Positions 1-53,594 of a stretch of 53,594 nucleotides of DNA are shown here, one piece after another. Every line of letters starts with the position of its first letter. The stretch's first letter is position 1. Origin of the DNA: a virus; the IMG/VR virus record IMGVR_UViG_3300044617_000068, positions 1 through 53,594 of that record. One strand, written 5' to 3'. A program made the translations under genes and the position numbers. The notes below the pieces were generated by a model. The model was given only the letters and a program-made list of their open reading frames with translations, was not told the origin of the DNA and searched no databases.

Positions 1-742
1 CCACACCTTGTCCTAATACTTGTTTTACTAATAGTTGAGGAGCAAACTCCATATCACCTGCTAACTCTCTTGCGGCTGCTAATACTGCTTGTGGAGTAGG
101 TTGTAATCTTTTTTCTTCTATATCACGGCGTAGTTTCATAATAAGAGATTGTGCATCATATCCTAAATCTCTAACGCCTTCTTCAAAGTTGCTCATACCA
201 CCTGCTAATACGCCGGCACCTTCTGTAGCGGCTTTATGCTCTAAACTATCTGCTACGCTGTTTAGATAATCGGCGGCAAGCGTGATGTAAGATTGCTGCC
301 AACCCATGAGACCTTCATCTTCTGTGCGATTCTTTAGCATTGCATAGACACGCTGTGCGTCTTTAGCGGCTGCGAATAATTCACTACGGGCCATCTCTAC
401 TTCATGATCTCGGCGATCTTTCCCATGTGGCACGAAACTTTTATCTTTCTTGATGATCTGATCGGGAACCAATATCAAATCTTGTTCTGTGATCTCGTCT
501 TCTTTTAATTCTTTACGAACATCATCTTTAGTCTTTTTGTACTTTGCGAGGAATTCTTTATCTGAAAGTTCCTTTAGATCGATGTCTAATTCTTTCATTT
601 TTCCTTCATAAAAGGGCTTATTTGTTACCTTGCCTTTGAACAGTGAACCTGCTCTTTTCTGTGTCTTACCTATCTTGGCAGGTGCTCCGGGGGCGATTGC
701 TCCGGAAGTAGTCGCGCTTTCAAAAATGTCTGTTATTTTCAT
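1..742 (-). CDS. Partial internal-virion-like protein, 3' end off window
   Basis: The frame is open from an ATG at 742 to the left edge, giving about 247 residues with no stop, so the C-terminus is missing. The first residues, MKITDIFESATTSG, resemble the capsid-targeting peptides of T4 internal head proteins, which end in an (I/L)xE cleavage site. The rest is charged and mostly helical, with a lysine-rich segment followed by long amphipathic helices around residues 120-230. No enzyme motif was seen. A late promoter box at 764-770 and an AGGA ribosome site precede the ATG. Similar proteins are, from memory, common and uncharacterised in aquatic T4-like phages. An internal head protein is an inference from the N-terminus. 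Confidence 0.75.
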   Translation of the reverse strand, partial: MKITDIFESATTSGAIAPGAPAKIGKTQKRAGSLFKGKVTNKPFYEGKMKELDIDLKELSDKEFLAKYKKTKDDVRKELKEDEITEQDLILVPDQIIKKDKSFVPHGKDRRDHEVEMARSELFAAAKDAQRVYAMLKNRTEDEGLMGWQQSYITLAADYLNSVADSLEHKAATEGAGVLAGGMSNFEEGVRDLGYDAQSLIMKLRRDIEEKRLQPTPQAVLAAARELAGDMEFAPQLLVKQVLGQGV

Positions 743-763
743 GACAAAAATCCTAATATAGAG

Positions 764-770
764 TATTTAT
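764..770 (-). promoter_or_regulatory. Late promoter box GATAAATACTC
   Basis: An exact ATAAATA on the minus strand, in the context CTGATAAATACTC, lies 22 bases before the ATG at 742. It matches the T4 late consensus apart from the first base, and leaves room for a leader with an AGGA ribosome site. Confidence 0.7.
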
Positions 771-802
771 CAGATAATCTATACTAGTGCTAGATATGAA
801 AA

Positions 803-818
803 AGCCCCTTTCGGGGCT
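803..818 (-). terminator. Rho-independent terminator after glycosyltransferase
   Basis: A perfect 6-bp stem AGCCCC/GGGGCT closes a GAAA tetraloop (minus-strand reading) and is followed by TTTT. It lies just past the stop codon of the glycosyltransferase gene at 826-828. Confidence 0.75.
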
Positions 819-825
819 CTTTCTA

Positions 826-1713
826 TTATCGGCTGTCGTTGCCGTCTTTGTCTTTGAATGTGAATCCTTGCTGTTTCTTGCTGTCGATATACATAGGACC
901 AACATTGTCGAGTAAGTATTGCTGATTTTCCATACAGAATACATAACTACCACTGTGACGCAATAGCACTCGCTTGTCAACCCAGATACGACCACCAAGA
1001 TCGCGCCAGTTCTCACAGAAAGTCCAATCTTCTGAATAGTAACGATTCTGACGGACTGCTGTATCGAAATATGTCTTTAAGTGCTTGTCATACTTAGGAT
1101 CTAATCCGATATCATTCTTGTACTGCTTCACAGCAGGGTGAGCATTCATCTTTTCAAACACATGCTTCTTCATCAATAAGAAGCCAGTGCCCGCCTTACT
1201 TACTTCCTGCAATCCATCTGGACCTTCTTCTGCACCATCAAAGCCGTTAACTACCCACTTGATAGGCATAGTCTTCATTGGATATAGACCACCAATGACA
1301 TCGACATCGCGGTTCAACAACACTAACAAGTGCCATGGTTCCCAACCGATATCTGCGTCAACAAAGAACAGATGGGTAGCGTCGGGCATGTCGAGGAACT
1401 TCGCTGTGAGCGTGTTACGCGCACGGCTAATCAAACTTTCATTTACCATTGTCTCTAATGTCCAGTCAATACCCAACTGACGGGCAGTATTCGCCCATTT
1501 TATAAAACTCATGAAAGTTGATTCTGTCAACATACCACCGTAACAGGGCATAGCGATATGCACTTTAGTGGTACGCAGGAAATCAACATTCACTTGAATC
1601 TGTTGTTGTCCGGCTTGCTGATTATTCTGATCTGCATTCTGAACAGGCTGTTGCTGTTCTACTATCTCTTGTAACTGTTCTACAGGTACTGTTTTGTCTT
1701 TCTTGTTGGCCAT
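826..1713 (-). CDS. Glycosyltransferase, GT-A fold, DxD motif
   Basis: This 295-residue protein looks like a nucleotide-sugar-dependent glycosyltransferase. After a glutamine-rich low-complexity N-terminus (about residues 10-45) comes a GT-A-like domain opening with VHIAMPCYGG. The metal-binding DxD motif is seen as FFVDADIGW (D119, D121), followed by GGLYPMK. The frame extends upstream to a TTG at 1725, but the ATG at 1713 is preferred because a GAGAGG ribosome site sits immediately before it. It is followed by a terminator and lies next to a nucleotidyltransferase, which suggests modification of a sugar on the virion, DNA or host surface. The acceptor is unknown. Confidence 0.75.
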   Translation of the reverse strand: MANKKDKTVPVEQLQEIVEQQQPVQNADQNNQQAGQQQIQVNVDFLRTTKVHIAMPCYGGMLTESTFMSFIKWANTARQLGIDWTLETMVNESLISRARNTLTAKFLDMPDATHLFFVDADIGWEPWHLLVLLNRDVDVIGGLYPMKTMPIKWVVNGFDGAEEGPDGLQEVSKAGTGFLLMKKHVFEKMNAHPAVKQYKNDIGLDPKYDKHLKTYFDTAVRQNRYYSEDWTFCENWRDLGGRIWVDKRVLLRHSGSYVFCMENQQYLLDNVGPMYIDSKKQQGFTFKDKDGNDSR

Positions 1714-1763
1714 ACATCCTCTCAAAAATGTATAGATATTTACTGCGTGAGAGGTATGTCGAA

Positions 1764-2525
1764 TTATTTTTCTGGCAGATAATCAGCAGATTCGGAAACA
1801 TTCTCTACGGTCTTAGATGCCTCAAATTTCTTCTTAGCACTTTCTAATAACTTAAAGAATTTTTCCTTTTGTTCGGGTGATGCTTCATTGATTAATGGCT
1901 TGATCTTGGCATATAGTGATTTCAAGTCTTCGTTTACAGATGATGTGCCGATAACTTGATCGAACATCTTAATCACAGTCTGAATCAGTTTATTATTGTT
2001 TGCTGCCAATGGATATAGGCTGGCTACGAGTTCTGCCTTACCTTTAGCATCCATAGTTGGCCATGCTTTACGGATCTGTGTAGCACTTGTGATTCCAGGA
2101 CCGAATTCTACTGTAGGTAGATAATCCATATAAGCATGTTTACCGAACGGCTGTAAATCTTTATCGGTATATGGTTGGAAGTATGCAGGGCTACCATCTT
2201 TCTTTGTGCCACCTGGTTTAGGTTGTTCGTTGCGATCCTTCTCGCTACGGACGAAAATAACTATGTCATTTTCAGGATCATAATTCTGTGTGATCTCTTT
2301 GGGCATGAACGGGCTTTTGACTTGTACGAATCTATTAGGATCGACACCTGCTAGTTTTGCTAATTTCTCTTTTAATTCGAAGGGAAAAGGTCTTTCGCTT
2401 TGATCATTAGTAGCCGCTACATAGACATCAGCATCAGGAAAGGCTTTCTTAGCACTTTGGTATAACGCAAAATGTCCTGCATGGAAAGGATGAAAGCCGC
2501 CGGGCATGATGACTATTTTTTTCAT
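1764..2525 (-). CDS. Cytidylyltransferase-like nucleotidyltransferase
   Basis: The 253-residue protein starts with the nucleotidyltransferase signature: GGFHPFHAGH contains the HxGH motif (H15, H18), which binds and positions the nucleotide triphosphate. A second family motif, here ITSATQIR (145-152), corresponds to the ISSTxxR segment of PPAT/CTP-transferases. The C-terminal 90 residues are a charged helical extension. The substrate cannot be told: pantetheine phosphate, glycerol phosphate or a sugar phosphate are all possible. Its start is two bases from the stop of the preceding gene (TGATATG), so translation is probably coupled. The neighbouring glycosyltransferase would fit a sugar-activation role, but that is inference. 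Confidence 0.8.
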   Translation of the reverse strand: MKKIVIMPGGFHPFHAGHFALYQSAKKAFPDADVYVAATNDQSERPFPFELKEKLAKLAGVDPNRFVQVKSPFMPKEITQNYDPENDIVIFVRSEKDRNEQPKPGGTKKDGSPAYFQPYTDKDLQPFGKHAYMDYLPTVEFGPGITSATQIRKAWPTMDAKGKAELVASLYPLAANNNKLIQTVIKMFDQVIGTSSVNEDLKSLYAKIKPLINEASPEQKEKFFKLLESAKKKFEASKTVENVSESADYLPEK

Positions 2526-2526
2526 A

Positions 2527-2913
2527 TCAATAACTCAACTTAACAAAATTAACTACACCGCCTGCAAAATCAACGATCTTGGCGCGCATGTAAACAAAGT
2601 TACCTTCTATATTAGTATAGATGCTTGCGTTGCTTGCGTCATATGTATCACTACCTGTGCTAGCATTTGCGTTCGCTACAAGTTCATAAACTTTGAACCA
2701 TTCAGCATTTGAACTGTTGCTGTTCAAACTTGCTTCAATGACGATATTTGCGCTACATCCAGATAATTTAATATTGACTGTCTGTAGGTCTTGATTGCCT
2801 AGATAGTAAGCGGCAGCTGGTTGTGAGTTACCTGTGACCGTATATACATTGGCAGTACCACCACCGTTATAGGTAGTTTGCGGCAATAATTCAAGTATAG
2901 TTACCTGACTCAT
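2527..2913 (-). CDS. Small beta-rich virion-like protein
   Basis: A 128-residue protein rich in Ser, Asn, Thr, Gly and Val in alternating beta-strand patterns, with almost no charge except near the end (MRAKIVDF). The C-terminus ends in a run of short strands. The composition is typical of phage decoration or fiber-associated proteins, but no family was identified. Its ATG overlaps the TAA of the upstream 55-residue gene (TAATG), so the two are probably translated together from the late promoter at 3102. A late structural role is inferred from promoter and composition only. Confidence 0.7.
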   Translation of the reverse strand: MSQVTILELLPQTTYNGGGTANVYTVTGNSQPAAAYYLGNQDLQTVNIKLSGCSANIVIEASLNSNSSNAEWFKVYELVANANASTGSDTYDASNASIYTNIEGNFVYMRAKIVDFAGGVVNFVKLSY

Positions 2914-3080
2914 TATGCTTTCACCGCTTCAACGACGATACCTTCACCCGCTAATTCTTGGGCTACTTGTTCTAATGCCGCTTGTATCTCTGCGGTCGCT
3001 ATTTCTGCGCTGTCTTTATCGTGGTCTTTGACTATCTTACTGAATTTGATGACAACGACATCTTCTACTATCTTAGCCAT
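2913..3080 (-). CDS. 55-residue conserved-looking small protein
   Basis: A short gene starting with MAKIVEDVVVIKFSKI. A GGAG ribosome site lies five bases before the ATG and a late promoter box lies at 3102-3108. The protein is an N-terminal beta-strand followed by an acidic helix (AEIATAEIQAALEQVAQEL) and a final strand, compatible with a small alpha/beta fold. Its TAA overlaps the next start (TAATG). No function was recognised. The ribosome site, promoter and coupling make it a real gene despite its size. Confidence 0.75.
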   Translation of the reverse strand: MAKIVEDVVVIKFSKIVKDHDKDSAEIATAEIQAALEQVAQELAGEGIVVEAVKA

Positions 3081-3101
3081 AAATACTCCATTCTATCAGA
3101 G

Positions 3102-3108
3102 TATTTAT
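3102..3108 (-). promoter_or_regulatory. Late promoter box GATAAATACTC
   Basis: Minus-strand GATAAATACTC lies 22 bases before the ATG at 3080, with a GGAG ribosome site between. The context is nearly identical to the box at 764. Confidence 0.7.
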
Positions 3109-3113
3109 CAATT

Positions 3114-3806
3114 TTAAGGCTCTTTCTGTAAACTATATGTCTTGGCTAGCATAGACCCGAAAAACATATGTAGTAATGTCAATGTGCTTTCGTCATTGTA
3201 GTCTACATAATAAGAACTATGCAGATAGTTGTACCAAATTCTATGAGTCACGGTCTCATTTACCATGCGCTTCAATGCCGGGCAAATTCGTGCTACATTA
3301 TCATATCTTTCTATGAAAGACTTGATCTCATCCTTGAATCCGTCAGGTACTTTCTTACCCCTGAAAAAAGTCCTATACTTAAATGACGGTTCCTTTTTGA
3401 AATAGATGACATTATTTCCCATTACATCTGCTATGGAAATCTCTAAATTATCATCCAGAATATCTAAAGATTTTAACAATTCTAAGTCATCACTAAAGAA
3501 ACTAATATTATTACCCTGTATTCGTACCATATATTGGTCTTTAGGGGCCGAGCCACGCCAATCGAAATATCGACTTATCTGATCATAATCGATCAAGTCG
3601 ATACGCCTGTTCCAATCAGATGAAATCACTTCTATATAATTAGGAGGTCTTTCTGCCCGCTTGGCCATCTTGGTCTTAAATTCATCTATAGTTTTAGTAT
3701 AGTATGTGTATACTGCACCATGAATTTTACACCTGGCTCGGTATTGATACTTACCGAAAAATAGTGCGTTTCGTTTTTCAGTTACTAACTTCAATGATTC
3801 CATCAT
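3114..3806 (-). CDS. Conserved unknown protein downstream of clpA
   Basis: A 230-residue basic protein with many Tyr, Phe and Arg residues, beginning MMESLKLVTEKRNALFFGKY. The alternative second ATG at 3803 is equally plausible, because AGGGG lies just ahead of both. The start overlaps the 3' end of clpA by 29 bases, so translation is probably coupled. No Walker, nuclease or transmembrane motif was seen. Proteins with a similar N-terminus occur, from memory, in other aquatic T4-like phages without known function. The N-terminal LVTE could also be read as a prohead-protease site, but the overlap with an early-type gene argues against a head role. Confidence 0.7.
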   Translation of the reverse strand: MMESLKLVTEKRNALFFGKYQYRARCKIHGAVYTYYTKTIDEFKTKMAKRAERPPNYIEVISSDWNRRIDLIDYDQISRYFDWRGSAPKDQYMVRIQGNNISFFSDDLELLKSLDILDDNLEISIADVMGNNVIYFKKEPSFKYRTFFRGKKVPDGFKDEIKSFIERYDNVARICPALKRMVNETVTHRIWYNYLHSSYYVDYNDESTLTLLHMFFGSMLAKTYSLQKEP

Positions 3807-6045
3807 CCCCTACTTTCGCCGTTACTTTGTTATTGACAATAAATTCGATATTGTCGTTCACAAGGTTCGCGGTAATGTTGGCATTATTGATTCTTTCAAA
3901 TAGAATCTTTTTACTCAACGGAACACGAATCAACTCATCGATCTTGCGAGCCAACGGTCTAGCACCCATCTTACCATCATATCCCTTCTCAGCCAGATAT
4001 TCGATTACTGGTTCGCTGAGATTCAATGTGATATTATGTTTATCGACCAAGGAAGTTTTTAGTTCATTGGCAAACTTGACAACAATTTTCTTGATCGAAA
4101 GGATGTCCAACTTCTTGAACTTACAAACTTTGTCAAGACGATTTCTAAACTCGGGCTTGAAGAAGTCCTTGAATGCCTTGTCATCTTCACCAGTCTTTTG
4201 CATGTCACCGAAACCGATGTTGTTGCGCTCATTGTCTGCGCTACCGAGGTTACTAGTAAGAATGATGATACAGTTTTTGCAACTAACTTCCTTACCATTG
4301 CTACCAGTGATACGACCTTCATCAAGGATCTGCAAGAAGATATTGAAGATATCTGGATGAGCCTTCTCAACTTCGTCAAACAACAAGATAGCGTGTGGGT
4401 TCTTGCTCAAGTCACTGATCAAGCGTCCACCTTGTACTTGGCTGTCACCGAAACCAACATAGCCTGGTGGAGGTCCGATCAATGCGCTGACAGTATGCTT
4501 CTCGCTATATTCGCTCATATCATATTTGAGCAATGGCATATCAAGATTATTGCTCAACAACTTAGCCAGTTCAGTCTTACCTGTGCCAGTTGGGCCCAAG
4601 AACAAGAAACTTGCTAGTGGCTTAGTCTCGCTATTGATACCTGCAAAACTGACATAGATACGATCTAATACGCTACCGACGGCTTCGTCCTGACCATACA
4701 ACTTATCCTTGACATTGCTTTCAAGATTATTGATGCGATCAAAGTTATCACCGCTCAATTTGTCAGCAGGCACACCAGTATACTTCTCGACCTGTTCAAA
4801 GATCAATTGCTTAGTGATCTCGACATCCTTATTCTCAAGCACACGCTGTTTAGCACAGGCTGCGTCAAGCAAGTCGATGCTCTTGTCAGGATTCTTGCGA
4901 TCATGGATATAACGGCTCGCATTCTCCACCGCGGCTTCGATAGCCTCATCTGTGATCTTGACACTATGGAAGTCATTCAATCGTTCGCTCAAGCCGCGCA
5001 AGATACGAATAGTTGTATCGTTTGTAGGCTCATCGACAGTTACTTTGAAGAATCTACGCATCAATGCACGATCCTTCTCAAAACTCTCATAGAAGTCTTC
5101 CCATGTAGTGCTTGCGATTACCTTGATATTGCCCTTAGTGATAGCAGGCTTGATCATGTTAGCAAAGTCTACGCTACCGTTGCTACTGCTGCCGGCGCTT
5201 TGCATCATATGTGCTTCATCGATGAAGAGGATAGATTTCTTCTTAGTGCTTAATGCTTCAAGCACATTCTTGACCTTCTCTTCAAAGTCGCCGCGATATC
5301 GTGATCCAGCAAGCAAACTGCCAATCTCAAGGCTGTATAGATCATAACCTTGCAAGAAGTTAGGTACTTCTTCATGGATGATGGCTCTAGCGATACCCTC
5401 AACGATAGCAGTCTTACCAACGCCTGGATCACCGACAAGCAAGACATTGCTCTTGAAACGCTTTGCCAAGACATTGATGATATCATCGATCTCTTTATGA
5501 CGACCGATCAATGGTTCTAGTTTATCTTCACGGGCCAATTGCGTGAGATTGATAGTGTATTCTTCAAGGATCTCATCAGCCTGGCTTTCATTGAGTGCTG
5601 TAGCACTCTGACCGCCCTTGTAGTTCTTTTGCCAGTGTGGGAAGAATTCATTTTTAGTCACGCCGTATTTCAACAAGAAATAATGAGCATGACTATTGGC
5701 TTCAGCAACGATGCTCAAATATAAGTCAATCGTAGTTAACTGCCTACGACCAGTGAATAGAACCTGCGTCACGCTACGGTTCAATACACGCTCAATACTG
5801 TTAGTCTTTTTAGGAACTGTGTTTGGATTTTTGCTTTCGATAGCATGAAGGCTGGCAACATATGCCTTGACTTCATCGACCATCATATCAGTATCTACGC
5901 CAAAACTACTTAGACACTTTTTAAAGGGTGTATAAGTGATCAATGCATAGAGCAAATGCTCTGTGGTAACATATTCGTGGTTATGTTCTTTAGCATAAGC
6001 GATTGCTTGCTCAATGATGTTTTCGATTTCTGGTGAATTTTGCAT
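3778..6045 (-). CDS. clpA: ClpA-type AAA+ unfoldase
   Basis: The 755-residue protein unfolds substrates and feeds them to a ClpP peptidase. An N-terminal Clp_N-like domain (1-145) is followed by AAA module 1 with Walker A GDPGVGKT (205-212), Walker B ILFIDEAH (272-279) and pore tyrosine Y250. AAA module 2 has Walker A GPTGTGKT (484-491), Walker B FDEVEKAH (556-563) and pore loop GYVG. There is no coiled-coil middle domain, so it is ClpA-like rather than ClpB/ClpC. The ClpP-docking tripeptide is present as IGF (610-612) in the expected loop before FxPEFRNRLD. Phages rarely bring their own ClpP, so a host ClpP is the likely partner. A late box at 6064 and GAGAGG ribosome site precede it; dnaJ lies directly upstream. 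Confidence 0.95.
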   Translation of the reverse strand: MQNSPEIENIIEQAIAYAKEHNHEYVTTEHLLYALITYTPFKKCLSSFGVDTDMMVDEVKAYVASLHAIESKNPNTVPKKTNSIERVLNRSVTQVLFTGRRQLTTIDLYLSIVAEANSHAHYFLLKYGVTKNEFFPHWQKNYKGGQSATALNESQADEILEEYTINLTQLAREDKLEPLIGRHKEIDDIINVLAKRFKSNVLLVGDPGVGKTAIVEGIARAIIHEEVPNFLQGYDLYSLEIGSLLAGSRYRGDFEEKVKNVLEALSTKKKSILFIDEAHMMQSAGSSSNGSVDFANMIKPAITKGNIKVIASTTWEDFYESFEKDRALMRRFFKVTVDEPTNDTTIRILRGLSERLNDFHSVKITDEAIEAAVENASRYIHDRKNPDKSIDLLDAACAKQRVLENKDVEITKQLIFEQVEKYTGVPADKLSGDNFDRINNLESNVKDKLYGQDEAVGSVLDRIYVSFAGINSETKPLASFLFLGPTGTGKTELAKLLSNNLDMPLLKYDMSEYSEKHTVSALIGPPPGYVGFGDSQVQGGRLISDLSKNPHAILLFDEVEKAHPDIFNIFLQILDEGRITGSNGKEVSCKNCIIILTSNLGSADNERNNIGFGDMQKTGEDDKAFKDFFKPEFRNRLDKVCKFKKLDILSIKKIVVKFANELKTSLVDKHNITLNLSEPVIEYLAEKGYDGKMGARPLARKIDELIRVPLSKKILFERINNANITANLVNDNIEFIVNNKVTAKVGDDGIIEVSN

Positions 6046-6063
6046 AAGCCTCTCTTTTTCAGA

Positions 6064-6070
6064 TATTTAT
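6064..6070 (-). promoter_or_regulatory. Late promoter box AATAAATATC overlapping dnaJ stop
   Basis: Minus-strand ATAAATA lies 18 bases before the clpA ATG. The TAA inside the box is also the dnaJ stop codon (6067-6069). Confidence 0.6.
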
Positions 6071-6840
6071 TTTGCACGATTTCGTAAAATACTATCAATA
6101 ATATCTTGATGTATATTATCAGGAATGTATGGTTTTAGCAAGATGTATTGGTCTCCGTGTGCCGTATTATTAATGATCGGCATTCCGTAACCTGCTAATC
6201 TCACGCTCACATATGGTTGCGTTTTAGGTTTTATACTTACATTTAGTTCTTTTCCTGCTATAGTTTTAAAAATAAAATCGGTACCGGCTAATAGATCCAA
6301 TACACTAATGCTTTGGTTACAGTATAAATCATGACCCCTGCGCTCGAACCTAAGATCGGGCATGATATTGAATGTAGCGACTAAAACACCATTGTTGATG
6401 ACATTATCGAATCGTAATTGGTCACCTTGATTTACCCCTTTGGGTACTGTGATATCGATTATCTTTTTCCCATTCATCAGATTGAGTTCAAGCATTTTGT
6501 TCGTACCGTTGTATGCATCTAACAAACTGATATCGATCTGCGTCCTATACATCTGTTTGTGCATACTTCTAGGACCATGGTGACTGCCAAATATCTGACT
6601 GAATACATCATTGATATTGACTCCGCCGAAATCTTGAAATTGAAAAGGTTGTGCAGGGTTGTCGTATTGTCTGCGCTTTTCTATATCGCCCAATACATCA
6701 TATGCACTTTGTATTTCTTGGAATTTAGCCTTATCTCCGCCCTTGTCAGGGTGATGCTGACTTGCTAATTTACGATAGGCTTTTTTGATTTCGTCAGTAG
6801 TTGCAGTTTTAGCAACACCCAACGTCGCATAATGATCCAT
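6067..6840 (-). CDS. dnaJ: DnaJ-like J-domain co-chaperone
   Basis: A 257-residue J-domain protein. The J-domain spans residues 1-62 with the HPD tripeptide at 30-32 (SQHHPDKGGD), which stimulates Hsp70 ATPase. It is followed by a short linker and two DnaJ C-terminal beta-domains. The zinc-finger (four CxxCxGxG) of canonical DnaJ is absent and the Gly/Phe region is short, so it resembles CbpA/class-B J-proteins, somewhat shorter than the usual 300. The predicted partner is host DnaK, since no Hsp70 is seen here. It lies directly upstream of clpA, so an Hsp70-to-Clp hand-off is an attractive inference. The ribosome site is weak (AAAGAATG). Confidence 0.9.
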   Translation of the reverse strand: MDHYATLGVAKTATTDEIKKAYRKLASQHHPDKGGDKAKFQEIQSAYDVLGDIEKRRQYDNPAQPFQFQDFGGVNINDVFSQIFGSHHGPRSMHKQMYRTQIDISLLDAYNGTNKMLELNLMNGKKIIDITVPKGVNQGDQLRFDNVINNGVLVATFNIMPDLRFERRGHDLYCNQSISVLDLLAGTDFIFKTIAGKELNVSIKPKTQPYVSVRLAGYGMPIINNTAHGDQYILLKPYIPDNIHQDIIDSILRNRAK

Positions 6841-6870
6841 TCTTTATTTTACTTGAACTTAGTATATAAG

Positions 6871-7143
6871 TCAAGCTATGTGGTCTTGGTCACTTTTTGA
6901 ACTGATAGTCCATTTACCCGCAAATTTCTCTAATCCGGTGAATCCTAAACCCGCAATCACTATCCACATCATGCTGTCAAACACACCTTGGGTAACATTA
7001 TAGTCTGTGAACAAGTCTACAAAAAATGCTACCACGCAACAAATAAATGCTATTAATGCTATGACTCTTTTGCTTGATATGGCGTTGTCATCATGACTAT
7101 CACTAAGCATTGATTTAAGATTAGCGAGAACACTTTCCCACAT
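6871..7143 (-). CDS. Two-helix membrane protein, holin-like
   Basis: This 90-residue protein has a charged N-terminus (1-26), a first transmembrane segment around 27-46 (VIALIAFICCVVAFFVDLF), a short loop, and a second around 57-74 (MMWIVIAGLGFTGLEKF), ending in a charged tail. Size and layout fit small phage holins or other inner-membrane proteins of T4-like phages. No endolysin is recognised nearby, so holin is only a possibility. Its ATG lies two bases past the stop of the upstream gene, with a GGCAGG ribosome site. Confidence 0.75.
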   Translation of the reverse strand: MWESVLANLKSMLSDSHDDNAISSKRVIALIAFICCVVAFFVDLFTDYNVTQGVFDSMMWIVIAGLGFTGLEKFAGKWTISSKSDQDHIA

Positions 7144-7144
7144 A

Positions 7145-7684
7145 TTATAGACCTGCCTTGTTCATATAGTCTTTGATTTCCATGTCGATGTCAGTATATA
7201 CCTTCTTGTTAGGTAAACCTGCGATCTGTCTCATCTCGTTCAACTCTTCGTCTTCGCCTTTTTCTCTCTCATATTCTCTAGGATTCAATATGATGACTTG
7301 TTTTAAAACATCTCCATCGGCGTCATATTCTTCATCATCGATTTTCAACACATAATCCTTAACATCTCTGTCAGTAAGTGTCTCTAAATCTTTTAATATT
7401 TGAACGATCTTTTCAGGAACATTTGATCTGCGTTTCATCTCAACGAACACTAACCATTTACCTGGTTCTACTTCACCGTCACTAACGCTAGCATCTAAAA
7501 TATAATCGTAACCGATCTCAAGCCAAGAAACTAAATCTTTGGCTGCTTCTTTATTTTTTAATATAAAGGTAAGTGTGACGATCTGACTATCTTCTCCCAT
7601 CTTAGCCGCATATTCATCCACTGATACTTTAGGATCAATCTGACCTTTCATATCATGATAATCTAAACCTTCGTTGAGTCTCAT
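7145..7684 (-). CDS. Conserved virion-associated unknown (179 aa)
   Basis: The chosen start is ATG 7684 (MRLNEGLDYHDM), which has an AAGGA ribosome site seven bases away; the open frame runs on to 7801 but would then overlap the upstream gene by over 100 bases. The protein is acidic and alpha/beta, with a segment TFILKNKEAAKDLVSWLE and a charged C-terminal tail ending in EIKDYMNKAGL. From memory, homologues accompany head and neck genes in marine T4-like phages and are annotated as hypothetical or structural. No catalytic motif is visible. Confidence 0.75.
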   Translation of the reverse strand: MRLNEGLDYHDMKGQIDPKVSVDEYAAKMGEDSQIVTLTFILKNKEAAKDLVSWLEIGYDYILDASVSDGEVEPGKWLVFVEMKRRSNVPEKIVQILKDLETLTDRDVKDYVLKIDDEEYDADGDVLKQVIILNPREYEREKGEDEELNEMRQIAGLPNKKVYTDIDMEIKDYMNKAGL

Positions 7685-7694
7685 AATCGTTTCC

Positions 7695-8279
7695 TTAGGC
7701 AGTCGGTATTGCCGCGTCCGCACCTGAAGGAGCATTTTGATCGTCAGTATTCTGAACTCCTTCTTTATCCAAGTCCTCACTATATGCGTCATCAAGTTCA
7801 TTGAGGTCTATAGTGCTACCTGCTAAGTCGATGCTACCCTCTTTGATGTCATCCATCAAGGACATTGGAATAGTGATCTTAACAAGCCAGACTTTTCTTT
7901 TGACACCTTTTGGATAATTTGTTCCAGGAACTAGATCGTCATAGTTCTTTACTTCTACCGGAACCTTGATCTCAGTCTCTTGCCACTTGACATCACAATT
8001 TACTGCCCATAATCTTTTTACGGCTCTTGGGTCGGGCATCAATTTATAAGGCCACATGAAAGTGCAAGTGACATCGTATTTGCCGACTTCTGGACCATCT
8101 ACCAACTCTCCTATTAACCAGTTCTTGAAAGCGTAGATATCACATTCATCTAAAACTCGTTCAAAGTCTAGTAGGATAGACATAGAACCATCGCTAGTCA
8201 TCACACCTTTTACAGTGTCGATGATACTAACGAAATCTATGCTGTCAAACCATTTGTCGGCTATGTTATTCTGGGTCAT
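7695..8279 (-). CDS. Conserved virion-associated unknown (194 aa)
   Basis: A 194-residue protein starting MTQNNIADKWFDSIDF, with a globular part containing MSILLDFERVLDECDIYAF and CTFMWPYKLMPDPRAVKR, then a disordered acidic C-terminus rich in Asp, Ala and Gly. The MPDP...R segment and general layout recur, from memory, in unknown proteins near the head genes of cyanophages and pelagiphages. It is probably structural, but no role can be assigned. The late promoter box at 8284 is only four bases from the ATG, with no ribosome site, suggesting a leaderless mRNA. Confidence 0.75.
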   Translation of the reverse strand: MTQNNIADKWFDSIDFVSIIDTVKGVMTSDGSMSILLDFERVLDECDIYAFKNWLIGELVDGPEVGKYDVTCTFMWPYKLMPDPRAVKRLWAVNCDVKWQETEIKVPVEVKNYDDLVPGTNYPKGVKRKVWLVKITIPMSLMDDIKEGSIDLAGSTIDLNELDDAYSEDLDKEGVQNTDDQNAPSGADAAIPTA

Positions 8280-8283
8280 ATTG

Positions 8284-8290
8284 TATTTAT
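8284..8290 (-). promoter_or_regulatory. Late promoter box adjoining start codon
   Basis: GATAAATAC on the minus strand ends four bases before the ATG at 8279. Transcription would begin at or next to the ATG. No Shine-Dalgarno sequence is present. Confidence 0.6.
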
Positions 8291-8370
8291 CTTACTATAT
8301 AGGGATTATCAAGGATTTACTGCTTTGAGTACAGCATTATATTTATCCCCTGAGTGTGAGTAAAGTGTAT

Positions 8371-8428
8371 GATATATTATACATAAAACGGTCCTTAAAT
8401 ACTCAAGAGATAGCGATATGTTATCTCT
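8371..8428 (+). promoter_or_regulatory. phoH upstream region: AT-rich -10 and leader hairpin
   Basis: The 180-base gap between divergent genes holds a possible plus-strand -10 (TATTAT 8375-8380 or TATACA 8378-8383) without a convincing -35. The leader then has an inverted repeat AGAGATA (8406-8412) / TATCTCT (8422-8428) around a 9-base loop, and an AGGAGA ribosome site. The promoter assignment is weak; the inverted repeat is exact. Confidence 0.4.
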
Positions 8429-8459
8429 ATCTCTAACTTAACATACAGGAGATTTACGC

Positions 8460-9224
8460 TTGAGCAAGAGAAAAACAGGTGCTTTAAGAAAAGAACAGAG
8501 CAGATACATGCAAAATCATCAGAAACAAAATCTATATGTGACAGAAACAATAGACTTTAATCAAGAGCATTACAAACGTAATCGCAAACCAATAGAACTG
8601 CTACCGCAGTCAGTCAATCAAGAAAAATATATCCTATCACTAATCGACAGAGACTTAGACATCGTAGTTGTATCCGGTCCAGCAGGCACCGGCAAGACAT
8701 ACTTGGCGATGCTAGCCGCGATCAAGTCCCTAAGGAACGGAGACTGCGATAAGATCATATTGACTAGACCTGCGGTAGCAGTCGATGATGAAAAGCATGG
8801 ATTCTTACCTGGTGATCTTAATAGCAAGATGGAACCTTGGGTTCGTCCATTGCTTGATGTGCTTAGAGAATACTATAGCACTAAAGAATTGGAACACATG
8901 CTAAATGAGCAAATCATTGAAATCACTCCACTGGCATTCTGCCGTGGTCGAAACTTTAAGAATGCATGGGTCATATTGGACGAGGCACAGAATGCTACAC
9001 CAAGTCAACTAAAGATGCTGATGACAAGAATCGGTATCGGTAGCAAGATTGTTATCACAGGTGACATCGAACAGACTGACAGACGAACCGCGGATAACGG
9101 TTTGTTAGATTTGACTAATAAACTCTCTCAGAAACCTGTCAGTGGTATCAGCGTATGTGAATTCGACACGAAAGATATAAGGAGACACAAGATCATAGAA
9201 AGTATATTGAAACTATACAATTAA
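8460..9224 (+). CDS. phoH: PhoH-family P-loop ATPase
   Basis: A 254-residue PhoH-like NTPase. Walker A is GPAGTGKT (73-80), followed by the family segment LTRPAVAVDDEKHGFLPGD and Walker B VILDEAQN (171-178). PhoH is widespread in marine phages of all tail types; its cellular role is unsettled (RNA-associated helicase/ATPase has been proposed). The start is a TTG, chosen because AGGAG lies eight bases ahead and no nearer ATG has a ribosome site. It is one of few plus-strand genes and has its own upstream region with a hairpin leader. Tandem hairpins follow the stop. Confidence 0.92.
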   Translation: MSKRKTGALRKEQSRYMQNHQKQNLYVTETIDFNQEHYKRNRKPIELLPQSVNQEKYILSLIDRDLDIVVVSGPAGTGKTYLAMLAAIKSLRNGDCDKIILTRPAVAVDDEKHGFLPGDLNSKMEPWVRPLLDVLREYYSTKELEHMLNEQIIEITPLAFCRGRNFKNAWVILDEAQNATPSQLKMLMTRIGIGSKIVITGDIEQTDRRTADNGLLDLTNKLSQKPVSGISVCEFDTKDIRRHKIIESILKLYN

Positions 9225-9229
9225 AAGAG

Positions 9230-9268
9230 GGGAAATCAAGTTTCCCATGGGGAAGTTTACTTCCCCAT
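9230..9268. terminator. Tandem hairpins between convergent genes
   Basis: Hairpin A is GGGAAA/TTTCCC (9230-9235, 9241-9246) and hairpin B is ATGGGGAA/TTCCCCAT (9247-9254, 9261-9268). On the minus strand A is followed by CTCTTTT; on the plus strand B is followed by TTTCTCTTT. Hairpin B includes the last codons of the minus gene and its loop holds the TAA stop. It probably terminates in both directions. Confidence 0.65.
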
Positions 9269-9535
9269 TTCTCTTTGTTTTGCTAATGCAGGTGCTTCTT
9301 TTTCTAACTGTGCTACCATTGCCGGATATACTTTCTTATAGTATTCATGTAGTTGATCAAAAGTTCTGTCCAATCTCTGACCTTCTACTACGCATTTTTC
9401 TATTTTGCGCAAACCATAATCCATGATGATGTTGCTAGTAGATATGTCACTACCGCGAACACGCTTGACGAATCTTGCCTGTTCATCAATCTGTCCACCC
9501 GGCTTACGATAAAAACTAATCAATAAGTAACGCAT
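9257..9535 (-). CDS. Small conserved unknown (92 aa)
   Basis: A 92-residue basic alpha/beta protein starting MRYLLISFYRKPGGQIDE, with a beta-rich first half and a helical second half (KKVYPAMVAQLEKEAP). From memory, close relatives with the same N-terminal RKPGGQIDE stretch occur in many aquatic T4-like phages with no known role. Its last codons and stop fall inside a terminator hairpin. It starts one base after the stop of the upstream gene, so it is part of that transcription unit. Confidence 0.75.
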   Translation of the reverse strand: MRYLLISFYRKPGGQIDEQARFVKRVRGSDISTSNIIMDYGLRKIEKCVVEGQRLDRTFDQLHEYYKKVYPAMVAQLEKEAPALAKQREMGK

Positions 9536-9536
9536 A

Positions 9537-9923
9537 TTACTGTTTGTCGAAAGTCAATTCGATTGTACCACCTTGCTCAAATTGATTCCAAGCAAGTAAT
9601 TCTTTTCCACCATTGGTAGTTTGTGAAAAAATATTATAATTGGCGTTGGCTGTCATCTTGATAGTTTGTGCGTTAGGATCCATCCAACCACGATCTACCC
9701 ATACACCTGCTGTTGGGCCATAACTTGTACTACCCTGCATAAAATAAACATTTGGCTGTTGCCAGAAGCGTAAAGACACAGTATTATTAGTATCGCCGGT
9801 AGTCCAAGTCCATTCAGTTTGTCCTGGGCGCAAAGTTACCAATAAACCTTCTGGTTGATTGTGTACTACATCTATATTGTAATCTGTGTTATTGTTAATT
9901 TTTAGTGTGGCTGTCCAACTCAT
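9537..9923 (-). CDS. Beta-sandwich-like unknown (128 aa)
   Basis: A 128-residue protein with strong beta character and many Trp, Asn and Thr residues, opening MSWTATLKINNNTDY. There is no signal peptide or enzyme motif. The pattern (short strands with Asn/Thr turns, LRPGQTEWTW, final strand GTIELTFDKQ) suggests a single jelly-roll or lectin-like domain, but this is only composition-based. An AGGAGA ribosome site and a degenerate late box GTAAATA at 9942-9948 lie upstream. It sits between replication/chaperone genes and a small unknown, so context does not help. Confidence 0.7.
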   Translation of the reverse strand: MSWTATLKINNNTDYNIDVVHNQPEGLLVTLRPGQTEWTWTTGDTNNTVSLRFWQQPNVYFMQGSTSYGPTAGVWVDRGWMDPNAQTIKMTANANYNIFSQTTNGGKELLAWNQFEQGGTIELTFDKQ

Positions 9924-9941
9924 TGTGATTCTCCTGTACTC

Positions 9942-9948
9942 TATTTAC
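9942..9948 (-). promoter_or_regulatory. Degenerate late promoter box GTAAATA
   Basis: Minus-strand GTAAATAGAG lies 18 bases before the ATG at 9923, with AGGAGA between. It differs from the exact box by one base, so confidence is lower. Confidence 0.35.
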
Positions 9949-9952
9949 AATG

Positions 9953-10876
9953 TCAAGAAGTGATTTCGATTAAAGTAGCAGCCAGACAAATCTCGGGGAT
10001 TCCTACAAGTGGAAGATTGGCTAGACCATTACGAATGTGAATGATCGCTGTATCTTTCGCTTGCGGCGTGTTACCCCAAAGATCAAGATTGTCATACATC
10101 CACTTGTATACATCTTCGACCCTAGTAGGATATGTGCTGATGTACTCCATCAATACTTGTCTACCATTCGATACATCTCCACTCTTGAAATGTTCAACTG
10201 CTTTAAGCAAAAGTGCGTCTTCGCTACTTGCTTCATTGCTAGGACGAGTCAACGAGCCTGTGATGCTATTAGCCTGCAATTGATTCAAGCATTTGCGCAA
10301 ATCGGGATATGTAGCACGAACATAGAGATCCAACACTTCGAGGTCGAACTCAATATTCTCAGTAACAAGTACCGTCGCGGCTCTTGCTGTGAATTCAGTC
10401 ATATCAGTCTTAGCGATATGGAACTCATGGCATCGTGACTTTAGTGCAGGAATGATCTTGTGACGATAGTTACAAGTGAGGATATAGCGCACTGTCATGT
10501 GATACGCTTCCATATCATTTCTCAAGGCGGCTTGCGCCGGAGGTGTTAAGTAGTCCGCTTCGTCTAACAGCACTACCTTGAACTTGCCGAAAGGCATAGT
10601 CTGCACAAAACTGTTGATCTTCTCTCTGAGCATATCGATACCATTCTCACGGCTTGCGTTGATCTCAAGCACATCAAAATCTTCGATATTCAATTCGTTG
10701 ATCAATACTTTAGCAAGAGTGGTCTTACCTGTACCAGGATCACCACTCAGCAATAAATGCGGGATACTTTCTTCTTTGATCCAGTGTTGTACTGTCTGTC
10801 GTTGATTATTATCGACAAACACATATTCTTCGACCTTACTAGGTCTATATGCTTCTACCCAAAGTTTGTTTTTCAT
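9953..10876 (-). CDS. g44: Sliding-clamp loader large subunit (T4 gp44-like)
   Basis: A 307-residue AAA+ ATPase of the clamp-loader/RFC small-subunit type, which opens the gp45-like sliding clamp onto primed DNA. Visible motifs are Walker A GDPGTGKT (45-52), Walker B LLDEAD (103-108) and the SRC arginine-finger motif (147-149). The length matches T4 gp44 (about 320). No gp62 or gp45 partner lies in this window. The start overlaps the stop of the BI-1/YccA gene by four bases (ATGA), so expression is coupled to it. Confidence 0.92.
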   Translation of the reverse strand: MKNKLWVEAYRPSKVEEYVFVDNNQRQTVQHWIKEESIPHLLLSGDPGTGKTTLAKVLINELNIEDFDVLEINASRENGIDMLREKINSFVQTMPFGKFKVVLLDEADYLTPPAQAALRNDMEAYHMTVRYILTCNYRHKIIPALKSRCHEFHIAKTDMTEFTARAATVLVTENIEFDLEVLDLYVRATYPDLRKCLNQLQANSITGSLTRPSNEASSEDALLLKAVEHFKSGDVSNGRQVLMEYISTYPTRVEDVYKWMYDNLDLWGNTPQAKDTAIIHIRNGLANLPLVGIPEICLAATLIEITS

Positions 10877-11556
10877 TCTTTTCTATCACCAAAAAGTTGT
10901 AGTAACGATAAGAATATATTAATGAAATTCAAGTATAATGTCAATGCACCCTGGACTTCCTCGACATGATCGCTACTAGAACTGGTAACAATCTCTCTGA
11001 TACGCTGTGTATCATATGCGGTCAAGCCCAAGAAAATAACGATAGCCAAAGCACTGATAACCATCTGAAACACTGTGCTACCCACAAAGATGTTGATTAT
11101 ACTAGCAATTATGATAGCGATCAGTCCCACGAACATAAATTGTCCAATGCTCGTCAAGTCTTTCTTTGTGAAATACCCATAGAAACTCATAGTGCCGAAA
11201 AGCACAGCCGCCCCCATGAATGCGCTCACGATGCTACCCATCTGATATACAGCAAATATAGTGGCGAAACTCAAGCCCATCAATGCCGCAAATCCATGCA
11301 ATAATAGCTGTGCCATTCCTGCACTAGGTCTAGCGTTCAATACGATTGTGACTGCGAATACCGCCGCTAATGGGGCAAAGATCACGATCCACTTAATGAA
11401 CCCTGTAAAAAAGAATTGTAGCAGTTCTGGGCTTGTTCCAACCAAATAACTTACGATCATAGATGTAAGCACGGCTAAGCCCATGTGCTGATAAACTTTT
11501 GCCATAGCGAGGTTTATCTCGCTAGCACTTTTATATGGATGAGATATTGTATACAT
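10873..11556 (-). CDS. BI-1/YccA-family multi-pass membrane protein
   Basis: A 227-residue integral membrane protein with about seven hydrophobic segments (near 22-40, 53-74, 82-104, 107-128, 136-157, 161-180, 201-222). The family signature is visible as LGLTAYDTQRIRE (D182) before the last helix and ALTLYLNFINIFLSLLQLFG in it. Members include human Bax inhibitor-1, calcium-leak channel YetJ, and E. coli YccA, which binds and inhibits the FtsH protease. The second conserved Asp of BI-1/YetJ appears replaced by N210, which favours a YccA-like member. It lies between groES and the clamp loader, with an AAGGA ribosome site. Inhibition of host FtsH during infection is an inference. Confidence 0.88.
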   Translation of the reverse strand: MYTISHPYKSASEINLAMAKVYQHMGLAVLTSMIVSYLVGTSPELLQFFFTGFIKWIVIFAPLAAVFAVTIVLNARPSAGMAQLLLHGFAALMGLSFATIFAVYQMGSIVSAFMGAAVLFGTMSFYGYFTKKDLTSIGQFMFVGLIAIIIASIINIFVGSTVFQMVISALAIVIFLGLTAYDTQRIREIVTSSSSDHVEEVQGALTLYLNFINIFLSLLQLFGDRKE

Positions 11557-11559
11557 ATA

Positions 11560-11913
11560 TTATTCCTTATCACTCATTGTATAGTCATCGACCTTTTCAT
11601 CACTTACCAACAACACATCATTCGGGTCAACTTTACGAATGATCTGTTCTCCCTCAGTATCCTCGATCTTGATACCGCGAGTCCATCTACCATGAGCGAT
11701 CATGATATACTGTCCTACCTTCACATCTTTCTGTTCAGGACCAACAGCATATACCTTGCCCCATCGTGGTCTAATGCCTACACTCTTAGTGTCATCGTTA
11801 CGGAGTATGATGCCACCTTGACTCAATCTTTCTCCGAAATACATCTCTGACACTATGATCGTGTCATTGAGTGGTTTCAAACTGTTTACTTTATATGCAT
11901 TGATATTTGCCAT
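11560..11913 (-). CDS. g31: GroES / gp31-like co-chaperonin
   Basis: A 117-residue GroES-fold protein. The N-terminal KPLNDTIIVSE matches the GroES opening strand (RPLxDRVIV). The mobile loop that contacts GroEL lies near residues 25-48 (FGERLSQGGIILRNDD), and KVYAVGPE plus VKVGQYIMI match the conserved VxAVGxG and VKVGDxVLF segments. The C-terminus is slightly longer than bacterial GroES (97). T4 gp31 replaces GroES for folding the major capsid protein; the same role is likely here. It is preceded by the disordered 118-aa gene and followed by the BI-1/YccA gene in one unit. Confidence 0.88.
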   Translation of the reverse strand: MANINAYKVNSLKPLNDTIIVSEMYFGERLSQGGIILRNDDTKSVGIRPRWGKVYAVGPEQKDVKVGQYIMIAHGRWTRGIKIEDTEGEQIIRKVDPNDVLLVSDEKVDDYTMSDKE

Positions 11914-11914
11914 A

Positions 11915-12271
11915 TTATTTCTTAGTTTCCTTTGCTTTGATCTTTTCTACTTCTAAATCATCTAATGTAAATGAATCTAATTCTACTTCTTCTTTGGTCA
12001 ATGCTGGATGTGCGTTAGTAGCAGGTTGTGTATTAACAGGAGTCGTAGCAGGCTGCTTATTTTTTTGAGGCTGCGCGGATCTGTTGCCTACTGTAGCCTG
12101 ATATTGTTGTCCTACTTTTTGTGTCACTGGTACAACGACCTTGCCACTACTATCGATGGTATCACCTCTAGCATTGGCTTTCATGTTTCCTACAGCGCGG
12201 ACACGCTCATTTTTGGCTGCTAATGCTGCCATATCTACTACTTTACCCTGTGCTGAACGATATTGTTTCAT
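11915..12271 (-). CDS. Disordered basic protein (118 aa)
   Basis: A 118-residue protein opening MKQYRSAQGKVVDMAALAAK, followed by a low-complexity Gln/Pro/Thr/Asn region (70-95) and an acidic-then-basic C-terminal helix. It is expected to be largely unfolded alone. From memory, the same N-terminus recurs in aquatic T4-like phages without a known role. A GAGGAG ribosome site lies six bases before the ATG and a late box at 12323 inside the upstream gene. Head or tail association is possible but not shown. Confidence 0.72.
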   Translation of the reverse strand: MKQYRSAQGKVVDMAALAAKNERVRAVGNMKANARGDTIDSSGKVVVPVTQKVGQQYQATVGNRSAQPQKNKQPATTPVNTQPATNAHPALTKEEVELDSFTLDDLEVEKIKAKETKK

Positions 12272-12281
12272 TTTTAACTCC

Positions 12282-12788
12282 TCACTTTATAAATTCGTCA
12301 ATAGACAAATCATAATAAAGACTATTTATTTTGTGGATGCCTATCAAATACAAAACGAAACTGCTTACACTTGATCCACGACCCACGCCCCAAACTATGT
12401 TATTTGTTCGCATGACATCAACGAGGTATTTCATATAGCGCAATAGATCAAACATATCACGCTCTTGGAACAATAATAACTCTTCACCTACCCGTTGTAG
12501 TTCTTCTTCTGTTTTACATAGATCAAGTACATATTTGGCTATGTCTAGTTCTTTGTATTCAGATGGCATATGCCAATTATTTTGATTGGCAATATCAAAA
12601 CTTTCTACAGATAGATTGGGTTCTATATACCCTACGATATCAGGCTTGTTTGATATATCCAAATTGTCAGAAAAATGTATACTAGTTTCTGACAAGACAC
12701 GGTTCAAGGCCTTTTCAGGATCGTTTAGGTAGATGTTGCAGAGATCATCTTCGCTAAGTATTACTTGACCATATATATCAGTACGCAT
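12282..12788 (-). CDS. DnaE-like fragment with GRGS motif
   Basis: A 168-residue protein from ATG 12788 (MRTDIYGQVILSEDD); the open frame extends to a TTG at 12839 and other TTG codons, and no start has a strong ribosome site. Its C-terminal half matches one segment of bacterial DNA polymerase III alpha: IVWGVGRGSSVSSFVLYL parallels the GRGSAAGSLVAYxLGI motif, and continues into INSLYYDLSIDEFIK like the PLxYxLxFERFLN that follows. The catalytic aspartates (PDxDxDF), the PHP domain and the fingers are all absent, so it cannot polymerise alone. It may bind nucleotide or DNA. It forms a tight unit with the next two upstream genes. Confidence 0.75.
   Translation of the reverse strand: MRTDIYGQVILSEDDLCNIYLNDPEKALNRVLSETSIHFSDNLDISNKPDIVGYIEPNLSVESFDIANQNNWHMPSEYKELDIAKYVLDLCKTEEELQRVGEELLLFQERDMFDLLRYMKYLVDVMRTNNIVWGVGRGSSVSSFVLYLIGIHKINSLYYDLSIDEFIK
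12323..12329 (-). promoter_or_regulatory. Late promoter box AATAAATAG inside DnaE-like gene
   Basis: Minus-strand ATAAATA lies 52 bases before the ATG at 12271, within the 3' end of the DnaE-like gene. The distance is compatible with a leader for the 118-aa gene. Confidence 0.45.
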
Positions 12789-12802
12789 CGTATCATGATA
12801 TA

Positions 12803-13351
12803 CTAAGTTTCTTCCCAAGTCAATCCTAAGTCTTCCCAACTATCAAACTTATGGTCAAATAAGTTGACGATCTTATCCTTTTTACTGAACTTGTCAGCCA
12901 TTACGAGGGTGGGTTCGTTGTACCAATGTTTACCATCAAATTCTAATTTGGCTACTTCATGATATAATTCAAATTTAATGAGGTTGCTTAGTTTGCTACC
13001 AAACAATATCTCATTCATCACTATCTTGCCTTCCATGATAGCATTGCACTTATTCAATAATATCATGCCTATGATCTGATCATATGGTTCTTCTGGGATA
13101 GTGCAGACTTTGATGCCTGCATTGTTGTATTTGTTTATTGCTTCTTTTTCTTCTATAGAGATGAACATGCAATCTTCTACTACTGATCCTAGAAAATGAG
13201 TTACGCGCTCTACTGCTATATTCTGTTCTCTAGTATCTTCTGTATAGATTTCCATCTTGGTATCCATCTCATACAAATTGACCATGAACTTTTCGTCAAA
13301 ATGTATGGCTGATAGGAAAGTGAAACTTTTTTGTATTCTGCTGTGAGACAT
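12803..13351 (-). CDS. Unknown partner of DnaE-like fragment
   Basis: The 182-residue product from ATG 13351 (MSHSRIQKSFTFL) is alpha/beta and slightly acidic. The frame runs on to 13384, but this would overlap the upstream gene. A GTAAATA box ends five bases before the ATG, so the message may be leaderless. No motif was recognised; the pattern IGMILLNKCNAIMEG...MNEILFGSKLSN could be a nucleotide-binding alpha/beta core but lacks a P-loop. It ends 14 bases before the DnaE-like ATG. Confidence 0.65.
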   Translation of the reverse strand: MSHSRIQKSFTFLSAIHFDEKFMVNLYEMDTKMEIYTEDTREQNIAVERVTHFLGSVVEDCMFISIEEKEAINKYNNAGIKVCTIPEEPYDQIIGMILLNKCNAIMEGKIVMNEILFGSKLSNLIKFELYHEVAKLEFDGKHWYNEPTLVMADKFSKKDKIVNLFDHKFDSWEDLGLTWEET

Positions 13352-13355
13352 AGAG

Positions 13356-13583
13356 TTATTTACTAATCCTAACTTGCCCCTCAATGTTTTGTTTCTTGAT
13401 CATACTATCGATCTTTTTTTGGTACTCTTTCTTATAACTCTCAATGACCATATTGATTTGCTGAGTTAATGGTTGATTACCTGTGCGTTGCGCAAAAGTC
13501 AACTTAGTGTAAAGGCCTGATAATGTCTCTTGTAATTGATCGATTGACTTATCAGAAAGATCGGTTATGAACGGGTGTTCCAT
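13356..13583 (-). CDS. Small helical protein (75 aa)
   Basis: A 75-residue, Gln/Lys-rich protein that should form a helical hairpin: DKSIDQLQETLSGLYTKL then QINMVIESYKKEYQKKID. From memory, homologues of this size recur in aquatic T4-like phages. It starts three bases after the stop of the virion gene upstream (GGTAATAAATG) and its stop lies within the GTAAATA box ahead of the next gene. The function is unknown; a small structural or assembly factor is possible. Confidence 0.72.
   Translation of the reverse strand: MEHPFITDLSDKSIDQLQETLSGLYTKLTFAQRTGNQPLTQQINMVIESYKKEYQKKIDSMIKKQNIEGQVRISK
13357..13363 (-). promoter_or_regulatory. Variant late box GTAAATA at start codon
   Basis: GTAAATA on the minus strand ends five bases before ATG 13351 and contains the TAA stop of the upstream 75-aa gene. 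No ribosome site is present. Confidence 0.4.
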
Positions 13584-13586
13584 TTA

Positions 13587-14909
13587 TTACCAAGATGATA
13601 GGGCTACTCGTTTCCAGATATCAGTGCCTGCGTAGAATGTTGCATCCATATAAGTGTTAGGAGTACTTACATTTGTTAAGGTTAGTGTGTTACCTGCAAC
13701 ACCTGCATTTCTAGTATCACTCAAAGTAATTTGAGTAGTACCTACGCTTTTCACATAGTAAACTTGACCACTGTTGATATTTCCGATTGAGTTAACTGAA
13801 ACTCCATTAGCAAACATTGTGTCAAATATAACCGGTGTGTTAACACTTGCATATGACAATGCACTGAAGTTCACATTCGATGATAATGTATTTGTAGCAA
13901 ATGTAAGTCCGGTAGTAGTTCCTGCAGTAGTAGTGATCGCACTACCACCCGGTGTAGCAGAAAGTACAAATGTAGTTGTTGTAGGTGACCCTAAAACATA
14001 ATATGTAGTTGGATTAGAATATCCAGTTATAGAACCTGAACCAGATAAAGTACCTGAAACTTGTACAGGTAAGTTCGCATATAAAACTGCGGTATTACAA
14101 CTAAATTGTCCTGCAGTACCGGTGATTTGTACATTAGATAATGTATTTGCTGTAGCAACAGTTATTGCATTTATAGTGTGCGGGTCGCCATTATAACTGT
14201 CTGTACATACATAAAGATAATCTTCATCTACTGCTACAGTACCGGCTACATCACCTAAAAACCCCGTAGGTGCAGGGGTGCGAATCTGAATTTGAGTAGT
14301 CTTGAACGGTCTGTTTGTTGGCTCTACATATAGTGATGTACCGCAATCAGTTGATGTTACTGTCAAATTAATTTGAGTTACATCATAGGGGAAAGTGAGT
14401 GTCGCTAGTCCACCATTCGACCCTGAGTTTTCTAAAAGGCTCCAACCTGAGTTTTGATTTACTTGTGCGTTTCCTGAAAATGTAATTGTATAGTTTGCTG
14501 TGTTATTTGGTCTGCCTAATTGTAGTTTTACTGTGCTTTGTGTGTTGGTTGGAGCCCAACTCCCGAAATTCAATACGACATTACCTGCTAGGTTACCATA
14601 TTGTAAGTCACCTAGGCTGCAATCTACTGTGACGGCATCTACTAATGCATTGCCTAGATTGTATGTAGTGGCGCGAAACTGTAATGTGCTTGCGTTGGCG
14701 ATCAATGTGTTCGCCATGTCATTGTTGAGTACTGTATTTGCTAATGCAGACTTAAGGACTACTTTGTTCTGTAAGTCTGTGATCTCACTTCCTGCTGTGT
14801 TCAAGTTTGTCTTTATGGCAGTGAAGTTGTCACGGAATCCCTGAGTGCTGTTATTCTGCCCAGGAATTGGATAATTGACATCTATACCGTTTGTGTTAAT
14901 CGTACTCAT
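13587..14909 (-). CDS. Virion structural / fiber protein (440 aa)
   Basis: A 440-residue beta-rich protein. The N-terminus (MSTINTNGIDVNYPIPGQNN) is followed by a short helical stretch with ITDLQNKVVLKSALANTV, probably a trimeric coiled coil, then Thr/Asn/Gly-rich strands. Two modules in the C-terminal half share the pattern TYYVLGSPTTTTFVLSA / VYYVKSVGTTQITLS with neighbouring virion proteins. The final Trp-containing DATFYAGTDIWKRVALSSW resembles a fiber tip or capping segment. A late box at 14930 drives it. The role is probably short fiber or baseplate decoration; no enzyme motif was seen. Confidence 0.8.
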   Translation of the reverse strand: MSTINTNGIDVNYPIPGQNNSTQGFRDNFTAIKTNLNTAGSEITDLQNKVVLKSALANTVLNNDMANTLIANASTLQFRATTYNLGNALVDAVTVDCSLGDLQYGNLAGNVVLNFGSWAPTNTQSTVKLQLGRPNNTANYTITFSGNAQVNQNSGWSLLENSGSNGGLATLTFPYDVTQINLTVTSTDCGTSLYVEPTNRPFKTTQIQIRTPAPTGFLGDVAGTVAVDEDYLYVCTDSYNGDPHTINAITVATANTLSNVQITGTAGQFSCNTAVLYANLPVQVSGTLSGSGSITGYSNPTTYYVLGSPTTTTFVLSATPGGSAITTTAGTTTGLTFATNTLSSNVNFSALSYASVNTPVIFDTMFANGVSVNSIGNINSGQVYYVKSVGTTQITLSDTRNAGVAGNTLTLTNVSTPNTYMDATFYAGTDIWKRVALSSW

Positions 14910-14929
14910 ATCTTCTTTGTTTCCCTAAG

Positions 14930-14936
14930 TATTTAT
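14930..14936 (-). promoter_or_regulatory. Late promoter box CATAAATACTT
   Basis: Minus-strand CATAAATAC lies 21 bases before the ATG at 14909, with AAAGAAG as a modest ribosome site. Confidence 0.65.
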
Positions 14937-14950
14937 GTAAACTAAAACCG

Positions 14951-17848
14951 TCACAAATTATACTGCGTCTTATCTGGTAAAATAGTGCGTCTAGGAAAGA
15001 GTACATAAAAATCCTTGCTGTCTACAGGATTTGGAACAGGAACTCCGCTAGGATATCTAGTCCAAGTGCTAGGAGTAACTTCTGTAGACAAATCATATGT
15101 CAATTCTTTTCCTACTGTGAATCTGTCGATCTGGAAATTGATTTTGTTCAATGTGTAAGGCCATTGTGTTTCGATATTATGCTTGATTATCTCAGCATAT
15201 GATACAGCGTCATACACTCCAGACATGCTACCAGTCCCGCTTACTATGCTTATATTAGTTCCATATTGCGTGAGGCTGAGTTTTATTTTGTTTGTGGCTG
15301 TGTTGATCTGATTGACATAATATGTCACTCCAGGATTCAAACTTCCTATGCTATCACCACTGAATACTATCTCACCGCCTACTATCAATCCTTCTACAGA
15401 ATCTAATTCTACTTCATTAGTAGCATTAAAAGTCTCAATCGCTGTGACAGTTATGGGTTCTGGAATCTTAGTATATGCTATGACCCAAGAAGGGGTAAAG
15501 CCTAATGTGTTGCCATCAGCCTGTTGACTAGTCATCCATAATGGTAACAATCTAAAATTGAAGTCTACTCCTAAATCTTGTTCAATGCGCTTGCGCATAT
15601 TTTCTAAACTGTTAGGATATAATACTCTAGCATATCCCGGAGTCAAACTTGTATAGAATGTAGGAACGCCCTGTTGCATCAAGATAGGTAGACCAGTCTG
15701 TGTCAACAAATCATATTCAAAATAATTGGTTATTATCTTTGCTTCTTGATTAAAGATATAACTTGTATAGATATCTGTGCTACTTGCATACCAAGGACCG
15801 AGATTTAAATCTATGAATCTAGGCCAGAATATCTCTTCGCTGATGCTTTCGCTGTAACGATAATCGAAATCATAATTAGGATCATATTTCTGTAGATTGT
15901 CGATCACTGTTGAATAGATCACTTCATATAAAGGAGTGCCGTTGTCATCTTTAGCCACTGCTGTTTTTAATTGTCCTAAAATTATGTTTCGCCAATAATG
16001 ATTTTTCTTGACAGCCTCGAGGTACTTTTCTATATCGCTTGAATATATTCCATATGCATGAGCATATATTATGCTAGTGGCTTTACCATAATTATTATCA
16101 TCTGGTCTATAGATATAACTATTTGGTATCAATGTTGTATTATCTAACAAAGTAGCAAGTATCTCTCTGTCGGGTATGCTTGGCGTGCATTTAATATATA
16201 GATTGTCAGTAGGTATATCATATTCCTGTATGACAGTCAAAGTAAATGTTCTCTCGCTTGATATCAAAGGTTGTAAACTATCATCTAAAATATCAGGATT
16301 GTATGCTTTGATGGTAAAAGTCCAAGTAGATGTTTCATTCTTATCTTGATAATTAGTTGTAGGTTGATATGAAACTATTCCATCTATAGCGCCGGTCACT
16401 GTGTTGAAAGTAAGATTAGGCGGTAGTTCACCGGTAATTTTCTCGTAAACTAAATTAACATCAGATATCGCTGATATCTGTTTGTTACTTTCTGTAGCAT
16501 TAAATATCGATCCTAAATCATTATCAGTTAACCAAGTAATCTCTCCGTCGATATTATTTGCGACACGGAAACTAAATCTAAATGTTAAACTACCGAAACT
16601 TAAACTTACTGTTTTTATAACTTGTACCGTAAATTCAAATTCTTCAATAGTATTGAGAGGTACAGTAGGGGTACCATATATCCATCCTGTAGAACTGTTT
16701 CCAGTAAATCCAGCTGGCAATTCATTGAAGATGTAAGTCAATTCTTGTTGATCAAAGTCATAACCTAATATCTTGAATGCAAAAAAGTTTCCTGATAAGA
16801 ATTGTCCAATATATGCTTTGCTGCCTGGCGTATAGGTAGTTCCCGGTACAACAACATCACTATCAGGTGGCAACACATAATATCTGTAATCAGGTAGTGG
16901 TTCTATGTCGAATGTCTGTGGTCTTGTATTGAAGATCACGGGATTTCTAGTGTTAGGTGGTTTACCTTGACCGCCTTGATCTATCGGTAATTGTTGATTG
17001 GTAACTGTGATGTTATATTGAGAAAGATCACTACCTAATGGACTGCTTAATATCAATGTAAAATTATATTGGCGTTTAGCAGGTTGTCCTTCTGTTACTG
17101 CTGGTAAGGTAATATCCATGAATCCAGTATCAGAATTTACTAATAGGGTGTCGCCACCTGGTATAGCACTAATCGTGATTTGTGTTGAGTTTACTATTTC
17201 TTTTATGTAATAAACCGTTCCTGCTACTAAACCACCTATTACTGTTCCTGAAAACACTATAGGTCTATTGATTGAGAATTCTGTAGTTCCTGTAGTTGTT
17301 ATAGTGTTAGTAGATAAATCAGTCGATGTTGCTATACTAGTCACTTCGGGTAAGTTCACAATATCTACAGGAGGTTCTGGATATCCTCTGATCAAACCAA
17401 ACTCATTTATCTCAAGACCGGGAGGCAAACTACCCTGCAATACACGAATGTTAACAGGATTAGTTGATAAAGGGTTGCTATATTCTATAGCCTGTTCTAC
17501 CCATAGACTATCAAATGTTTCTAAGATAGGTCCTTCAGGAGTGATGAATGTAGGTACTAATGCACCTGACACCTGTATGCTAAATGTTCTGTCAGCAAAA
17601 TTACCTAAGTTGTCCGTCACTCTAACAACGAAAGTGCTAGTAGTATTTGCTGATTCTACTGCCGGTGCACCTGTCACCAATCCGGCTGGCAAAAAAGTCA
17701 TGCCTGCAGGAACAGATCCGCTTATTAATTGATATGATACCGCTACGGCCGGGGAAACCGGCTCTGCTGTAATAGCGATATTTCTGTTTACTGATACTGG
17801 CGCTACGCCTAGTAATCCTGCAGGTGTTATCCAAATAGGAGCACTCAT
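14951..17848 (-). CDS. Large virion protein with putative-Ig (He_PIG-like) repeats
   Basis: A 965-residue protein beginning MSAPIWITPAGLLG. At least four He_PIG-type Ig-like motifs are visible as LP(P/A)G... then (G/N)xxxGxIxGxP: GSVPAGMTF, SLPPGLEINEFGLIRGYP, LPAGFTGNSSTGWIYGTP and LPPNLTFNTVTGAIDG. Two YY(I/V) modules (near residues 180-240 and 805-870) match those in other virion genes. Between about 560 and 780 lies a helical region (IEKYLEAVKKNHYWRN). Such Ig-like domains commonly mediate weak carbohydrate or cell-surface contact in phage tails. AGGGGG precedes the ATG. The exact location on the virion is unknown. Confidence 0.8.
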   Translation of the reverse strand: MSAPIWITPAGLLGVAPVSVNRNIAITAEPVSPAVAVSYQLISGSVPAGMTFLPAGLVTGAPAVESANTTSTFVVRVTDNLGNFADRTFSIQVSGALVPTFITPEGPILETFDSLWVEQAIEYSNPLSTNPVNIRVLQGSLPPGLEINEFGLIRGYPEPPVDIVNLPEVTSIATSTDLSTNTITTTGTTEFSINRPIVFSGTVIGGLVAGTVYYIKEIVNSTQITISAIPGGDTLLVNSDTGFMDITLPAVTEGQPAKRQYNFTLILSSPLGSDLSQYNITVTNQQLPIDQGGQGKPPNTRNPVIFNTRPQTFDIEPLPDYRYYVLPPDSDVVVPGTTYTPGSKAYIGQFLSGNFFAFKILGYDFDQQELTYIFNELPAGFTGNSSTGWIYGTPTVPLNTIEEFEFTVQVIKTVSLSFGSLTFRFSFRVANNIDGEITWLTDNDLGSIFNATESNKQISAISDVNLVYEKITGELPPNLTFNTVTGAIDGIVSYQPTTNYQDKNETSTWTFTIKAYNPDILDDSLQPLISSERTFTLTVIQEYDIPTDNLYIKCTPSIPDREILATLLDNTTLIPNSYIYRPDDNNYGKATSIIYAHAYGIYSSDIEKYLEAVKKNHYWRNIILGQLKTAVAKDDNGTPLYEVIYSTVIDNLQKYDPNYDFDYRYSESISEEIFWPRFIDLNLGPWYASSTDIYTSYIFNQEAKIITNYFEYDLLTQTGLPILMQQGVPTFYTSLTPGYARVLYPNSLENMRKRIEQDLGVDFNFRLLPLWMTSQQADGNTLGFTPSWVIAYTKIPEPITVTAIETFNATNEVELDSVEGLIVGGEIVFSGDSIGSLNPGVTYYVNQINTATNKIKLSLTQYGTNISIVSGTGSMSGVYDAVSYAEIIKHNIETQWPYTLNKINFQIDRFTVGKELTYDLSTEVTPSTWTRYPSGVPVPNPVDSKDFYVLFPRRTILPDKTQYNL

Positions 17849-17859
17849 ATGTTACCCCC

Positions 17860-20640
<2,781 letters not shown>

Positions 20641-20646
20641 ATTTTA

Positions 20647-20653
20647 TATTTAT
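20647..20653 (-). promoter_or_regulatory. Late promoter box near fiber A start
   Basis: Minus-strand CATAAATA ends six bases before the ATG at 20640, with only A and T between. No ribosome site is visible, so a leaderless or near-leaderless mRNA is predicted. Confidence 0.6.
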
Positions 20654-20674
20654 GTACCTTTTGTGTCCTGATTT

Positions 20675-23600
20675 TTATGCGAAACTTGCACCAACCGTAT
20701 ACCACTGAGTAGAACTTACAGCATAATACTGTAGACTTCCACCAGCACCAAGTGTATATGCCGCATTAGTTGCTAATGAATTTATCGTTGCGCCACTTGC
20801 TGGATATACATTTAAGTTTGTTCCGCTTGTATTATTAACGATCAATACCATACCTGCTATAGCAGTAGGCAATCTCACGCCTTGTCCTGCACTTACTGTG
20901 CCTACAACACTTATATCTTTTGTTAAACCTGTAGCGTCACCTTGTACAGTACCGGCTGCGCTTATTCCTGTCTGTACACTGCGTAGATAGTTACCACCTA
21001 CACTTAGTGAACCAGTTGTCTTATTGAATGTCAAGTTAGCATCAGCGCCGAATGATGATGCATCATTGAACTGAACTTGTGTATTGCTACCTGCCGCTAC
21101 GCCTGCGCTACCTGTAGCACCGGTTAGACCTGTAGCACCAGTTAGACCAGTAGCACCTGTAGGTCCTGTTAGACCTGTTGCTCCTAATCCAGTGGCTCCA
21201 GTTGGACCAACTACACCTGTCGCACCAGTTGGTCCGGGTACTGTACTAGCCGGGCCAGTCGCACCAGTTGGGCCTGCTACGCCAGTAGCACCAGTTGGTC
21301 CACCTGAAGGGCCTACTGGGCCTGTAGCACCTATGCTACCACCTGATGATACTGCCGCGTAACCTGATTGCGCACTAGTGAAGGTTAATACTAATAAGTT
21401 AGCATTAGTGAATGTTATTGTCGGGTAATCATAACGACCTACAAAACTATTGCCGGTAGCATCGATTGGTTCAACGTTAACATATTGATTGTTTAAGTTA
21501 TGTGCAACTGTCCAAGTTGATGAGGGTGAACTTTGTGTATGTACATAAGTTGAGCCAGAAGGGCCAGTAGCACCTGTTGCTCCATCAGCACCAGTAGCAC
21601 CGGTGCTACCATCAACACCTATAGTGCCCGGAGTTCCGGTCGCACCCGTTGGTCCTGTTAAACCAGTCGCGCCTGTCGGACCACCTGAAGGGCCTGTTGC
21701 TCCTGCAGGACCAGTAGCACCAGTAGAACCTACTGCACCACCTGCTGACACGGCAGCATATCCTGTTACAGCACTACTGAATGTTAGTGTTACAGTATTA
21801 GCGTCATTGAAGAAAACTGCAGGATAGTCATATCTGCCTACATAACTGTAACCGTTTGCCGCTATAGGCTCAACGTTAACATAAAGACTATTCAAATTAT
21901 GAGCGATAGTCCATGTAGTGCTTGCCGCACCTTGAGTGTATATAAATGAACCACCCGGTGGCCCGGCTGCACCAGTAGCACCAGTAGAACCTACTGCACC
22001 ACCTGCTGAAACAGCGGCATAGCCAGTAACCGCAGTGCTAAATGTCAATGTTACTGTGTTAGCATCATTGAAGAATACTGTTGGATAATCATATCTACCA
22101 ACATAACTATAACCATTCGCGGCTACAGGTTCAATATTGACATAAAGACTATTCAAGTTGTGATTAATAGTCCAAGTAGTGTTTGCACTACCCTGAGTGT
22201 ATATGAATGAACCACCGGGTGGTCCTGCCATACCAGTTGCGCCTGTTGACCCTTGCGGTCCGCCTGCTGATATTGCGGCATAACCTGCTGTTGCAGTTGT
22301 AAATGTTAATGTTAAAGAATTTGCGTCAACGAATGTGATTGCTGGATAATCATATCTACCAACAAAACTATTACCTGCTGTGTCTATTGGTTCGACATTA
22401 ACATATTGATTATTAAGATTGTGAGTGACATTCCAAGTAGTGCTTGGTGAACTCTGAGTATGTAAGTATATTGAACCTAGACCTGGTAAGCCTTGCGGAC
22501 CTGTAGCACCAGTCGCACCTTGACCGTCTATACCTGCTGTGCTAGTATCATACCATAATACATCAGTGATCGGCGGTGCTGTAGGTCCTTCAACGATGCC
22601 TGATAGACCAGTGGCACCTGTTGCGCCCATGACATTCTGTAATTCTACTACTGATATAACTGGACCTGCGCTCTCACCGAATACCCATCCTGCACCATTG
22701 TTGTCAACTAATTTTACTGAATATGTATGTGTGCCGGCTGCAGGTTCATCAATGACTTCTAATGCATAAGGCACATTTTCTTGTGTGTTGCTTGATTCGC
22801 ATTGAACATTAGCACCTACTGCTGTGCTATCTCTAAAAAGATTTAATATAGCATATGCACCAGTTGATAAAGGATTTGCGTCGCCAGTGGCTATGATCTG
22901 TACTGGTCCACCTGTAGTTGTTATTGATACGCTTACGATTGTGAATGGCTTAGGTTGACCACTGTAAACAACGATGTTACCTAATGTTTGTTCATAGTTA
23001 ACTGAGGCTAATGTCGGCGCAACACCTGTCGCACCAGTTAGACCGGTTGCACCAGTTAGACCGGTTGCACCAGTTGAGCCTGATCCCGTCGCACCTTGTA
23101 GACCTGTTGCACCTTGGGGACCTGTCGCACCAGTAGGACCCGTAGCACCTGTCGTGCCACCGCCACCGCCACCACCTGGACCCCAATATAATGCGCCGTT
23201 ACCGTAAGTTGTTAATACATTACCAGATGATCCACCTGTGATTACTAGATTAGATACGACACCTAAATTTGCACCCTGGTTAACATTCAAAGTATTAGCA
23301 GTAACTATGTTACCTTCAACTTCACCTGCAGGAACAAATATATCTTCTGCTGTGATACTAGCGTCAACTATCATTGAAGTTTCAGTCACAGTAACTACAT
23401 TAGGATTACTGTTGATTGATATCGTTACATTGCCTGCAGGTTGAATGACTACATTTGAATCGCCGTTGTTGATAGAACTTACATTGGCTTGTATGTTTGA
23501 AAGTCCGCCGGCGTCGCCTTCGAAATAAACACCTTTAACTGTTCCTTGAACATCAAGTACATTATTTGCGGCATCAAATATAAAATTTGCAGATGCGGCA

Positions 23601-24475
23601 AAATTATTACTACCATCATTATATTGAACATAACCAGTAGATCCTGCTGCTTCTTGCAGGTCCCAAGGTTGACCGTTAGCATATAATAAATTATCTGTTC
23701 GCAAGTTGCCTACATTGGCAGTATTGTTAACTGTTAGATTGCTTGAAACATCTACAGTTGTTAAAAATGCAGTGCCGGTTGCACTTAAATCATATGTATA
23801 AATCGCGCCAGTAACATTAACATTGTTTGCATTGACATTACTTGTCAAGTTAGCGTTAGTAGCCTGAATGTTATTTGTTATCGTAGCATTGTTCGCTGAA
23901 AGATTTGCACCTACTGATACATTAGTAGTGAAGTTACCGTTATTAGCAAATAAATTTCTAGTGATATTGACATTGCCCGTAACATTGACATTGCCATCTA
24001 TGTTAGCAAGATTACCTAATATGATGTTACCAGTTATAGTACCATTAGCAGTGATGTCACCCAAGCCCATGCTTGTGTTCGGGACCGCACCTATCATTAC
24101 ATTTGGTGCACCATTGGGGTTACCTACTACTAAACTGTTTGAGATATATGAATTATCTCTAAGATCGATATACAATGTCTGTATAGCGTTGTTTACTGTT
24201 GTAGCATATCCTAGACTATTAGGAGCCAATCCTACTTCTAAACTAGTTGTTTGAACATTGAGTCTTGAAAAATCTGCTGAGATTAATACATTTCCGGTAG
24301 AACTATTAACGCTGATACCAGGTTGCTTGGTTCTATTGATAGATAATACGCCGCTGGAAGTCGTTAATCTATAAAGATCAGTAAAATTTTCTTGGGTTTT
24401 CTGAAACGCTGATCTGATCGGATCTGCATCTGGATCATCAGGAAAGCTACCAAAATCTATAATTTGTTGTGCCAT
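20675..24475 (-). CDS. Collagen-like tail fiber B (1266 aa)
   Basis: The longest gene here, 1266 residues. The N-terminal 90 residues ([21 protein letters not shown]...) look like a virion-attachment domain. An Asn/Thr-rich beta-helix-like region follows (about 100-420, many NVNVTGN-type turns), then collagen-like Gly-X-Y blocks alternating with four HNLN modules (near residues 668-738, 755-826, 841-913 and 976-1043). The C-terminal 105 residues match fiber A. It is thus a long modular fiber, likely host-binding at the C-terminal tip. A late box at 24498 and AAGGCGAG ribosome site precede it. No tail-fiber chaperone is recognised beside it. Confidence 0.88.
21347..22472 (-). repeat. Four HNLN modules in fiber B
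   Basis: Approximate spans are 21347-21550, 21738-21954, 21999-22213 and 22262-22472. Each encodes about 70 residues following the pattern HTQ/YTQ, TTWTVxHNLN, YVNVEP, VGRYDYP, NANxLTLTF and GYAAVSxGG. The middle two are the most alike. Collagen-like linkers separate them. Confidence 0.85.
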
Positions 24476-24497
24476 GAACTAACTCGCCTTTATAATG

Positions 24498-24504
24498 TAT
24501 TTAT
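24498..24504 (-). promoter_or_regulatory. Late promoter box CGATAAATACA
   Basis: Minus-strand GATAAATAC lies 23 bases before the ATG at 24475, followed by an AAGGCGAG ribosome site. Confidence 0.65.
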
Positions 24505-24532
24505 CGTTTTGGGACAAAGGCTATAACCAAAA

Positions 24533-24560
24533 AAATACCCGGCGATTAAACCGGGTATTT
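24533..24560 (-). terminator. Strong rho-independent terminator
   Basis: A perfect 10-bp stem AAATACCCGG/CCGGGTATTT closes an 8-base loop and continues on the minus strand into an uninterrupted T run. It follows the 760-aa gene. Confidence 0.85.
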
Positions 24561-24563
24561 TAT

Positions 24564-24581
24564 AAAGCATCGAAATGCTTT
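24564..24581 (-). terminator. Upstream hairpin with TTCG tetraloop
   Basis: A 7-bp stem AAAGCAT/ATGCTTT closes a loop that reads TTCG on the minus strand. It sits between the stop codon at 24583-24585 and the stronger terminator, making a tandem arrangement. Confidence 0.6.
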
Positions 24582-24582
24582 A

Positions 24583-26865
24583 TTATTTTCTCAATCCTGC
24601 TAGTTTTACCCAATCACTTACTGATTCGTTAATTTCCTTTTTAGGAGTACCCATTCTATCAGTTTGTCCAGCAATAACAGGAATAGTTGTCTGACCAGTT
24701 GACTTAGGCTTGTTGAGTCCACCTGAGATGACCTTAGTCATAAACTCAATGTCGCGCTCAAATGTAGTCTGTGTGCCGTCTTTACCGGCATCATTTGCCC
24801 ACTCGTCAACCTTTTCTTTCTTGTCTTTCTTGTCATCGTATTCGATGTCTTTCTTTACTTCTTTGCCGGCTTTTTCTGCTTTGTCATCATCCTTACCTTT
24901 ATGACCTTCATCATATTCGATATCCTTAGCGACTTTCTTAGCAGCCTTTTCTGCCTTGTCATCTTTCTCGGCAGTTGATTCTTCAGATAACAATGCTAAT
25001 TTTTTGTATAGATTCAAGAAACTTGATTCTTTCATGGCTGCTTCTTGCTCTTCGTCTGCGTCTGCTGCGGCTACTGCGCCGTTTGCTAATGGATTGCTTT
25101 CCATACCATCTTCGTTAGTTGCACCACCTTTTGATGCTCCGCTAGCCGCTAATGCTGAATCAATTTGTGCTCCAGCCTCTTGACTCTGCTCGTAACCTTC
25201 ACCGTCATCTTCGCTCACTGAATCTGCTTCTAATTGATCTGGAGTTTGTACTTCATCTACCATTTCTTTATTTTCGTCACAGCCGCACTTTGCTTCTGCC
25301 ATGCCGCACTCATTGCAAACCTGTTCGTCTGCATGATCGTGGCTGTGTTTTTCATCCCTGTGATCATCTCCAGATACTTTCTTGATTAGATCCATCATAC
25401 CTGCTTTATCATCATAACCACCGAACTTAGGAGCACCGTAATCACTTATTTGTGCAACTAATTTTGGCTCTTCAACAGATGCTTCTGCATTACCCAATCC
25501 ACCTAAGCCTACTTGCTTGATGAATGCTAACAACTTACCAGCATCATCACCTTGTGCTGTGACGCTTACTGTGTCTTCCATTGCGCCACCTGGGCCATCT
25601 AAACCTTGGCTCATGTTAACGCTTAGACCTTCATTCAATAGATCATTCAACTGCTTGTCTAATGATTCGAATGCAAATGCATCCATCTCTAATACTTCTT
25701 TATCTTTGAATGTCTGACCAAATGCATTGAAACTATCACCTGGAGTTGTCTTGGCTTTGTGTTGCATGTAAGCAGTCTTATCCATCTCGCCTAACGCACC
25801 TTCGTCAGCGCCGTAAGAAGCCATATCATCAACGATGTCTGCTTCTGACTCTACTTCGCTAACTACTAGTCCGCGATTTGGCATCAAACCATAGCACTCA
25901 TCAAGACCTTCTTTGAAACCGTCGTGATAACGCTTGTGTTCTTCTGAACCTTCGTTATAGCGGCAAGCATAATTTGACTTGCTCAATCCGTGTGATTTGC
26001 CTTCGTGATAGGCTGCTTCTAATGTGTTCATAGCTTCATTTACCTGTTTAGATTCTAATACATCTGGATTACGACCTCTGCCTAATCCAGCGCCTTTTGC
26101 TGACATATTATCAATTGTTGGTTGATCGACTTCTTTTAATGCCGCACCTTCGCCTTTTTTCCAGCCGCCTTTGGCGCGCAATGCGAAATTGATTTGTCTT
26201 TGTTTCTTTGCTTCTGGGCTATCCTCACCATGAGGACCACTCTTCTTTAATTTAGCAAGCATTGACTTTAATTCTTCAACGCTCTTATCTTTATATTGAC
26301 CAGTTGGTTTTACTTCAGCATCACCTGCCCACTTCTCGTCAAGCATTGCTGATTCTGGATTATCTTCGGCTGCTTCATTCTTGCCATGCTTCTTGTTATA
26401 CATGCTCCAAGCGATAGCATATGCTCTGCCTTCTTCACCTGGGAATTTTTTCTTCAATGATAAAACAACATCTTCCATTCCTGGAGGTGCCTTTTCCATC
26501 ATTGGCTCTTCTTCTTTTAATTGATCACCGGCTAATGACATCTCGCCTTTACCGATAGCACTCTTAATAGTGGCGGCTAATGCAGGATTTGACACAGTAC
26601 CTAAAGTCTTTGTGCCTTGCTTGATGACTTGTGTTGATTGCTTTGCAGGCTCCATAGTGATCTGCTCTGCTTCTGATAATAATTTTTCAGTTTCAACTTT
26701 CTCAAACCAATCTTTTAAAGATTTCTTTTTATCTTTAGCGGCTAATGCGGCTTTCTTGGCGCGTTCTGCGGCTGCTTCTTTATCGTGTGGCTTATCAGAT
26801 GGCTTAACGTCTTTATCGTAAGCATCTTCTTCGTTAACCATCTCTAAGAATTTTCTAAAATCCAT
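24583..26865 (-). CDS. Large acidic internal-virion-like protein with Cys4 ribbon
   Basis: A 760-residue, highly charged protein from ATG 26865 (MDFRKFLEMVNEED), which has a near-perfect AAGGAGA ribosome site; the frame runs on to 26922 inside the upstream gene. It is mostly disordered or coiled, rich in Lys, Glu, Ala and Asp. A His-rich stretch (HSHDHADEQ) precedes a Cys4 cluster CNECGMAEAKCGCDE near residue 525. Near residues 655-705 a DDKAEKA...KDIEYD unit is repeated. It ends ESVSDWVKLAGLRK. The N-terminus and several internal LNE/LSE/INE sites resemble prohead-protease targets. A scaffold or internal head protein is inferred; the size is unusual. Confidence 0.78.
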   Translation of the reverse strand: MDFRKFLEMVNEEDAYDKDVKPSDKPHDKEAAAERAKKAALAAKDKKKSLKDWFEKVETEKLLSEAEQITMEPAKQSTQVIKQGTKTLGTVSNPALAATIKSAIGKGEMSLAGDQLKEEEPMMEKAPPGMEDVVLSLKKKFPGEEGRAYAIAWSMYNKKHGKNEAAEDNPESAMLDEKWAGDAEVKPTGQYKDKSVEELKSMLAKLKKSGPHGEDSPEAKKQRQINFALRAKGGWKKGEGAALKEVDQPTIDNMSAKGAGLGRGRNPDVLESKQVNEAMNTLEAAYHEGKSHGLSKSNYACRYNEGSEEHKRYHDGFKEGLDECYGLMPNRGLVVSEVESEADIVDDMASYGADEGALGEMDKTAYMQHKAKTTPGDSFNAFGQTFKDKEVLEMDAFAFESLDKQLNDLLNEGLSVNMSQGLDGPGGAMEDTVSVTAQGDDAGKLLAFIKQVGLGGLGNAEASVEEPKLVAQISDYGAPKFGGYDDKAGMMDLIKKVSGDDHRDEKHSHDHADEQVCNECGMAEAKCGCDENKEMVDEVQTPDQLEADSVSEDDGEGYEQSQEAGAQIDSALAASGASKGGATNEDGMESNPLANGAVAAADADEEQEAAMKESSFLNLYKKLALLSEESTAEKDDKAEKAAKKVAKDIEYDEGHKGKDDDKAEKAGKEVKKDIEYDDKKDKKEKVDEWANDAGKDGTQTTFERDIEFMTKVISGGLNKPKSTGQTTIPVIAGQTDRMGTPKKEINESVSDWVKLAGLRK

Positions 26866-26875
26866 TTTAATCTCC

Positions 26876-27487
26876 TTACGCCAATGCGCCAGTCTTAGGC
26901 TTTGCTGGACGCTTGATGTCACTCATTGGGCTCTTATCACCCATTGACTTGTCATCTAGGTATGGCTTGAACGGATCAAATGCGTCCGGTGTTTCTTTAG
27001 CGGCATATGGCATCATGATCTTGCTATCTTTTGCTTGATCCTTGATGCTAGATAGATATGAATCAGCATAATCTTTATTTGCCTGCTCTGCACCGCTTAT
27101 CTTATCGAAATCTTTATTGTTTGGTTCCATCTGGTTAGCATATTCTTCTTGCTCACGATTGATGCTATCGTCATACTTGCTATCAACCAAACGAACATAA
27201 TTTAAATTATAGCCTAATAATTGTGCCAACTGTTGTACCATTGGCTCAGTGCATGGATAACGGAACTTGCACTTTAATAGTGTCACTGGTTCGTTATGTA
27301 CGCCGGGAAAACCATAGACATCTTTCGCTATAGGAAGTGTCTTAGGTGTGATAGGGGCGGCTGGTTCAAACTTCTTTAAATTGAAGATAAACATGTCAAT
27401 GAAGTTCTTGTCTATTTCCCCTGCGATCTTGATAGTAACATCGTACAAATGTACGCTTTCTGCTATGTATTGTTTTAGGCTTTTCAT
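26876..27487 (-). CDS. Internal head protein candidate with targeting peptide
   Basis: A 203-residue protein from ATG 27487; the frame extends to 27517 but that would run into the promoter box. The first residues, MKSLKQYIAESV, closely resemble the capsid-targeting sequence of T4 internal proteins (MKTYQEFIAE then cleavage), suggesting packaging into the prohead and cutting after IAE. The body is alpha/beta to about residue 110 and then becomes charged and disordered, ending KPKTGALA. A late box lies at 27508 and it precedes the 760-aa gene by 10 bases, so the two are probably co-expressed. Confidence 0.75.
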   Translation of the reverse strand: MKSLKQYIAESVHLYDVTIKIAGEIDKNFIDMFIFNLKKFEPAAPITPKTLPIAKDVYGFPGVHNEPVTLLKCKFRYPCTEPMVQQLAQLLGYNLNYVRLVDSKYDDSINREQEEYANQMEPNNKDFDKISGAEQANKDYADSYLSSIKDQAKDSKIMMPYAAKETPDAFDPFKPYLDDKSMGDKSPMSDIKRPAKPKTGALA

Positions 27488-27507
27488 ATCTATGTTCCCG
27501 TATCTAA

Positions 27508-27514
27508 TATTTAT
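27508..27514 (-). promoter_or_regulatory. Late promoter box TGATAAATATT overlapping gp16 stop
   Basis: Minus-strand GATAAATA lies 21 bases before ATG 27487. The TGA stop of the gp16-like gene (27514-27516) overlaps its first bases. Confidence 0.6.
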
Positions 27515-27990
27515 CATTTATCTGTGTTTTTATCTAGAAGTGCCTTGAGTATCTCATTACGGTCTAACGCTTTACCCTGTCCCAAAGGTGTTGCTTCTAT
27601 CTTTTCTTCTTTGCTGGCCTGCTTTTGATCAAGTGATGCTTTCTTTAGTTGCAACTCAATCATCTTTAATTTCTTACTGACTTTAGCAGTTTTAGCAGTA
27701 ATAGCATGTCCTAGCATAGTGCCGGCTACCCCGAATATCTCGCTACTGAAGCGGCTATCAACTTGCATACCTAAATCCATCAAGTCTTTATAACTGTTCT
27801 GAGCTAGGTTTGCTAATTCATCCATCTCTACATCAGCAGATTCCAGACCCCTTACTTGGGGTAGTGCATTCTCAATCTTTTCTAGATTGTTTAGAGCAGT
27901 CTCGGTAACTTCTTGCGTGTCAGGAGGAAGTTCAAGTTCAGGCTCTTCTGCGCTGGCTAAATTAAATAGTTCTTCTAATTTCTTAGTCAT
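27514..27990 (-). CDS. g16: Small terminase subunit, gp16-like
   Basis: A 158-residue, mainly helical acidic protein. The central segment DLGMQVDSRFSSEIFGVAGTMLGHAITAKTAKVSKKLKM follows the layout of T4 gp16 (length 164), where a helix pair around SPRHMEVFATLMGQM drives ring formation. gp16 recognises DNA for packaging and stimulates the gp17 motor. The C-terminus PLGQGKALDRNEIL is conserved, from memory, in marine relatives. The gp17 gene itself is not in the window. The late box ends four bases before the ATG, with no ribosome site. The assignment rests on pattern similarity, not a search. Confidence 0.65.
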   Translation of the reverse strand: MTKKLEELFNLASAEEPELELPPDTQEVTETALNNLEKIENALPQVRGLESADVEMDELANLAQNSYKDLMDLGMQVDSRFSSEIFGVAGTMLGHAITAKTAKVSKKLKMIELQLKKASLDQKQASKEEKIEATPLGQGKALDRNEILKALLDKNTDK

Positions 27991-27994
27991 CGAC

Positions 27995-28001
27995 TATTTA
28001 T
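27995..28001 (-). promoter_or_regulatory. Late promoter box adjoining gp16 start and gp4 stop
   Basis: Minus-strand AATAAATAGTCG ends four bases before ATG 27990. The TAA within it is the gp4 stop codon (27998-28000). Confidence 0.6.
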
Positions 28002-28435
28002 TTGCGTTTACCCTTGTAAAACAAATCATCTTCAGTGATGACTCTAAAGGTACAGCCTATCCTCTTGCAGTAGGCCATAGCCGCCGCCCATTTAGCGTGA
28101 TTTAATGCTACTGTAGCCCTGTCTTTTGCGCTTGCTACTTTGCTCTCTATCAGACTTTGCTTTTTAGGTTTGATCTCTACGACTTCAGCCTTTTGATTGC
28201 CCATTTTATCTTGATAGACTACAAAAAAGTCTGGGATATAAACTGTCTGCTTACCTGTGAGTGGGTTTCGATATGGTATCTGTATCGCTTCGCTGGCCCA
28301 TTGTATCACGCCATCATGATTATCGCAGAACATCATGAATGTTAATTCCCAGCCACTGCGATATTTAGGTACAGATTTACCTACATACTTTTGTTTATTT
28401 TTTACCTGATAACGACCTTGTGCAAAGTTTGCCAT
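27998..28435 (-). CDS. g4: Head-completion nuclease-fold protein, gp4-like
   Basis: A 145-residue basic protein matching the T4 gp4 (gp50/65) layout: N-terminal basic region, SGWELTFMMFCDNHDGVIQWASE, then YIPDFFVVY and VVEIKPKKQ. The pair D69 (PDF) and E87-x-K89 (EIK) forms a PD-(D/E)xK nuclease core as in TnsA/Vsr-type enzymes. gp4 acts in head completion before tail joining, probably trimming DNA at the portal. It lies between gp16-like and a 120-aa virion gene. Size and motif agree well with the family. Confidence 0.85.
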   Translation of the reverse strand: MANFAQGRYQVKNKQKYVGKSVPKYRSGWELTFMMFCDNHDGVIQWASEAIQIPYRNPLTGKQTVYIPDFFVVYQDKMGNQKAEVVEIKPKKQSLIESKVASAKDRATVALNHAKWAAAMAYCKRIGCTFRVITEDDLFYKGKRK

Positions 28436-28436
28436 A

Positions 28437-28799
28437 TCATAGAACTACATTTCTTGCTACAGGAAATACTGGTCTTGGAACAACGGCTACACCGTATAAA
28501 CTTACTTTGCTTTTAAAACTATTCATGTAGTAAGCCATAGTCTGACTTAGTTCTACATTGTTATTTGTGCCTTTGATGTTTTGAAGTAATTCTAACGCAT
28601 CGATGCCTGAATCTTGTGCTACTCTGAAAAGAAATGCTGTGAAGTTGGCTGCTGTTTTTGCGTCTGCACAAACACTAACAAAATAACTATGCACTACATC
28701 ATATTGATTGGTAGGCACTGTCATATTGATATTATAAAAATTATCAAATATCTTTACTGTTCTATCCAGTGATTCTTGTTGTGTATAAACTAATGGCAT
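28437..28799 (-). CDS. Conserved virion protein (120 aa)
   Basis: A 120-residue helical protein opening MPLVYTQQESLDRTVKIFDNFY and containing SYFVSVCADAKTAANFTAFLFRVAQ and MAYYMNSFKSKVSLYG. The same pattern occurs, from memory, in cyanophage virion proteins found next to gp4. In T4 the gene next to gp4 encodes baseplate wedge gp53, so a baseplate role is possible but not demonstrated. It starts one base after the stop of the tube-like gene. Confidence 0.75.
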   Translation of the reverse strand: MPLVYTQQESLDRTVKIFDNFYNINMTVPTNQYDVVHSYFVSVCADAKTAANFTAFLFRVAQDSGIDALELLQNIKGTNNNVELSQTMAYYMNSFKSKVSLYGVAVVPRPVFPVARNVVL

Positions 28800-28800
28800 A

Positions 28801-29988
28801 TTACTTTCTTACCTGTGTTCCTGCAGTCGGTGTGGCTTCTACTGGGTTTGGTGTTGGTGGATTTGCTATTGTAGGCGCACTTGCTGTACCTATGAAGTAA
28901 GGTGTTACTGAACGATCTGGAATATCAAACAAAATATTTCTGTTAGTACTAACCGGGCTTCCAAATCCTCTATTAGATGGGCCTAACATTTGTTTTAATT
29001 CTTGTTTAAAATTTGCTTTTACCCTATTTTTTTCAAAATTCTTAGCAATACCGCCTGCCGCAATTGCAGCCTCAGCAAATTTGCCATCTGCTAATAAACC
29101 TTTAATATAATTTCCTTGATCTAAAAGACCACCCGGTCCCAAAGTGTTATAATTTGAACCAGGTTTCTGAATAGGACTAATAGTATTATCATAAGTCGCC
29201 TGATCACCAAATTGTGTAACAATATCGCCTGGTGCTCTTCCGTCAATAGCACCTTCATTATAAACTACAGTCTCATAATCGATAGACATAGTGTTTCTCA
29301 TCACACCGCTACCTTCTTCATAGTTATATGTGTCGTGACCGAAACTTGTGATGATAGGATTAATCAAGGTATATGCTGTGAAATTGTTTTGATTGAAACC
29401 GAACACAGTTATATTTTTAAAGAAGGGTACCTTCTTTCCATTTCTTGTATTGCTTGTCTCACCTATATAACCCCAATTGTCATTGCCTTGAATGCTATCG
29501 TTATAAATGTTATTGACATCATAATCAGCATTCGTAGTACCTGGAGTAGCACTTGTTCCTGCAGGCTGGGGCGGAGATCCTCGCTTGCCTAAAAATACAG
29601 TAGGTTTAGTTGCGTCTGCGTAATAATAAGTGTAATAAGCATACCACAATTTATTAATCGTGTTGCCATTATCATCATGAAGAGTGATGCTTACAGGATC
29701 ATAACGCAACTTAGTTTGTATGATTCTTTTACGATTATATTGATTTAGTTGTACAGTATTAAAACCAAAACTAGGTAACTTAACATCTTTTACTAGTATA
29801 CTATAGTTGGTATTAACTCCTGCAGGGTATGCTTCAGGATTGATATTGAAATAGGTGTGAAATAAAAATTTATATTTAGGAGCATTCTGATAAGAATTGC
29901 TCCTAAATGTTTTTGCCGCGTGGGTGTAATCTCTGAGATAATCGTTGCCGAAAAATCCCGACAAAACATCTTGAAAGAAACCTGACAT
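28801..29988 (-). CDS. Tail-tube-like / baseplate protein (395 aa)
   Basis: A 395-residue virion protein starting MSGFFQDVLSGFFGND. The first 160 residues, with KFLFHTYFNI, VKDVKLPSFGFNTV, QYNRKRIIQTK and ITLHDDNGNTINKLWYAYYTYYY, follow the tail-tube (gp19/gp54) pattern: two LP/YN turns and a late Asp-Asp-Asn-x-Asn. The remainder (200-395) is an added low-complexity domain. Similar long proteins beside gp19 are known in cyanophages as structural proteins. It may form the tube's baseplate-proximal cap. The ribosome site sits in a 10-base palindrome AGGATATCCT (29992-30001). Confidence 0.78.
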   Translation of the reverse strand: MSGFFQDVLSGFFGNDYLRDYTHAAKTFRSNSYQNAPKYKFLFHTYFNINPEAYPAGVNTNYSILVKDVKLPSFGFNTVQLNQYNRKRIIQTKLRYDPVSITLHDDNGNTINKLWYAYYTYYYADATKPTVFLGKRGSPPQPAGTSATPGTTNADYDVNNIYNDSIQGNDNWGYIGETSNTRNGKKVPFFKNITVFGFNQNNFTAYTLINPIITSFGHDTYNYEEGSGVMRNTMSIDYETVVYNEGAIDGRAPGDIVTQFGDQATYDNTISPIQKPGSNYNTLGPGGLLDQGNYIKGLLADGKFAEAAIAAGGIAKNFEKNRVKANFKQELKQMLGPSNRGFGSPVSTNRNILFDIPDRSVTPYFIGTASAPTIANPPTPNPVEATPTAGTQVRK

Positions 29989-30003
29989 ATCAGGATATCC
30001 TAA

Positions 30004-30654
30004 TTATTGGTTTGTTCCGCCGTTACCAGTAGCAATACCTCTACCATTATCTGCTGCAATTCTGCCGATATCAGCACCGACACCGGAATCAATTGGTGTT
30101 TGTATTGCATTATCGTAAGCAATAGCCAATGCAATAGTTACGGCTTCTGATGTTCCGTAGTTCAATGTATTGTAGTTTGCTGACTTGAGGAAGCAACCAT
30201 ATAGTTCCCATTTTTCTAGTACTTGTGGAACGAATTCACCGTTACCACCATCAAGAATTTCGATGTTAGTCTGGAACTTATAGTCTTGGCCGCTAGCGGC
30301 TGATGCCTGTTGCACAAAATCTAATTGCTTCTGCAATTGCTGACCAACTGCTCTTGCTACTGAACCTGAAGCATCATCACGAACGTTGACGTTGATATCT
30401 GCCCATGTGTGCTTACCTGCAAGTTTAATAGTTGAGTTATAAACTTGTAATGGAATTTCAGCGAAACTTAAGTTTGGACGACCAACGTCTACAACCTGTT
30501 TAGTTAGGCTTAGACCACCTGCCGCGTCAACACCAAAGTTTAAGAAATTAACTCTGAAACGAAATTGTAGTTTAGGCATTAACAAGCCCTGATTGCCACC
30601 GGCATTATCAGATGCTACTGTCATGTTAAACAATGATTGTGAGGCTGTTGCCAT
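30004..30654 (-). CDS. g19: Tail tube protein gp19
   Basis: A 216-residue tail-tube subunit that polymerises inside the sheath. Segments typical of marine gp19 are MPKLQFRFRVNFLNFGV, TKQVVDVGRPNLSF, VYNSTIKLAGKHTW, LQKQLDFVQQASAASGQDYKF and ELYGCFLKSANYNTLNYGTSE. The C-terminal 30 residues are a Gly-rich tail. A late box (30678) and GTAGGAGA ribosome site are strong, consistent with high expression. It lies between gp18 and the tube-like gene, as in other T4-like phages. Confidence 0.93.
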   Translation of the reverse strand: MATASQSLFNMTVASDNAGGNQGLLMPKLQFRFRVNFLNFGVDAAGGLSLTKQVVDVGRPNLSFAEIPLQVYNSTIKLAGKHTWADINVNVRDDASGSVARAVGQQLQKQLDFVQQASAASGQDYKFQTNIEILDGGNGEFVPQVLEKWELYGCFLKSANYNTLNYGTSEAVTIALAIAYDNAIQTPIDSGVGADIGRIAADNGRGIATGNGGTNQ

Positions 30655-30677
30655 TTGTAAATTCTCCTACTGTATAG

Positions 30678-30684
30678 TATTTAT
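30678..30684 (-). promoter_or_regulatory. Late promoter box TGATAAATACT for gp19
   Basis: Minus-strand GATAAATAC lies 23 bases before the gp19 ATG at 30654. It gives gp19 its own promoter, separate from gp18. Confidence 0.7.
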
Positions 30685-30691
30685 CATGTTT

Positions 30692-30713
30692 GAGAGCCCC
30701 TTACGAGGCTCTC
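30692..30713 (-). terminator. Hairpin between gp18 and gp19
   Basis: A 7-bp stem GAGAGCC/GGCTCTC closes an 8-base loop 12 bases past the gp18 stop. On the minus strand it is followed by AAACATG, not a T run, so a processing or stability element is as likely as a terminator. Confidence 0.45.
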
Positions 30714-30724
30714 AATATTTTCTA

Positions 30725-33700
30725 TTACGCTCCTGACAACTCACCTGTGTTCAAGATACGAACTGGAATATAGATGAATTCAGCAGCCTTGACAGGCTCA
30801 ACTGCGACATCGATCCACAATTCGTTGCGATCTATTCTAGCAGGAGTGTTGTTACTCTCATCACAGACTACCAAGTAGTCATAGATGCCTCTCTTAGCAA
30901 CAAGATCGATCATTAATGTTTCGACAACACCAGCGATCTGCTGACGAGTCAATGCATCATTTGGTTCGAACACGAATGGTCTTGCCGCTATAGTCAATTG
31001 ACGACGGATGTAAGCAACAAGTCTTGCGACGTTTGTACGATCCAATGCGCTCTGACTATTGAATGATGTCTTGTTACCATAGTTCAACAAGCCGTTACCA
31101 GTGAAGAACACTAATGGGTTGATGAAGTTGATATAAAGAACATCACGGATACCAATGCGTGTCTTAATGACTTGGAACTCACCAGTATCACGGTTTATGT
31201 AACCGATATTCAATGCGTTGTCGATGATACCACGACGAGTACCTGCTGCCGCTAACCAAGGATAAGCGACTGTATCGTTACGCAAGAATGTACGCAACAT
31301 CATATGTGATGCTGGAACTGCTACTTCATTACCGCTCAAGTCTAATGCGATACCACTTGGATAGAACAAGCCAAGATAAGTGTTGCGAGTTACACAACCA
31401 TCTTCACCTGTGCTTGTTGCACCTGCGGCATTAGTTGCCCATGCTTGAATTGCTGTTGCATCTTCTGGTAGACCCATTGGAGTATCACCTAAGATGTAAC
31501 CTGTCTCGCCACGATCAGCATTCAATACGACCATGTTTGGCTGACATTCTGGATAGTTAGGTGTTGCCATCAAGTTGAAGAAGTTATCTTCATCACGGAT
31601 TGACAAGTTAGTATCGATCACAGAACGTAATGATGCTACGACCATTGCTCTCTGAGCCTTGCGGCCCATGTAAGGAGCACCGTTTGATTGCAATCCGCTT
31701 GCTGATACCCATGTACTACGAATAGTTGGTAGTGTGTCTCCTGGGAAACTCAATGCATTGAAGTAATTGTTTCTCCACTGCTTGACATTGTAACCACTGC
31801 GACGAGTATTGAACAACAACATACCTACTGGATAGTTGTTAGCATTTGGTGCATCTAAGTCTAGATTGTTGCTTGTCAACAAACTCTTGATTGTTGGGAT
31901 AGGATCATTAGCAGGGTTGATTGTGTTCTGATCGCTTGACCAGCGAGCATCAGCAAACAATACGCCTGAACCTGAAACTTGATCTGTCTTATCGATCAAT
32001 ACCCACTCATCTTCACCGTCTACCATCTGCCAGCGACTGATTAGAGGATAATTCTCTAAGTCACTAGTGTCGATCCATATATCACCGTAAACAAGTGCTG
32101 TGCCATCTGACTGAGTAGTTGGCATGCTTGCGCTTACGATTGGACCATTAGGATCAGTTGTGTTTGAACCGCTTGGTAGTGGGAAACCGTTGCTGTTATA
32201 ATTTACATTCTTATAACCTCTCCAGCCGTTTGTAGTGTTTACCATGATATCTACTTCGTCAGTTACGCTGTAGAACCAGTTTGTGTTATTTGCTGGAAGT
32301 TCAGTTGGTGCACCTTCGTTAGCAGTATAATCAAATGCTACCCAGTTACTCAATACGATATCGTAGTTGAATACTGGATATTGACAATCGCTGTCGAGTG
32401 TGACTTTTGTTACGCCACCACTTGAAACGGCTGCAACTACTAGGATAAGATCATTCGCGCCGTTAACGCCACCTAATGATCCACCTGCTATTGTTATAGT
32501 ATCACCTACAGCATAACTTGAACCGGCTGCTGTGATTGCGCTAACTAGATAACCGTAACCTATAGAACTTACAGTAAACTGTGCGCCTGTACCACTACCT
32601 GATGTTGAAGTCGGTGCAACACCTGTGAATAGAGTAGTGTTGATATCACCTGTCTTGCAACCATCAGTCACATTAGCAATGAAACCTGCTTCTGAGAACA
32701 ATCCTTGTGACAAACCTGTTACAGTATTATAATCATTCATCATGATTGCTCCACCCAATGTATGAGTGATCTGTATTGAACCGTCTGTTGCTACGCTTGC
32801 TGTAGTATAAGGAATACCTGCAGCTTGCCATGCCTGCACGAAATCTTCAGCAGTAGTATTATCTGCTAATGTCATTGTATAAGGACCTGACCAAGCAGTG
32901 CTGTTCGGTGTTGTCACATTGACTACACCAGAATATGGACCTGAATCAAAATTAGGTGCTGTGTTTGTGCCAGTCACTACTGTTGGACCAGTCGCTACAC
33001 GCTTCCAGAAATAGACAGGACCATCTTTATATTCACTATAATAATAGTACTGACCGTATACTGTTCCTGCAGGGATAGCCTGACCACCAGTTGGGTCAAG
33101 TGCCGCGATTGCAGTAGCATCGTCTGTGGCTAGTGAAACTACCTTAGTGTTCCAAGCACTTGCAACTGCATCATATTCTTTCATTGATGGAGTGAAGCCG
33201 TTGCCTGAACTGCCCATCTTCAACCATACTGAACCAGTTGGATGAGGTTGTGATTGACCAGCGCCCCAAAGTGGCATCTGGGCTGAAGTACCGTATGATA
33301 CGCGAACACTGTTATATGTACCTGGGGCGATACCGATATCGCTCAATACAGTGCCTGTGCCTGCGCCAAAGACTATTGATTGGTTGAAGTGACCTGTTAC
33401 TGATAGTACCAAACGACCACTTGCTCCGTTAGCAACAACGCCTTGCCATTCTAGATTATTAATCTCCGTTGCAACACCTGCTACTGTGTTTGAACCTAAA
33501 CCAGGAACAGTTATAGTTGCTGATACTATTGATACAGGAGAACTACCTACTAAAGTCAATGTGAATGTATCACCTGCATTCAATGTAGGATTGCTGTTTG
33601 TACCCTGTACAGCAGAAACGCTAGCCTGCCATGCATCTGAACCAATCTCTACCCAAGTATTGTTTGCATTCTTATAGAAATAAGTGCTACCTGCGCTAGG

Positions 33701-34285
33701 AATTAGATTTGGTTGAATAGCGACTACTGCATAATCGCCTATAGAACCAATGAAGCCTGCTGGAACACCAGCAACTAGATTATCTGAATCTGTGATTACG
33801 ATTGGCAACTTATTAGTGAACACTTCTGTAGTTGCATTCCACTCATAGATACCCCAAGTTGATGATGTTGTATCTAACCAGTAAGCGCCGTCTTCTGGCT
33901 CACCTGCTGGGCGACCTGTCTGACCTACTAAACTTGCTAAGTCGATGTCTGCTCTCAAGCAGTATACGCGGTTAGTGACACCCAATGCTGAGTATGCAGC
34001 CAACAAACCGTATTCGTTCAATTCATAACCTTGAATTGGAGTACCGTCTGTAGTCTCATAGAAGAATGGTGTACCATATAGTGTTACAAGATCACGCTGA
34101 CTTGTTACTTGGAATAACTTGCCAGCATTAGCGGCAGTTGTACCCTGCGCAATGCCTGTACCATTTGGATTTGCTTTGTCCTCTGCTGTCGCAAAGACAA
34201 CTAGCGGAACTGATGCTGTTGGGGCTGGAAGATATTGACTTTGGTCAATGATTGTAACTTCTACGCCTGGTGATGTAAGTGCCAT
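30725..34285 (-). CDS. g18: Tail sheath protein gp18, enlarged
   Basis: An 1186-residue contractile-sheath subunit; T4 gp18 is 659 residues. The N-terminus MALTSPGVEVTIIDQSQY and the C-terminal core (about 880-1186: MGRKAQRAMVVASLRSVI, RRQLTIAARPFVFEPND, WIDVAVEPVKAAEFIYI) are typical. The middle contains extra beta-rich domains, including Gly/Thr-rich repeats near 225-330 and 560-640, which would protrude from the sheath surface. The leader carries a small hairpin AGGGT/ACCCT (34314-34327) and an AGGAA ribosome site; no exact late box was found, only CTAAATA at 34341-34347. Confidence 0.95.
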   Translation of the reverse strand: MALTSPGVEVTIIDQSQYLPAPTASVPLVVFATAEDKANPNGTGIAQGTTAANAGKLFQVTSQRDLVTLYGTPFFYETTDGTPIQGYELNEYGLLAAYSALGVTNRVYCLRADIDLASLVGQTGRPAGEPEDGAYWLDTTSSTWGIYEWNATTEVFTNKLPIVITDSDNLVAGVPAGFIGSIGDYAVVAIQPNLIPSAGSTYFYKNANNTWVEIGSDAWQASVSAVQGTNSNPTLNAGDTFTLTLVGSSPVSIVSATITVPGLGSNTVAGVATEINNLEWQGVVANGASGRLVLSVTGHFNQSIVFGAGTGTVLSDIGIAPGTYNSVRVSYGTSAQMPLWGAGQSQPHPTGSVWLKMGSSGNGFTPSMKEYDAVASAWNTKVVSLATDDATAIAALDPTGGQAIPAGTVYGQYYYYSEYKDGPVYFWKRVATGPTVVTGTNTAPNFDSGPYSGVVNVTTPNSTAWSGPYTMTLADNTTAEDFVQAWQAAGIPYTTASVATDGSIQITHTLGGAIMMNDYNTVTGLSQGLFSEAGFIANVTDGCKTGDINTTLFTGVAPTSTSGSGTGAQFTVSSIGYGYLVSAITAAGSSYAVGDTITIAGGSLGGVNGANDLILVVAAVSSGGVTKVTLDSDCQYPVFNYDIVLSNWVAFDYTANEGAPTELPANNTNWFYSVTDEVDIMVNTTNGWRGYKNVNYNSNGFPLPSGSNTTDPNGPIVSASMPTTQSDGTALVYGDIWIDTSDLENYPLISRWQMVDGEDEWVLIDKTDQVSGSGVLFADARWSSDQNTINPANDPIPTIKSLLTSNNLDLDAPNANNYPVGMLLFNTRRSGYNVKQWRNNYFNALSFPGDTLPTIRSTWVSASGLQSNGAPYMGRKAQRAMVVASLRSVIDTNLSIRDEDNFFNLMATPNYPECQPNMVVLNADRGETGYILGDTPMGLPEDATAIQAWATNAAGATSTGEDGCVTRNTYLGLFYPSGIALDLSGNEVAVPASHMMLRTFLRNDTVAYPWLAAAGTRRGIIDNALNIGYINRDTGEFQVIKTRIGIRDVLYINFINPLVFFTGNGLLNYGNKTSFNSQSALDRTNVARLVAYIRRQLTIAARPFVFEPNDALTRQQIAGVVETLMIDLVAKRGIYDYLVVCDESNNTPARIDRNELWIDVAVEPVKAAEFIYIPVRILNTGELSGA

Positions 34286-34377
34286 TTTATTGTTTCCTAT
34301 ATGTTATATTTTGAGGGTAACAACCCTGAATGCTTAATATTATTTAGTTGAGTTTACAAAAAACACTGGGTTATCAA

Positions 34378-34389
34378 ACCTTCGAAGGT
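34378..34389. promoter_or_regulatory. 12-base palindrome between divergent genes
   Basis: ACCTTCGAAGGT is a perfect palindrome in the 123-base gap between gp18 (minus) and the HNH-like gene (plus). Its position suggests an operator or a symmetric processing site, but nothing proves this. Confidence 0.4.
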
Positions 34390-34396
34390 AAAATCA

Positions 34397-34403
34397 TTAA
34401 ATA
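34397..34403 (+). promoter_or_regulatory. Variant late box TTAAATA at start codon
   Basis: Plus-strand TTAAATA ends five bases before the ATG at 34409, with no ribosome site between. It differs by one base from the exact box. Confidence 0.35.
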
Positions 34404-34408
34404 ACTAT

Positions 34409-34762
34409 ATGGCCAACATCAGACCCATATGTAAAGAGTGTAACAAGAACTACCGTGCTGTGAATTATATCCGTGACGGTGTTACGCATTACCGTAGCAT
34501 ATGTGATGATTGCGGCAAGAAGAAACCTAAGGCTAAATCTAAAAGAACATTATGGGAAAAGGCAGGTTATAAGAAAAAACCTGTATGTGACATATGCGGA
34601 TTTAGGTCACTATATCCAAGTCAAATGACCGTGTTCCATATAGACGGAGACCTCAGAAATACTAACTTTAGCAATCTAAGGTCTATATGTCTTAACTGTG
34701 TCGAGGTCGTCAAACGCAAAGAGGTGACTTGGAAGCGCGGTGATTTACAAGTTGATTATTGA
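34409..34762 (+). CDS. Zinc-binding HNH-like protein (117 aa)
   Basis: A 117-residue basic protein with three Cys pairs: CKECNK (10-13 region), CDDCGK and CDICGF, and a final CLNC. The segment FHIDGDLRNTNFSNLRSICLNC follows the HNH pattern (His, Asp, Asn, then NLxxxCxxC) of phage endonucleases such as T4 endonuclease VII or homing HNH enzymes. A zinc ribbon precedes it. It could be a resolvase-type nuclease or a DNA-binding protein; catalysis is not certain because the first HNH histidine is within FHID. Its 3' end overlaps gp1 by 18 bases in the convergent direction. Confidence 0.7.
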   Translation: MANIRPICKECNKNYRAVNYIRDGVTHYRSICDDCGKKKPKAKSKRTLWEKAGYKKKPVCDICGFRSLYPSQMTVFHIDGDLRNTNFSNLRSICLNCVEVVKRKEVTWKRGDLQVDY

Positions 34763-35377
34763 ATCAATTTTCTTATGTAGATCATCGATAGTACCATCAT
34801 TGATGATGTGATGGTCATATTCAAGTCCCACGCTACTATATTCGCTAGCATGGACATTATAGGACTGAAGTGTTTTCATCGCTTCCTCATACCCGGCAGT
34901 ATAATACCCTTTAGAAAACGCAATCGCGGCATCATGCCAAGGTGGATTTTCTCCCCTATGTACTCTGATAGTTACTCCGCCCATTCTTTTGATAGACTTC
35001 AATTCATTAGGGAATCTGCAATCGCTGATGACGATATCATCTCTTGCTGTTCGTAATTGGTTCTCAATACTAGCGATCCAGATGTCATCATGGAATGCCC
35101 TGCGTCCTACCTCAGTGCCCCATTGCTGTAACACCCATCTTGGGGTCAAGTGTTTGATCTCTAATCTTTCTGCCCACCAAGGATCTATGGTATCTCGCCA
35201 CTCACGGCTATATTTTGTTGTACCTTCTAATAGATCACGATCCCAATTAAAAATGCTTGCTACCGCATCTTTTAATGGGCCAGCAAAACTAGTTCGCTTG
35301 AAGCCCTTGAATGTGATCAGATAATCTGCGATTGTATCTTTACCGCTACCTATGAATCCTGCAACTCCAACAATCAT
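34745..35377 (-). CDS. g1: Deoxynucleoside monophosphate kinase, gp1-like
   Basis: A 210-residue P-loop kinase that phosphorylates dNMPs, as T4 gp1 does for dGMP, dTMP and hydroxymethyl-dCMP. Walker A is GFIGSGKDT (7-15), followed by TSFAGPLKDAVASIFNWDR and the family segment TPRWVLQQWGTEVGRRAFHDDIW. The DCRFPNE motif (near 119-125) fits the lid/acceptor region. It has its own sigma-70-type promoter (35405-35432), AAGGA ribosome site, and two ACTAGT palindromes flanking the -10. The 3' ends of gp1 and the HNH-like gene overlap. Confidence 0.9.
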   Translation of the reverse strand: MIVGVAGFIGSGKDTIADYLITFKGFKRTSFAGPLKDAVASIFNWDRDLLEGTTKYSREWRDTIDPWWAERLEIKHLTPRWVLQQWGTEVGRRAFHDDIWIASIENQLRTARDDIVISDCRFPNELKSIKRMGGVTIRVHRGENPPWHDAAIAFSKGYYTAGYEEAMKTLQSYNVHASEYSSVGLEYDHHIINDGTIDDLHKKIDSIINL

Positions 35378-35398
35378 ATATTGGTCCTTATCTCATGA

Positions 35399-35432
35399 AC
35401 TAGTATTATAACACTAGTGTAGAGAAAAGCAA
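35399..35432 (-). promoter_or_regulatory. Sigma-70-type promoter for gp1, flanked by ACTAGT
   Basis: Minus-strand TTGCTT (35427-35432), 16-base spacer and exact TATAAT (35405-35410). ACTAGT palindromes sit at 35399-35404 and 35413-35418, either side of the -10, and could be a repressor site. Confidence 0.65.
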
Positions 35433-35450
35433 ATATGCAGTTTGACCGAA

Positions 35451-36236
35451 TTAGCCCTGAATCCAAGTTAATGGTTGACTGTAATCGACATAACGCTTGA
35501 GTTCATCGATCAGTCTTTCTTGCTCGGCTTTACCTTCTGATTTCATAGCCCCACCATTCAGACTAGTGCCGCCACTTGGTCCTGCGATACTAGCATACTT
35601 CTCACGGGCTTCGCCTATGATTATCTTTACTGTGGCAAGAATGAAATCTGTGATCCATATACCTATACCCGGATCTTGTAATAATTCAGTCTCGGGTCTA
35701 GTCATGTCTGCCCAAATCAATACACGCTCACCTGTTCCCTTGAAATCACGGACCACGCGCAATACCTTTGTGACAGGATTAAATGTATAAGTGACATATC
35801 CACCGAACATACGAGCAGCCAACTCAACATAGCCTGCATAGAAATCATATGTAGCCATGCCGCCTGTATAGTTGTAGTTCAACAAGTATGTGTTAAGGAT
35901 AGCACTGCTGAATGGATCAAAACTTGTACTGCTTGGTCCTGTCTCAAGACCTACTGTTCTACGAAAGATAGCACGGACATTGACGAATTCACTAGGTAAA
36001 GTATATGTATCAACATTCTTGATGATGGTCATCAAGGTGTAAGTTTCCTGAGTTGAATTCTGAGCCTTCTGACGATATACTTTGATAGCATAATCGTATG
36101 CGGCTTCATAATGCTGTGGATCTAATTCTAGGTCGATGATGTCACCGCCTAGGCGCAAACGGACATTATTGAATAATGCTTCTTTTAACTCTTGTAAGTT
36201 TGCGTTTGTTGGTGTTGATAGTGGATCTGCAGCCAT
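35451..36236 (-). CDS. g13: Neck protein gp13-like
   Basis: A 261-residue protein matching T4 gp13 (309 aa), which with gp14 closes the filled head. The opening NLQELKEALFNNVRLRLGGDIIDLELDPQHYEAAYDYAIKVY parallels [37 protein letters not shown] of gp13, and GERVLIWADMTRPETELLQD plus the C-terminal QERLIDELKRYVDYSQPLTWIQG fit the family's end. The late box at 36259 lies in a 9-bp inverted repeat. Unlike T4, it is on the opposite strand from gp14 and gp15. Confidence 0.8.
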   Translation of the reverse strand: MAADPLSTPTNANLQELKEALFNNVRLRLGGDIIDLELDPQHYEAAYDYAIKVYRQKAQNSTQETYTLMTIIKNVDTYTLPSEFVNVRAIFRRTVGLETGPSSTSFDPFSSAILNTYLLNYNYTGGMATYDFYAGYVELAARMFGGYVTYTFNPVTKVLRVVRDFKGTGERVLIWADMTRPETELLQDPGIGIWITDFILATVKIIIGEAREKYASIAGPSGGTSLNGGAMKSEGKAEQERLIDELKRYVDYSQPLTWIQG

Positions 36237-36240
36237 TTTA

Positions 36241-36272
36241 TATTCCGATTAATATCAGTATTTATCGGAATA
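36241..36272. promoter_or_regulatory. Inverted repeat bracketing gp13 late promoter
   Basis: TATTCCGAT (36241-36249) and ATCGGAATA (36264-36272) form a perfect 9-bp inverted repeat with a 14-base loop. The box GATAAATAC (36259-36265) lies at the edge of the loop. Confidence 0.6.
36259..36265 (-). promoter_or_regulatory. Late promoter box CGATAAATACT for gp13
   Basis: Minus-strand GATAAATAC lies 22 bases before the ATG at 36236, overlapping one arm of the inverted repeat described separately. Confidence 0.65.
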
Positions 36273-36725
36273 TCAGAGATCGCCCTCTTTTCTATTCTCA
36301 CTATGATAAACATCAAAGTGTCCGCCCGGGTAACGGGCCTGCAACTTTTTGACATTCTCAGCAACTACTTCATTGGGGTCAAGTTGTAATGCTCTGCAAG
36401 CATTGATCCAGTACCACATGATATCTCCTAGTTCGCGCTTCATGTGAAAATGTGTTTCTTCATTGAAGGGCTTACCTTGAAATACGATCTTCTTTACGAT
36501 TTCTTGGAACTCGCCGGTCTCGCTACCTAGACCGATAGCACCACAAAGCAATAGTGGTACATTGACATCTGGACCATGCATGTATTCCCCATCTGCTCCA
36601 TATGCTTCATAGTTTGCATCTAATCGATCTAACTGATTCATAAACTCAGTCAAATCATGGCTCTGCTTGCTTGTCACAGCAGAGACAAATTCCATATACT
36701 TGTTCAAGTCAACTTGGTTACTCAT
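36273..36725 (-). CDS. mazG: MazG-like nucleotide pyrophosphohydrolase
   Basis: A 150-residue all-alpha NTP-PPase. The metal-binding motif is visible as GSETGEFQEIVKK (E69, E72, E75) and RELGDIMWYW (E98, D101), the ExxE...ExxD pattern. Marine phage MazG enzymes hydrolyse dGTP, dCTP or related nucleotides; roles in recycling host DNA or altering (p)ppGpp have been proposed. It belongs to an early unit started by the promoter at 38077 (with the 375-aa and 66-aa genes), with overlapping start and stop (36718-36725). Confidence 0.85.
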   Translation of the reverse strand: MSNQVDLNKYMEFVSAVTSKQSHDLTEFMNQLDRLDANYEAYGADGEYMHGPDVNVPLLLCGAIGLGSETGEFQEIVKKIVFQGKPFNEETHFHMKRELGDIMWYWINACRALQLDPNEVVAENVKKLQARYPGGHFDVYHSENRKEGDL

Positions 36726-36918
36726 CTGTTAATCCTCTAAACATTTGTTTTCTTCCATCCTTGCCTAAAACATGATCAAAAATTTCTCTAGTCCTTTGCA
36801 ACATAGCACAGGCTAGCATCAATTGATCCTGCGGCGTGCTGGCAGTTTCGATAGCAGTATCTATGACCGTCATCATAGTTTCCATTCTTTTTTCTAAGGG
36901 GTCGAATGATTCATTCAT
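36718..36918 (-). CDS. Small helical protein (66 aa)
   Basis: A 66-residue, Met-rich helical protein (MNESFDPLEKRMETMMTVIDTAIETA...). Its ATG overlaps the stop of the 375-aa gene and its stop overlaps the mazG start by eight bases, so translation of the three is coupled. No transmembrane segment or motif was seen. The helical hairpin and position suggest a partner or regulator of an adjacent enzyme, but this is inference. Confidence 0.7.
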   Translation of the reverse strand: MNESFDPLEKRMETMMTVIDTAIETASTPQDQLMLACAMLQRTREIFDHVLGKDGRKQMFRGLTDE

Positions 36919-38045
36919 TAGAATGCCCTCAAGATGATCATGTCATCGTTAAATCTTCCGTTAGGAGTGACGCTGACTGCTTTGATGTCTTTAAAGAACT
37001 TTCTTGCCGCGGGCTTAGATCCCATGATCTCTTTGATCTGAGTTTCAGGCTTGCGCAATGTCTTGCCTTCACTTTGCTTAGTGCAAAAGCCGGTCACAGT
37101 ATTGTTCTTGACGCTGAGGCACTTAGCATACTCATCGGCAACAAAGTGAAAGAGTTTACGCTTCTTAGCGTCATAGACCCATGCTTCAGTAGAATTATGC
37201 AACTTAGCAGGTGGGACGCTTACCAAATCAAGTTTCTCAAGTTTGAATGTCTTGAGGTACTTCAACTTGCGAACGATCTTCTCGACCGGCACAGGCTTCT
37301 TAGCACGGGGCTTGCGACCATTCTTTTTGATGTTGATATAACTATTGATTTCGGCAATAACCGATTCGATAGTACCTATGATGTTACGAACTTGAATCTT
37401 ACCTAGGTGAGCATACGCTTCGTTCAACTGCTCATCTTTTCCTTGTTGTAGTTCGTAGTATTCATCAAGTTTTGATTTCCAAGCATCGATCAAAATGTTG
37501 ACATGCTGTGGCAAGATATTGAATTGTGTCAACACTTGTACAGGGTTGATACTATTCTCTTTCTTACAACCATCTTTAATATAGTCATCCCAGCGACCCT
37601 CAAGTTCGCCACCTGCCTCATGCGTTTTCTCGCGCATGATCTCTTGAACATTGGGGCGATTGCTAACCGGCTTCTCAACAGCCTGCACTACCTCTGCTGT
37701 TCGGATCATGCGATCTACTTCATTATTAAATCGTGCTGTCTGTTCTTCAGTAGGCCGATATCCACGCATGATGCATCGTGCGAGATAACCATAACTAGTG
37801 ATTACCTGACTTTCATGCACTTTGCGTACAGATTTAGATCGTTCAATATCACCCGTAAATTCGAGGTACTGTGCGATAAACTCGCGGGCATCCTTCTTGT
37901 CATAAAAATGACCATACCAGGTCAATGCGCTACCCAATGACCATTTAGTGTTATCCTCGCTAAAGACAGGTTCTGATCCAAAATACTTGGTATCAGGATC
38001 CTTAGGATGCAGTTCTTTAATCTCTGTGTTTTTGGTACGAGCCAT
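36918..38045 (-). CDS. Unknown early protein (375 aa)
   Basis: A 375-residue basic protein starting MARTKNTEIKELHPKDPDTKYFG. The first 120 residues are alpha/beta with aromatic residues (WSLGSALTWYGHFYDKKDAREFI), the middle is helical, and the C-terminal 120 residues form a compact domain with KLHNSTEAWVYDAKKRKLFHF and KPAARKFFKDIKAVS. The basic linker NGRKPRAKKPVP suggests nucleic-acid contact. From memory, homologues are present but unassigned in marine T4-like phages. It has the best sigma-70 promoter in the window and a TTGGAG ribosome site, so it should be strongly expressed early. No catalytic motif was recognised. Confidence 0.78.
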   Translation of the reverse strand: MARTKNTEIKELHPKDPDTKYFGSEPVFSEDNTKWSLGSALTWYGHFYDKKDAREFIAQYLEFTGDIERSKSVRKVHESQVITSYGYLARCIMRGYRPTEEQTARFNNEVDRMIRTAEVVQAVEKPVSNRPNVQEIMREKTHEAGGELEGRWDDYIKDGCKKENSINPVQVLTQFNILPQHVNILIDAWKSKLDEYYELQQGKDEQLNEAYAHLGKIQVRNIIGTIESVIAEINSYINIKKNGRKPRAKKPVPVEKIVRKLKYLKTFKLEKLDLVSVPPAKLHNSTEAWVYDAKKRKLFHFVADEYAKCLSVKNNTVTGFCTKQSEGKTLRKPETQIKEIMGSKPAARKFFKDIKAVSVTPNGRFNDDMIILRAF

Positions 38046-38076
38046 TTATGTCTCCAAATTGTCAACGATAGTATAT

Positions 38077-38105
38077 ATTCTAACACCTTTCAGTTCGGGT
38101 GTCAA
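38077..38105 (-). promoter_or_regulatory. Strong sigma-70-type promoter
   Basis: Minus-strand TTGACA (38100-38105), 17-base spacer and TAGAAT (38077-38082): a full-consensus -35 and five of six -10 bases. The spacer carries a small ACACC/GGTGT inverted repeat. It drives the 375-aa, 66-aa and mazG genes. Confidence 0.85.
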
Positions 38106-38132
38106 GTCCTATTTAAGCCGTTGTTTTAATGA

Positions 38133-38139
38133 CTAAATA
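38133..38139 (+). promoter_or_regulatory. Variant late box CTAAATACT at gp14 start
   Basis: Plus-strand CTAAATA ends five bases before ATG 38145, with no ribosome site. A leaderless late transcript is predicted. Confidence 0.45.
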
Positions 38140-38144
38140 CTACT

Positions 38145-39869
38145 ATGCCCAAATTATCTCTTTATAGCCCAACTAAGCAAAACGACTATAAGTTCTTCGA
38201 TAGGACAATATCGGAGCAGTTTACTGTGGGCGGAACAGATTTGTACATACACAAGTACATGGGCCCAAATGCGCAGACACCGAGTCCGGACTATACTCAA
38301 CCACAATATATAAGTCCCGATCCTACACAGATTCAAGATTTGCTATTTTTAGAAAATCGTGATAGAGTGTATGATCCAAATATTTTTAGATTACGCGGTC
38401 ATTACAATGTTCAGAATCTTGATTTCGATCTAAGCCAGTTTGGCTTATTCTTGAATAATGACATAATTTTCGTTACAGTCCACTACAATGATATGATCGA
38501 TATCGTTGGCAGAAAATTGATGGTGGGCGATGTTTTAGAATTACCACACTTACTAGATTATAATCCTTTAAAAGAAACGATACCGGTAGCATTAAAAAGA
38601 TTTTATTCAATCACAGACGCAAATTTCGCTAGCGAAGGTTTCAGTCAAACATGGTATCCTCACTTGTGGCGCATCAAGTGCGAGCCATTAGTAGACAGCC
38701 AAGAATTCAGTCAGATATTACAAGAACCAATCAACAAAGACAATTATCTAGGTCAGTGGGATAAAGATAAAGTTTATCCCCCTGGTTATGTCATCAGTTA
38801 TGGTGACAAAAATTACATCAGCAAGATAGAAGTACCTGCCGGTATCAGTCCACCAAATAGTACATATTGGGAACTAGATCCTAATCAAAATCTCAAGGAC
38901 ATATTGTCTACATACAATAAAAACATTGAGATCAATAACGCACAACTTGAAGAAGCAAAACGCATTGTACCTAAAGCAGGTTACGATAATAGCAAACTCT
39001 ATGTCGTACCTACATATGGTGTGTATGAGGCGAACAACACTCCTTCTGGAAAGTTAAATCAGCCTGCACCACCTATCAATATAGTAACAAGTTCAGCAGG
39101 TGCACCAAGCACTACAGGTACTGTAGTGTATATGCGCAATCCTAAGTATAAGAATCCTAGCGTAGGCATCAAGATCAATAAGGATCTTATAAAGAGTATT
39201 TGGGATATGACTGCTGATATGGACATAGCAGGAAAGTTTGATAAATTCGTTCAAGCAAATCTTGAGATTAAAGAAACAAAACCTTATGTATTACCGGAAG
39301 GTTCAGGCTCAAGAGCGTTAGAAGGACAAAAGATATTATCTGTCATGTCAACAGGCCCAGTAACTGGTCCATATGGCACTGCTGACAACACTTATGCGAC
39401 TGCTGACCAAGATCCAACACAGCCAGGATTCACTGGAACTATCAGTACTCAGATGGACTATCGTGCTGACTGCGATCCAGCGTTCCAATATATCACAAGA
39501 GCAAGTCCAAGAAGTTTCGGTTATGAGACTGCATACTTGTCAGGAGATGGCACAGCACCAAATGGATATCCATCGGGCGCAGGTATCAGTTTCCCACAGA
39601 ATCCACAGGTTGGTGATTATTTCTTGCGCATAGATTATATGCCGCAGATATTATATCGTTGGGACGGTCAATTATGGGTTCGCATATCAACTAATGTCAG
39701 AACTCCAGACATGATAGGATTTACTGCCGAAGATAAGGCACAGAAATCAACATTCATCAATAATGAGGCTGTGATATATAACAATAACCAAGAAGAGTTG
39801 ATACCTTCTGCTCAACCGTTATCTAGCATATTATCTTTAGCACCAGACAATTTACCACCTCAACCATAA
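38145..39869 (+). CDS. g14: Neck protein gp14-like, extended
   Basis: A 574-residue protein whose first 185 residues follow the T4 gp14 pattern: VGGTDLYIHKY (like IYGIDVYYLPR), LSQFGLFLNNDIIF, VGDVLELPHL (like EGDVLYFP) and ASEGFSQTWYPHLWRIKCEPL at the end of the domain. T4 gp14 has 256 residues; here about 380 extra residues follow, including a DKDKVYPPGYVISYGDKNYI module that resembles carbohydrate-binding WxxxxxYxxGxxVxYxGxxY repeats (near 200-235). It precedes gp15, as in T4. The start lies by a CTAAATA box with no ribosome site. Confidence 0.7.
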   Translation: MPKLSLYSPTKQNDYKFFDRTISEQFTVGGTDLYIHKYMGPNAQTPSPDYTQPQYISPDPTQIQDLLFLENRDRVYDPNIFRLRGHYNVQNLDFDLSQFGLFLNNDIIFVTVHYNDMIDIVGRKLMVGDVLELPHLLDYNPLKETIPVALKRFYSITDANFASEGFSQTWYPHLWRIKCEPLVDSQEFSQILQEPINKDNYLGQWDKDKVYPPGYVISYGDKNYISKIEVPAGISPPNSTYWELDPNQNLKDILSTYNKNIEINNAQLEEAKRIVPKAGYDNSKLYVVPTYGVYEANNTPSGKLNQPAPPINIVTSSAGAPSTTGTVVYMRNPKYKNPSVGIKINKDLIKSIWDMTADMDIAGKFDKFVQANLEIKETKPYVLPEGSGSRALEGQKILSVMSTGPVTGPYGTADNTYATADQDPTQPGFTGTISTQMDYRADCDPAFQYITRASPRSFGYETAYLSGDGTAPNGYPSGAGISFPQNPQVGDYFLRIDYMPQILYRWDGQLWVRISTNVRTPDMIGFTAEDKAQKSTFINNEAVIYNNNQEELIPSAQPLSSILSLAPDNLPPQP

Positions 39870-39878
39870 GAGTAACGC

Positions 39879-41255
39879 ATGGCACAGTTTTTTTACGACA
39901 ATCAGATACGCAGATTCTTACTACAGTTCGCTAAGATTTTTAGCAACTGGCAAGTTACTAAAGGCAAAGATCCTAACGGCAACGACATACTTGTTCGTGT
40001 GCCTATCATGTATGGTGATCAAAGCAGACTAGTATCTACTGTGATCGCAAATAATAGCGCAAGCAATTTACCTAGCGCACCATTATTCACATATTGGATT
40101 ACTGGATTAGAATATGATCAGCGCAGAATGCAAGAACCAACATTCATCGATAAGATCAATGTTCGCCAGCGCGCCTACAATCAAGAAACACAGACTTATG
40201 AACAGACACAAGGTCAAGCATTCACTGTAGAAAGATTGATGCCTGTTCCTTATACATTACGCATTCAAGTAGATATGTGGACTACTAACTATAATCAAAA
40301 ATTAGAATTAGTAGAGCAATTAGGCACATTGTTTAATCCTGCACTAGAAATACAAAGCACAGACAACTTCGTTGACTGGACTTCATTGACAGTTGTATAC
40401 CAAGATGGTATCACATTCAGTTCTAGAAGCATACCGCAAGGCACAGGTAATCCTATCGATGTATTGAGTTGGAAGTTCTATATGCCTATATGGATCAGCA
40501 CATCAACTAAACTCAAGAAGATGGGCGTGATCAACAAGATCATAGCAAGCATCTATAAAGGCAGCGCACTACAAGATATACAAGATGAAGATTTATTGTT
40601 GGGTACTAGACAAAAGATCACACCATATGGGTATAAATTATTATTGATAGGTAATACATTACAGTTATTACCTGCCAATGAAGCATTTTATCCACCTAAT
40701 ACTGATTTAGATAATCCTACTCCACCTAATACTAATCTATACTGGTCTAGCCTATTGAACGTCTATGGTAAGTTCAAGCCCGGTATCAGTCAGATATGGT
40801 TACAGAATCCATTCATGGAAGATGATATCGTAGGTACCATAGTGCCAGATCCAGTCGATGACAGAATATTAATCTATAACATCGACCCAGACACATTACC
40901 ACAAAACACATTGAACCCAGTTGATGCTGTCATCAATCCTCAATTGACAGGACCAAACGCAGGATTGCCAGGACCTATAAATGGTCGTAGATATTTGATT
41001 GTTGAAGATATCGGCAGTCCAGGAAGTCCAACAGTAAGTTGGGGTAATTTGGTCGCGAAGGCTAATGACATCATAGAATATGATACCGGATCAAGTTCAT
41101 GGTTCGTATCATTTGATGCAGAACAATCTACATCTGTCCAGTATGTCACCAATCTAACTACAAATATCCAATACCGTTATGTCCAATCTGAAGGTCAATG
41201 GATGAAATCATACGAAGGTTGGTACGATCAGGGCGATTACTCTATTGTAATTTGA
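39879..41255 (+). CDS. g15: Tail terminator / sheath stabiliser gp15-like
   Basis: A 458-residue protein matching T4 gp15 (272 aa) over its first 250 residues: FFYDNQIRRFLLQFAKIFSNWQV parallels YFYNSSFRRYATLMGDLFSNIQI, and RVPIMYGDQSR, VPYTLRIQVDMWTTN, LVEQLGTLFNPA and DVLSWKFYMPIWI follow the same order. gp15 caps the finished tail and joins it to the neck. The C-terminal 200 residues are an added Pro/Asn-rich domain. It directly follows gp14, with an AAGAG ribosome site. Confidence 0.82.
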   Translation: MAQFFYDNQIRRFLLQFAKIFSNWQVTKGKDPNGNDILVRVPIMYGDQSRLVSTVIANNSASNLPSAPLFTYWITGLEYDQRRMQEPTFIDKINVRQRAYNQETQTYEQTQGQAFTVERLMPVPYTLRIQVDMWTTNYNQKLELVEQLGTLFNPALEIQSTDNFVDWTSLTVVYQDGITFSSRSIPQGTGNPIDVLSWKFYMPIWISTSTKLKKMGVINKIIASIYKGSALQDIQDEDLLLGTRQKITPYGYKLLLIGNTLQLLPANEAFYPPNTDLDNPTPPNTNLYWSSLLNVYGKFKPGISQIWLQNPFMEDDIVGTIVPDPVDDRILIYNIDPDTLPQNTLNPVDAVINPQLTGPNAGLPGPINGRRYLIVEDIGSPGSPTVSWGNLVAKANDIIEYDTGSSSWFVSFDAEQSTSVQYVTNLTTNIQYRYVQSEGQWMKSYEGWYDQGDYSIVI

Positions 41256-41273
41256 TCCAAAGAGTGTTATACT
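41245..41273 (+). promoter_or_regulatory. Sigma-70-type promoter giving leaderless Nudix mRNA
   Basis: TTGTAA (41245-41250), 17-base spacer, TATACT (41268-41273), then six bases to the ATG at 41280. The expected start site is the A of the ATG. No ribosome site exists. Confidence 0.7.
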
Positions 41274-41279
41274 CTAGTT

Positions 41280-41696
41280 ATGAAAAATACTTCAGCAGGA
41301 ATATTCTTTTATTGCACGAATACGGGCAGATTTCTATATCTGATGCGTAGTGATGCCAATTTTGCTTGGGGTGTGCCTGGTGGCAAGATTGAAGAGAATG
41401 AGACCTTGCTAGAAGGTTTGCAACGCGAATGCATGGAAGAAGTTAACTTTTGGCCTATGAATCCAAAACTCATACCTATACAAAAGTTTGTGAATAATAC
41501 TTTCACTTACCACACATTCTTTTGCGCAGTCGATGAAGAGTTTGTACCTCATCTCAACGATGAGCATGTGGGATATGCTTGGATAGGTCATGATCAACAT
41601 CCTAAACCTATGCATCCCGGCTTGTTTAGTACTATCAATATCGATATTGTTAAAGAAAAACTAAAAAGCCTTACTGAAAATAAAAACGGGGCCTAA
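41280..41696 (+). CDS. Nudix hydrolase
   Basis: A 138-residue Nudix-fold hydrolase. The Nudix box GX5EX7REUXEEXGU is seen as G35 KIEEN E41 TLLEGLQ R49 E50 C M E53 E54 V N56 F; the usual Gly near the end is Asn. All metal-binding glutamates are present. The fold resembles GDP-mannose or NMN-type Nudix enzymes, but the substrate cannot be read. Its TAA stop lies in the loop of a strong terminator hairpin, and it has its own early promoter although it follows late gene gp15. Confidence 0.88.
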   Translation: MKNTSAGIFFYCTNTGRFLYLMRSDANFAWGVPGGKIEENETLLEGLQRECMEEVNFWPMNPKLIPIQKFVNNTFTYHTFFCAVDEEFVPHLNDEHVGYAWIGHDQHPKPMHPGLFSTINIDIVKEKLKSLTENKNGA

Positions 41697-41707
41697 GCCC
41701 CGTTTTT
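41682..41707. terminator. Bidirectional terminator with stop codon in loop
   Basis: AAAAACGGGGC (41682-41692) and GCCCCGTTTTT (41697-41707) form a perfect 11-bp stem with a CTAA loop. The TAA is the Nudix stop codon. The T5/A5 flanks make it a terminator for the convergent genes on both strands. Confidence 0.92.
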
Positions 41708-41724
41708 ACGATTGACATAATCAA

Positions 41725-42042
41725 TCAGCCATTGACAATCATCTTGAATGCTTCTACGCCGGTAGCACCTAATACTGCTGCCGCGCCCATCAACATCCAT
41801 TTGATTTTTTCTAGACTACTCAATTTTTCCGCTAACTCGTCATGAGATTTCGTGTTAGCCTCTTGGAATTCCTTGAGTATAACTTTAGTCTCATCCATGT
41901 TGCGGTCGAGACAATCATGTAGGTCTTTCACCTCGACTTTGAGATCGTCTAGCTTCTCGTCTAAGTTCTTCACTTGGACTTGGAGCACCGCGATCTCAGT
42001 CTCGGCTTGTTCTACGCGCTTGACAGCATTCACAGTAGACAT
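41725..42042 (-). CDS. Coiled-coil protein with C-terminal membrane segment
   Basis: A 105-residue protein. Residues 5-78 form a long heptad coiled coil (VKRVEQAETEIAVLQVQVKNLDEKLDDLKVEV), followed by a single transmembrane segment near 80-100 (IKWMLMGAAAVLGATGVEAF) and a short tail. The layout matches XhlA-type (haemolysin-like) phage membrane proteins, which work with holins in lysis, and also phage spanin-like proteins without a signal sequence. Which it is cannot be settled. The ribosome site is poor, and it follows the 335-aa virion gene by nine bases. Confidence 0.75.
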   Translation of the reverse strand: MSTVNAVKRVEQAETEIAVLQVQVKNLDEKLDDLKVEVKDLHDCLDRNMDETKVILKEFQEANTKSHDELAEKLSSLEKIKWMLMGAAAVLGATGVEAFKMIVNG

Positions 42043-42051
42043 TTTATTTTA

Positions 42052-43059
42052 TTACGCCTGGTTGATTGTTACGATTGGGTATGGCTGACCACCGTAAGTG
42101 TTGGCAGCATAGGCAGTATTGAATGTGCCGAATGCTGGGCTACTGTTGTTGATGTTTGCAGTTTCATTTGGCAATGCTGTCTCGCCAGATGTTGCTGTAA
42201 AGATTTCAACAGTATGATCACTTAGTGATTGTACCAATGTAGTTGCCGCGTTAGCATATGTAGCAATGATTGACATTGTATTTGGTAACAATGCGGCATT
42301 TGCTATATTTGCTGTATAACATGGACCAACTAGACCTGATGTTGAGCCTTGTACTAGATACTTTTGCTTACCCTTCTGACGAACGATAAAGCCTGCTTCG
42401 TTGTCTGCGAAAACGAAACTTATATCTGTATAATCTTCAGTTGCGGCACTGTCTAACTCTAGTTCTGTATCGGTAGTGATTGAATCGACAAAGCCGATCA
42501 ATTCACCTTCACTAGTTGTTAATACTGATCCGGCTGACAATTCAGTTGTGAATATAGTGCCAGTACCTGTAACAGTAGTGTTACCATTTTCTACAACTAA
42601 TGTGCCTGTGCCTGCTACGCCGATTGCAACTTGGCAAAGAACTTGACTACCATAGATTGCTGTGTTACCACCAACTACTGAGTAAGTATTTGCGTTTGTT
42701 GCAGGATAACCTGCACCGCCATTTGGATTGTTGAAATATGCATCAACAACACCGACTGATGCGGCTACAGTTACAGGACCTGCATCTGCTAATGTGAATG
42801 CAGTATATGTTGGGTTTGCTGATAACTGTGTTGCTGAGACTGTGAATGTGCTGTTTGCACCTGCATTCACAACCTGTAGAATCCAGTAAGTTGTACCTGC
42901 AACTAAATTACCTACGTTACTTGCTGGTATGAATGGCATACCTGCAATGATACCTAAGTTAGTGAAGTTTGCTGATGTAGTTACTAATCCTGTTGCGGCT
43001 GTAGTATCAGTGATTGTGACAACAGCCTGTGCTTTTGCGATTTTTAGTGGACGACCCAT
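42052..43059 (-). CDS. Beta-rich virion protein (335 aa)
   Basis: A 335-residue, Thr/Ala/Asn-rich protein beginning MGRPLKIAKAQAVVTIT. Two module types are visible: a YYxI module (TTYWILQVVNAGANSTFTVSA, near 55-80) and a GTG module (TVTGTGTIFTTELSAGSVLTT...IGFVDSITTDTELEL, near 160-205) also found in the 185-aa gene. From memory, relatives are abundant structural proteins of marine myophages. AGGAGA precedes the ATG and a late box lies 85 bases upstream, giving an unusually long leader for this genome. Capsid or tail decoration is likely. Confidence 0.78.
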   Translation of the reverse strand: MGRPLKIAKAQAVVTITDTTAATGLVTTSANFTNLGIIAGMPFIPASNVGNLVAGTTYWILQVVNAGANSTFTVSATQLSANPTYTAFTLADAGPVTVAASVGVVDAYFNNPNGGAGYPATNANTYSVVGGNTAIYGSQVLCQVAIGVAGTGTLVVENGNTTVTGTGTIFTTELSAGSVLTTSEGELIGFVDSITTDTELELDSAATEDYTDISFVFADNEAGFIVRQKGKQKYLVQGSTSGLVGPCYTANIANAALLPNTMSIIATYANAATTLVQSLSDHTVEIFTATSGETALPNETANINNSSPAFGTFNTAYAANTYGGQPYPIVTINQA

Positions 43060-43140
43060 TGTTTTGTTCTCCTATAATGCCGGGTTCTAGCCGGTACGCG
43101 GCGGGGACCGCATAAATCATGACAACAACGTCATGAATAT
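43060..43140 (-). promoter_or_regulatory. Long structured leader of 335-aa virion gene
   Basis: Between the late box and the ATG lie about 80 bases containing CATGAC/GTCATG (43118-43123, 43130-43135) with a 6-base loop, and paired CCGG elements in a GC-rich stretch (43078-43110). AGGAGA follows. mRNA stability or translational control is inferred. Confidence 0.45.
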
Positions 43141-43144
43141 AAAG

Positions 43145-43151
43145 TATTTAT
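43145..43151 (-). promoter_or_regulatory. Late promoter box TGATAAATACT
   Basis: Minus-strand GATAAATAC lies 85 bases before ATG 43059, the longest late leader seen here. Confidence 0.6.
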
Positions 43152-43179
43152 CAAAAAAGTCTATTTTTTTACGCGGCTA

Positions 43180-43737
43180 TTATTCTGTAGGGCCACCGGC
43201 TGATGGAGTTGCTAATACTCCACTTGTGCCAGTGTTAGGATGAGGCATACCTAATTCAGTAATACTGAATTCATGCGGGCTACCACCGCCTATGTCTAAG
43301 AATGATACAACGTTACCTTGACCCACGATGATACTATTTTGAATAGTATTTGCAGGAATGATCGTTGAGTTAGCATCTGCTACAGTGTATGGCACACCAT
43401 ATGGATTATATCGTGCAGTAGCACCTGATATTGCTACTGCGGCGTTAGCAGTCAATGTTAGACTTGTATTGTTAGCAATAGATTTTACAATTCCTACTGT
43501 ACTACCTGCTGTATTTCCTATCCAAGCACCTACATTTAATTGTGACAAGAATGCCGTGCCTGATCCAGTAACAGTATTGCTGTTCGTAGCACAAGTTACA
43601 GTACCAGTTAACGCAACATTGGGAAAACTGGTAGTATATTGAATTGGTGAAGCCGTAGTCGCAATTCTGACTTTATCAGTTGCTATGTTTGCTGATGCTG
43701 TAGCTGAACCACTTGCTGTATATACGTATGATGTCAT
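43180..43737 (-). CDS. Beta-rich virion protein (185 aa)
   Basis: A 185-residue Thr/Ala-rich protein (MTSYVYTASGSATASANI) with the module TVTGSGTAFLSQLNVGAWIGN...GIVKSIANNTSLTLTANAAV (near 49-95), sharing a GTxF...G...SI...L pattern with the 335-aa gene downstream. The final 60 residues end SPHEFSITELGMPHPNTG. The module suggests a decoration or adhesion function. It is served by a late box overlapping the subtilisin stop codon and an AGGA ribosome site. Confidence 0.75.
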   Translation of the reverse strand: MTSYVYTASGSATASANIATDKVRIATTASPIQYTTSFPNVALTGTVTCATNSNTVTGSGTAFLSQLNVGAWIGNTAGSTVGIVKSIANNTSLTLTANAAVAISGATARYNPYGVPYTVADANSTIIPANTIQNSIIVGQGNVVSFLDIGGGSPHEFSITELGMPHPNTGTSGVLATPSAGGPTE

Positions 43738-43755
43738 TGTCTTAATCCTGTCTTG

Positions 43756-43762
43756 TATTTAT
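43756..43762 (-). promoter_or_regulatory. Late promoter box overlapping subtilisin stop
   Basis: Minus-strand TGATAAATAC lies 19 bases before ATG 43737. The TGA of the protease gene (43762-43764) overlaps the first base of the ATAAATA box. Confidence 0.6.
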
Positions 43763-45732
43763 CAAACTATCCTAAAGGATAGCCCACCGCTCATAGTGTA
43801 TGTCCCTGAAAGAGTTCCGGTAGTGTTTGAATCTAAATTATATAATACTCGTCTAGTACCACCCATAAGACTATTTAAGTCTGCCCAATCTGCGCTCATA
43901 GCAGTAGAAGGGTCGGGTCCTTGATAGAATGTAGTTGCTTGTTGTAAAGGTACTGTTTGTAACCATGTTCTTATATCGGACCAAGTCCATGAACGGTTAC
44001 TCTGAAGTTTCGTTGCTATCAAACCGGCTGCTACCGGACAGGCTGCGCTAGTACCACTAAAACTACAGTCAGTAGAAGTAAGGTACCCTGTTATTTGATC
44101 ATATCTAGAATATGCACTATAATTTTTATTTGATGACATGGTACCGTCAGCAGGTGTATAACAGTCTATCTGCTCACCCATATCGCTGTAGTTTACCTTG
44201 CGTTCTTTGCCATCTGGTTGATAGTTATCATCTAAAGCACCTATATTGATAGCAGGATAAACGACATTGCTTCCTGAGATATATTGTCCTATCTGCTGAG
44301 GGAATCCCCTACGATTAGTAGTGTTATAGCAGGTACTACCAAATTCATCATGCACTGCACTACTCAGTGGTGTGGCTGCTGAATTAGACCAATAATTATT
44401 GTAATCTGTTTGATCACTACCTACCTGTTTTTGATTGCTATTTCCTGCCGCCGCTATAAAAATAACTCCAGCAGATATTAATTCGTCACCGGCAGTAGTT
44501 AAACTATTTGTGAGCATCTCACCTTTGCATCGTCCTGCATCACCGGTCGAACCTATATAACGCATGAATTCTGGTTTAGTACCTGAATAAGCAACACCGC
44601 CTGTTCCCGTAGTGCCTTGTCTAAAATAGTAGTATCCAGTAGAAGGAGTAGTGTCTCTGAATCCCCAACTGTTACTAGTGATAGTAGGATCTTTTGTGCC
44701 GAATAGCGGATTGACAGGTTTAGTCTGATGGAATATCTTGACCACATCAAAATAATTGTCTATAGGCCATAATCCATTGTTACCATATGCGTTCACAAAC
44801 CACTTGTTAGCATTGTATGCCCATCCAAATGTTCTACCATATGCTAATCCTGCACATGCAGTACCGTGTGTACCGTCTACTGATTGAGTAGTATTATTAC
44901 CATTACAATTTGCCCTATTATAATAAGATGGAATGGCTACAGTACCTGCGCTAGCGAAAGTTGATGATCGTGCGCTACTATTGCTCCACCATTCTCTAGC
45001 AACTGCTTCAACGGGTACAGTTGTGCCATCCCAGCGAGTAGTCAATCTTGTTCCTGGGCTAGCATTGAACCATGCAGGATCGATATAATAAGGACCCTCT
45101 AATACGACATCAAGTAAATCACAAGTGCCACTACCGGGTAATTTATTACCGCCTACATAGTCAGTGGGGCTATATGCTGAAGTCCAACTAGCACTTCTAT
45201 TAAATTCTACATGTCCGAACCAACAACCATCATCACCTACTATGATGTCTATGTTAGTGCCTGTATTAGTTGTATTAGGAATCGTGCTATCAAAAACAGT
45301 AGTAGAGGCTACTCCGTACCATGGACTAGCATATTGATTACATCGTAATAACTGATAGCCCGATCTGTTTAATTCTGCTGATGTTGCTGGATTAGGTAAT
45401 CCTGTGCTAACAAAGTTATTATAGCATTTTGCGTTTGCGCTATACCTAGGAGTGTTGTATAAATCTTCAGGTGCGGGACGAGGTGTTTCCGGATAATTAG
45501 CAACATTTATCTCAATAAATTTTATGTCTGGATGATTACTAAGTTGAGCGGCTTCTTCATCGGTCATCAAGTATACTGCTCTGGTAGGACTATGTTCTTT
45601 TAAGTCAGTGCATTCTATTTGTCTGCTAGGAATATTATCTTCTAAAGTGCCATCGGCAGTGAGTACTGCATGAACTCTGTTCCATGCCTCTTCTGTAGTA
45701 GTGCCTATGACATAGTATTTTTGTTCGCTCAT
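43762..45732 (-). CDS. Subtilisin-family (S8) serine protease
   Basis: A 656-residue subtilase with the complete catalytic set: D167 (VGDDGCW), H289 (DGTHGTACAG), oxyanion N431 (IFIAAAGNSN) and S562 (FSGTSAACP). Residues 1-80 look like an I9-type propeptide, so self-activation is expected. There is no signal peptide; the protease is more likely virion-borne than secreted. The Asp-to-His interval (122 residues) is longer than usual. It is the last gene of an overlapping unit with the fiber and fiber-C-domain genes (ATGA overlap at 45729-45732), which suggests a role on the fiber, in surface-protein degradation or fiber maturation. Confidence 0.92.
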   Translation of the reverse strand: MSEQKYYVIGTTTEEAWNRVHAVLTADGTLEDNIPSRQIECTDLKEHSPTRAVYLMTDEEAAQLSNHPDIKFIEINVANYPETPRPAPEDLYNTPRYSANAKCYNNFVSTGLPNPATSAELNRSGYQLLRCNQYASPWYGVASTTVFDSTIPNTTNTGTNIDIIVGDDGCWFGHVEFNRSASWTSAYSPTDYVGGNKLPGSGTCDLLDVVLEGPYYIDPAWFNASPGTRLTTRWDGTTVPVEAVAREWWSNSSARSSTFASAGTVAIPSYYNRANCNGNNTTQSVDGTHGTACAGLAYGRTFGWAYNANKWFVNAYGNNGLWPIDNYFDVVKIFHQTKPVNPLFGTKDPTITSNSWGFRDTTPSTGYYYFRQGTTGTGGVAYSGTKPEFMRYIGSTGDAGRCKGEMLTNSLTTAGDELISAGVIFIAAAGNSNQKQVGSDQTDYNNYWSNSAATPLSSAVHDEFGSTCYNTTNRRGFPQQIGQYISGSNVVYPAINIGALDDNYQPDGKERKVNYSDMGEQIDCYTPADGTMSSNKNYSAYSRYDQITGYLTSTDCSFSGTSAACPVAAGLIATKLQSNRSWTWSDIRTWLQTVPLQQATTFYQGPDPSTAMSADWADLNSLMGGTRRVLYNLDSNTTGTLSGTYTMSGGLSFRIV

Positions 45733-46130
45733 AATCTACCAACCATTATTTCTACAAAACCTTCACCGCTATCAGTTTTGTTTTCTATCGCTTTTCCTAT
45801 CACTGAGCCTAAGTTAGGTGTGATGATGCTAGTCTTCGCAAAGCCATTACCTGCGCTCACTAACATATCGCCTTTACTTACCCAACCTGTTACTTTTACT
45901 TTTACACGGCCTGTCAATGCAATTATTACCGGATGATCAGCCTGTATGCAACCATTCAATACATATGCAGGGTCCTGTGATACTACCCCTGCGACTTTAA
46001 TGCTTTCAGGTGATGCTAAAGTAACTTCTTTATCACCACCGAATTCTAAAACTGTTCCTGGAATATAATTTTTATCTGCTGAGTAATATTCTGCAATGTC
46101 CGCATAAGCCGAAGTAATTGGAAACACCAT
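45729..46130 (-). CDS. Fiber C-terminal (peptidase G2-like) domain protein
   Basis: A 133-residue protein resembling the C-terminal domain found on many fiber and appendage proteins: DIAEYYSADKNYIPGTVLEFGG, VAGVVSQDPAYVLN, PVIIALTGRVKVKVTGWVSKGDML and IGKAIENKTDSGEGFVEI follow the DlAEry...GtVv..., GVvS..., PvalsGrvpvkv, IGkale order. Some members (peptidase G2/IMC-like) cleave themselves as intramolecular chaperones. Here it is a separate gene, six bases after the fiber gene. Its AGGATG ribosome site overlaps the fiber stop. Whether it is proteolytic is not known; the catalytic residues were not identified. Confidence 0.75.
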   Translation of the reverse strand: MVFPITSAYADIAEYYSADKNYIPGTVLEFGGDKEVTLASPESIKVAGVVSQDPAYVLNGCIQADHPVIIALTGRVKVKVTGWVSKGDMLVSAGNGFAKTSIITPNLGSVIGKAIENKTDSGEGFVEIMVGRL

Positions 46131-46136
46131 GTAGTA

Positions 46137-48218
46137 TCATCCTATACGCCAGTTGGTACCATCACTATAAACAGGTACAGTATTACTACCGCTACCGCTT
46201 ACTATCGCACCGAAATTACCTGCTGCGATTAGGTTTCCATCACTAATAAATGCTTTCTGACCAGCAGTAGTAGCAGATGGTAAATTTGCGAATGCTACGA
46301 CACTAAGTGTAATGACTGGTACAGATAGTATATTCGTTAAACTATTATAAGTGAATGATGCGTCGCCGTCTAATGCACCGCCGTTGTTGAATTGAACTTC
46401 TGTATCGCCGCCACCGGCTGGTAAGGCTTCACCGCCTCCACCTACAACCACTACATTACCAGTCAACGCACTATTAAATGTTAATGTCAATGCATTAGCA
46501 TTGTTATATGTGATATTAGGGAAGTCATATGTGCCAACCATTGACACATTGTTTGGATATACAGGTGTTACGCTTAGATATCTTGATGCTAGATTATGAT
46601 TGACCACCCATGTAGTATTTGCTACTGATTGAGTATGTGTATAATATCCAGCAATATTGCTACTGCCTATGATCGCTACATTGCCTGCCTCAGCAGAACT
46701 AAATGTTAATGTCAAAGAATTAGCATTTGTATAACTAATTGTCGGCCCATCATATCTACCATACCATGATAAATCTGCGGTACTAGCAGGTGCTACTGCT
46801 ACAAATTCAGAATTAAGATTATGATTTACTGTCCAAGTTGTGCTTGCCGCACCCTGATTGTGTAGATAATAACCTTCACTATTACCGCTATCGCCTACGA
46901 TGGCAACATAACCTGTTATTGCGCTATTGAATGTCAATGTTACAGTATTGGCATTATTATAATAAACATTAGGATAATCATAATGTCCTGTTACTGCTGT
47001 GCTATTAGCGAATACAGGGTTCACGCTAACATATTGAGTGTTTAGATTATGATTGATAACCCATGTAGTATTGGCAGAATTTTGTGTGAATAGATAATAA
47101 CCTACGGCTTCAGTGCCACCACCGCCACCATTCGACCAATAAAGATTACCCAATCCATCAGTAGTCAATACTTGTGTAGGATTGCCACCGCCGATATAAA
47201 CATTAGCATTTGATCCTAAGTTACTTGTACCTGTAACTGTCAAATTAGGAACTGTCAAGTTGCCCGTGCTAGTGATGTTTGGTTGTGCTGAGGTCGTTAA
47301 TGTTCCTGTGAATAAGTTTGCAGTAACTATGTTAGCACCTATAGTGCCGCTGTTGGCATAGATATTCGCAACTGTTGTTGCATTGCCTAATGTTAAATTC
47401 TTGTTTGTATAATCGTATAGAAATACTGCATCACCGGCAAAGTCTGCGCCTGAATTATATTGTACACTTAGATTTGAACCACCGGGCTCTCCGCCATTCG
47501 CAGATACAGTATTGAATATAACTATACCTGTATCAGTAGGATAAGTTCCGTATGTTGAACTATTAACAGGGATTAATAATGCAGAGTCTTGATAGAGATC
47601 ATAAAGTTGTATGTTTCCTGCTACTGGCTTTAAGAAGAAATTATCACCATTTAGATTAGTAGAGTATGTACCGCTACTATTACTAATCATGTTGATAGTT
47701 ATCTCAGCACCCTGATCGAATGGGTATGCATTCTGTAATGTCAATCTTGCTGTTGAATTTGCTGATATCGTATTGATATTTTGTACTACTGTGCCTTTAG
47801 GAGTCCAGTTCAATGCTCCAGAACCATCTGTAGTCAGTACATAACCTATAGCACCGCCACCTATATATAGGTTATCGATGTTTCCTAGATGTATAGGAGT
47901 TGAAGTCCAATAACTTGAATTTGCGGGTGCTGATGCATTTCCCCCAGCATTTACCCAATAACCATTGTTGAAAACTAAAACTTGGCCGTTTGCGACATTG
48001 GCCTCGATATCGAGGTTTCCTATCGCGCCGTCTAATTGACTGAATGATATTTCACTATAGGCGGTTAATACTTCCACATTTTCAGTGGCACCTAAAGTTT
48101 TTCCTATGAATAGGAGTTTCTGATCGCTTGCAAAACCGAATTCCGCTTCGTCAAGTTGTGGAAGATCGACTAAATCACCTGATCGTTGCTGAATTTTGGA
48201 AATCTGTATAATAGACAT
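46137..48218 (-). CDS. Tail fiber C with three HNLN modules (693 aa)
   Basis: A 693-residue fiber protein. The N-terminus IQISKIQQRSGDLVDLP then LDEAEFGFASDQKLLFIG matches the attachment-domain pattern of major-tropism-determinant-like fibers (IQxRrG...LP.l..gE.gf..D...lyIG). A beta-helical middle (100-350) is followed by three HNLN modules (near 372-440, 449-517 and 525-597) and a short C-terminal GDGQ-free head. Unlike fibers A and B it has no collagen-like blocks and no common C-tip. The late box and ATG lie inside a 10-bp inverted repeat. The two downstream genes overlap or abut it. Confidence 0.85.
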   Translation of the reverse strand: MSIIQISKIQQRSGDLVDLPQLDEAEFGFASDQKLLFIGKTLGATENVEVLTAYSEISFSQLDGAIGNLDIEANVANGQVLVFNNGYWVNAGGNASAPANSSYWTSTPIHLGNIDNLYIGGGAIGYVLTTDGSGALNWTPKGTVVQNINTISANSTARLTLQNAYPFDQGAEITINMISNSSGTYSTNLNGDNFFLKPVAGNIQLYDLYQDSALLIPVNSSTYGTYPTDTGIVIFNTVSANGGEPGGSNLSVQYNSGADFAGDAVFLYDYTNKNLTLGNATTVANIYANSGTIGANIVTANLFTGTLTTSAQPNITSTGNLTVPNLTVTGTSNLGSNANVYIGGGNPTQVLTTDGLGNLYWSNGGGGGTEAVGYYLFTQNSANTTWVINHNLNTQYVSVNPVFANSTAVTGHYDYPNVYYNNANTVTLTFNSAITGYVAIVGDSGNSEGYYLHNQGAASTTWTVNHNLNSEFVAVAPASTADLSWYGRYDGPTISYTNANSLTLTFSSAEAGNVAIIGSSNIAGYYTHTQSVANTTWVVNHNLASRYLSVTPVYPNNVSMVGTYDFPNITYNNANALTLTFNSALTGNVVVVGGGGEALPAGGGDTEVQFNNGGALDGDASFTYNSLTNILSVPVITLSVVAFANLPSATTAGQKAFISDGNLIAAGNFGAIVSGSGSNTVPVYSDGTNWRIG
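46430..47104 (-). repeat. Three HNLN modules in fiber C
   Basis: Approximate spans are 46430-46645, 46668-46873 and 46900-47104. They encode TTWxVNHNL...V.P...G.YD.P...NANxLTLTF.SA..G.VAI, more diverged than in fibers A and B. Confidence 0.82.
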
Positions 48219-48248
48219 AGTTGTACATTTACCAAGTAGTACAACTAT
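48217..48248. promoter_or_regulatory. Inverted repeat over fiber C promoter and start
   Basis: ATAGTTGTAC (48217-48226) and GTACAACTAT (48239-48248) form a perfect 10-bp inverted repeat with a 12-base loop. One arm overlaps the late box, the other overlaps the ATG. Confidence 0.6.
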
Positions 48249-48252
48249 TTAT
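48246..48252 (-). promoter_or_regulatory. Late promoter box CATAAATAG for fiber C
   Basis: Minus-strand ATAAATA lies 27 bases before ATG 48218. No good ribosome site follows. Confidence 0.55.
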
Positions 48253-48261
48253 GCTATTAAA

Positions 48262-48978
48262 TCATATGAACTGCTTATAGTATTGTTCGATTCTCTCGTA
48301 CCATAGGTTCGTATATTTGTCAAATTCCGAGCCTTCTACGATGAATTCTTGATATTGATTATCTGCTGAACACATGAATACTACACCCTTGCGTATCTTA
48401 GTGCCCCATACTTCATTGTGTGCTAGTGCATAGGCTGCTAATTGCAGGAAGTAGTCATCGATCCATTCACGCTTTTTAGGCTTATTTGTCTGCTTATGAT
48501 CCATGATGGTTTCGACATTATCATGTATGCCCACGAGGTCTGTGGTTCCTGCATAGACTTCAGGAAAGTATAGACTGACCTCTGTACCCCAGAATTCCTG
48601 ACATTTGCTCAAGCCCTGTTCAATGATAGTCTGCGCCATCTGATGGCTTTGTATGCTATAAGGATTAGTGCCCGGTTGCCCTGCATTACCAGTCTTTACA
48701 TGATTCTCAAGCCACTTGTGCATACGAGTGCCGCGACCCGCTGCCTCTGTCGTGATCTGTTTAGCCTTCTCTTCGCCTACTCTTTTGCGCCATTCTTGTA
48801 ATGCTTTTTTCTTTTCTTCTGGCTTAGTAGCGTCAAGGATAGTAGTCACGCTGGGAACAGCATGACCATCTGGAGTCATGTACTTGCGTGACCCGTTGAT
48901 TGTTTCGCGTTTTAGTTCTGCGTAGGGGAACTTATTAGGTAAGTAAATCAAACTGTAAAACTCTCGCCACAACCGCAT
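48262..48978 (-). CDS. RecB-like PD-(D/E)xK nuclease
   Basis: A nuclease of up to 238 residues. Motifs are GRGTRMHKWLE (H87), GTTDLVG (D147) and ETIMDHKQTNK (D160, K162), the classic RecB/AddB-type arrangement, with QLAAYALA (Q-x-x-x-Y) after them. It likely processes DNA ends during recombination or host degradation. The listed ATG overlaps the Fe-S carrier gene by 31 bases; a TTG at 48951 (overlapping the carrier's TGA, GAGAG nine bases ahead) is a good alternative start. RecB-family nucleases sometimes carry a 4Fe-4S cluster, but the Cys cluster is not seen here. Confidence 0.85.
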   Translation of the reverse strand: MRLWREFYSLIYLPNKFPYAELKRETINGSRKYMTPDGHAVPSVTTILDATKPEEKKKALQEWRKRVGEEKAKQITTEAAGRGTRMHKWLENHVKTGNAGQPGTNPYSIQSHQMAQTIIEQGLSKCQEFWGTEVSLYFPEVYAGTTDLVGIHDNVETIMDHKQTNKPKKREWIDDYFLQLAAYALAHNEVWGTKIRKGVVFMCSADNQYQEFIVEGSEFDKYTNLWYERIEQYYKQFI

Positions 48979-49268
48979 CTAGCAGTCTCATTAGGATTGA
49001 TGAAATCAAATCTCTCATTTAATCCCTGCTTTATATAATCTATGGTCAAACCGTCTAAGTATGGATGTGCGTCTTTTGTCACCCATACATATAGGTTATC
49101 ATGTATAGATAACAAATCCTGTTCTCTATTCTCGTCGGCAAATTCGATCTTATAAGAATAACCGTTACAACCTGTCTTAGATATTCCCAATCTTATGCCT
49201 AACCCGCTTCCTCTTTGCTTAATTTGCTCAAGAAATCTATTCTTGGCAGTATCGGTTAGTTTAATCAT
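48948..49268 (-). CDS. iscA: A-type Fe-S carrier (IscA/ErpA-like)
   Basis: A 106-residue HesB/IscA-family protein. The three cluster-binding cysteines are C34 (GCNGYSY), C98 and C100 (RCGCGESF), in the expected CxnCxC arrangement, and the length is standard. Family members pass Fe-S clusters to target enzymes. Phage-borne copies occur in cyanophages and pelagiphages; the recipient is unknown. A sigma-70 promoter ends seven bases before the ATG, so the mRNA should be leaderless. The nuclease gene overlaps its 3' end, so they form one unit. Confidence 0.93.
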   Translation of the reverse strand: MIKLTDTAKNRFLEQIKQRGSGLGIRLGISKTGCNGYSYKIEFADENREQDLLSIHDNLYVWVTKDAHPYLDGLTIDYIKQGLNERFDFINPNETARCGCGESFTV

Positions 49269-49275
49269 ATATGTA

Positions 49276-49305
49276 ATTATACTAAACTATGTCGCAAAAA
49301 CTCAA
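49276..49305 (-). promoter_or_regulatory. Sigma-70-type promoter giving leaderless Fe-S carrier mRNA
   Basis: Minus-strand TTGAGT (49300-49305), 18-base spacer, exact TATAAT (49276-49281), then seven bases to ATG 49268. The expected start site falls on or next to the ATG. Confidence 0.75.
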
Positions 49306-49314
49306 CAGAAATGG

Positions 49315-50241
49315 TTACATGAATCTAAATTTAAAACCTTTATTCATGAGATAGCGATTTATCTGCATGATATGTTGTGGGCCACACAATTCTAAGAATT
49401 TACGATGAAACCCGAATACTGAAATCTCATCTTTGTTGATGACACTATCAGGATCTTCGAATGCCGATGCATCGGCAATCAATGGTGCATCCTCATGGAA
49501 GTTTTCAAAGAAATAAGTGTGAGATATCACGGGTTGATCCTTCAACATAGTATTCACACCTGGCTTGATCTTATCATTTACTGCTAAACTATAGAATAAG
49601 AATTCGCTAGGATTGGCTATGTTCTTATCAACATCCCAATATAATAGTTCCTGGAAAAATTTATCCAAATCTACCCGTTCATTTAACAGATTGTAATCTA
49701 TCTTAAATGGTGTTCTAGGACCTAAGAAATATTTAGGCATCTCTGTCATACCTAATCTATCCATGTAGACATTGACAGTTCCCTGCCAATATTTGCTATG
49801 CAAAGGTGTCGCTAAGAAAGGTTCTTCATTAACTTCTTCAGAATCTTCGTCATCTTTCACTAATTTTTCTAGATAACCAGAACCAATAAAATCGTCATAA
49901 GTTGACATCTTGAAAGGTTGAACGAAAAAGTTTTTAGCGTCAAGCAATAGATAATCTTTTTGCACCAATCTTGAAACAAGCATCTTTAATACTTGCTGTG
50001 TAGCATGTCCGGACAACTCATCCATTCGTTCATCGTCTATTAGAAACCTTCTAGGAATCACATACAGTGTATGATGTTTATAGTAAGGTTTTAGTATGTC
50101 ATGCCAAGCATGTACATCTACATCTTTCTCATTTACTATCACCCAATGTGTGCATGGTTCCATAAAATTCAAGACACTTTCTGCTTGCAATACCATCAAG
50201 TGTCTTTCTATGTTACATGTTATAGTTACTAAGTCTGTCAT
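49315..50241 (-). CDS. Glycosyltransferase-like (DUF6492-type) protein
   Basis: A 308-residue protein from ATG 50241, which overlaps the TGA of the upstream gene (ATGA). The pattern TDLVTITCNIERH at the start, VIPRRFLID, and KDYLLLDAKNFFVQPF resembles DUF6492-type sugar-transferase-like proteins, where LLLDAKN would correspond to the DxD-like site. The C-terminal half contains aromatic-rich loops. It shares a unit with an SGNH-hydrolase-like gene. The donor and acceptor are unknown, and family membership comes only from the motif layout. Confidence 0.7.
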   Translation of the reverse strand: MTDLVTITCNIERHLMVLQAESVLNFMEPCTHWVIVNEKDVDVHAWHDILKPYYKHHTLYVIPRRFLIDDERMDELSGHATQQVLKMLVSRLVQKDYLLLDAKNFFVQPFKMSTYDDFIGSGYLEKLVKDDEDSEEVNEEPFLATPLHSKYWQGTVNVYMDRLGMTEMPKYFLGPRTPFKIDYNLLNERVDLDKFFQELLYWDVDKNIANPSEFLFYSLAVNDKIKPGVNTMLKDQPVISHTYFFENFHEDAPLIADASAFEDPDSVINKDEISVFGFHRKFLELCGPQHIMQINRYLMNKGFKFRFM

Positions 50242-51047
50242 ATATTCCAACGCTCTCTCATTATTTTTTGATACATATCGGCTAGATATATCTGCCCTTC
50301 TAGATTAGTATGATATCCGGGATCACTATCCGCCTCTGTAGCATAATCACCGAATTTAAATTCAGGCTTGTCATGTGTAGCGCATGGGCAATATGCAAGG
50401 TCAGTAGTGTAATATTTCTCATCTAACAATGGCATCCTCTCACCGCCGTTCCAAAGTGCTAGTGTAGGTATTAGTATGAAAGGTATATTGTTTTTAACTA
50501 ATTCTAAACAGCCTTGTTCAATCATCCATTGATCTTGCTGTTTCTTCCAATTACTATCATATAGATGTGACACATAATCTTGAACAGCCTTTTGTGCTTC
50601 ATCACTTATCTGTAAAGTCTTTCTATAAGGATGATGCCAATTGTGTACTAGACTATTATAATTCTCGCATATCAATGTTGGATTACTATTGTTTTTGTGA
50701 TTGATATTATCATAGCCTCGTGAAGGATCATATTGTGAAGGTTTTCTAGTGAGTAAGTCTAATGTATGCCATATTACCTTAGTCCAATCTAACTTCAATG
50801 TATTGATAGGAATCTCAGTCCTATCAAAAAATGAAGGTATGATTATAGCAAAATCAGGCTTTTGTTTGATGACTTCTTGTATCTGTAGTCTCACTCCGCC
50901 GTTACTGCACCCAGAATATGCGAGGTTCGACAAATCCCAATCTAATCGTTTGGCTAGTATCTCACTAAAGTGAGTGCCAAAATATTCTTCTTTGAGTGTA
51001 GTGGCAGAAAAACTGCATCCACACACCATCAATTTCTTTCTAGTCAT
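50238..51047 (-). CDS. SGNH/GDSL-hydrolase-like protein
   Basis: A 269-residue protein. The N-terminal LMVCGCSFSATT fits the GxSxS block I (S12 as nucleophile), NLAYSGCSNGGVR could supply block II Gly and block III Asn, and DPGYHTNLEGQIYLADMYQ near the C-terminus fits the DxxH block V. Such enzymes act as esterases or acetyl-hydrolases on carbohydrates. The overlap with the glycosyltransferase-like gene suggests joint action on glycan. A TTAAATA box ends five bases before the ATG and no ribosome site is visible. Confidence 0.75.
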   Translation of the reverse strand: MTRKKLMVCGCSFSATTLKEEYFGTHFSEILAKRLDWDLSNLAYSGCSNGGVRLQIQEVIKQKPDFAIIIPSFFDRTEIPINTLKLDWTKVIWHTLDLLTRKPSQYDPSRGYDNINHKNNSNPTLICENYNSLVHNWHHPYRKTLQISDEAQKAVQDYVSHLYDSNWKKQQDQWMIEQGCLELVKNNIPFILIPTLALWNGGERMPLLDEKYYTTDLAYCPCATHDKPEFKFGDYATEADSDPGYHTNLEGQIYLADMYQKIMRERWNI

Positions 51048-51052
51048 GTGGA

Positions 51053-51059
51053 TATTTAA
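51053..51059 (-). promoter_or_regulatory. Variant late box TTAAATA at SGNH start
   Basis: Minus-strand TTAAATATCC ends five bases before ATG 51047; no ribosome site is seen. Confidence 0.4.
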
Positions 51060-51079
51060 TAAAGATAGTAACTATGAAA

Positions 51080-51421
51080 TTATTTCATGGCTTGCTGTGC
51101 CATTTTATCTACTACTTCTTTGCTCTGCTCTGGTGGAGGGGGAGGGTTAGTTTTTTGTGTGGGTGTCAAACCCTTGAACACTACTTCGTCACCTTGTATG
51201 TTTGAGATGACTGTATTTAAAGGTCTAGTTTTTATTAGACCATAGAGATCATCATTACTCAAAACTAACTGTCCACCAGATACCTTTTTAAAAAAGTCTT
51301 TCAACTGTTGGACAGAAATATTTTGTGTGATCTCACCTTTATTCAAGGCAGTCTTTAATTGATCAGTCGCGGCGACCAATCTAACTAACTGCGGATCAGT
51401 GACGAATTCGAAGAGGCGCAT
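51080..51421 (-). CDS. Internal-protein-like small protein (113 aa)
   Basis: A 113-residue protein starting MRLFEFVTDPQLVRLVAATDQ. The N-terminal LFE could be a prohead-protease site like those of other candidates here. The middle is helical, followed by QLKDFFKKVSGGQLVLSNDDLYGLI and a Pro-rich tail (PPPPPEQ). Its AGAGG ribosome site lies in a 7-bp hairpin with the start codon in the loop, and the upstream gene's stop codon is in the same loop, so translation should depend on the upstream gene. No function was recognised. Confidence 0.7.
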   Translation of the reverse strand: MRLFEFVTDPQLVRLVAATDQLKTALNKGEITQNISVQQLKDFFKKVSGGQLVLSNDDLYGLIKTRPLNTVISNIQGDEVVFKGLTPTQKTNPPPPPEQSKEVVDKMAQQAMK

Positions 51422-51434
51422 GAATTACCTCTTC
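51410..51434 (-). promoter_or_regulatory. Ribosome-site-sequestering hairpin
   Basis: GAAGAGG (51410-51416) pairs with CCTCTTC (51428-51434); read on the mRNA, the ribosome site is in the stem and the start ATG (51421) and the previous gene's TAA are in the 11-base loop. Confidence 0.65.
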
Positions 51435-52138
51435 TCGCGACCGACTCCGCCTTCTGGACCTTGCTCTGGTTCTTCTGCTGGCATTTCTGGAGCAACTTCT
51501 GCATCCATCTCAGCGCCTACTACTTCTTCACCGCCTGGTTCTGTTTGTGTTGCGATGTCAGTCACAGCCATCTCTTCACCGCCGGCCGGCGCAGCACCTA
51601 ATGCTGCCATATCACCCTGACCAGTCATAGCATTCATAGCACCTTGTAGTGATTGTTTGCTTTGGCTTAATGTCTGATTTAATGTAGTTAATGCTTCGCT
51701 TGCTGCCTGATTGAATGCTGTTGATTCATTGACACCAATCTCTGACTGAATGCTATCAGTCAATGCAGGTAGTTCCTTGACAAGCATATCATTAACTTCT
51801 TCGATCATCTTTTGAAGGCTATTGATCATATCTTGTGCGGCAAGGATAACCTGTGATTTCTCAACTTCTTGGTTCTCAATAACGATCTTGGCTTCTTTGG
51901 TAGAATTGTAATGTTCAGTCAATGCCTGACCCATGAACACAAGTTTCATGAAAGCAGGCTTAGTCTGATTGTCATAAAAATCAGGCTGAGACTTTGCTTC
52001 CTTGATTAACTTATAAACTCTTTCTAGCATAGACTTGGCCTGTGCGCGTGTGAGTTTAGTGACATCAAAACTGACATCGAAATTTTCTTTTAGTGCTTTT
52101 AAAGCAACATGGTTTTTGTCAAAATCGTTAAGTTTCAT
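51425..52138 (-). CDS. Scaffold-like acidic helical protein (237 aa)
   Basis: A 237-residue protein. Residues 25-180 are almost entirely helical with coiled-coil periodicity (LTRAQAKSMLERVYKLIKE, QVILAAQDMINSLQKMIEEVNDML, ASEALTTLNQTLSQSKQSLQ). Residues 185-237 are a disordered acidic Glu/Gly/Pro tail ending in REKR. This layout resembles prohead scaffolds or assembly factors, but no match to T4 gp22 can be claimed. It has a late box (52165) and weak GGAA ribosome site. Confidence 0.7.
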   Translation of the reverse strand: MKLNDFDKNHVALKALKENFDVSFDVTKLTRAQAKSMLERVYKLIKEAKSQPDFYDNQTKPAFMKLVFMGQALTEHYNSTKEAKIVIENQEVEKSQVILAAQDMINSLQKMIEEVNDMLVKELPALTDSIQSEIGVNESTAFNQAASEALTTLNQTLSQSKQSLQGAMNAMTGQGDMAALGAAPAGGEEMAVTDIATQTEPGGEEVVGAEMDAEVAPEMPAEEPEQGPEGGVGREKR

Positions 52139-52164
52139 GGTATTGATTCCATTAGTAATATATG

Positions 52165-52171
52165 TATTTAT
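52165..52171 (-). promoter_or_regulatory. Late promoter box TGATAAATACA
   Basis: Minus-strand GATAAATAC lies 26 bases before ATG 52138. Confidence 0.65.
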
Positions 52172-52181
52172 CAGAATCCTA

Positions 52182-52631
52182 TCACTTTGAGTCCTGATAT
52201 TCCTTGTATTTGTTTGTCTGCATGTACTTAGAGATACTGAGGTATCGTTCTAATTCTTGCAAAAACTTGCGTTTTTTAAGTTTTTCCTCATTGAGTTTAG
52301 CGACATATATGAGTTTGTCTGAGTCTGATGCTTTTTTGACCAACTTTTCGTGCTGGGCAATATTGACATTTAAAGACCCTATACCTCTGTCTAACTCGTA
52401 AAGTCTCTTGGTTTCTTTTTCCTTACGGTTCTTGTCGAACACGCAATAGGTCACAGCATACTTGAGACTGGAAAAATCGATAGGTAGAACATATGGATCA
52501 TTGATTAAAGATACGAAATATAGTTCACCTTTTTTAGTGATCAAATAGGTTCCAAATATATTGTAACTCCCATCGTCTTCTTGGACGATGAAAAGTTCTT
52601 TAATATCTTTAATGAAAGAATGTTTGTTCAT
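52182..52631 (-). CDS. Conserved unknown (149 aa)
   Basis: A 149-residue basic protein with a beta-rich first half (IKELFIVQEDDGSYNIFGTYLITKKGELYFVSL) and a coiled-coil-like C-terminal half (IAQHEKLVKKASDSDKLIYVAKLNEEKLKKRKFLQELERY). From memory, it is paired with the next upstream gene in other aquatic T4-like phages. No function is known. A CTAAATA box ends five bases before the ATG and there is no ribosome site. Confidence 0.72.
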   Translation of the reverse strand: MNKHSFIKDIKELFIVQEDDGSYNIFGTYLITKKGELYFVSLINDPYVLPIDFSSLKYAVTYCVFDKNRKEKETKRLYELDRGIGSLNVNIAQHEKLVKKASDSDKLIYVAKLNEEKLKKRKFLQELERYLSISKYMQTNKYKEYQDSK

Positions 52632-52632
52632 G

Positions 52633-53076
52633 TTAATATTTAGCGAAATATATGTTCCTTGTTTCAGAAGTTATATCTAGTATATCGCCCGAATCAATCC
52701 ATTGACTGTCACACTTGATCATGGGTACGCCCTCACAGTCTTTATAAAGTGCGCCCATCTCAGATATACCGTCTTCGAATACGCTACTATGTTGTACTTC
52801 AAAATCAAAGGTCCATATGGGTATGTTTTTACCTTTTAGGGTGTACCCGAAATAATCTATATCAATAAGATTCATATAGTTGACTTGCGGGTCTTTAGTA
52901 ACATCAGGCTGCGCTCTCAACGATATCACTTGTAATATAGTGTCGAAATTGCATTGCGTGTTACGCTTTCTGAACCAGTCATTATTATCTGTTACATCTA
53001 CCCCGGGTCTAGCACGGTTCAACACACCCGTCTTGGTGATATCGAATAATGTATAACATGCTATCCTATGGCTCAT
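52633..53076 (-). CDS. Conserved unknown (147 aa)
   Basis: A 147-residue alpha/beta protein, MSHRIACYTLFDITKTGVLNR, with many aromatic and Asp residues and the segments RNTQCNFDTILQVISLRAQP and IPIWTFDFEVQHSSVFEDG. The N-terminal signature is conserved, from memory, across marine T4-like phages, but the role is unknown. The start is ATG 53076, four bases after a TTAAATA box; AGG directly abuts the ATG, too close to act as a ribosome site. It is one base from the following gene's start region. Confidence 0.75.
   Translation of the reverse strand: MSHRIACYTLFDITKTGVLNRARPGVDVTDNNDWFRKRNTQCNFDTILQVISLRAQPDVTKDPQVNYMNLIDIDYFGYTLKGKNIPIWTFDFEVQHSSVFEDGISEMGALYKDCEGVPMIKCDSQWIDSGDILDITSETRNIYFAKY
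52637..52643 (-). promoter_or_regulatory. Variant late box CTAAATA at 149-aa gene start
   Basis: Minus-strand CTAAATA ends five bases before ATG 52631; no ribosome site. Confidence 0.4.
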
Positions 53077-53080
53077 CCTG

Positions 53081-53087
53081 TATTTAA
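53081..53087 (-). promoter_or_regulatory. Variant late box TTAAATAC at 147-aa gene start
   Basis: Minus-strand TTAAATAC ends four bases before ATG 53076 (counting from the final A of the box). Confidence 0.4.
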
Positions 53088-53093
53088 AGCCGT

Positions 53094-53123
53094 AAAAAAG
53101 CCCGAGAATTTTACTTCTCGGGC
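53094..53123 (-). terminator. Strong terminator after 129-aa virion gene
   Basis: A perfect 9-bp stem GCCCGAGAA (53100-53108) / TTCTCGGGC (53115-53123) with a 6-base loop is followed on the minus strand by TTTTTT (53094-53099). Confidence 0.9.
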
Positions 53124-53150
53124 CTTGTGCGGTTTAACTTAAACTAATGA

Positions 53151-53540
53151 TTAGTTAGAGAAAGTTGCTGAAGCGGCAATTGATACTGCTTCGCCGGCTG
53201 CTGATGTGATAGCGGCATCTAGTGTACCTGTACCAGTTGCTGTTACATCGCCCCATGCACCTGTTGGGTACATAGCAACTGCTAATGTGTCATTAGTGTC
53301 AGTTGTGAACTCATAGATGTAAACAGTTGCTAACTGCTGAATTGCCTGGATAGTCGCATTAACCTGTGTACCAGTTGTACCTGTACCAGTGAAAGTTACA
53401 GTGAAGAACTCTAACTTTGGACCTTGTGGCTGTACAGTCAAACCTGAAGATACAGCGTTAACGCCTGTGTTTGTGTAATCTGGCTGATCTAACCATAGTA
53501 CTGGTTTTAGGTCGCCATTAACTCTTGTAAATTGTGCCAT
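53151..53540 (-). CDS. Small virion/decoration-like protein (129 aa)
   Basis: A 129-residue Thr/Ala/Gly-rich beta protein beginning MAQFTRVNGDLKPVLWLDQPDY. The middle FFTVTFTGTGTTGTQVNATIQAIQQLATVYIYEF alternates strands with one helix. It has a late box (53584), a TAGGAGA ribosome site and its own strong terminator, so it is a monocistronic, probably abundant late product. That fits a head or tail decoration protein, but the family is unknown. Confidence 0.75.
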   Translation of the reverse strand: MAQFTRVNGDLKPVLWLDQPDYTNTGVNAVSSGLTVQPQGPKLEFFTVTFTGTGTTGTQVNATIQAIQQLATVYIYEFTTDTNDTLAVAMYPTGAWGDVTATGTGTLDAAITSAAGEAVSIAASATFSN

Positions 53541-53583
53541 TTTAAAATCTCCTAATGTTGTGAACCCTTAAGGCTCATACTAT

Positions 53584-53590
53584 TATTTAT
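53584..53590 (-). promoter_or_regulatory. Late promoter box CATAAATAATAG
   Basis: Minus-strand ATAAATA lies 43 bases before ATG 53540, with TAGGAGA between. It is near the window's right edge. Confidence 0.55.
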
Positions 53591-53594
53591 GCCT

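Follow-up and report, generated by a model that had tools for sequence, protein, structure and literature searches.

Among the described members of the BI-1/TMBIM family, Bacillus subtilis YetJ is a pH-sensitive Ca2+ leak whose channel, in the account of it given in PMC4416878, is held closed by two aspartates; a Ca2+ role of YetJ is also cited in PMC7876416. Ion conduction has been reported for the viral protein GAAP and human BI-1 (PMC4416878) and for TMBIM5, a distant human homologue (PMC9379554). The alphaproteobacterial homologue of Brucella supports viability and membrane and envelope homeostasis, and changes in HflK/C follow its deletion (PMC7876416). In the published surveys that we found, viral BI-1 is listed only for herpesviruses, poxviruses and further viruses of eukaryotes (PMC3271019, PMC6163359). 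No publication on a phage BI-1 came up in a search of the open literature.

Here we describe a BI-1 gene in a 53.6-kb record classed as a virus, the whole 53,594 nucleotides of which are referred to as the window. Comparison with its relatives indicates that the window is probably part of a larger genome. The family to which the gene belongs is known, whereas its phage branch appears to be undescribed. Virus-borne TMBIM proteins are otherwise represented by the herpesvirus US12 family, BI-1-like proteins of giant viruses and poxvirus vGAAP. In a fold search of BFVD with the window protein, the named confident matches came from eukaryotic viruses (two of the eight matches carried no name) and included the herpesvirus and giant-virus members, which differ from the phage protein in their hosts and are only 14-24% identical to it in the fold-search alignments.

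The window encodes a BI-1-fold protein

The open reading frame begins with an ATG at 11556, shortly downstream of a ribosome-binding-like AAGGA motif, and runs to 10873; the plus strand across this interval is full of stops. Its product matched the Pfam family Bax1-I (PF01027) at 3.4e-54, scoring 184 bits against a curated cut-off of 34.1. The AlphaFold (AF2) model had a pLDDT of 92.8, and every match at E<=0.001 in a Foldseek search of the PDB was a structure of YetJ (BsYetJ). The product is a bona fide BI-1/TMBIM-fold protein, as the first-pass annotation had proposed from the letters of the sequence: the seven hydrophobic segments that it listed reappear as seven long helices in the predicted structure, and both of the family signatures that it named are present, AYDTQRI at residues 180-186 and LYLNFINIFLSLL at residues 207-219.

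The gene is kept by purifying selection, with a dN/dS of 0.06-0.14 against four close relatives, and the protein must therefore serve the phage in some way. Its GC content and GC3 match those of the neighboring GroES and clamp-loader genes (Table 1).

TABLE 1 Annotated features of the window
Feature	Position	Strand	Evidence and remarks
ClpA-like AAA+ unfoldase	3778-6045	-	Pfam AAA_2/ClpB_D2-small; phrog_4871
DnaJ	6067-6840	-	Pfam DnaJ/DnaJ_C
gp44-like clamp-loader ATPase	9953-10876	-	phrog_168 1.2e-74; directly downstream of BI-1
BI-1/TMBIM family membrane protein	10873-11556	-	227 aa; seven TM helices; D182 present; N210
GroES-like co-chaperonin	11560-11913	-	Pfam Cpn10 9.9e-07; phrog_931 2.9e-13; phrog_3188; directly upstream of BI-1, 3-nt gap
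Conserved 118-aa protein, operon member	11915-12271	-	phrog_14844; synteny conserved
Short stand-alone DNA polymerase III alpha-like protein, operon member	12282-12839	-	phrog_11127; 185 aa
Small HNH endonuclease, possibly a homing endonuclease	34409-34762	+	Opposite strand, inside the tail gene block
Subtilase-family peptidase	43762-45732	-	PF00082 2.3e-16; phrog_9158
IscA-like iron-sulfur protein	48948-49268	-	
DUF6492 protein	49315-50250	-	1.2e-05

Operon and genome neighborhood

The location beside GroES and within a phage operon, which had also been noted at first pass, is evident from the short gap that separates BI-1 from the end of the Cpn10 gene. At the other end, the ATG of the clamp-loader gene overlaps the BI-1 stop codon as ATGA. 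Given this overlap and the 3-nt gap, GroES, BI-1 and the clamp loader look co-translated.

The clamp loader of the window is 50.8% identical to that of the Pseudomonas jumbo phage PA5oct; its next relatives belong to Agrobacterium phage Atu_ph07 and to phages of Sinorhizobium, Pelagibacter, Salicola and Vibrio. PA5oct and its relatives share with the window the order GroES, clamp loader, PhoH, DnaJ, ClpA. Unlike the window, PA5oct is without BI-1, its GroES and clamp-loader genes being immediate neighbors. In Atu_ph07 this site is taken by a 60-aa ORF.

The match of the polymerase-like operon member to DNA polymerase III alpha is confined to a short stretch (PF07733 positions 20-94). The protein is kept near GroES and the clamp loader, and Atu_ph07 carries a short gene annotated as a DNA polymerase in the corresponding place.

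Distribution among phages

A scan of IMG/VR with the window BI-1 returned 206 relatives, 80 of which (~65-96% identity) were kept; at least 63 distinct phage BI-1 sequences were obtained. They occur in several contexts: inserted directly between GroES and the clamp loader; ahead of the clamp loader but preceded by a 100-aa gene; flanked by IscU (NifU_N 6.6e-53) and IscA (Fe-S_biosyn 4.1e-17); and following a MazG-like gene, near a DNA ligase. Further contexts exist. Homologues of IscU and IscA flank BI-1 in seven relatives (L018, L029, L044, L061, L062, L078 and L080; families checked in L018, 152-1523). The gene for the conserved ~100-aa protein (L021 9684-9998 and relatives; family unassigned) often separates GroES from BI-1 or from the clamp loader, and it occurs also without BI-1. 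The notion of a universal neighboring partner gene was rejected, as none of the three recurrent upstream genes (for the 100-aa protein, the MazG-like protein and IscU) is found in all loci.

BI-1 occupied the site between GroES and the clamp loader in 21 of the 80 loci with a close clamp loader and was absent from it in the other 59, and is thus optional there. Where it is directly inserted, GroES and the clamp loader lie ~680 nt (681) apart, whereas at the empty site the distance is often ~34 nt, or the two genes overlap. The stretch between these two genes resembles a hot spot for insertions. More generally, BI-1 is an optional gene in the replication and chaperone operons of T4-like jumbo phages. 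A single gene that either occupies one operon site or is missing from it offers a simple system for studying the role of BI-1 in bacteria, where it is poorly understood.

Contigs with BI-1 reached 357 kb, and ten of them carried T4-like terminases, mutually 55-92% identical. The BI-1 and terminase trees of these ten phages conflict (AU p 1.4e-4 and 9.5e-6), and a tree shared by both genes was rejected in either direction (p < 2e-4), although the terminase itself may have moved. The conflict fits movement of BI-1 between phages. The terminase match regions of two contigs contained in-frame stops: one TGA and two TAG in L263 (the terminase of the contig of L079), and one TGA, five TAG and four TAA in L266 (the terminase of the contig of L060). 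They perhaps reflect an intron-like interruption, or the match may simply have overrun the end of the gene.

A PHROG search with the window BI-1 gave a match at chance level only (0.072). Nine matches in INPHARED (MT835812.1, OR846624.1, PQ520055.1 and others), all of them 31-46% identical, were rejected as members of the phage family. The one record of these that was read, MT835812, is marked UNVERIFIED and carries a BI-1 of cellular type, probably host contamination.

Origin of the phage clade and its relation to YccA

In a maximum-likelihood tree of 136 proteins, the 48 phage rows formed a single clade (support 100/99) on a stem of 0.84 changes per site. The clade falls on the side of the BI-1 type found in Alphaproteobacteria and in genomes of the phyla to which a Cytophagales and a Desulfovibrio genome belong; a 100/99 branch separates it from E. 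coli YccA. Sequence identity agrees with the alphaproteobacterial placement: the window protein is 25% identical to YccA, whereas the nearest cellular proteins among the matches listed are alphaproteobacterial and 41-50% identical. These proteins (Brucella BrBI; nearest listed, those of Cucumibacter, Rhodospirillales and Pelagibacteraceae) share the family and the AYDTQ and LYLDFIN motifs with the phage protein. They differ in having the usual R, K and A where all 63 phage sequences have N15, R187 and E200, residues rare in cells, and the phage clade has its own long stem. No cellular copy of the phage clade was found among the best cellular matches listed. On these data phage BI-1 is a virus-only clade, and the tree fits one origin, from a cellular BI-1 that most resembles the alphaproteobacterial type.

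The YccA type favored in the first-pass annotation did not emerge from this tree. An AU test with the phage proteins and YccA as one side did not reject that grouping (p 0.389), and since YetJ and a few of the outgroup rows have long branches, the point at which the phage clade attaches is only approximate. YccA was the best NCBIfam match of the window protein, a weak one (1.8e-11; 44.2 bits against an equivalog cut-off of 353). The two proteins belong to one family and have N-terminal tails of close length. With 21 residues before the conserved Tyr in the window protein and 24 in YccA, a shortened tail of the YccA11 kind found no support.

The aspartate dyad

YetJ shares with the window protein the fold (TM-score 0.67-0.75) and the first aspartate of the dyad, at ~30% identity over 184 residues. 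Its diaspartyl pair, D171/D195, corresponds to D182/N210 in the window protein, so that the pair is incomplete; the alignment with BsYetJ agrees with the earlier observation that Asn replaces the second Asp. D182 was found in all 63 phage proteins. Position 210 was Asp in 44 of them and Asn in 19, compared with 122 and 24, respectively, in cellular proteins, and on a thinned tree it changed at least 9 times within the phage clade and 17 times overall. In E. coli YccA the dyad positions are occupied by Glu and Ser. N210 is therefore a recurrent natural variant, and its reading as a YccA signature, as put forward at first pass, is ruled out.

In viral GAAP, the equivalent substitution, D219N, raised conductance from 29 to 79 pS without altering the reversal potential, and anti-apoptotic activity was lost (PMC4416878). 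The latch Arg of YetJ (alignment column 76) is not strictly conserved. With this residue variable and the second Asp missing in 19 of the 63, including the window protein, gating by pH in the manner of YetJ is doubtful.

Possible functions

Our best guess, which we put forward tentatively and by analogy with the described members, is that the phage protein lets cations (Ca2+/H+) leak across the inner membrane of the host and is cytoprotective in infection; we favor this role over modulation of FtsH and over a block of host suicide or control of lysis timing. BI-1 would be made together with the clamp loader, insert into the host inner membrane and leak or exchange cations (Ca2+/H+) around the conserved D182. 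The leak would adjust membrane potential and ion balance so that the infected cell stays viable, as BI-1 does in bacteria and poxviruses. Asn210 would remove half of the diaspartyl latch, leaving the channel less pH-gated and more conductive. On a wider view, which is conceivable and which we hold with some doubt, this virus-only clade, gained a single time and moving between jumbo T4-like phages, may be the phage counterpart of poxviral and herpesviral BI-1, an ion-leak protein that keeps the bacterium alive or blocks membrane-based suicide. The wide spread of the phage branch means that bacterial viruses, too, acquired this cytoprotective membrane family. Its presence in related uncultured phages suggests that BI-1 serves phages, and not animal viruses alone, in controlling the membrane of the cell that they infect.

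As a counterpoint to an ion leak, the neighboring GroES, DnaJ and ClpA genes could equally suggest a role in proteostasis, though PA5oct has them without BI-1. At first pass, protection of phage membrane or regulatory proteins from host FtsH had been proposed; in this reading BI-1 would inhibit the membrane AAA protease FtsH of the host, or serve it as a decoy substrate, and so shield phage or host membrane proteins. FtsH-family proteases are reported to be inhibited by E. coli YccA and, in the case of AFG3L2, by human TMBIM5 (PMC9379554), and such inhibition may be an ancestral or general property of the family. The phage carries its own GroES, DnaJ and ClpA-like unfoldase, YccA is the best NCBIfam match, and the AU test tolerates a grouping with YccA. 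The low identity to YccA, a score far below the equivalog cut-off, the well-supported branch between the two and the failure of N210 as a YccA feature nevertheless make this reading unlikely, if still the main rival. No FtsH gene was found in 44 virus records with BI-1, mostly fragments, though the target would be the host's enzyme.

Less probable still, again by analogy, is that BI-1 blocks a suicide response of the host, such as a membrane-permeabilizing abortive-infection effector, or tunes the timing of lysis, much as BI-1 counteracts Bax-type death. An optional accessory gene that apparently moves horizontally among otherwise syntenic phages would suit such a role, and eukaryotic viral relatives are anti-apoptotic (PMC4416878). 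However, no defense or lysis gene was consistently adjacent in the loci compared, and the Asp lost here is the one essential for anti-apoptotic activity in GAAP (PMC4416878).

Host contamination or a functionless passenger in a misassembled contig, of which the cellular-type gene in MT835812 looks like at least one case in the phage databases, has a negligible chance of applying to the window: it is refuted by the syntenic recurrence of the gene in many independent contigs, ten of them with a phage terminase, and is contradicted by the ATGA overlap within a phage operon, the virus-only clade and the low dN/dS.
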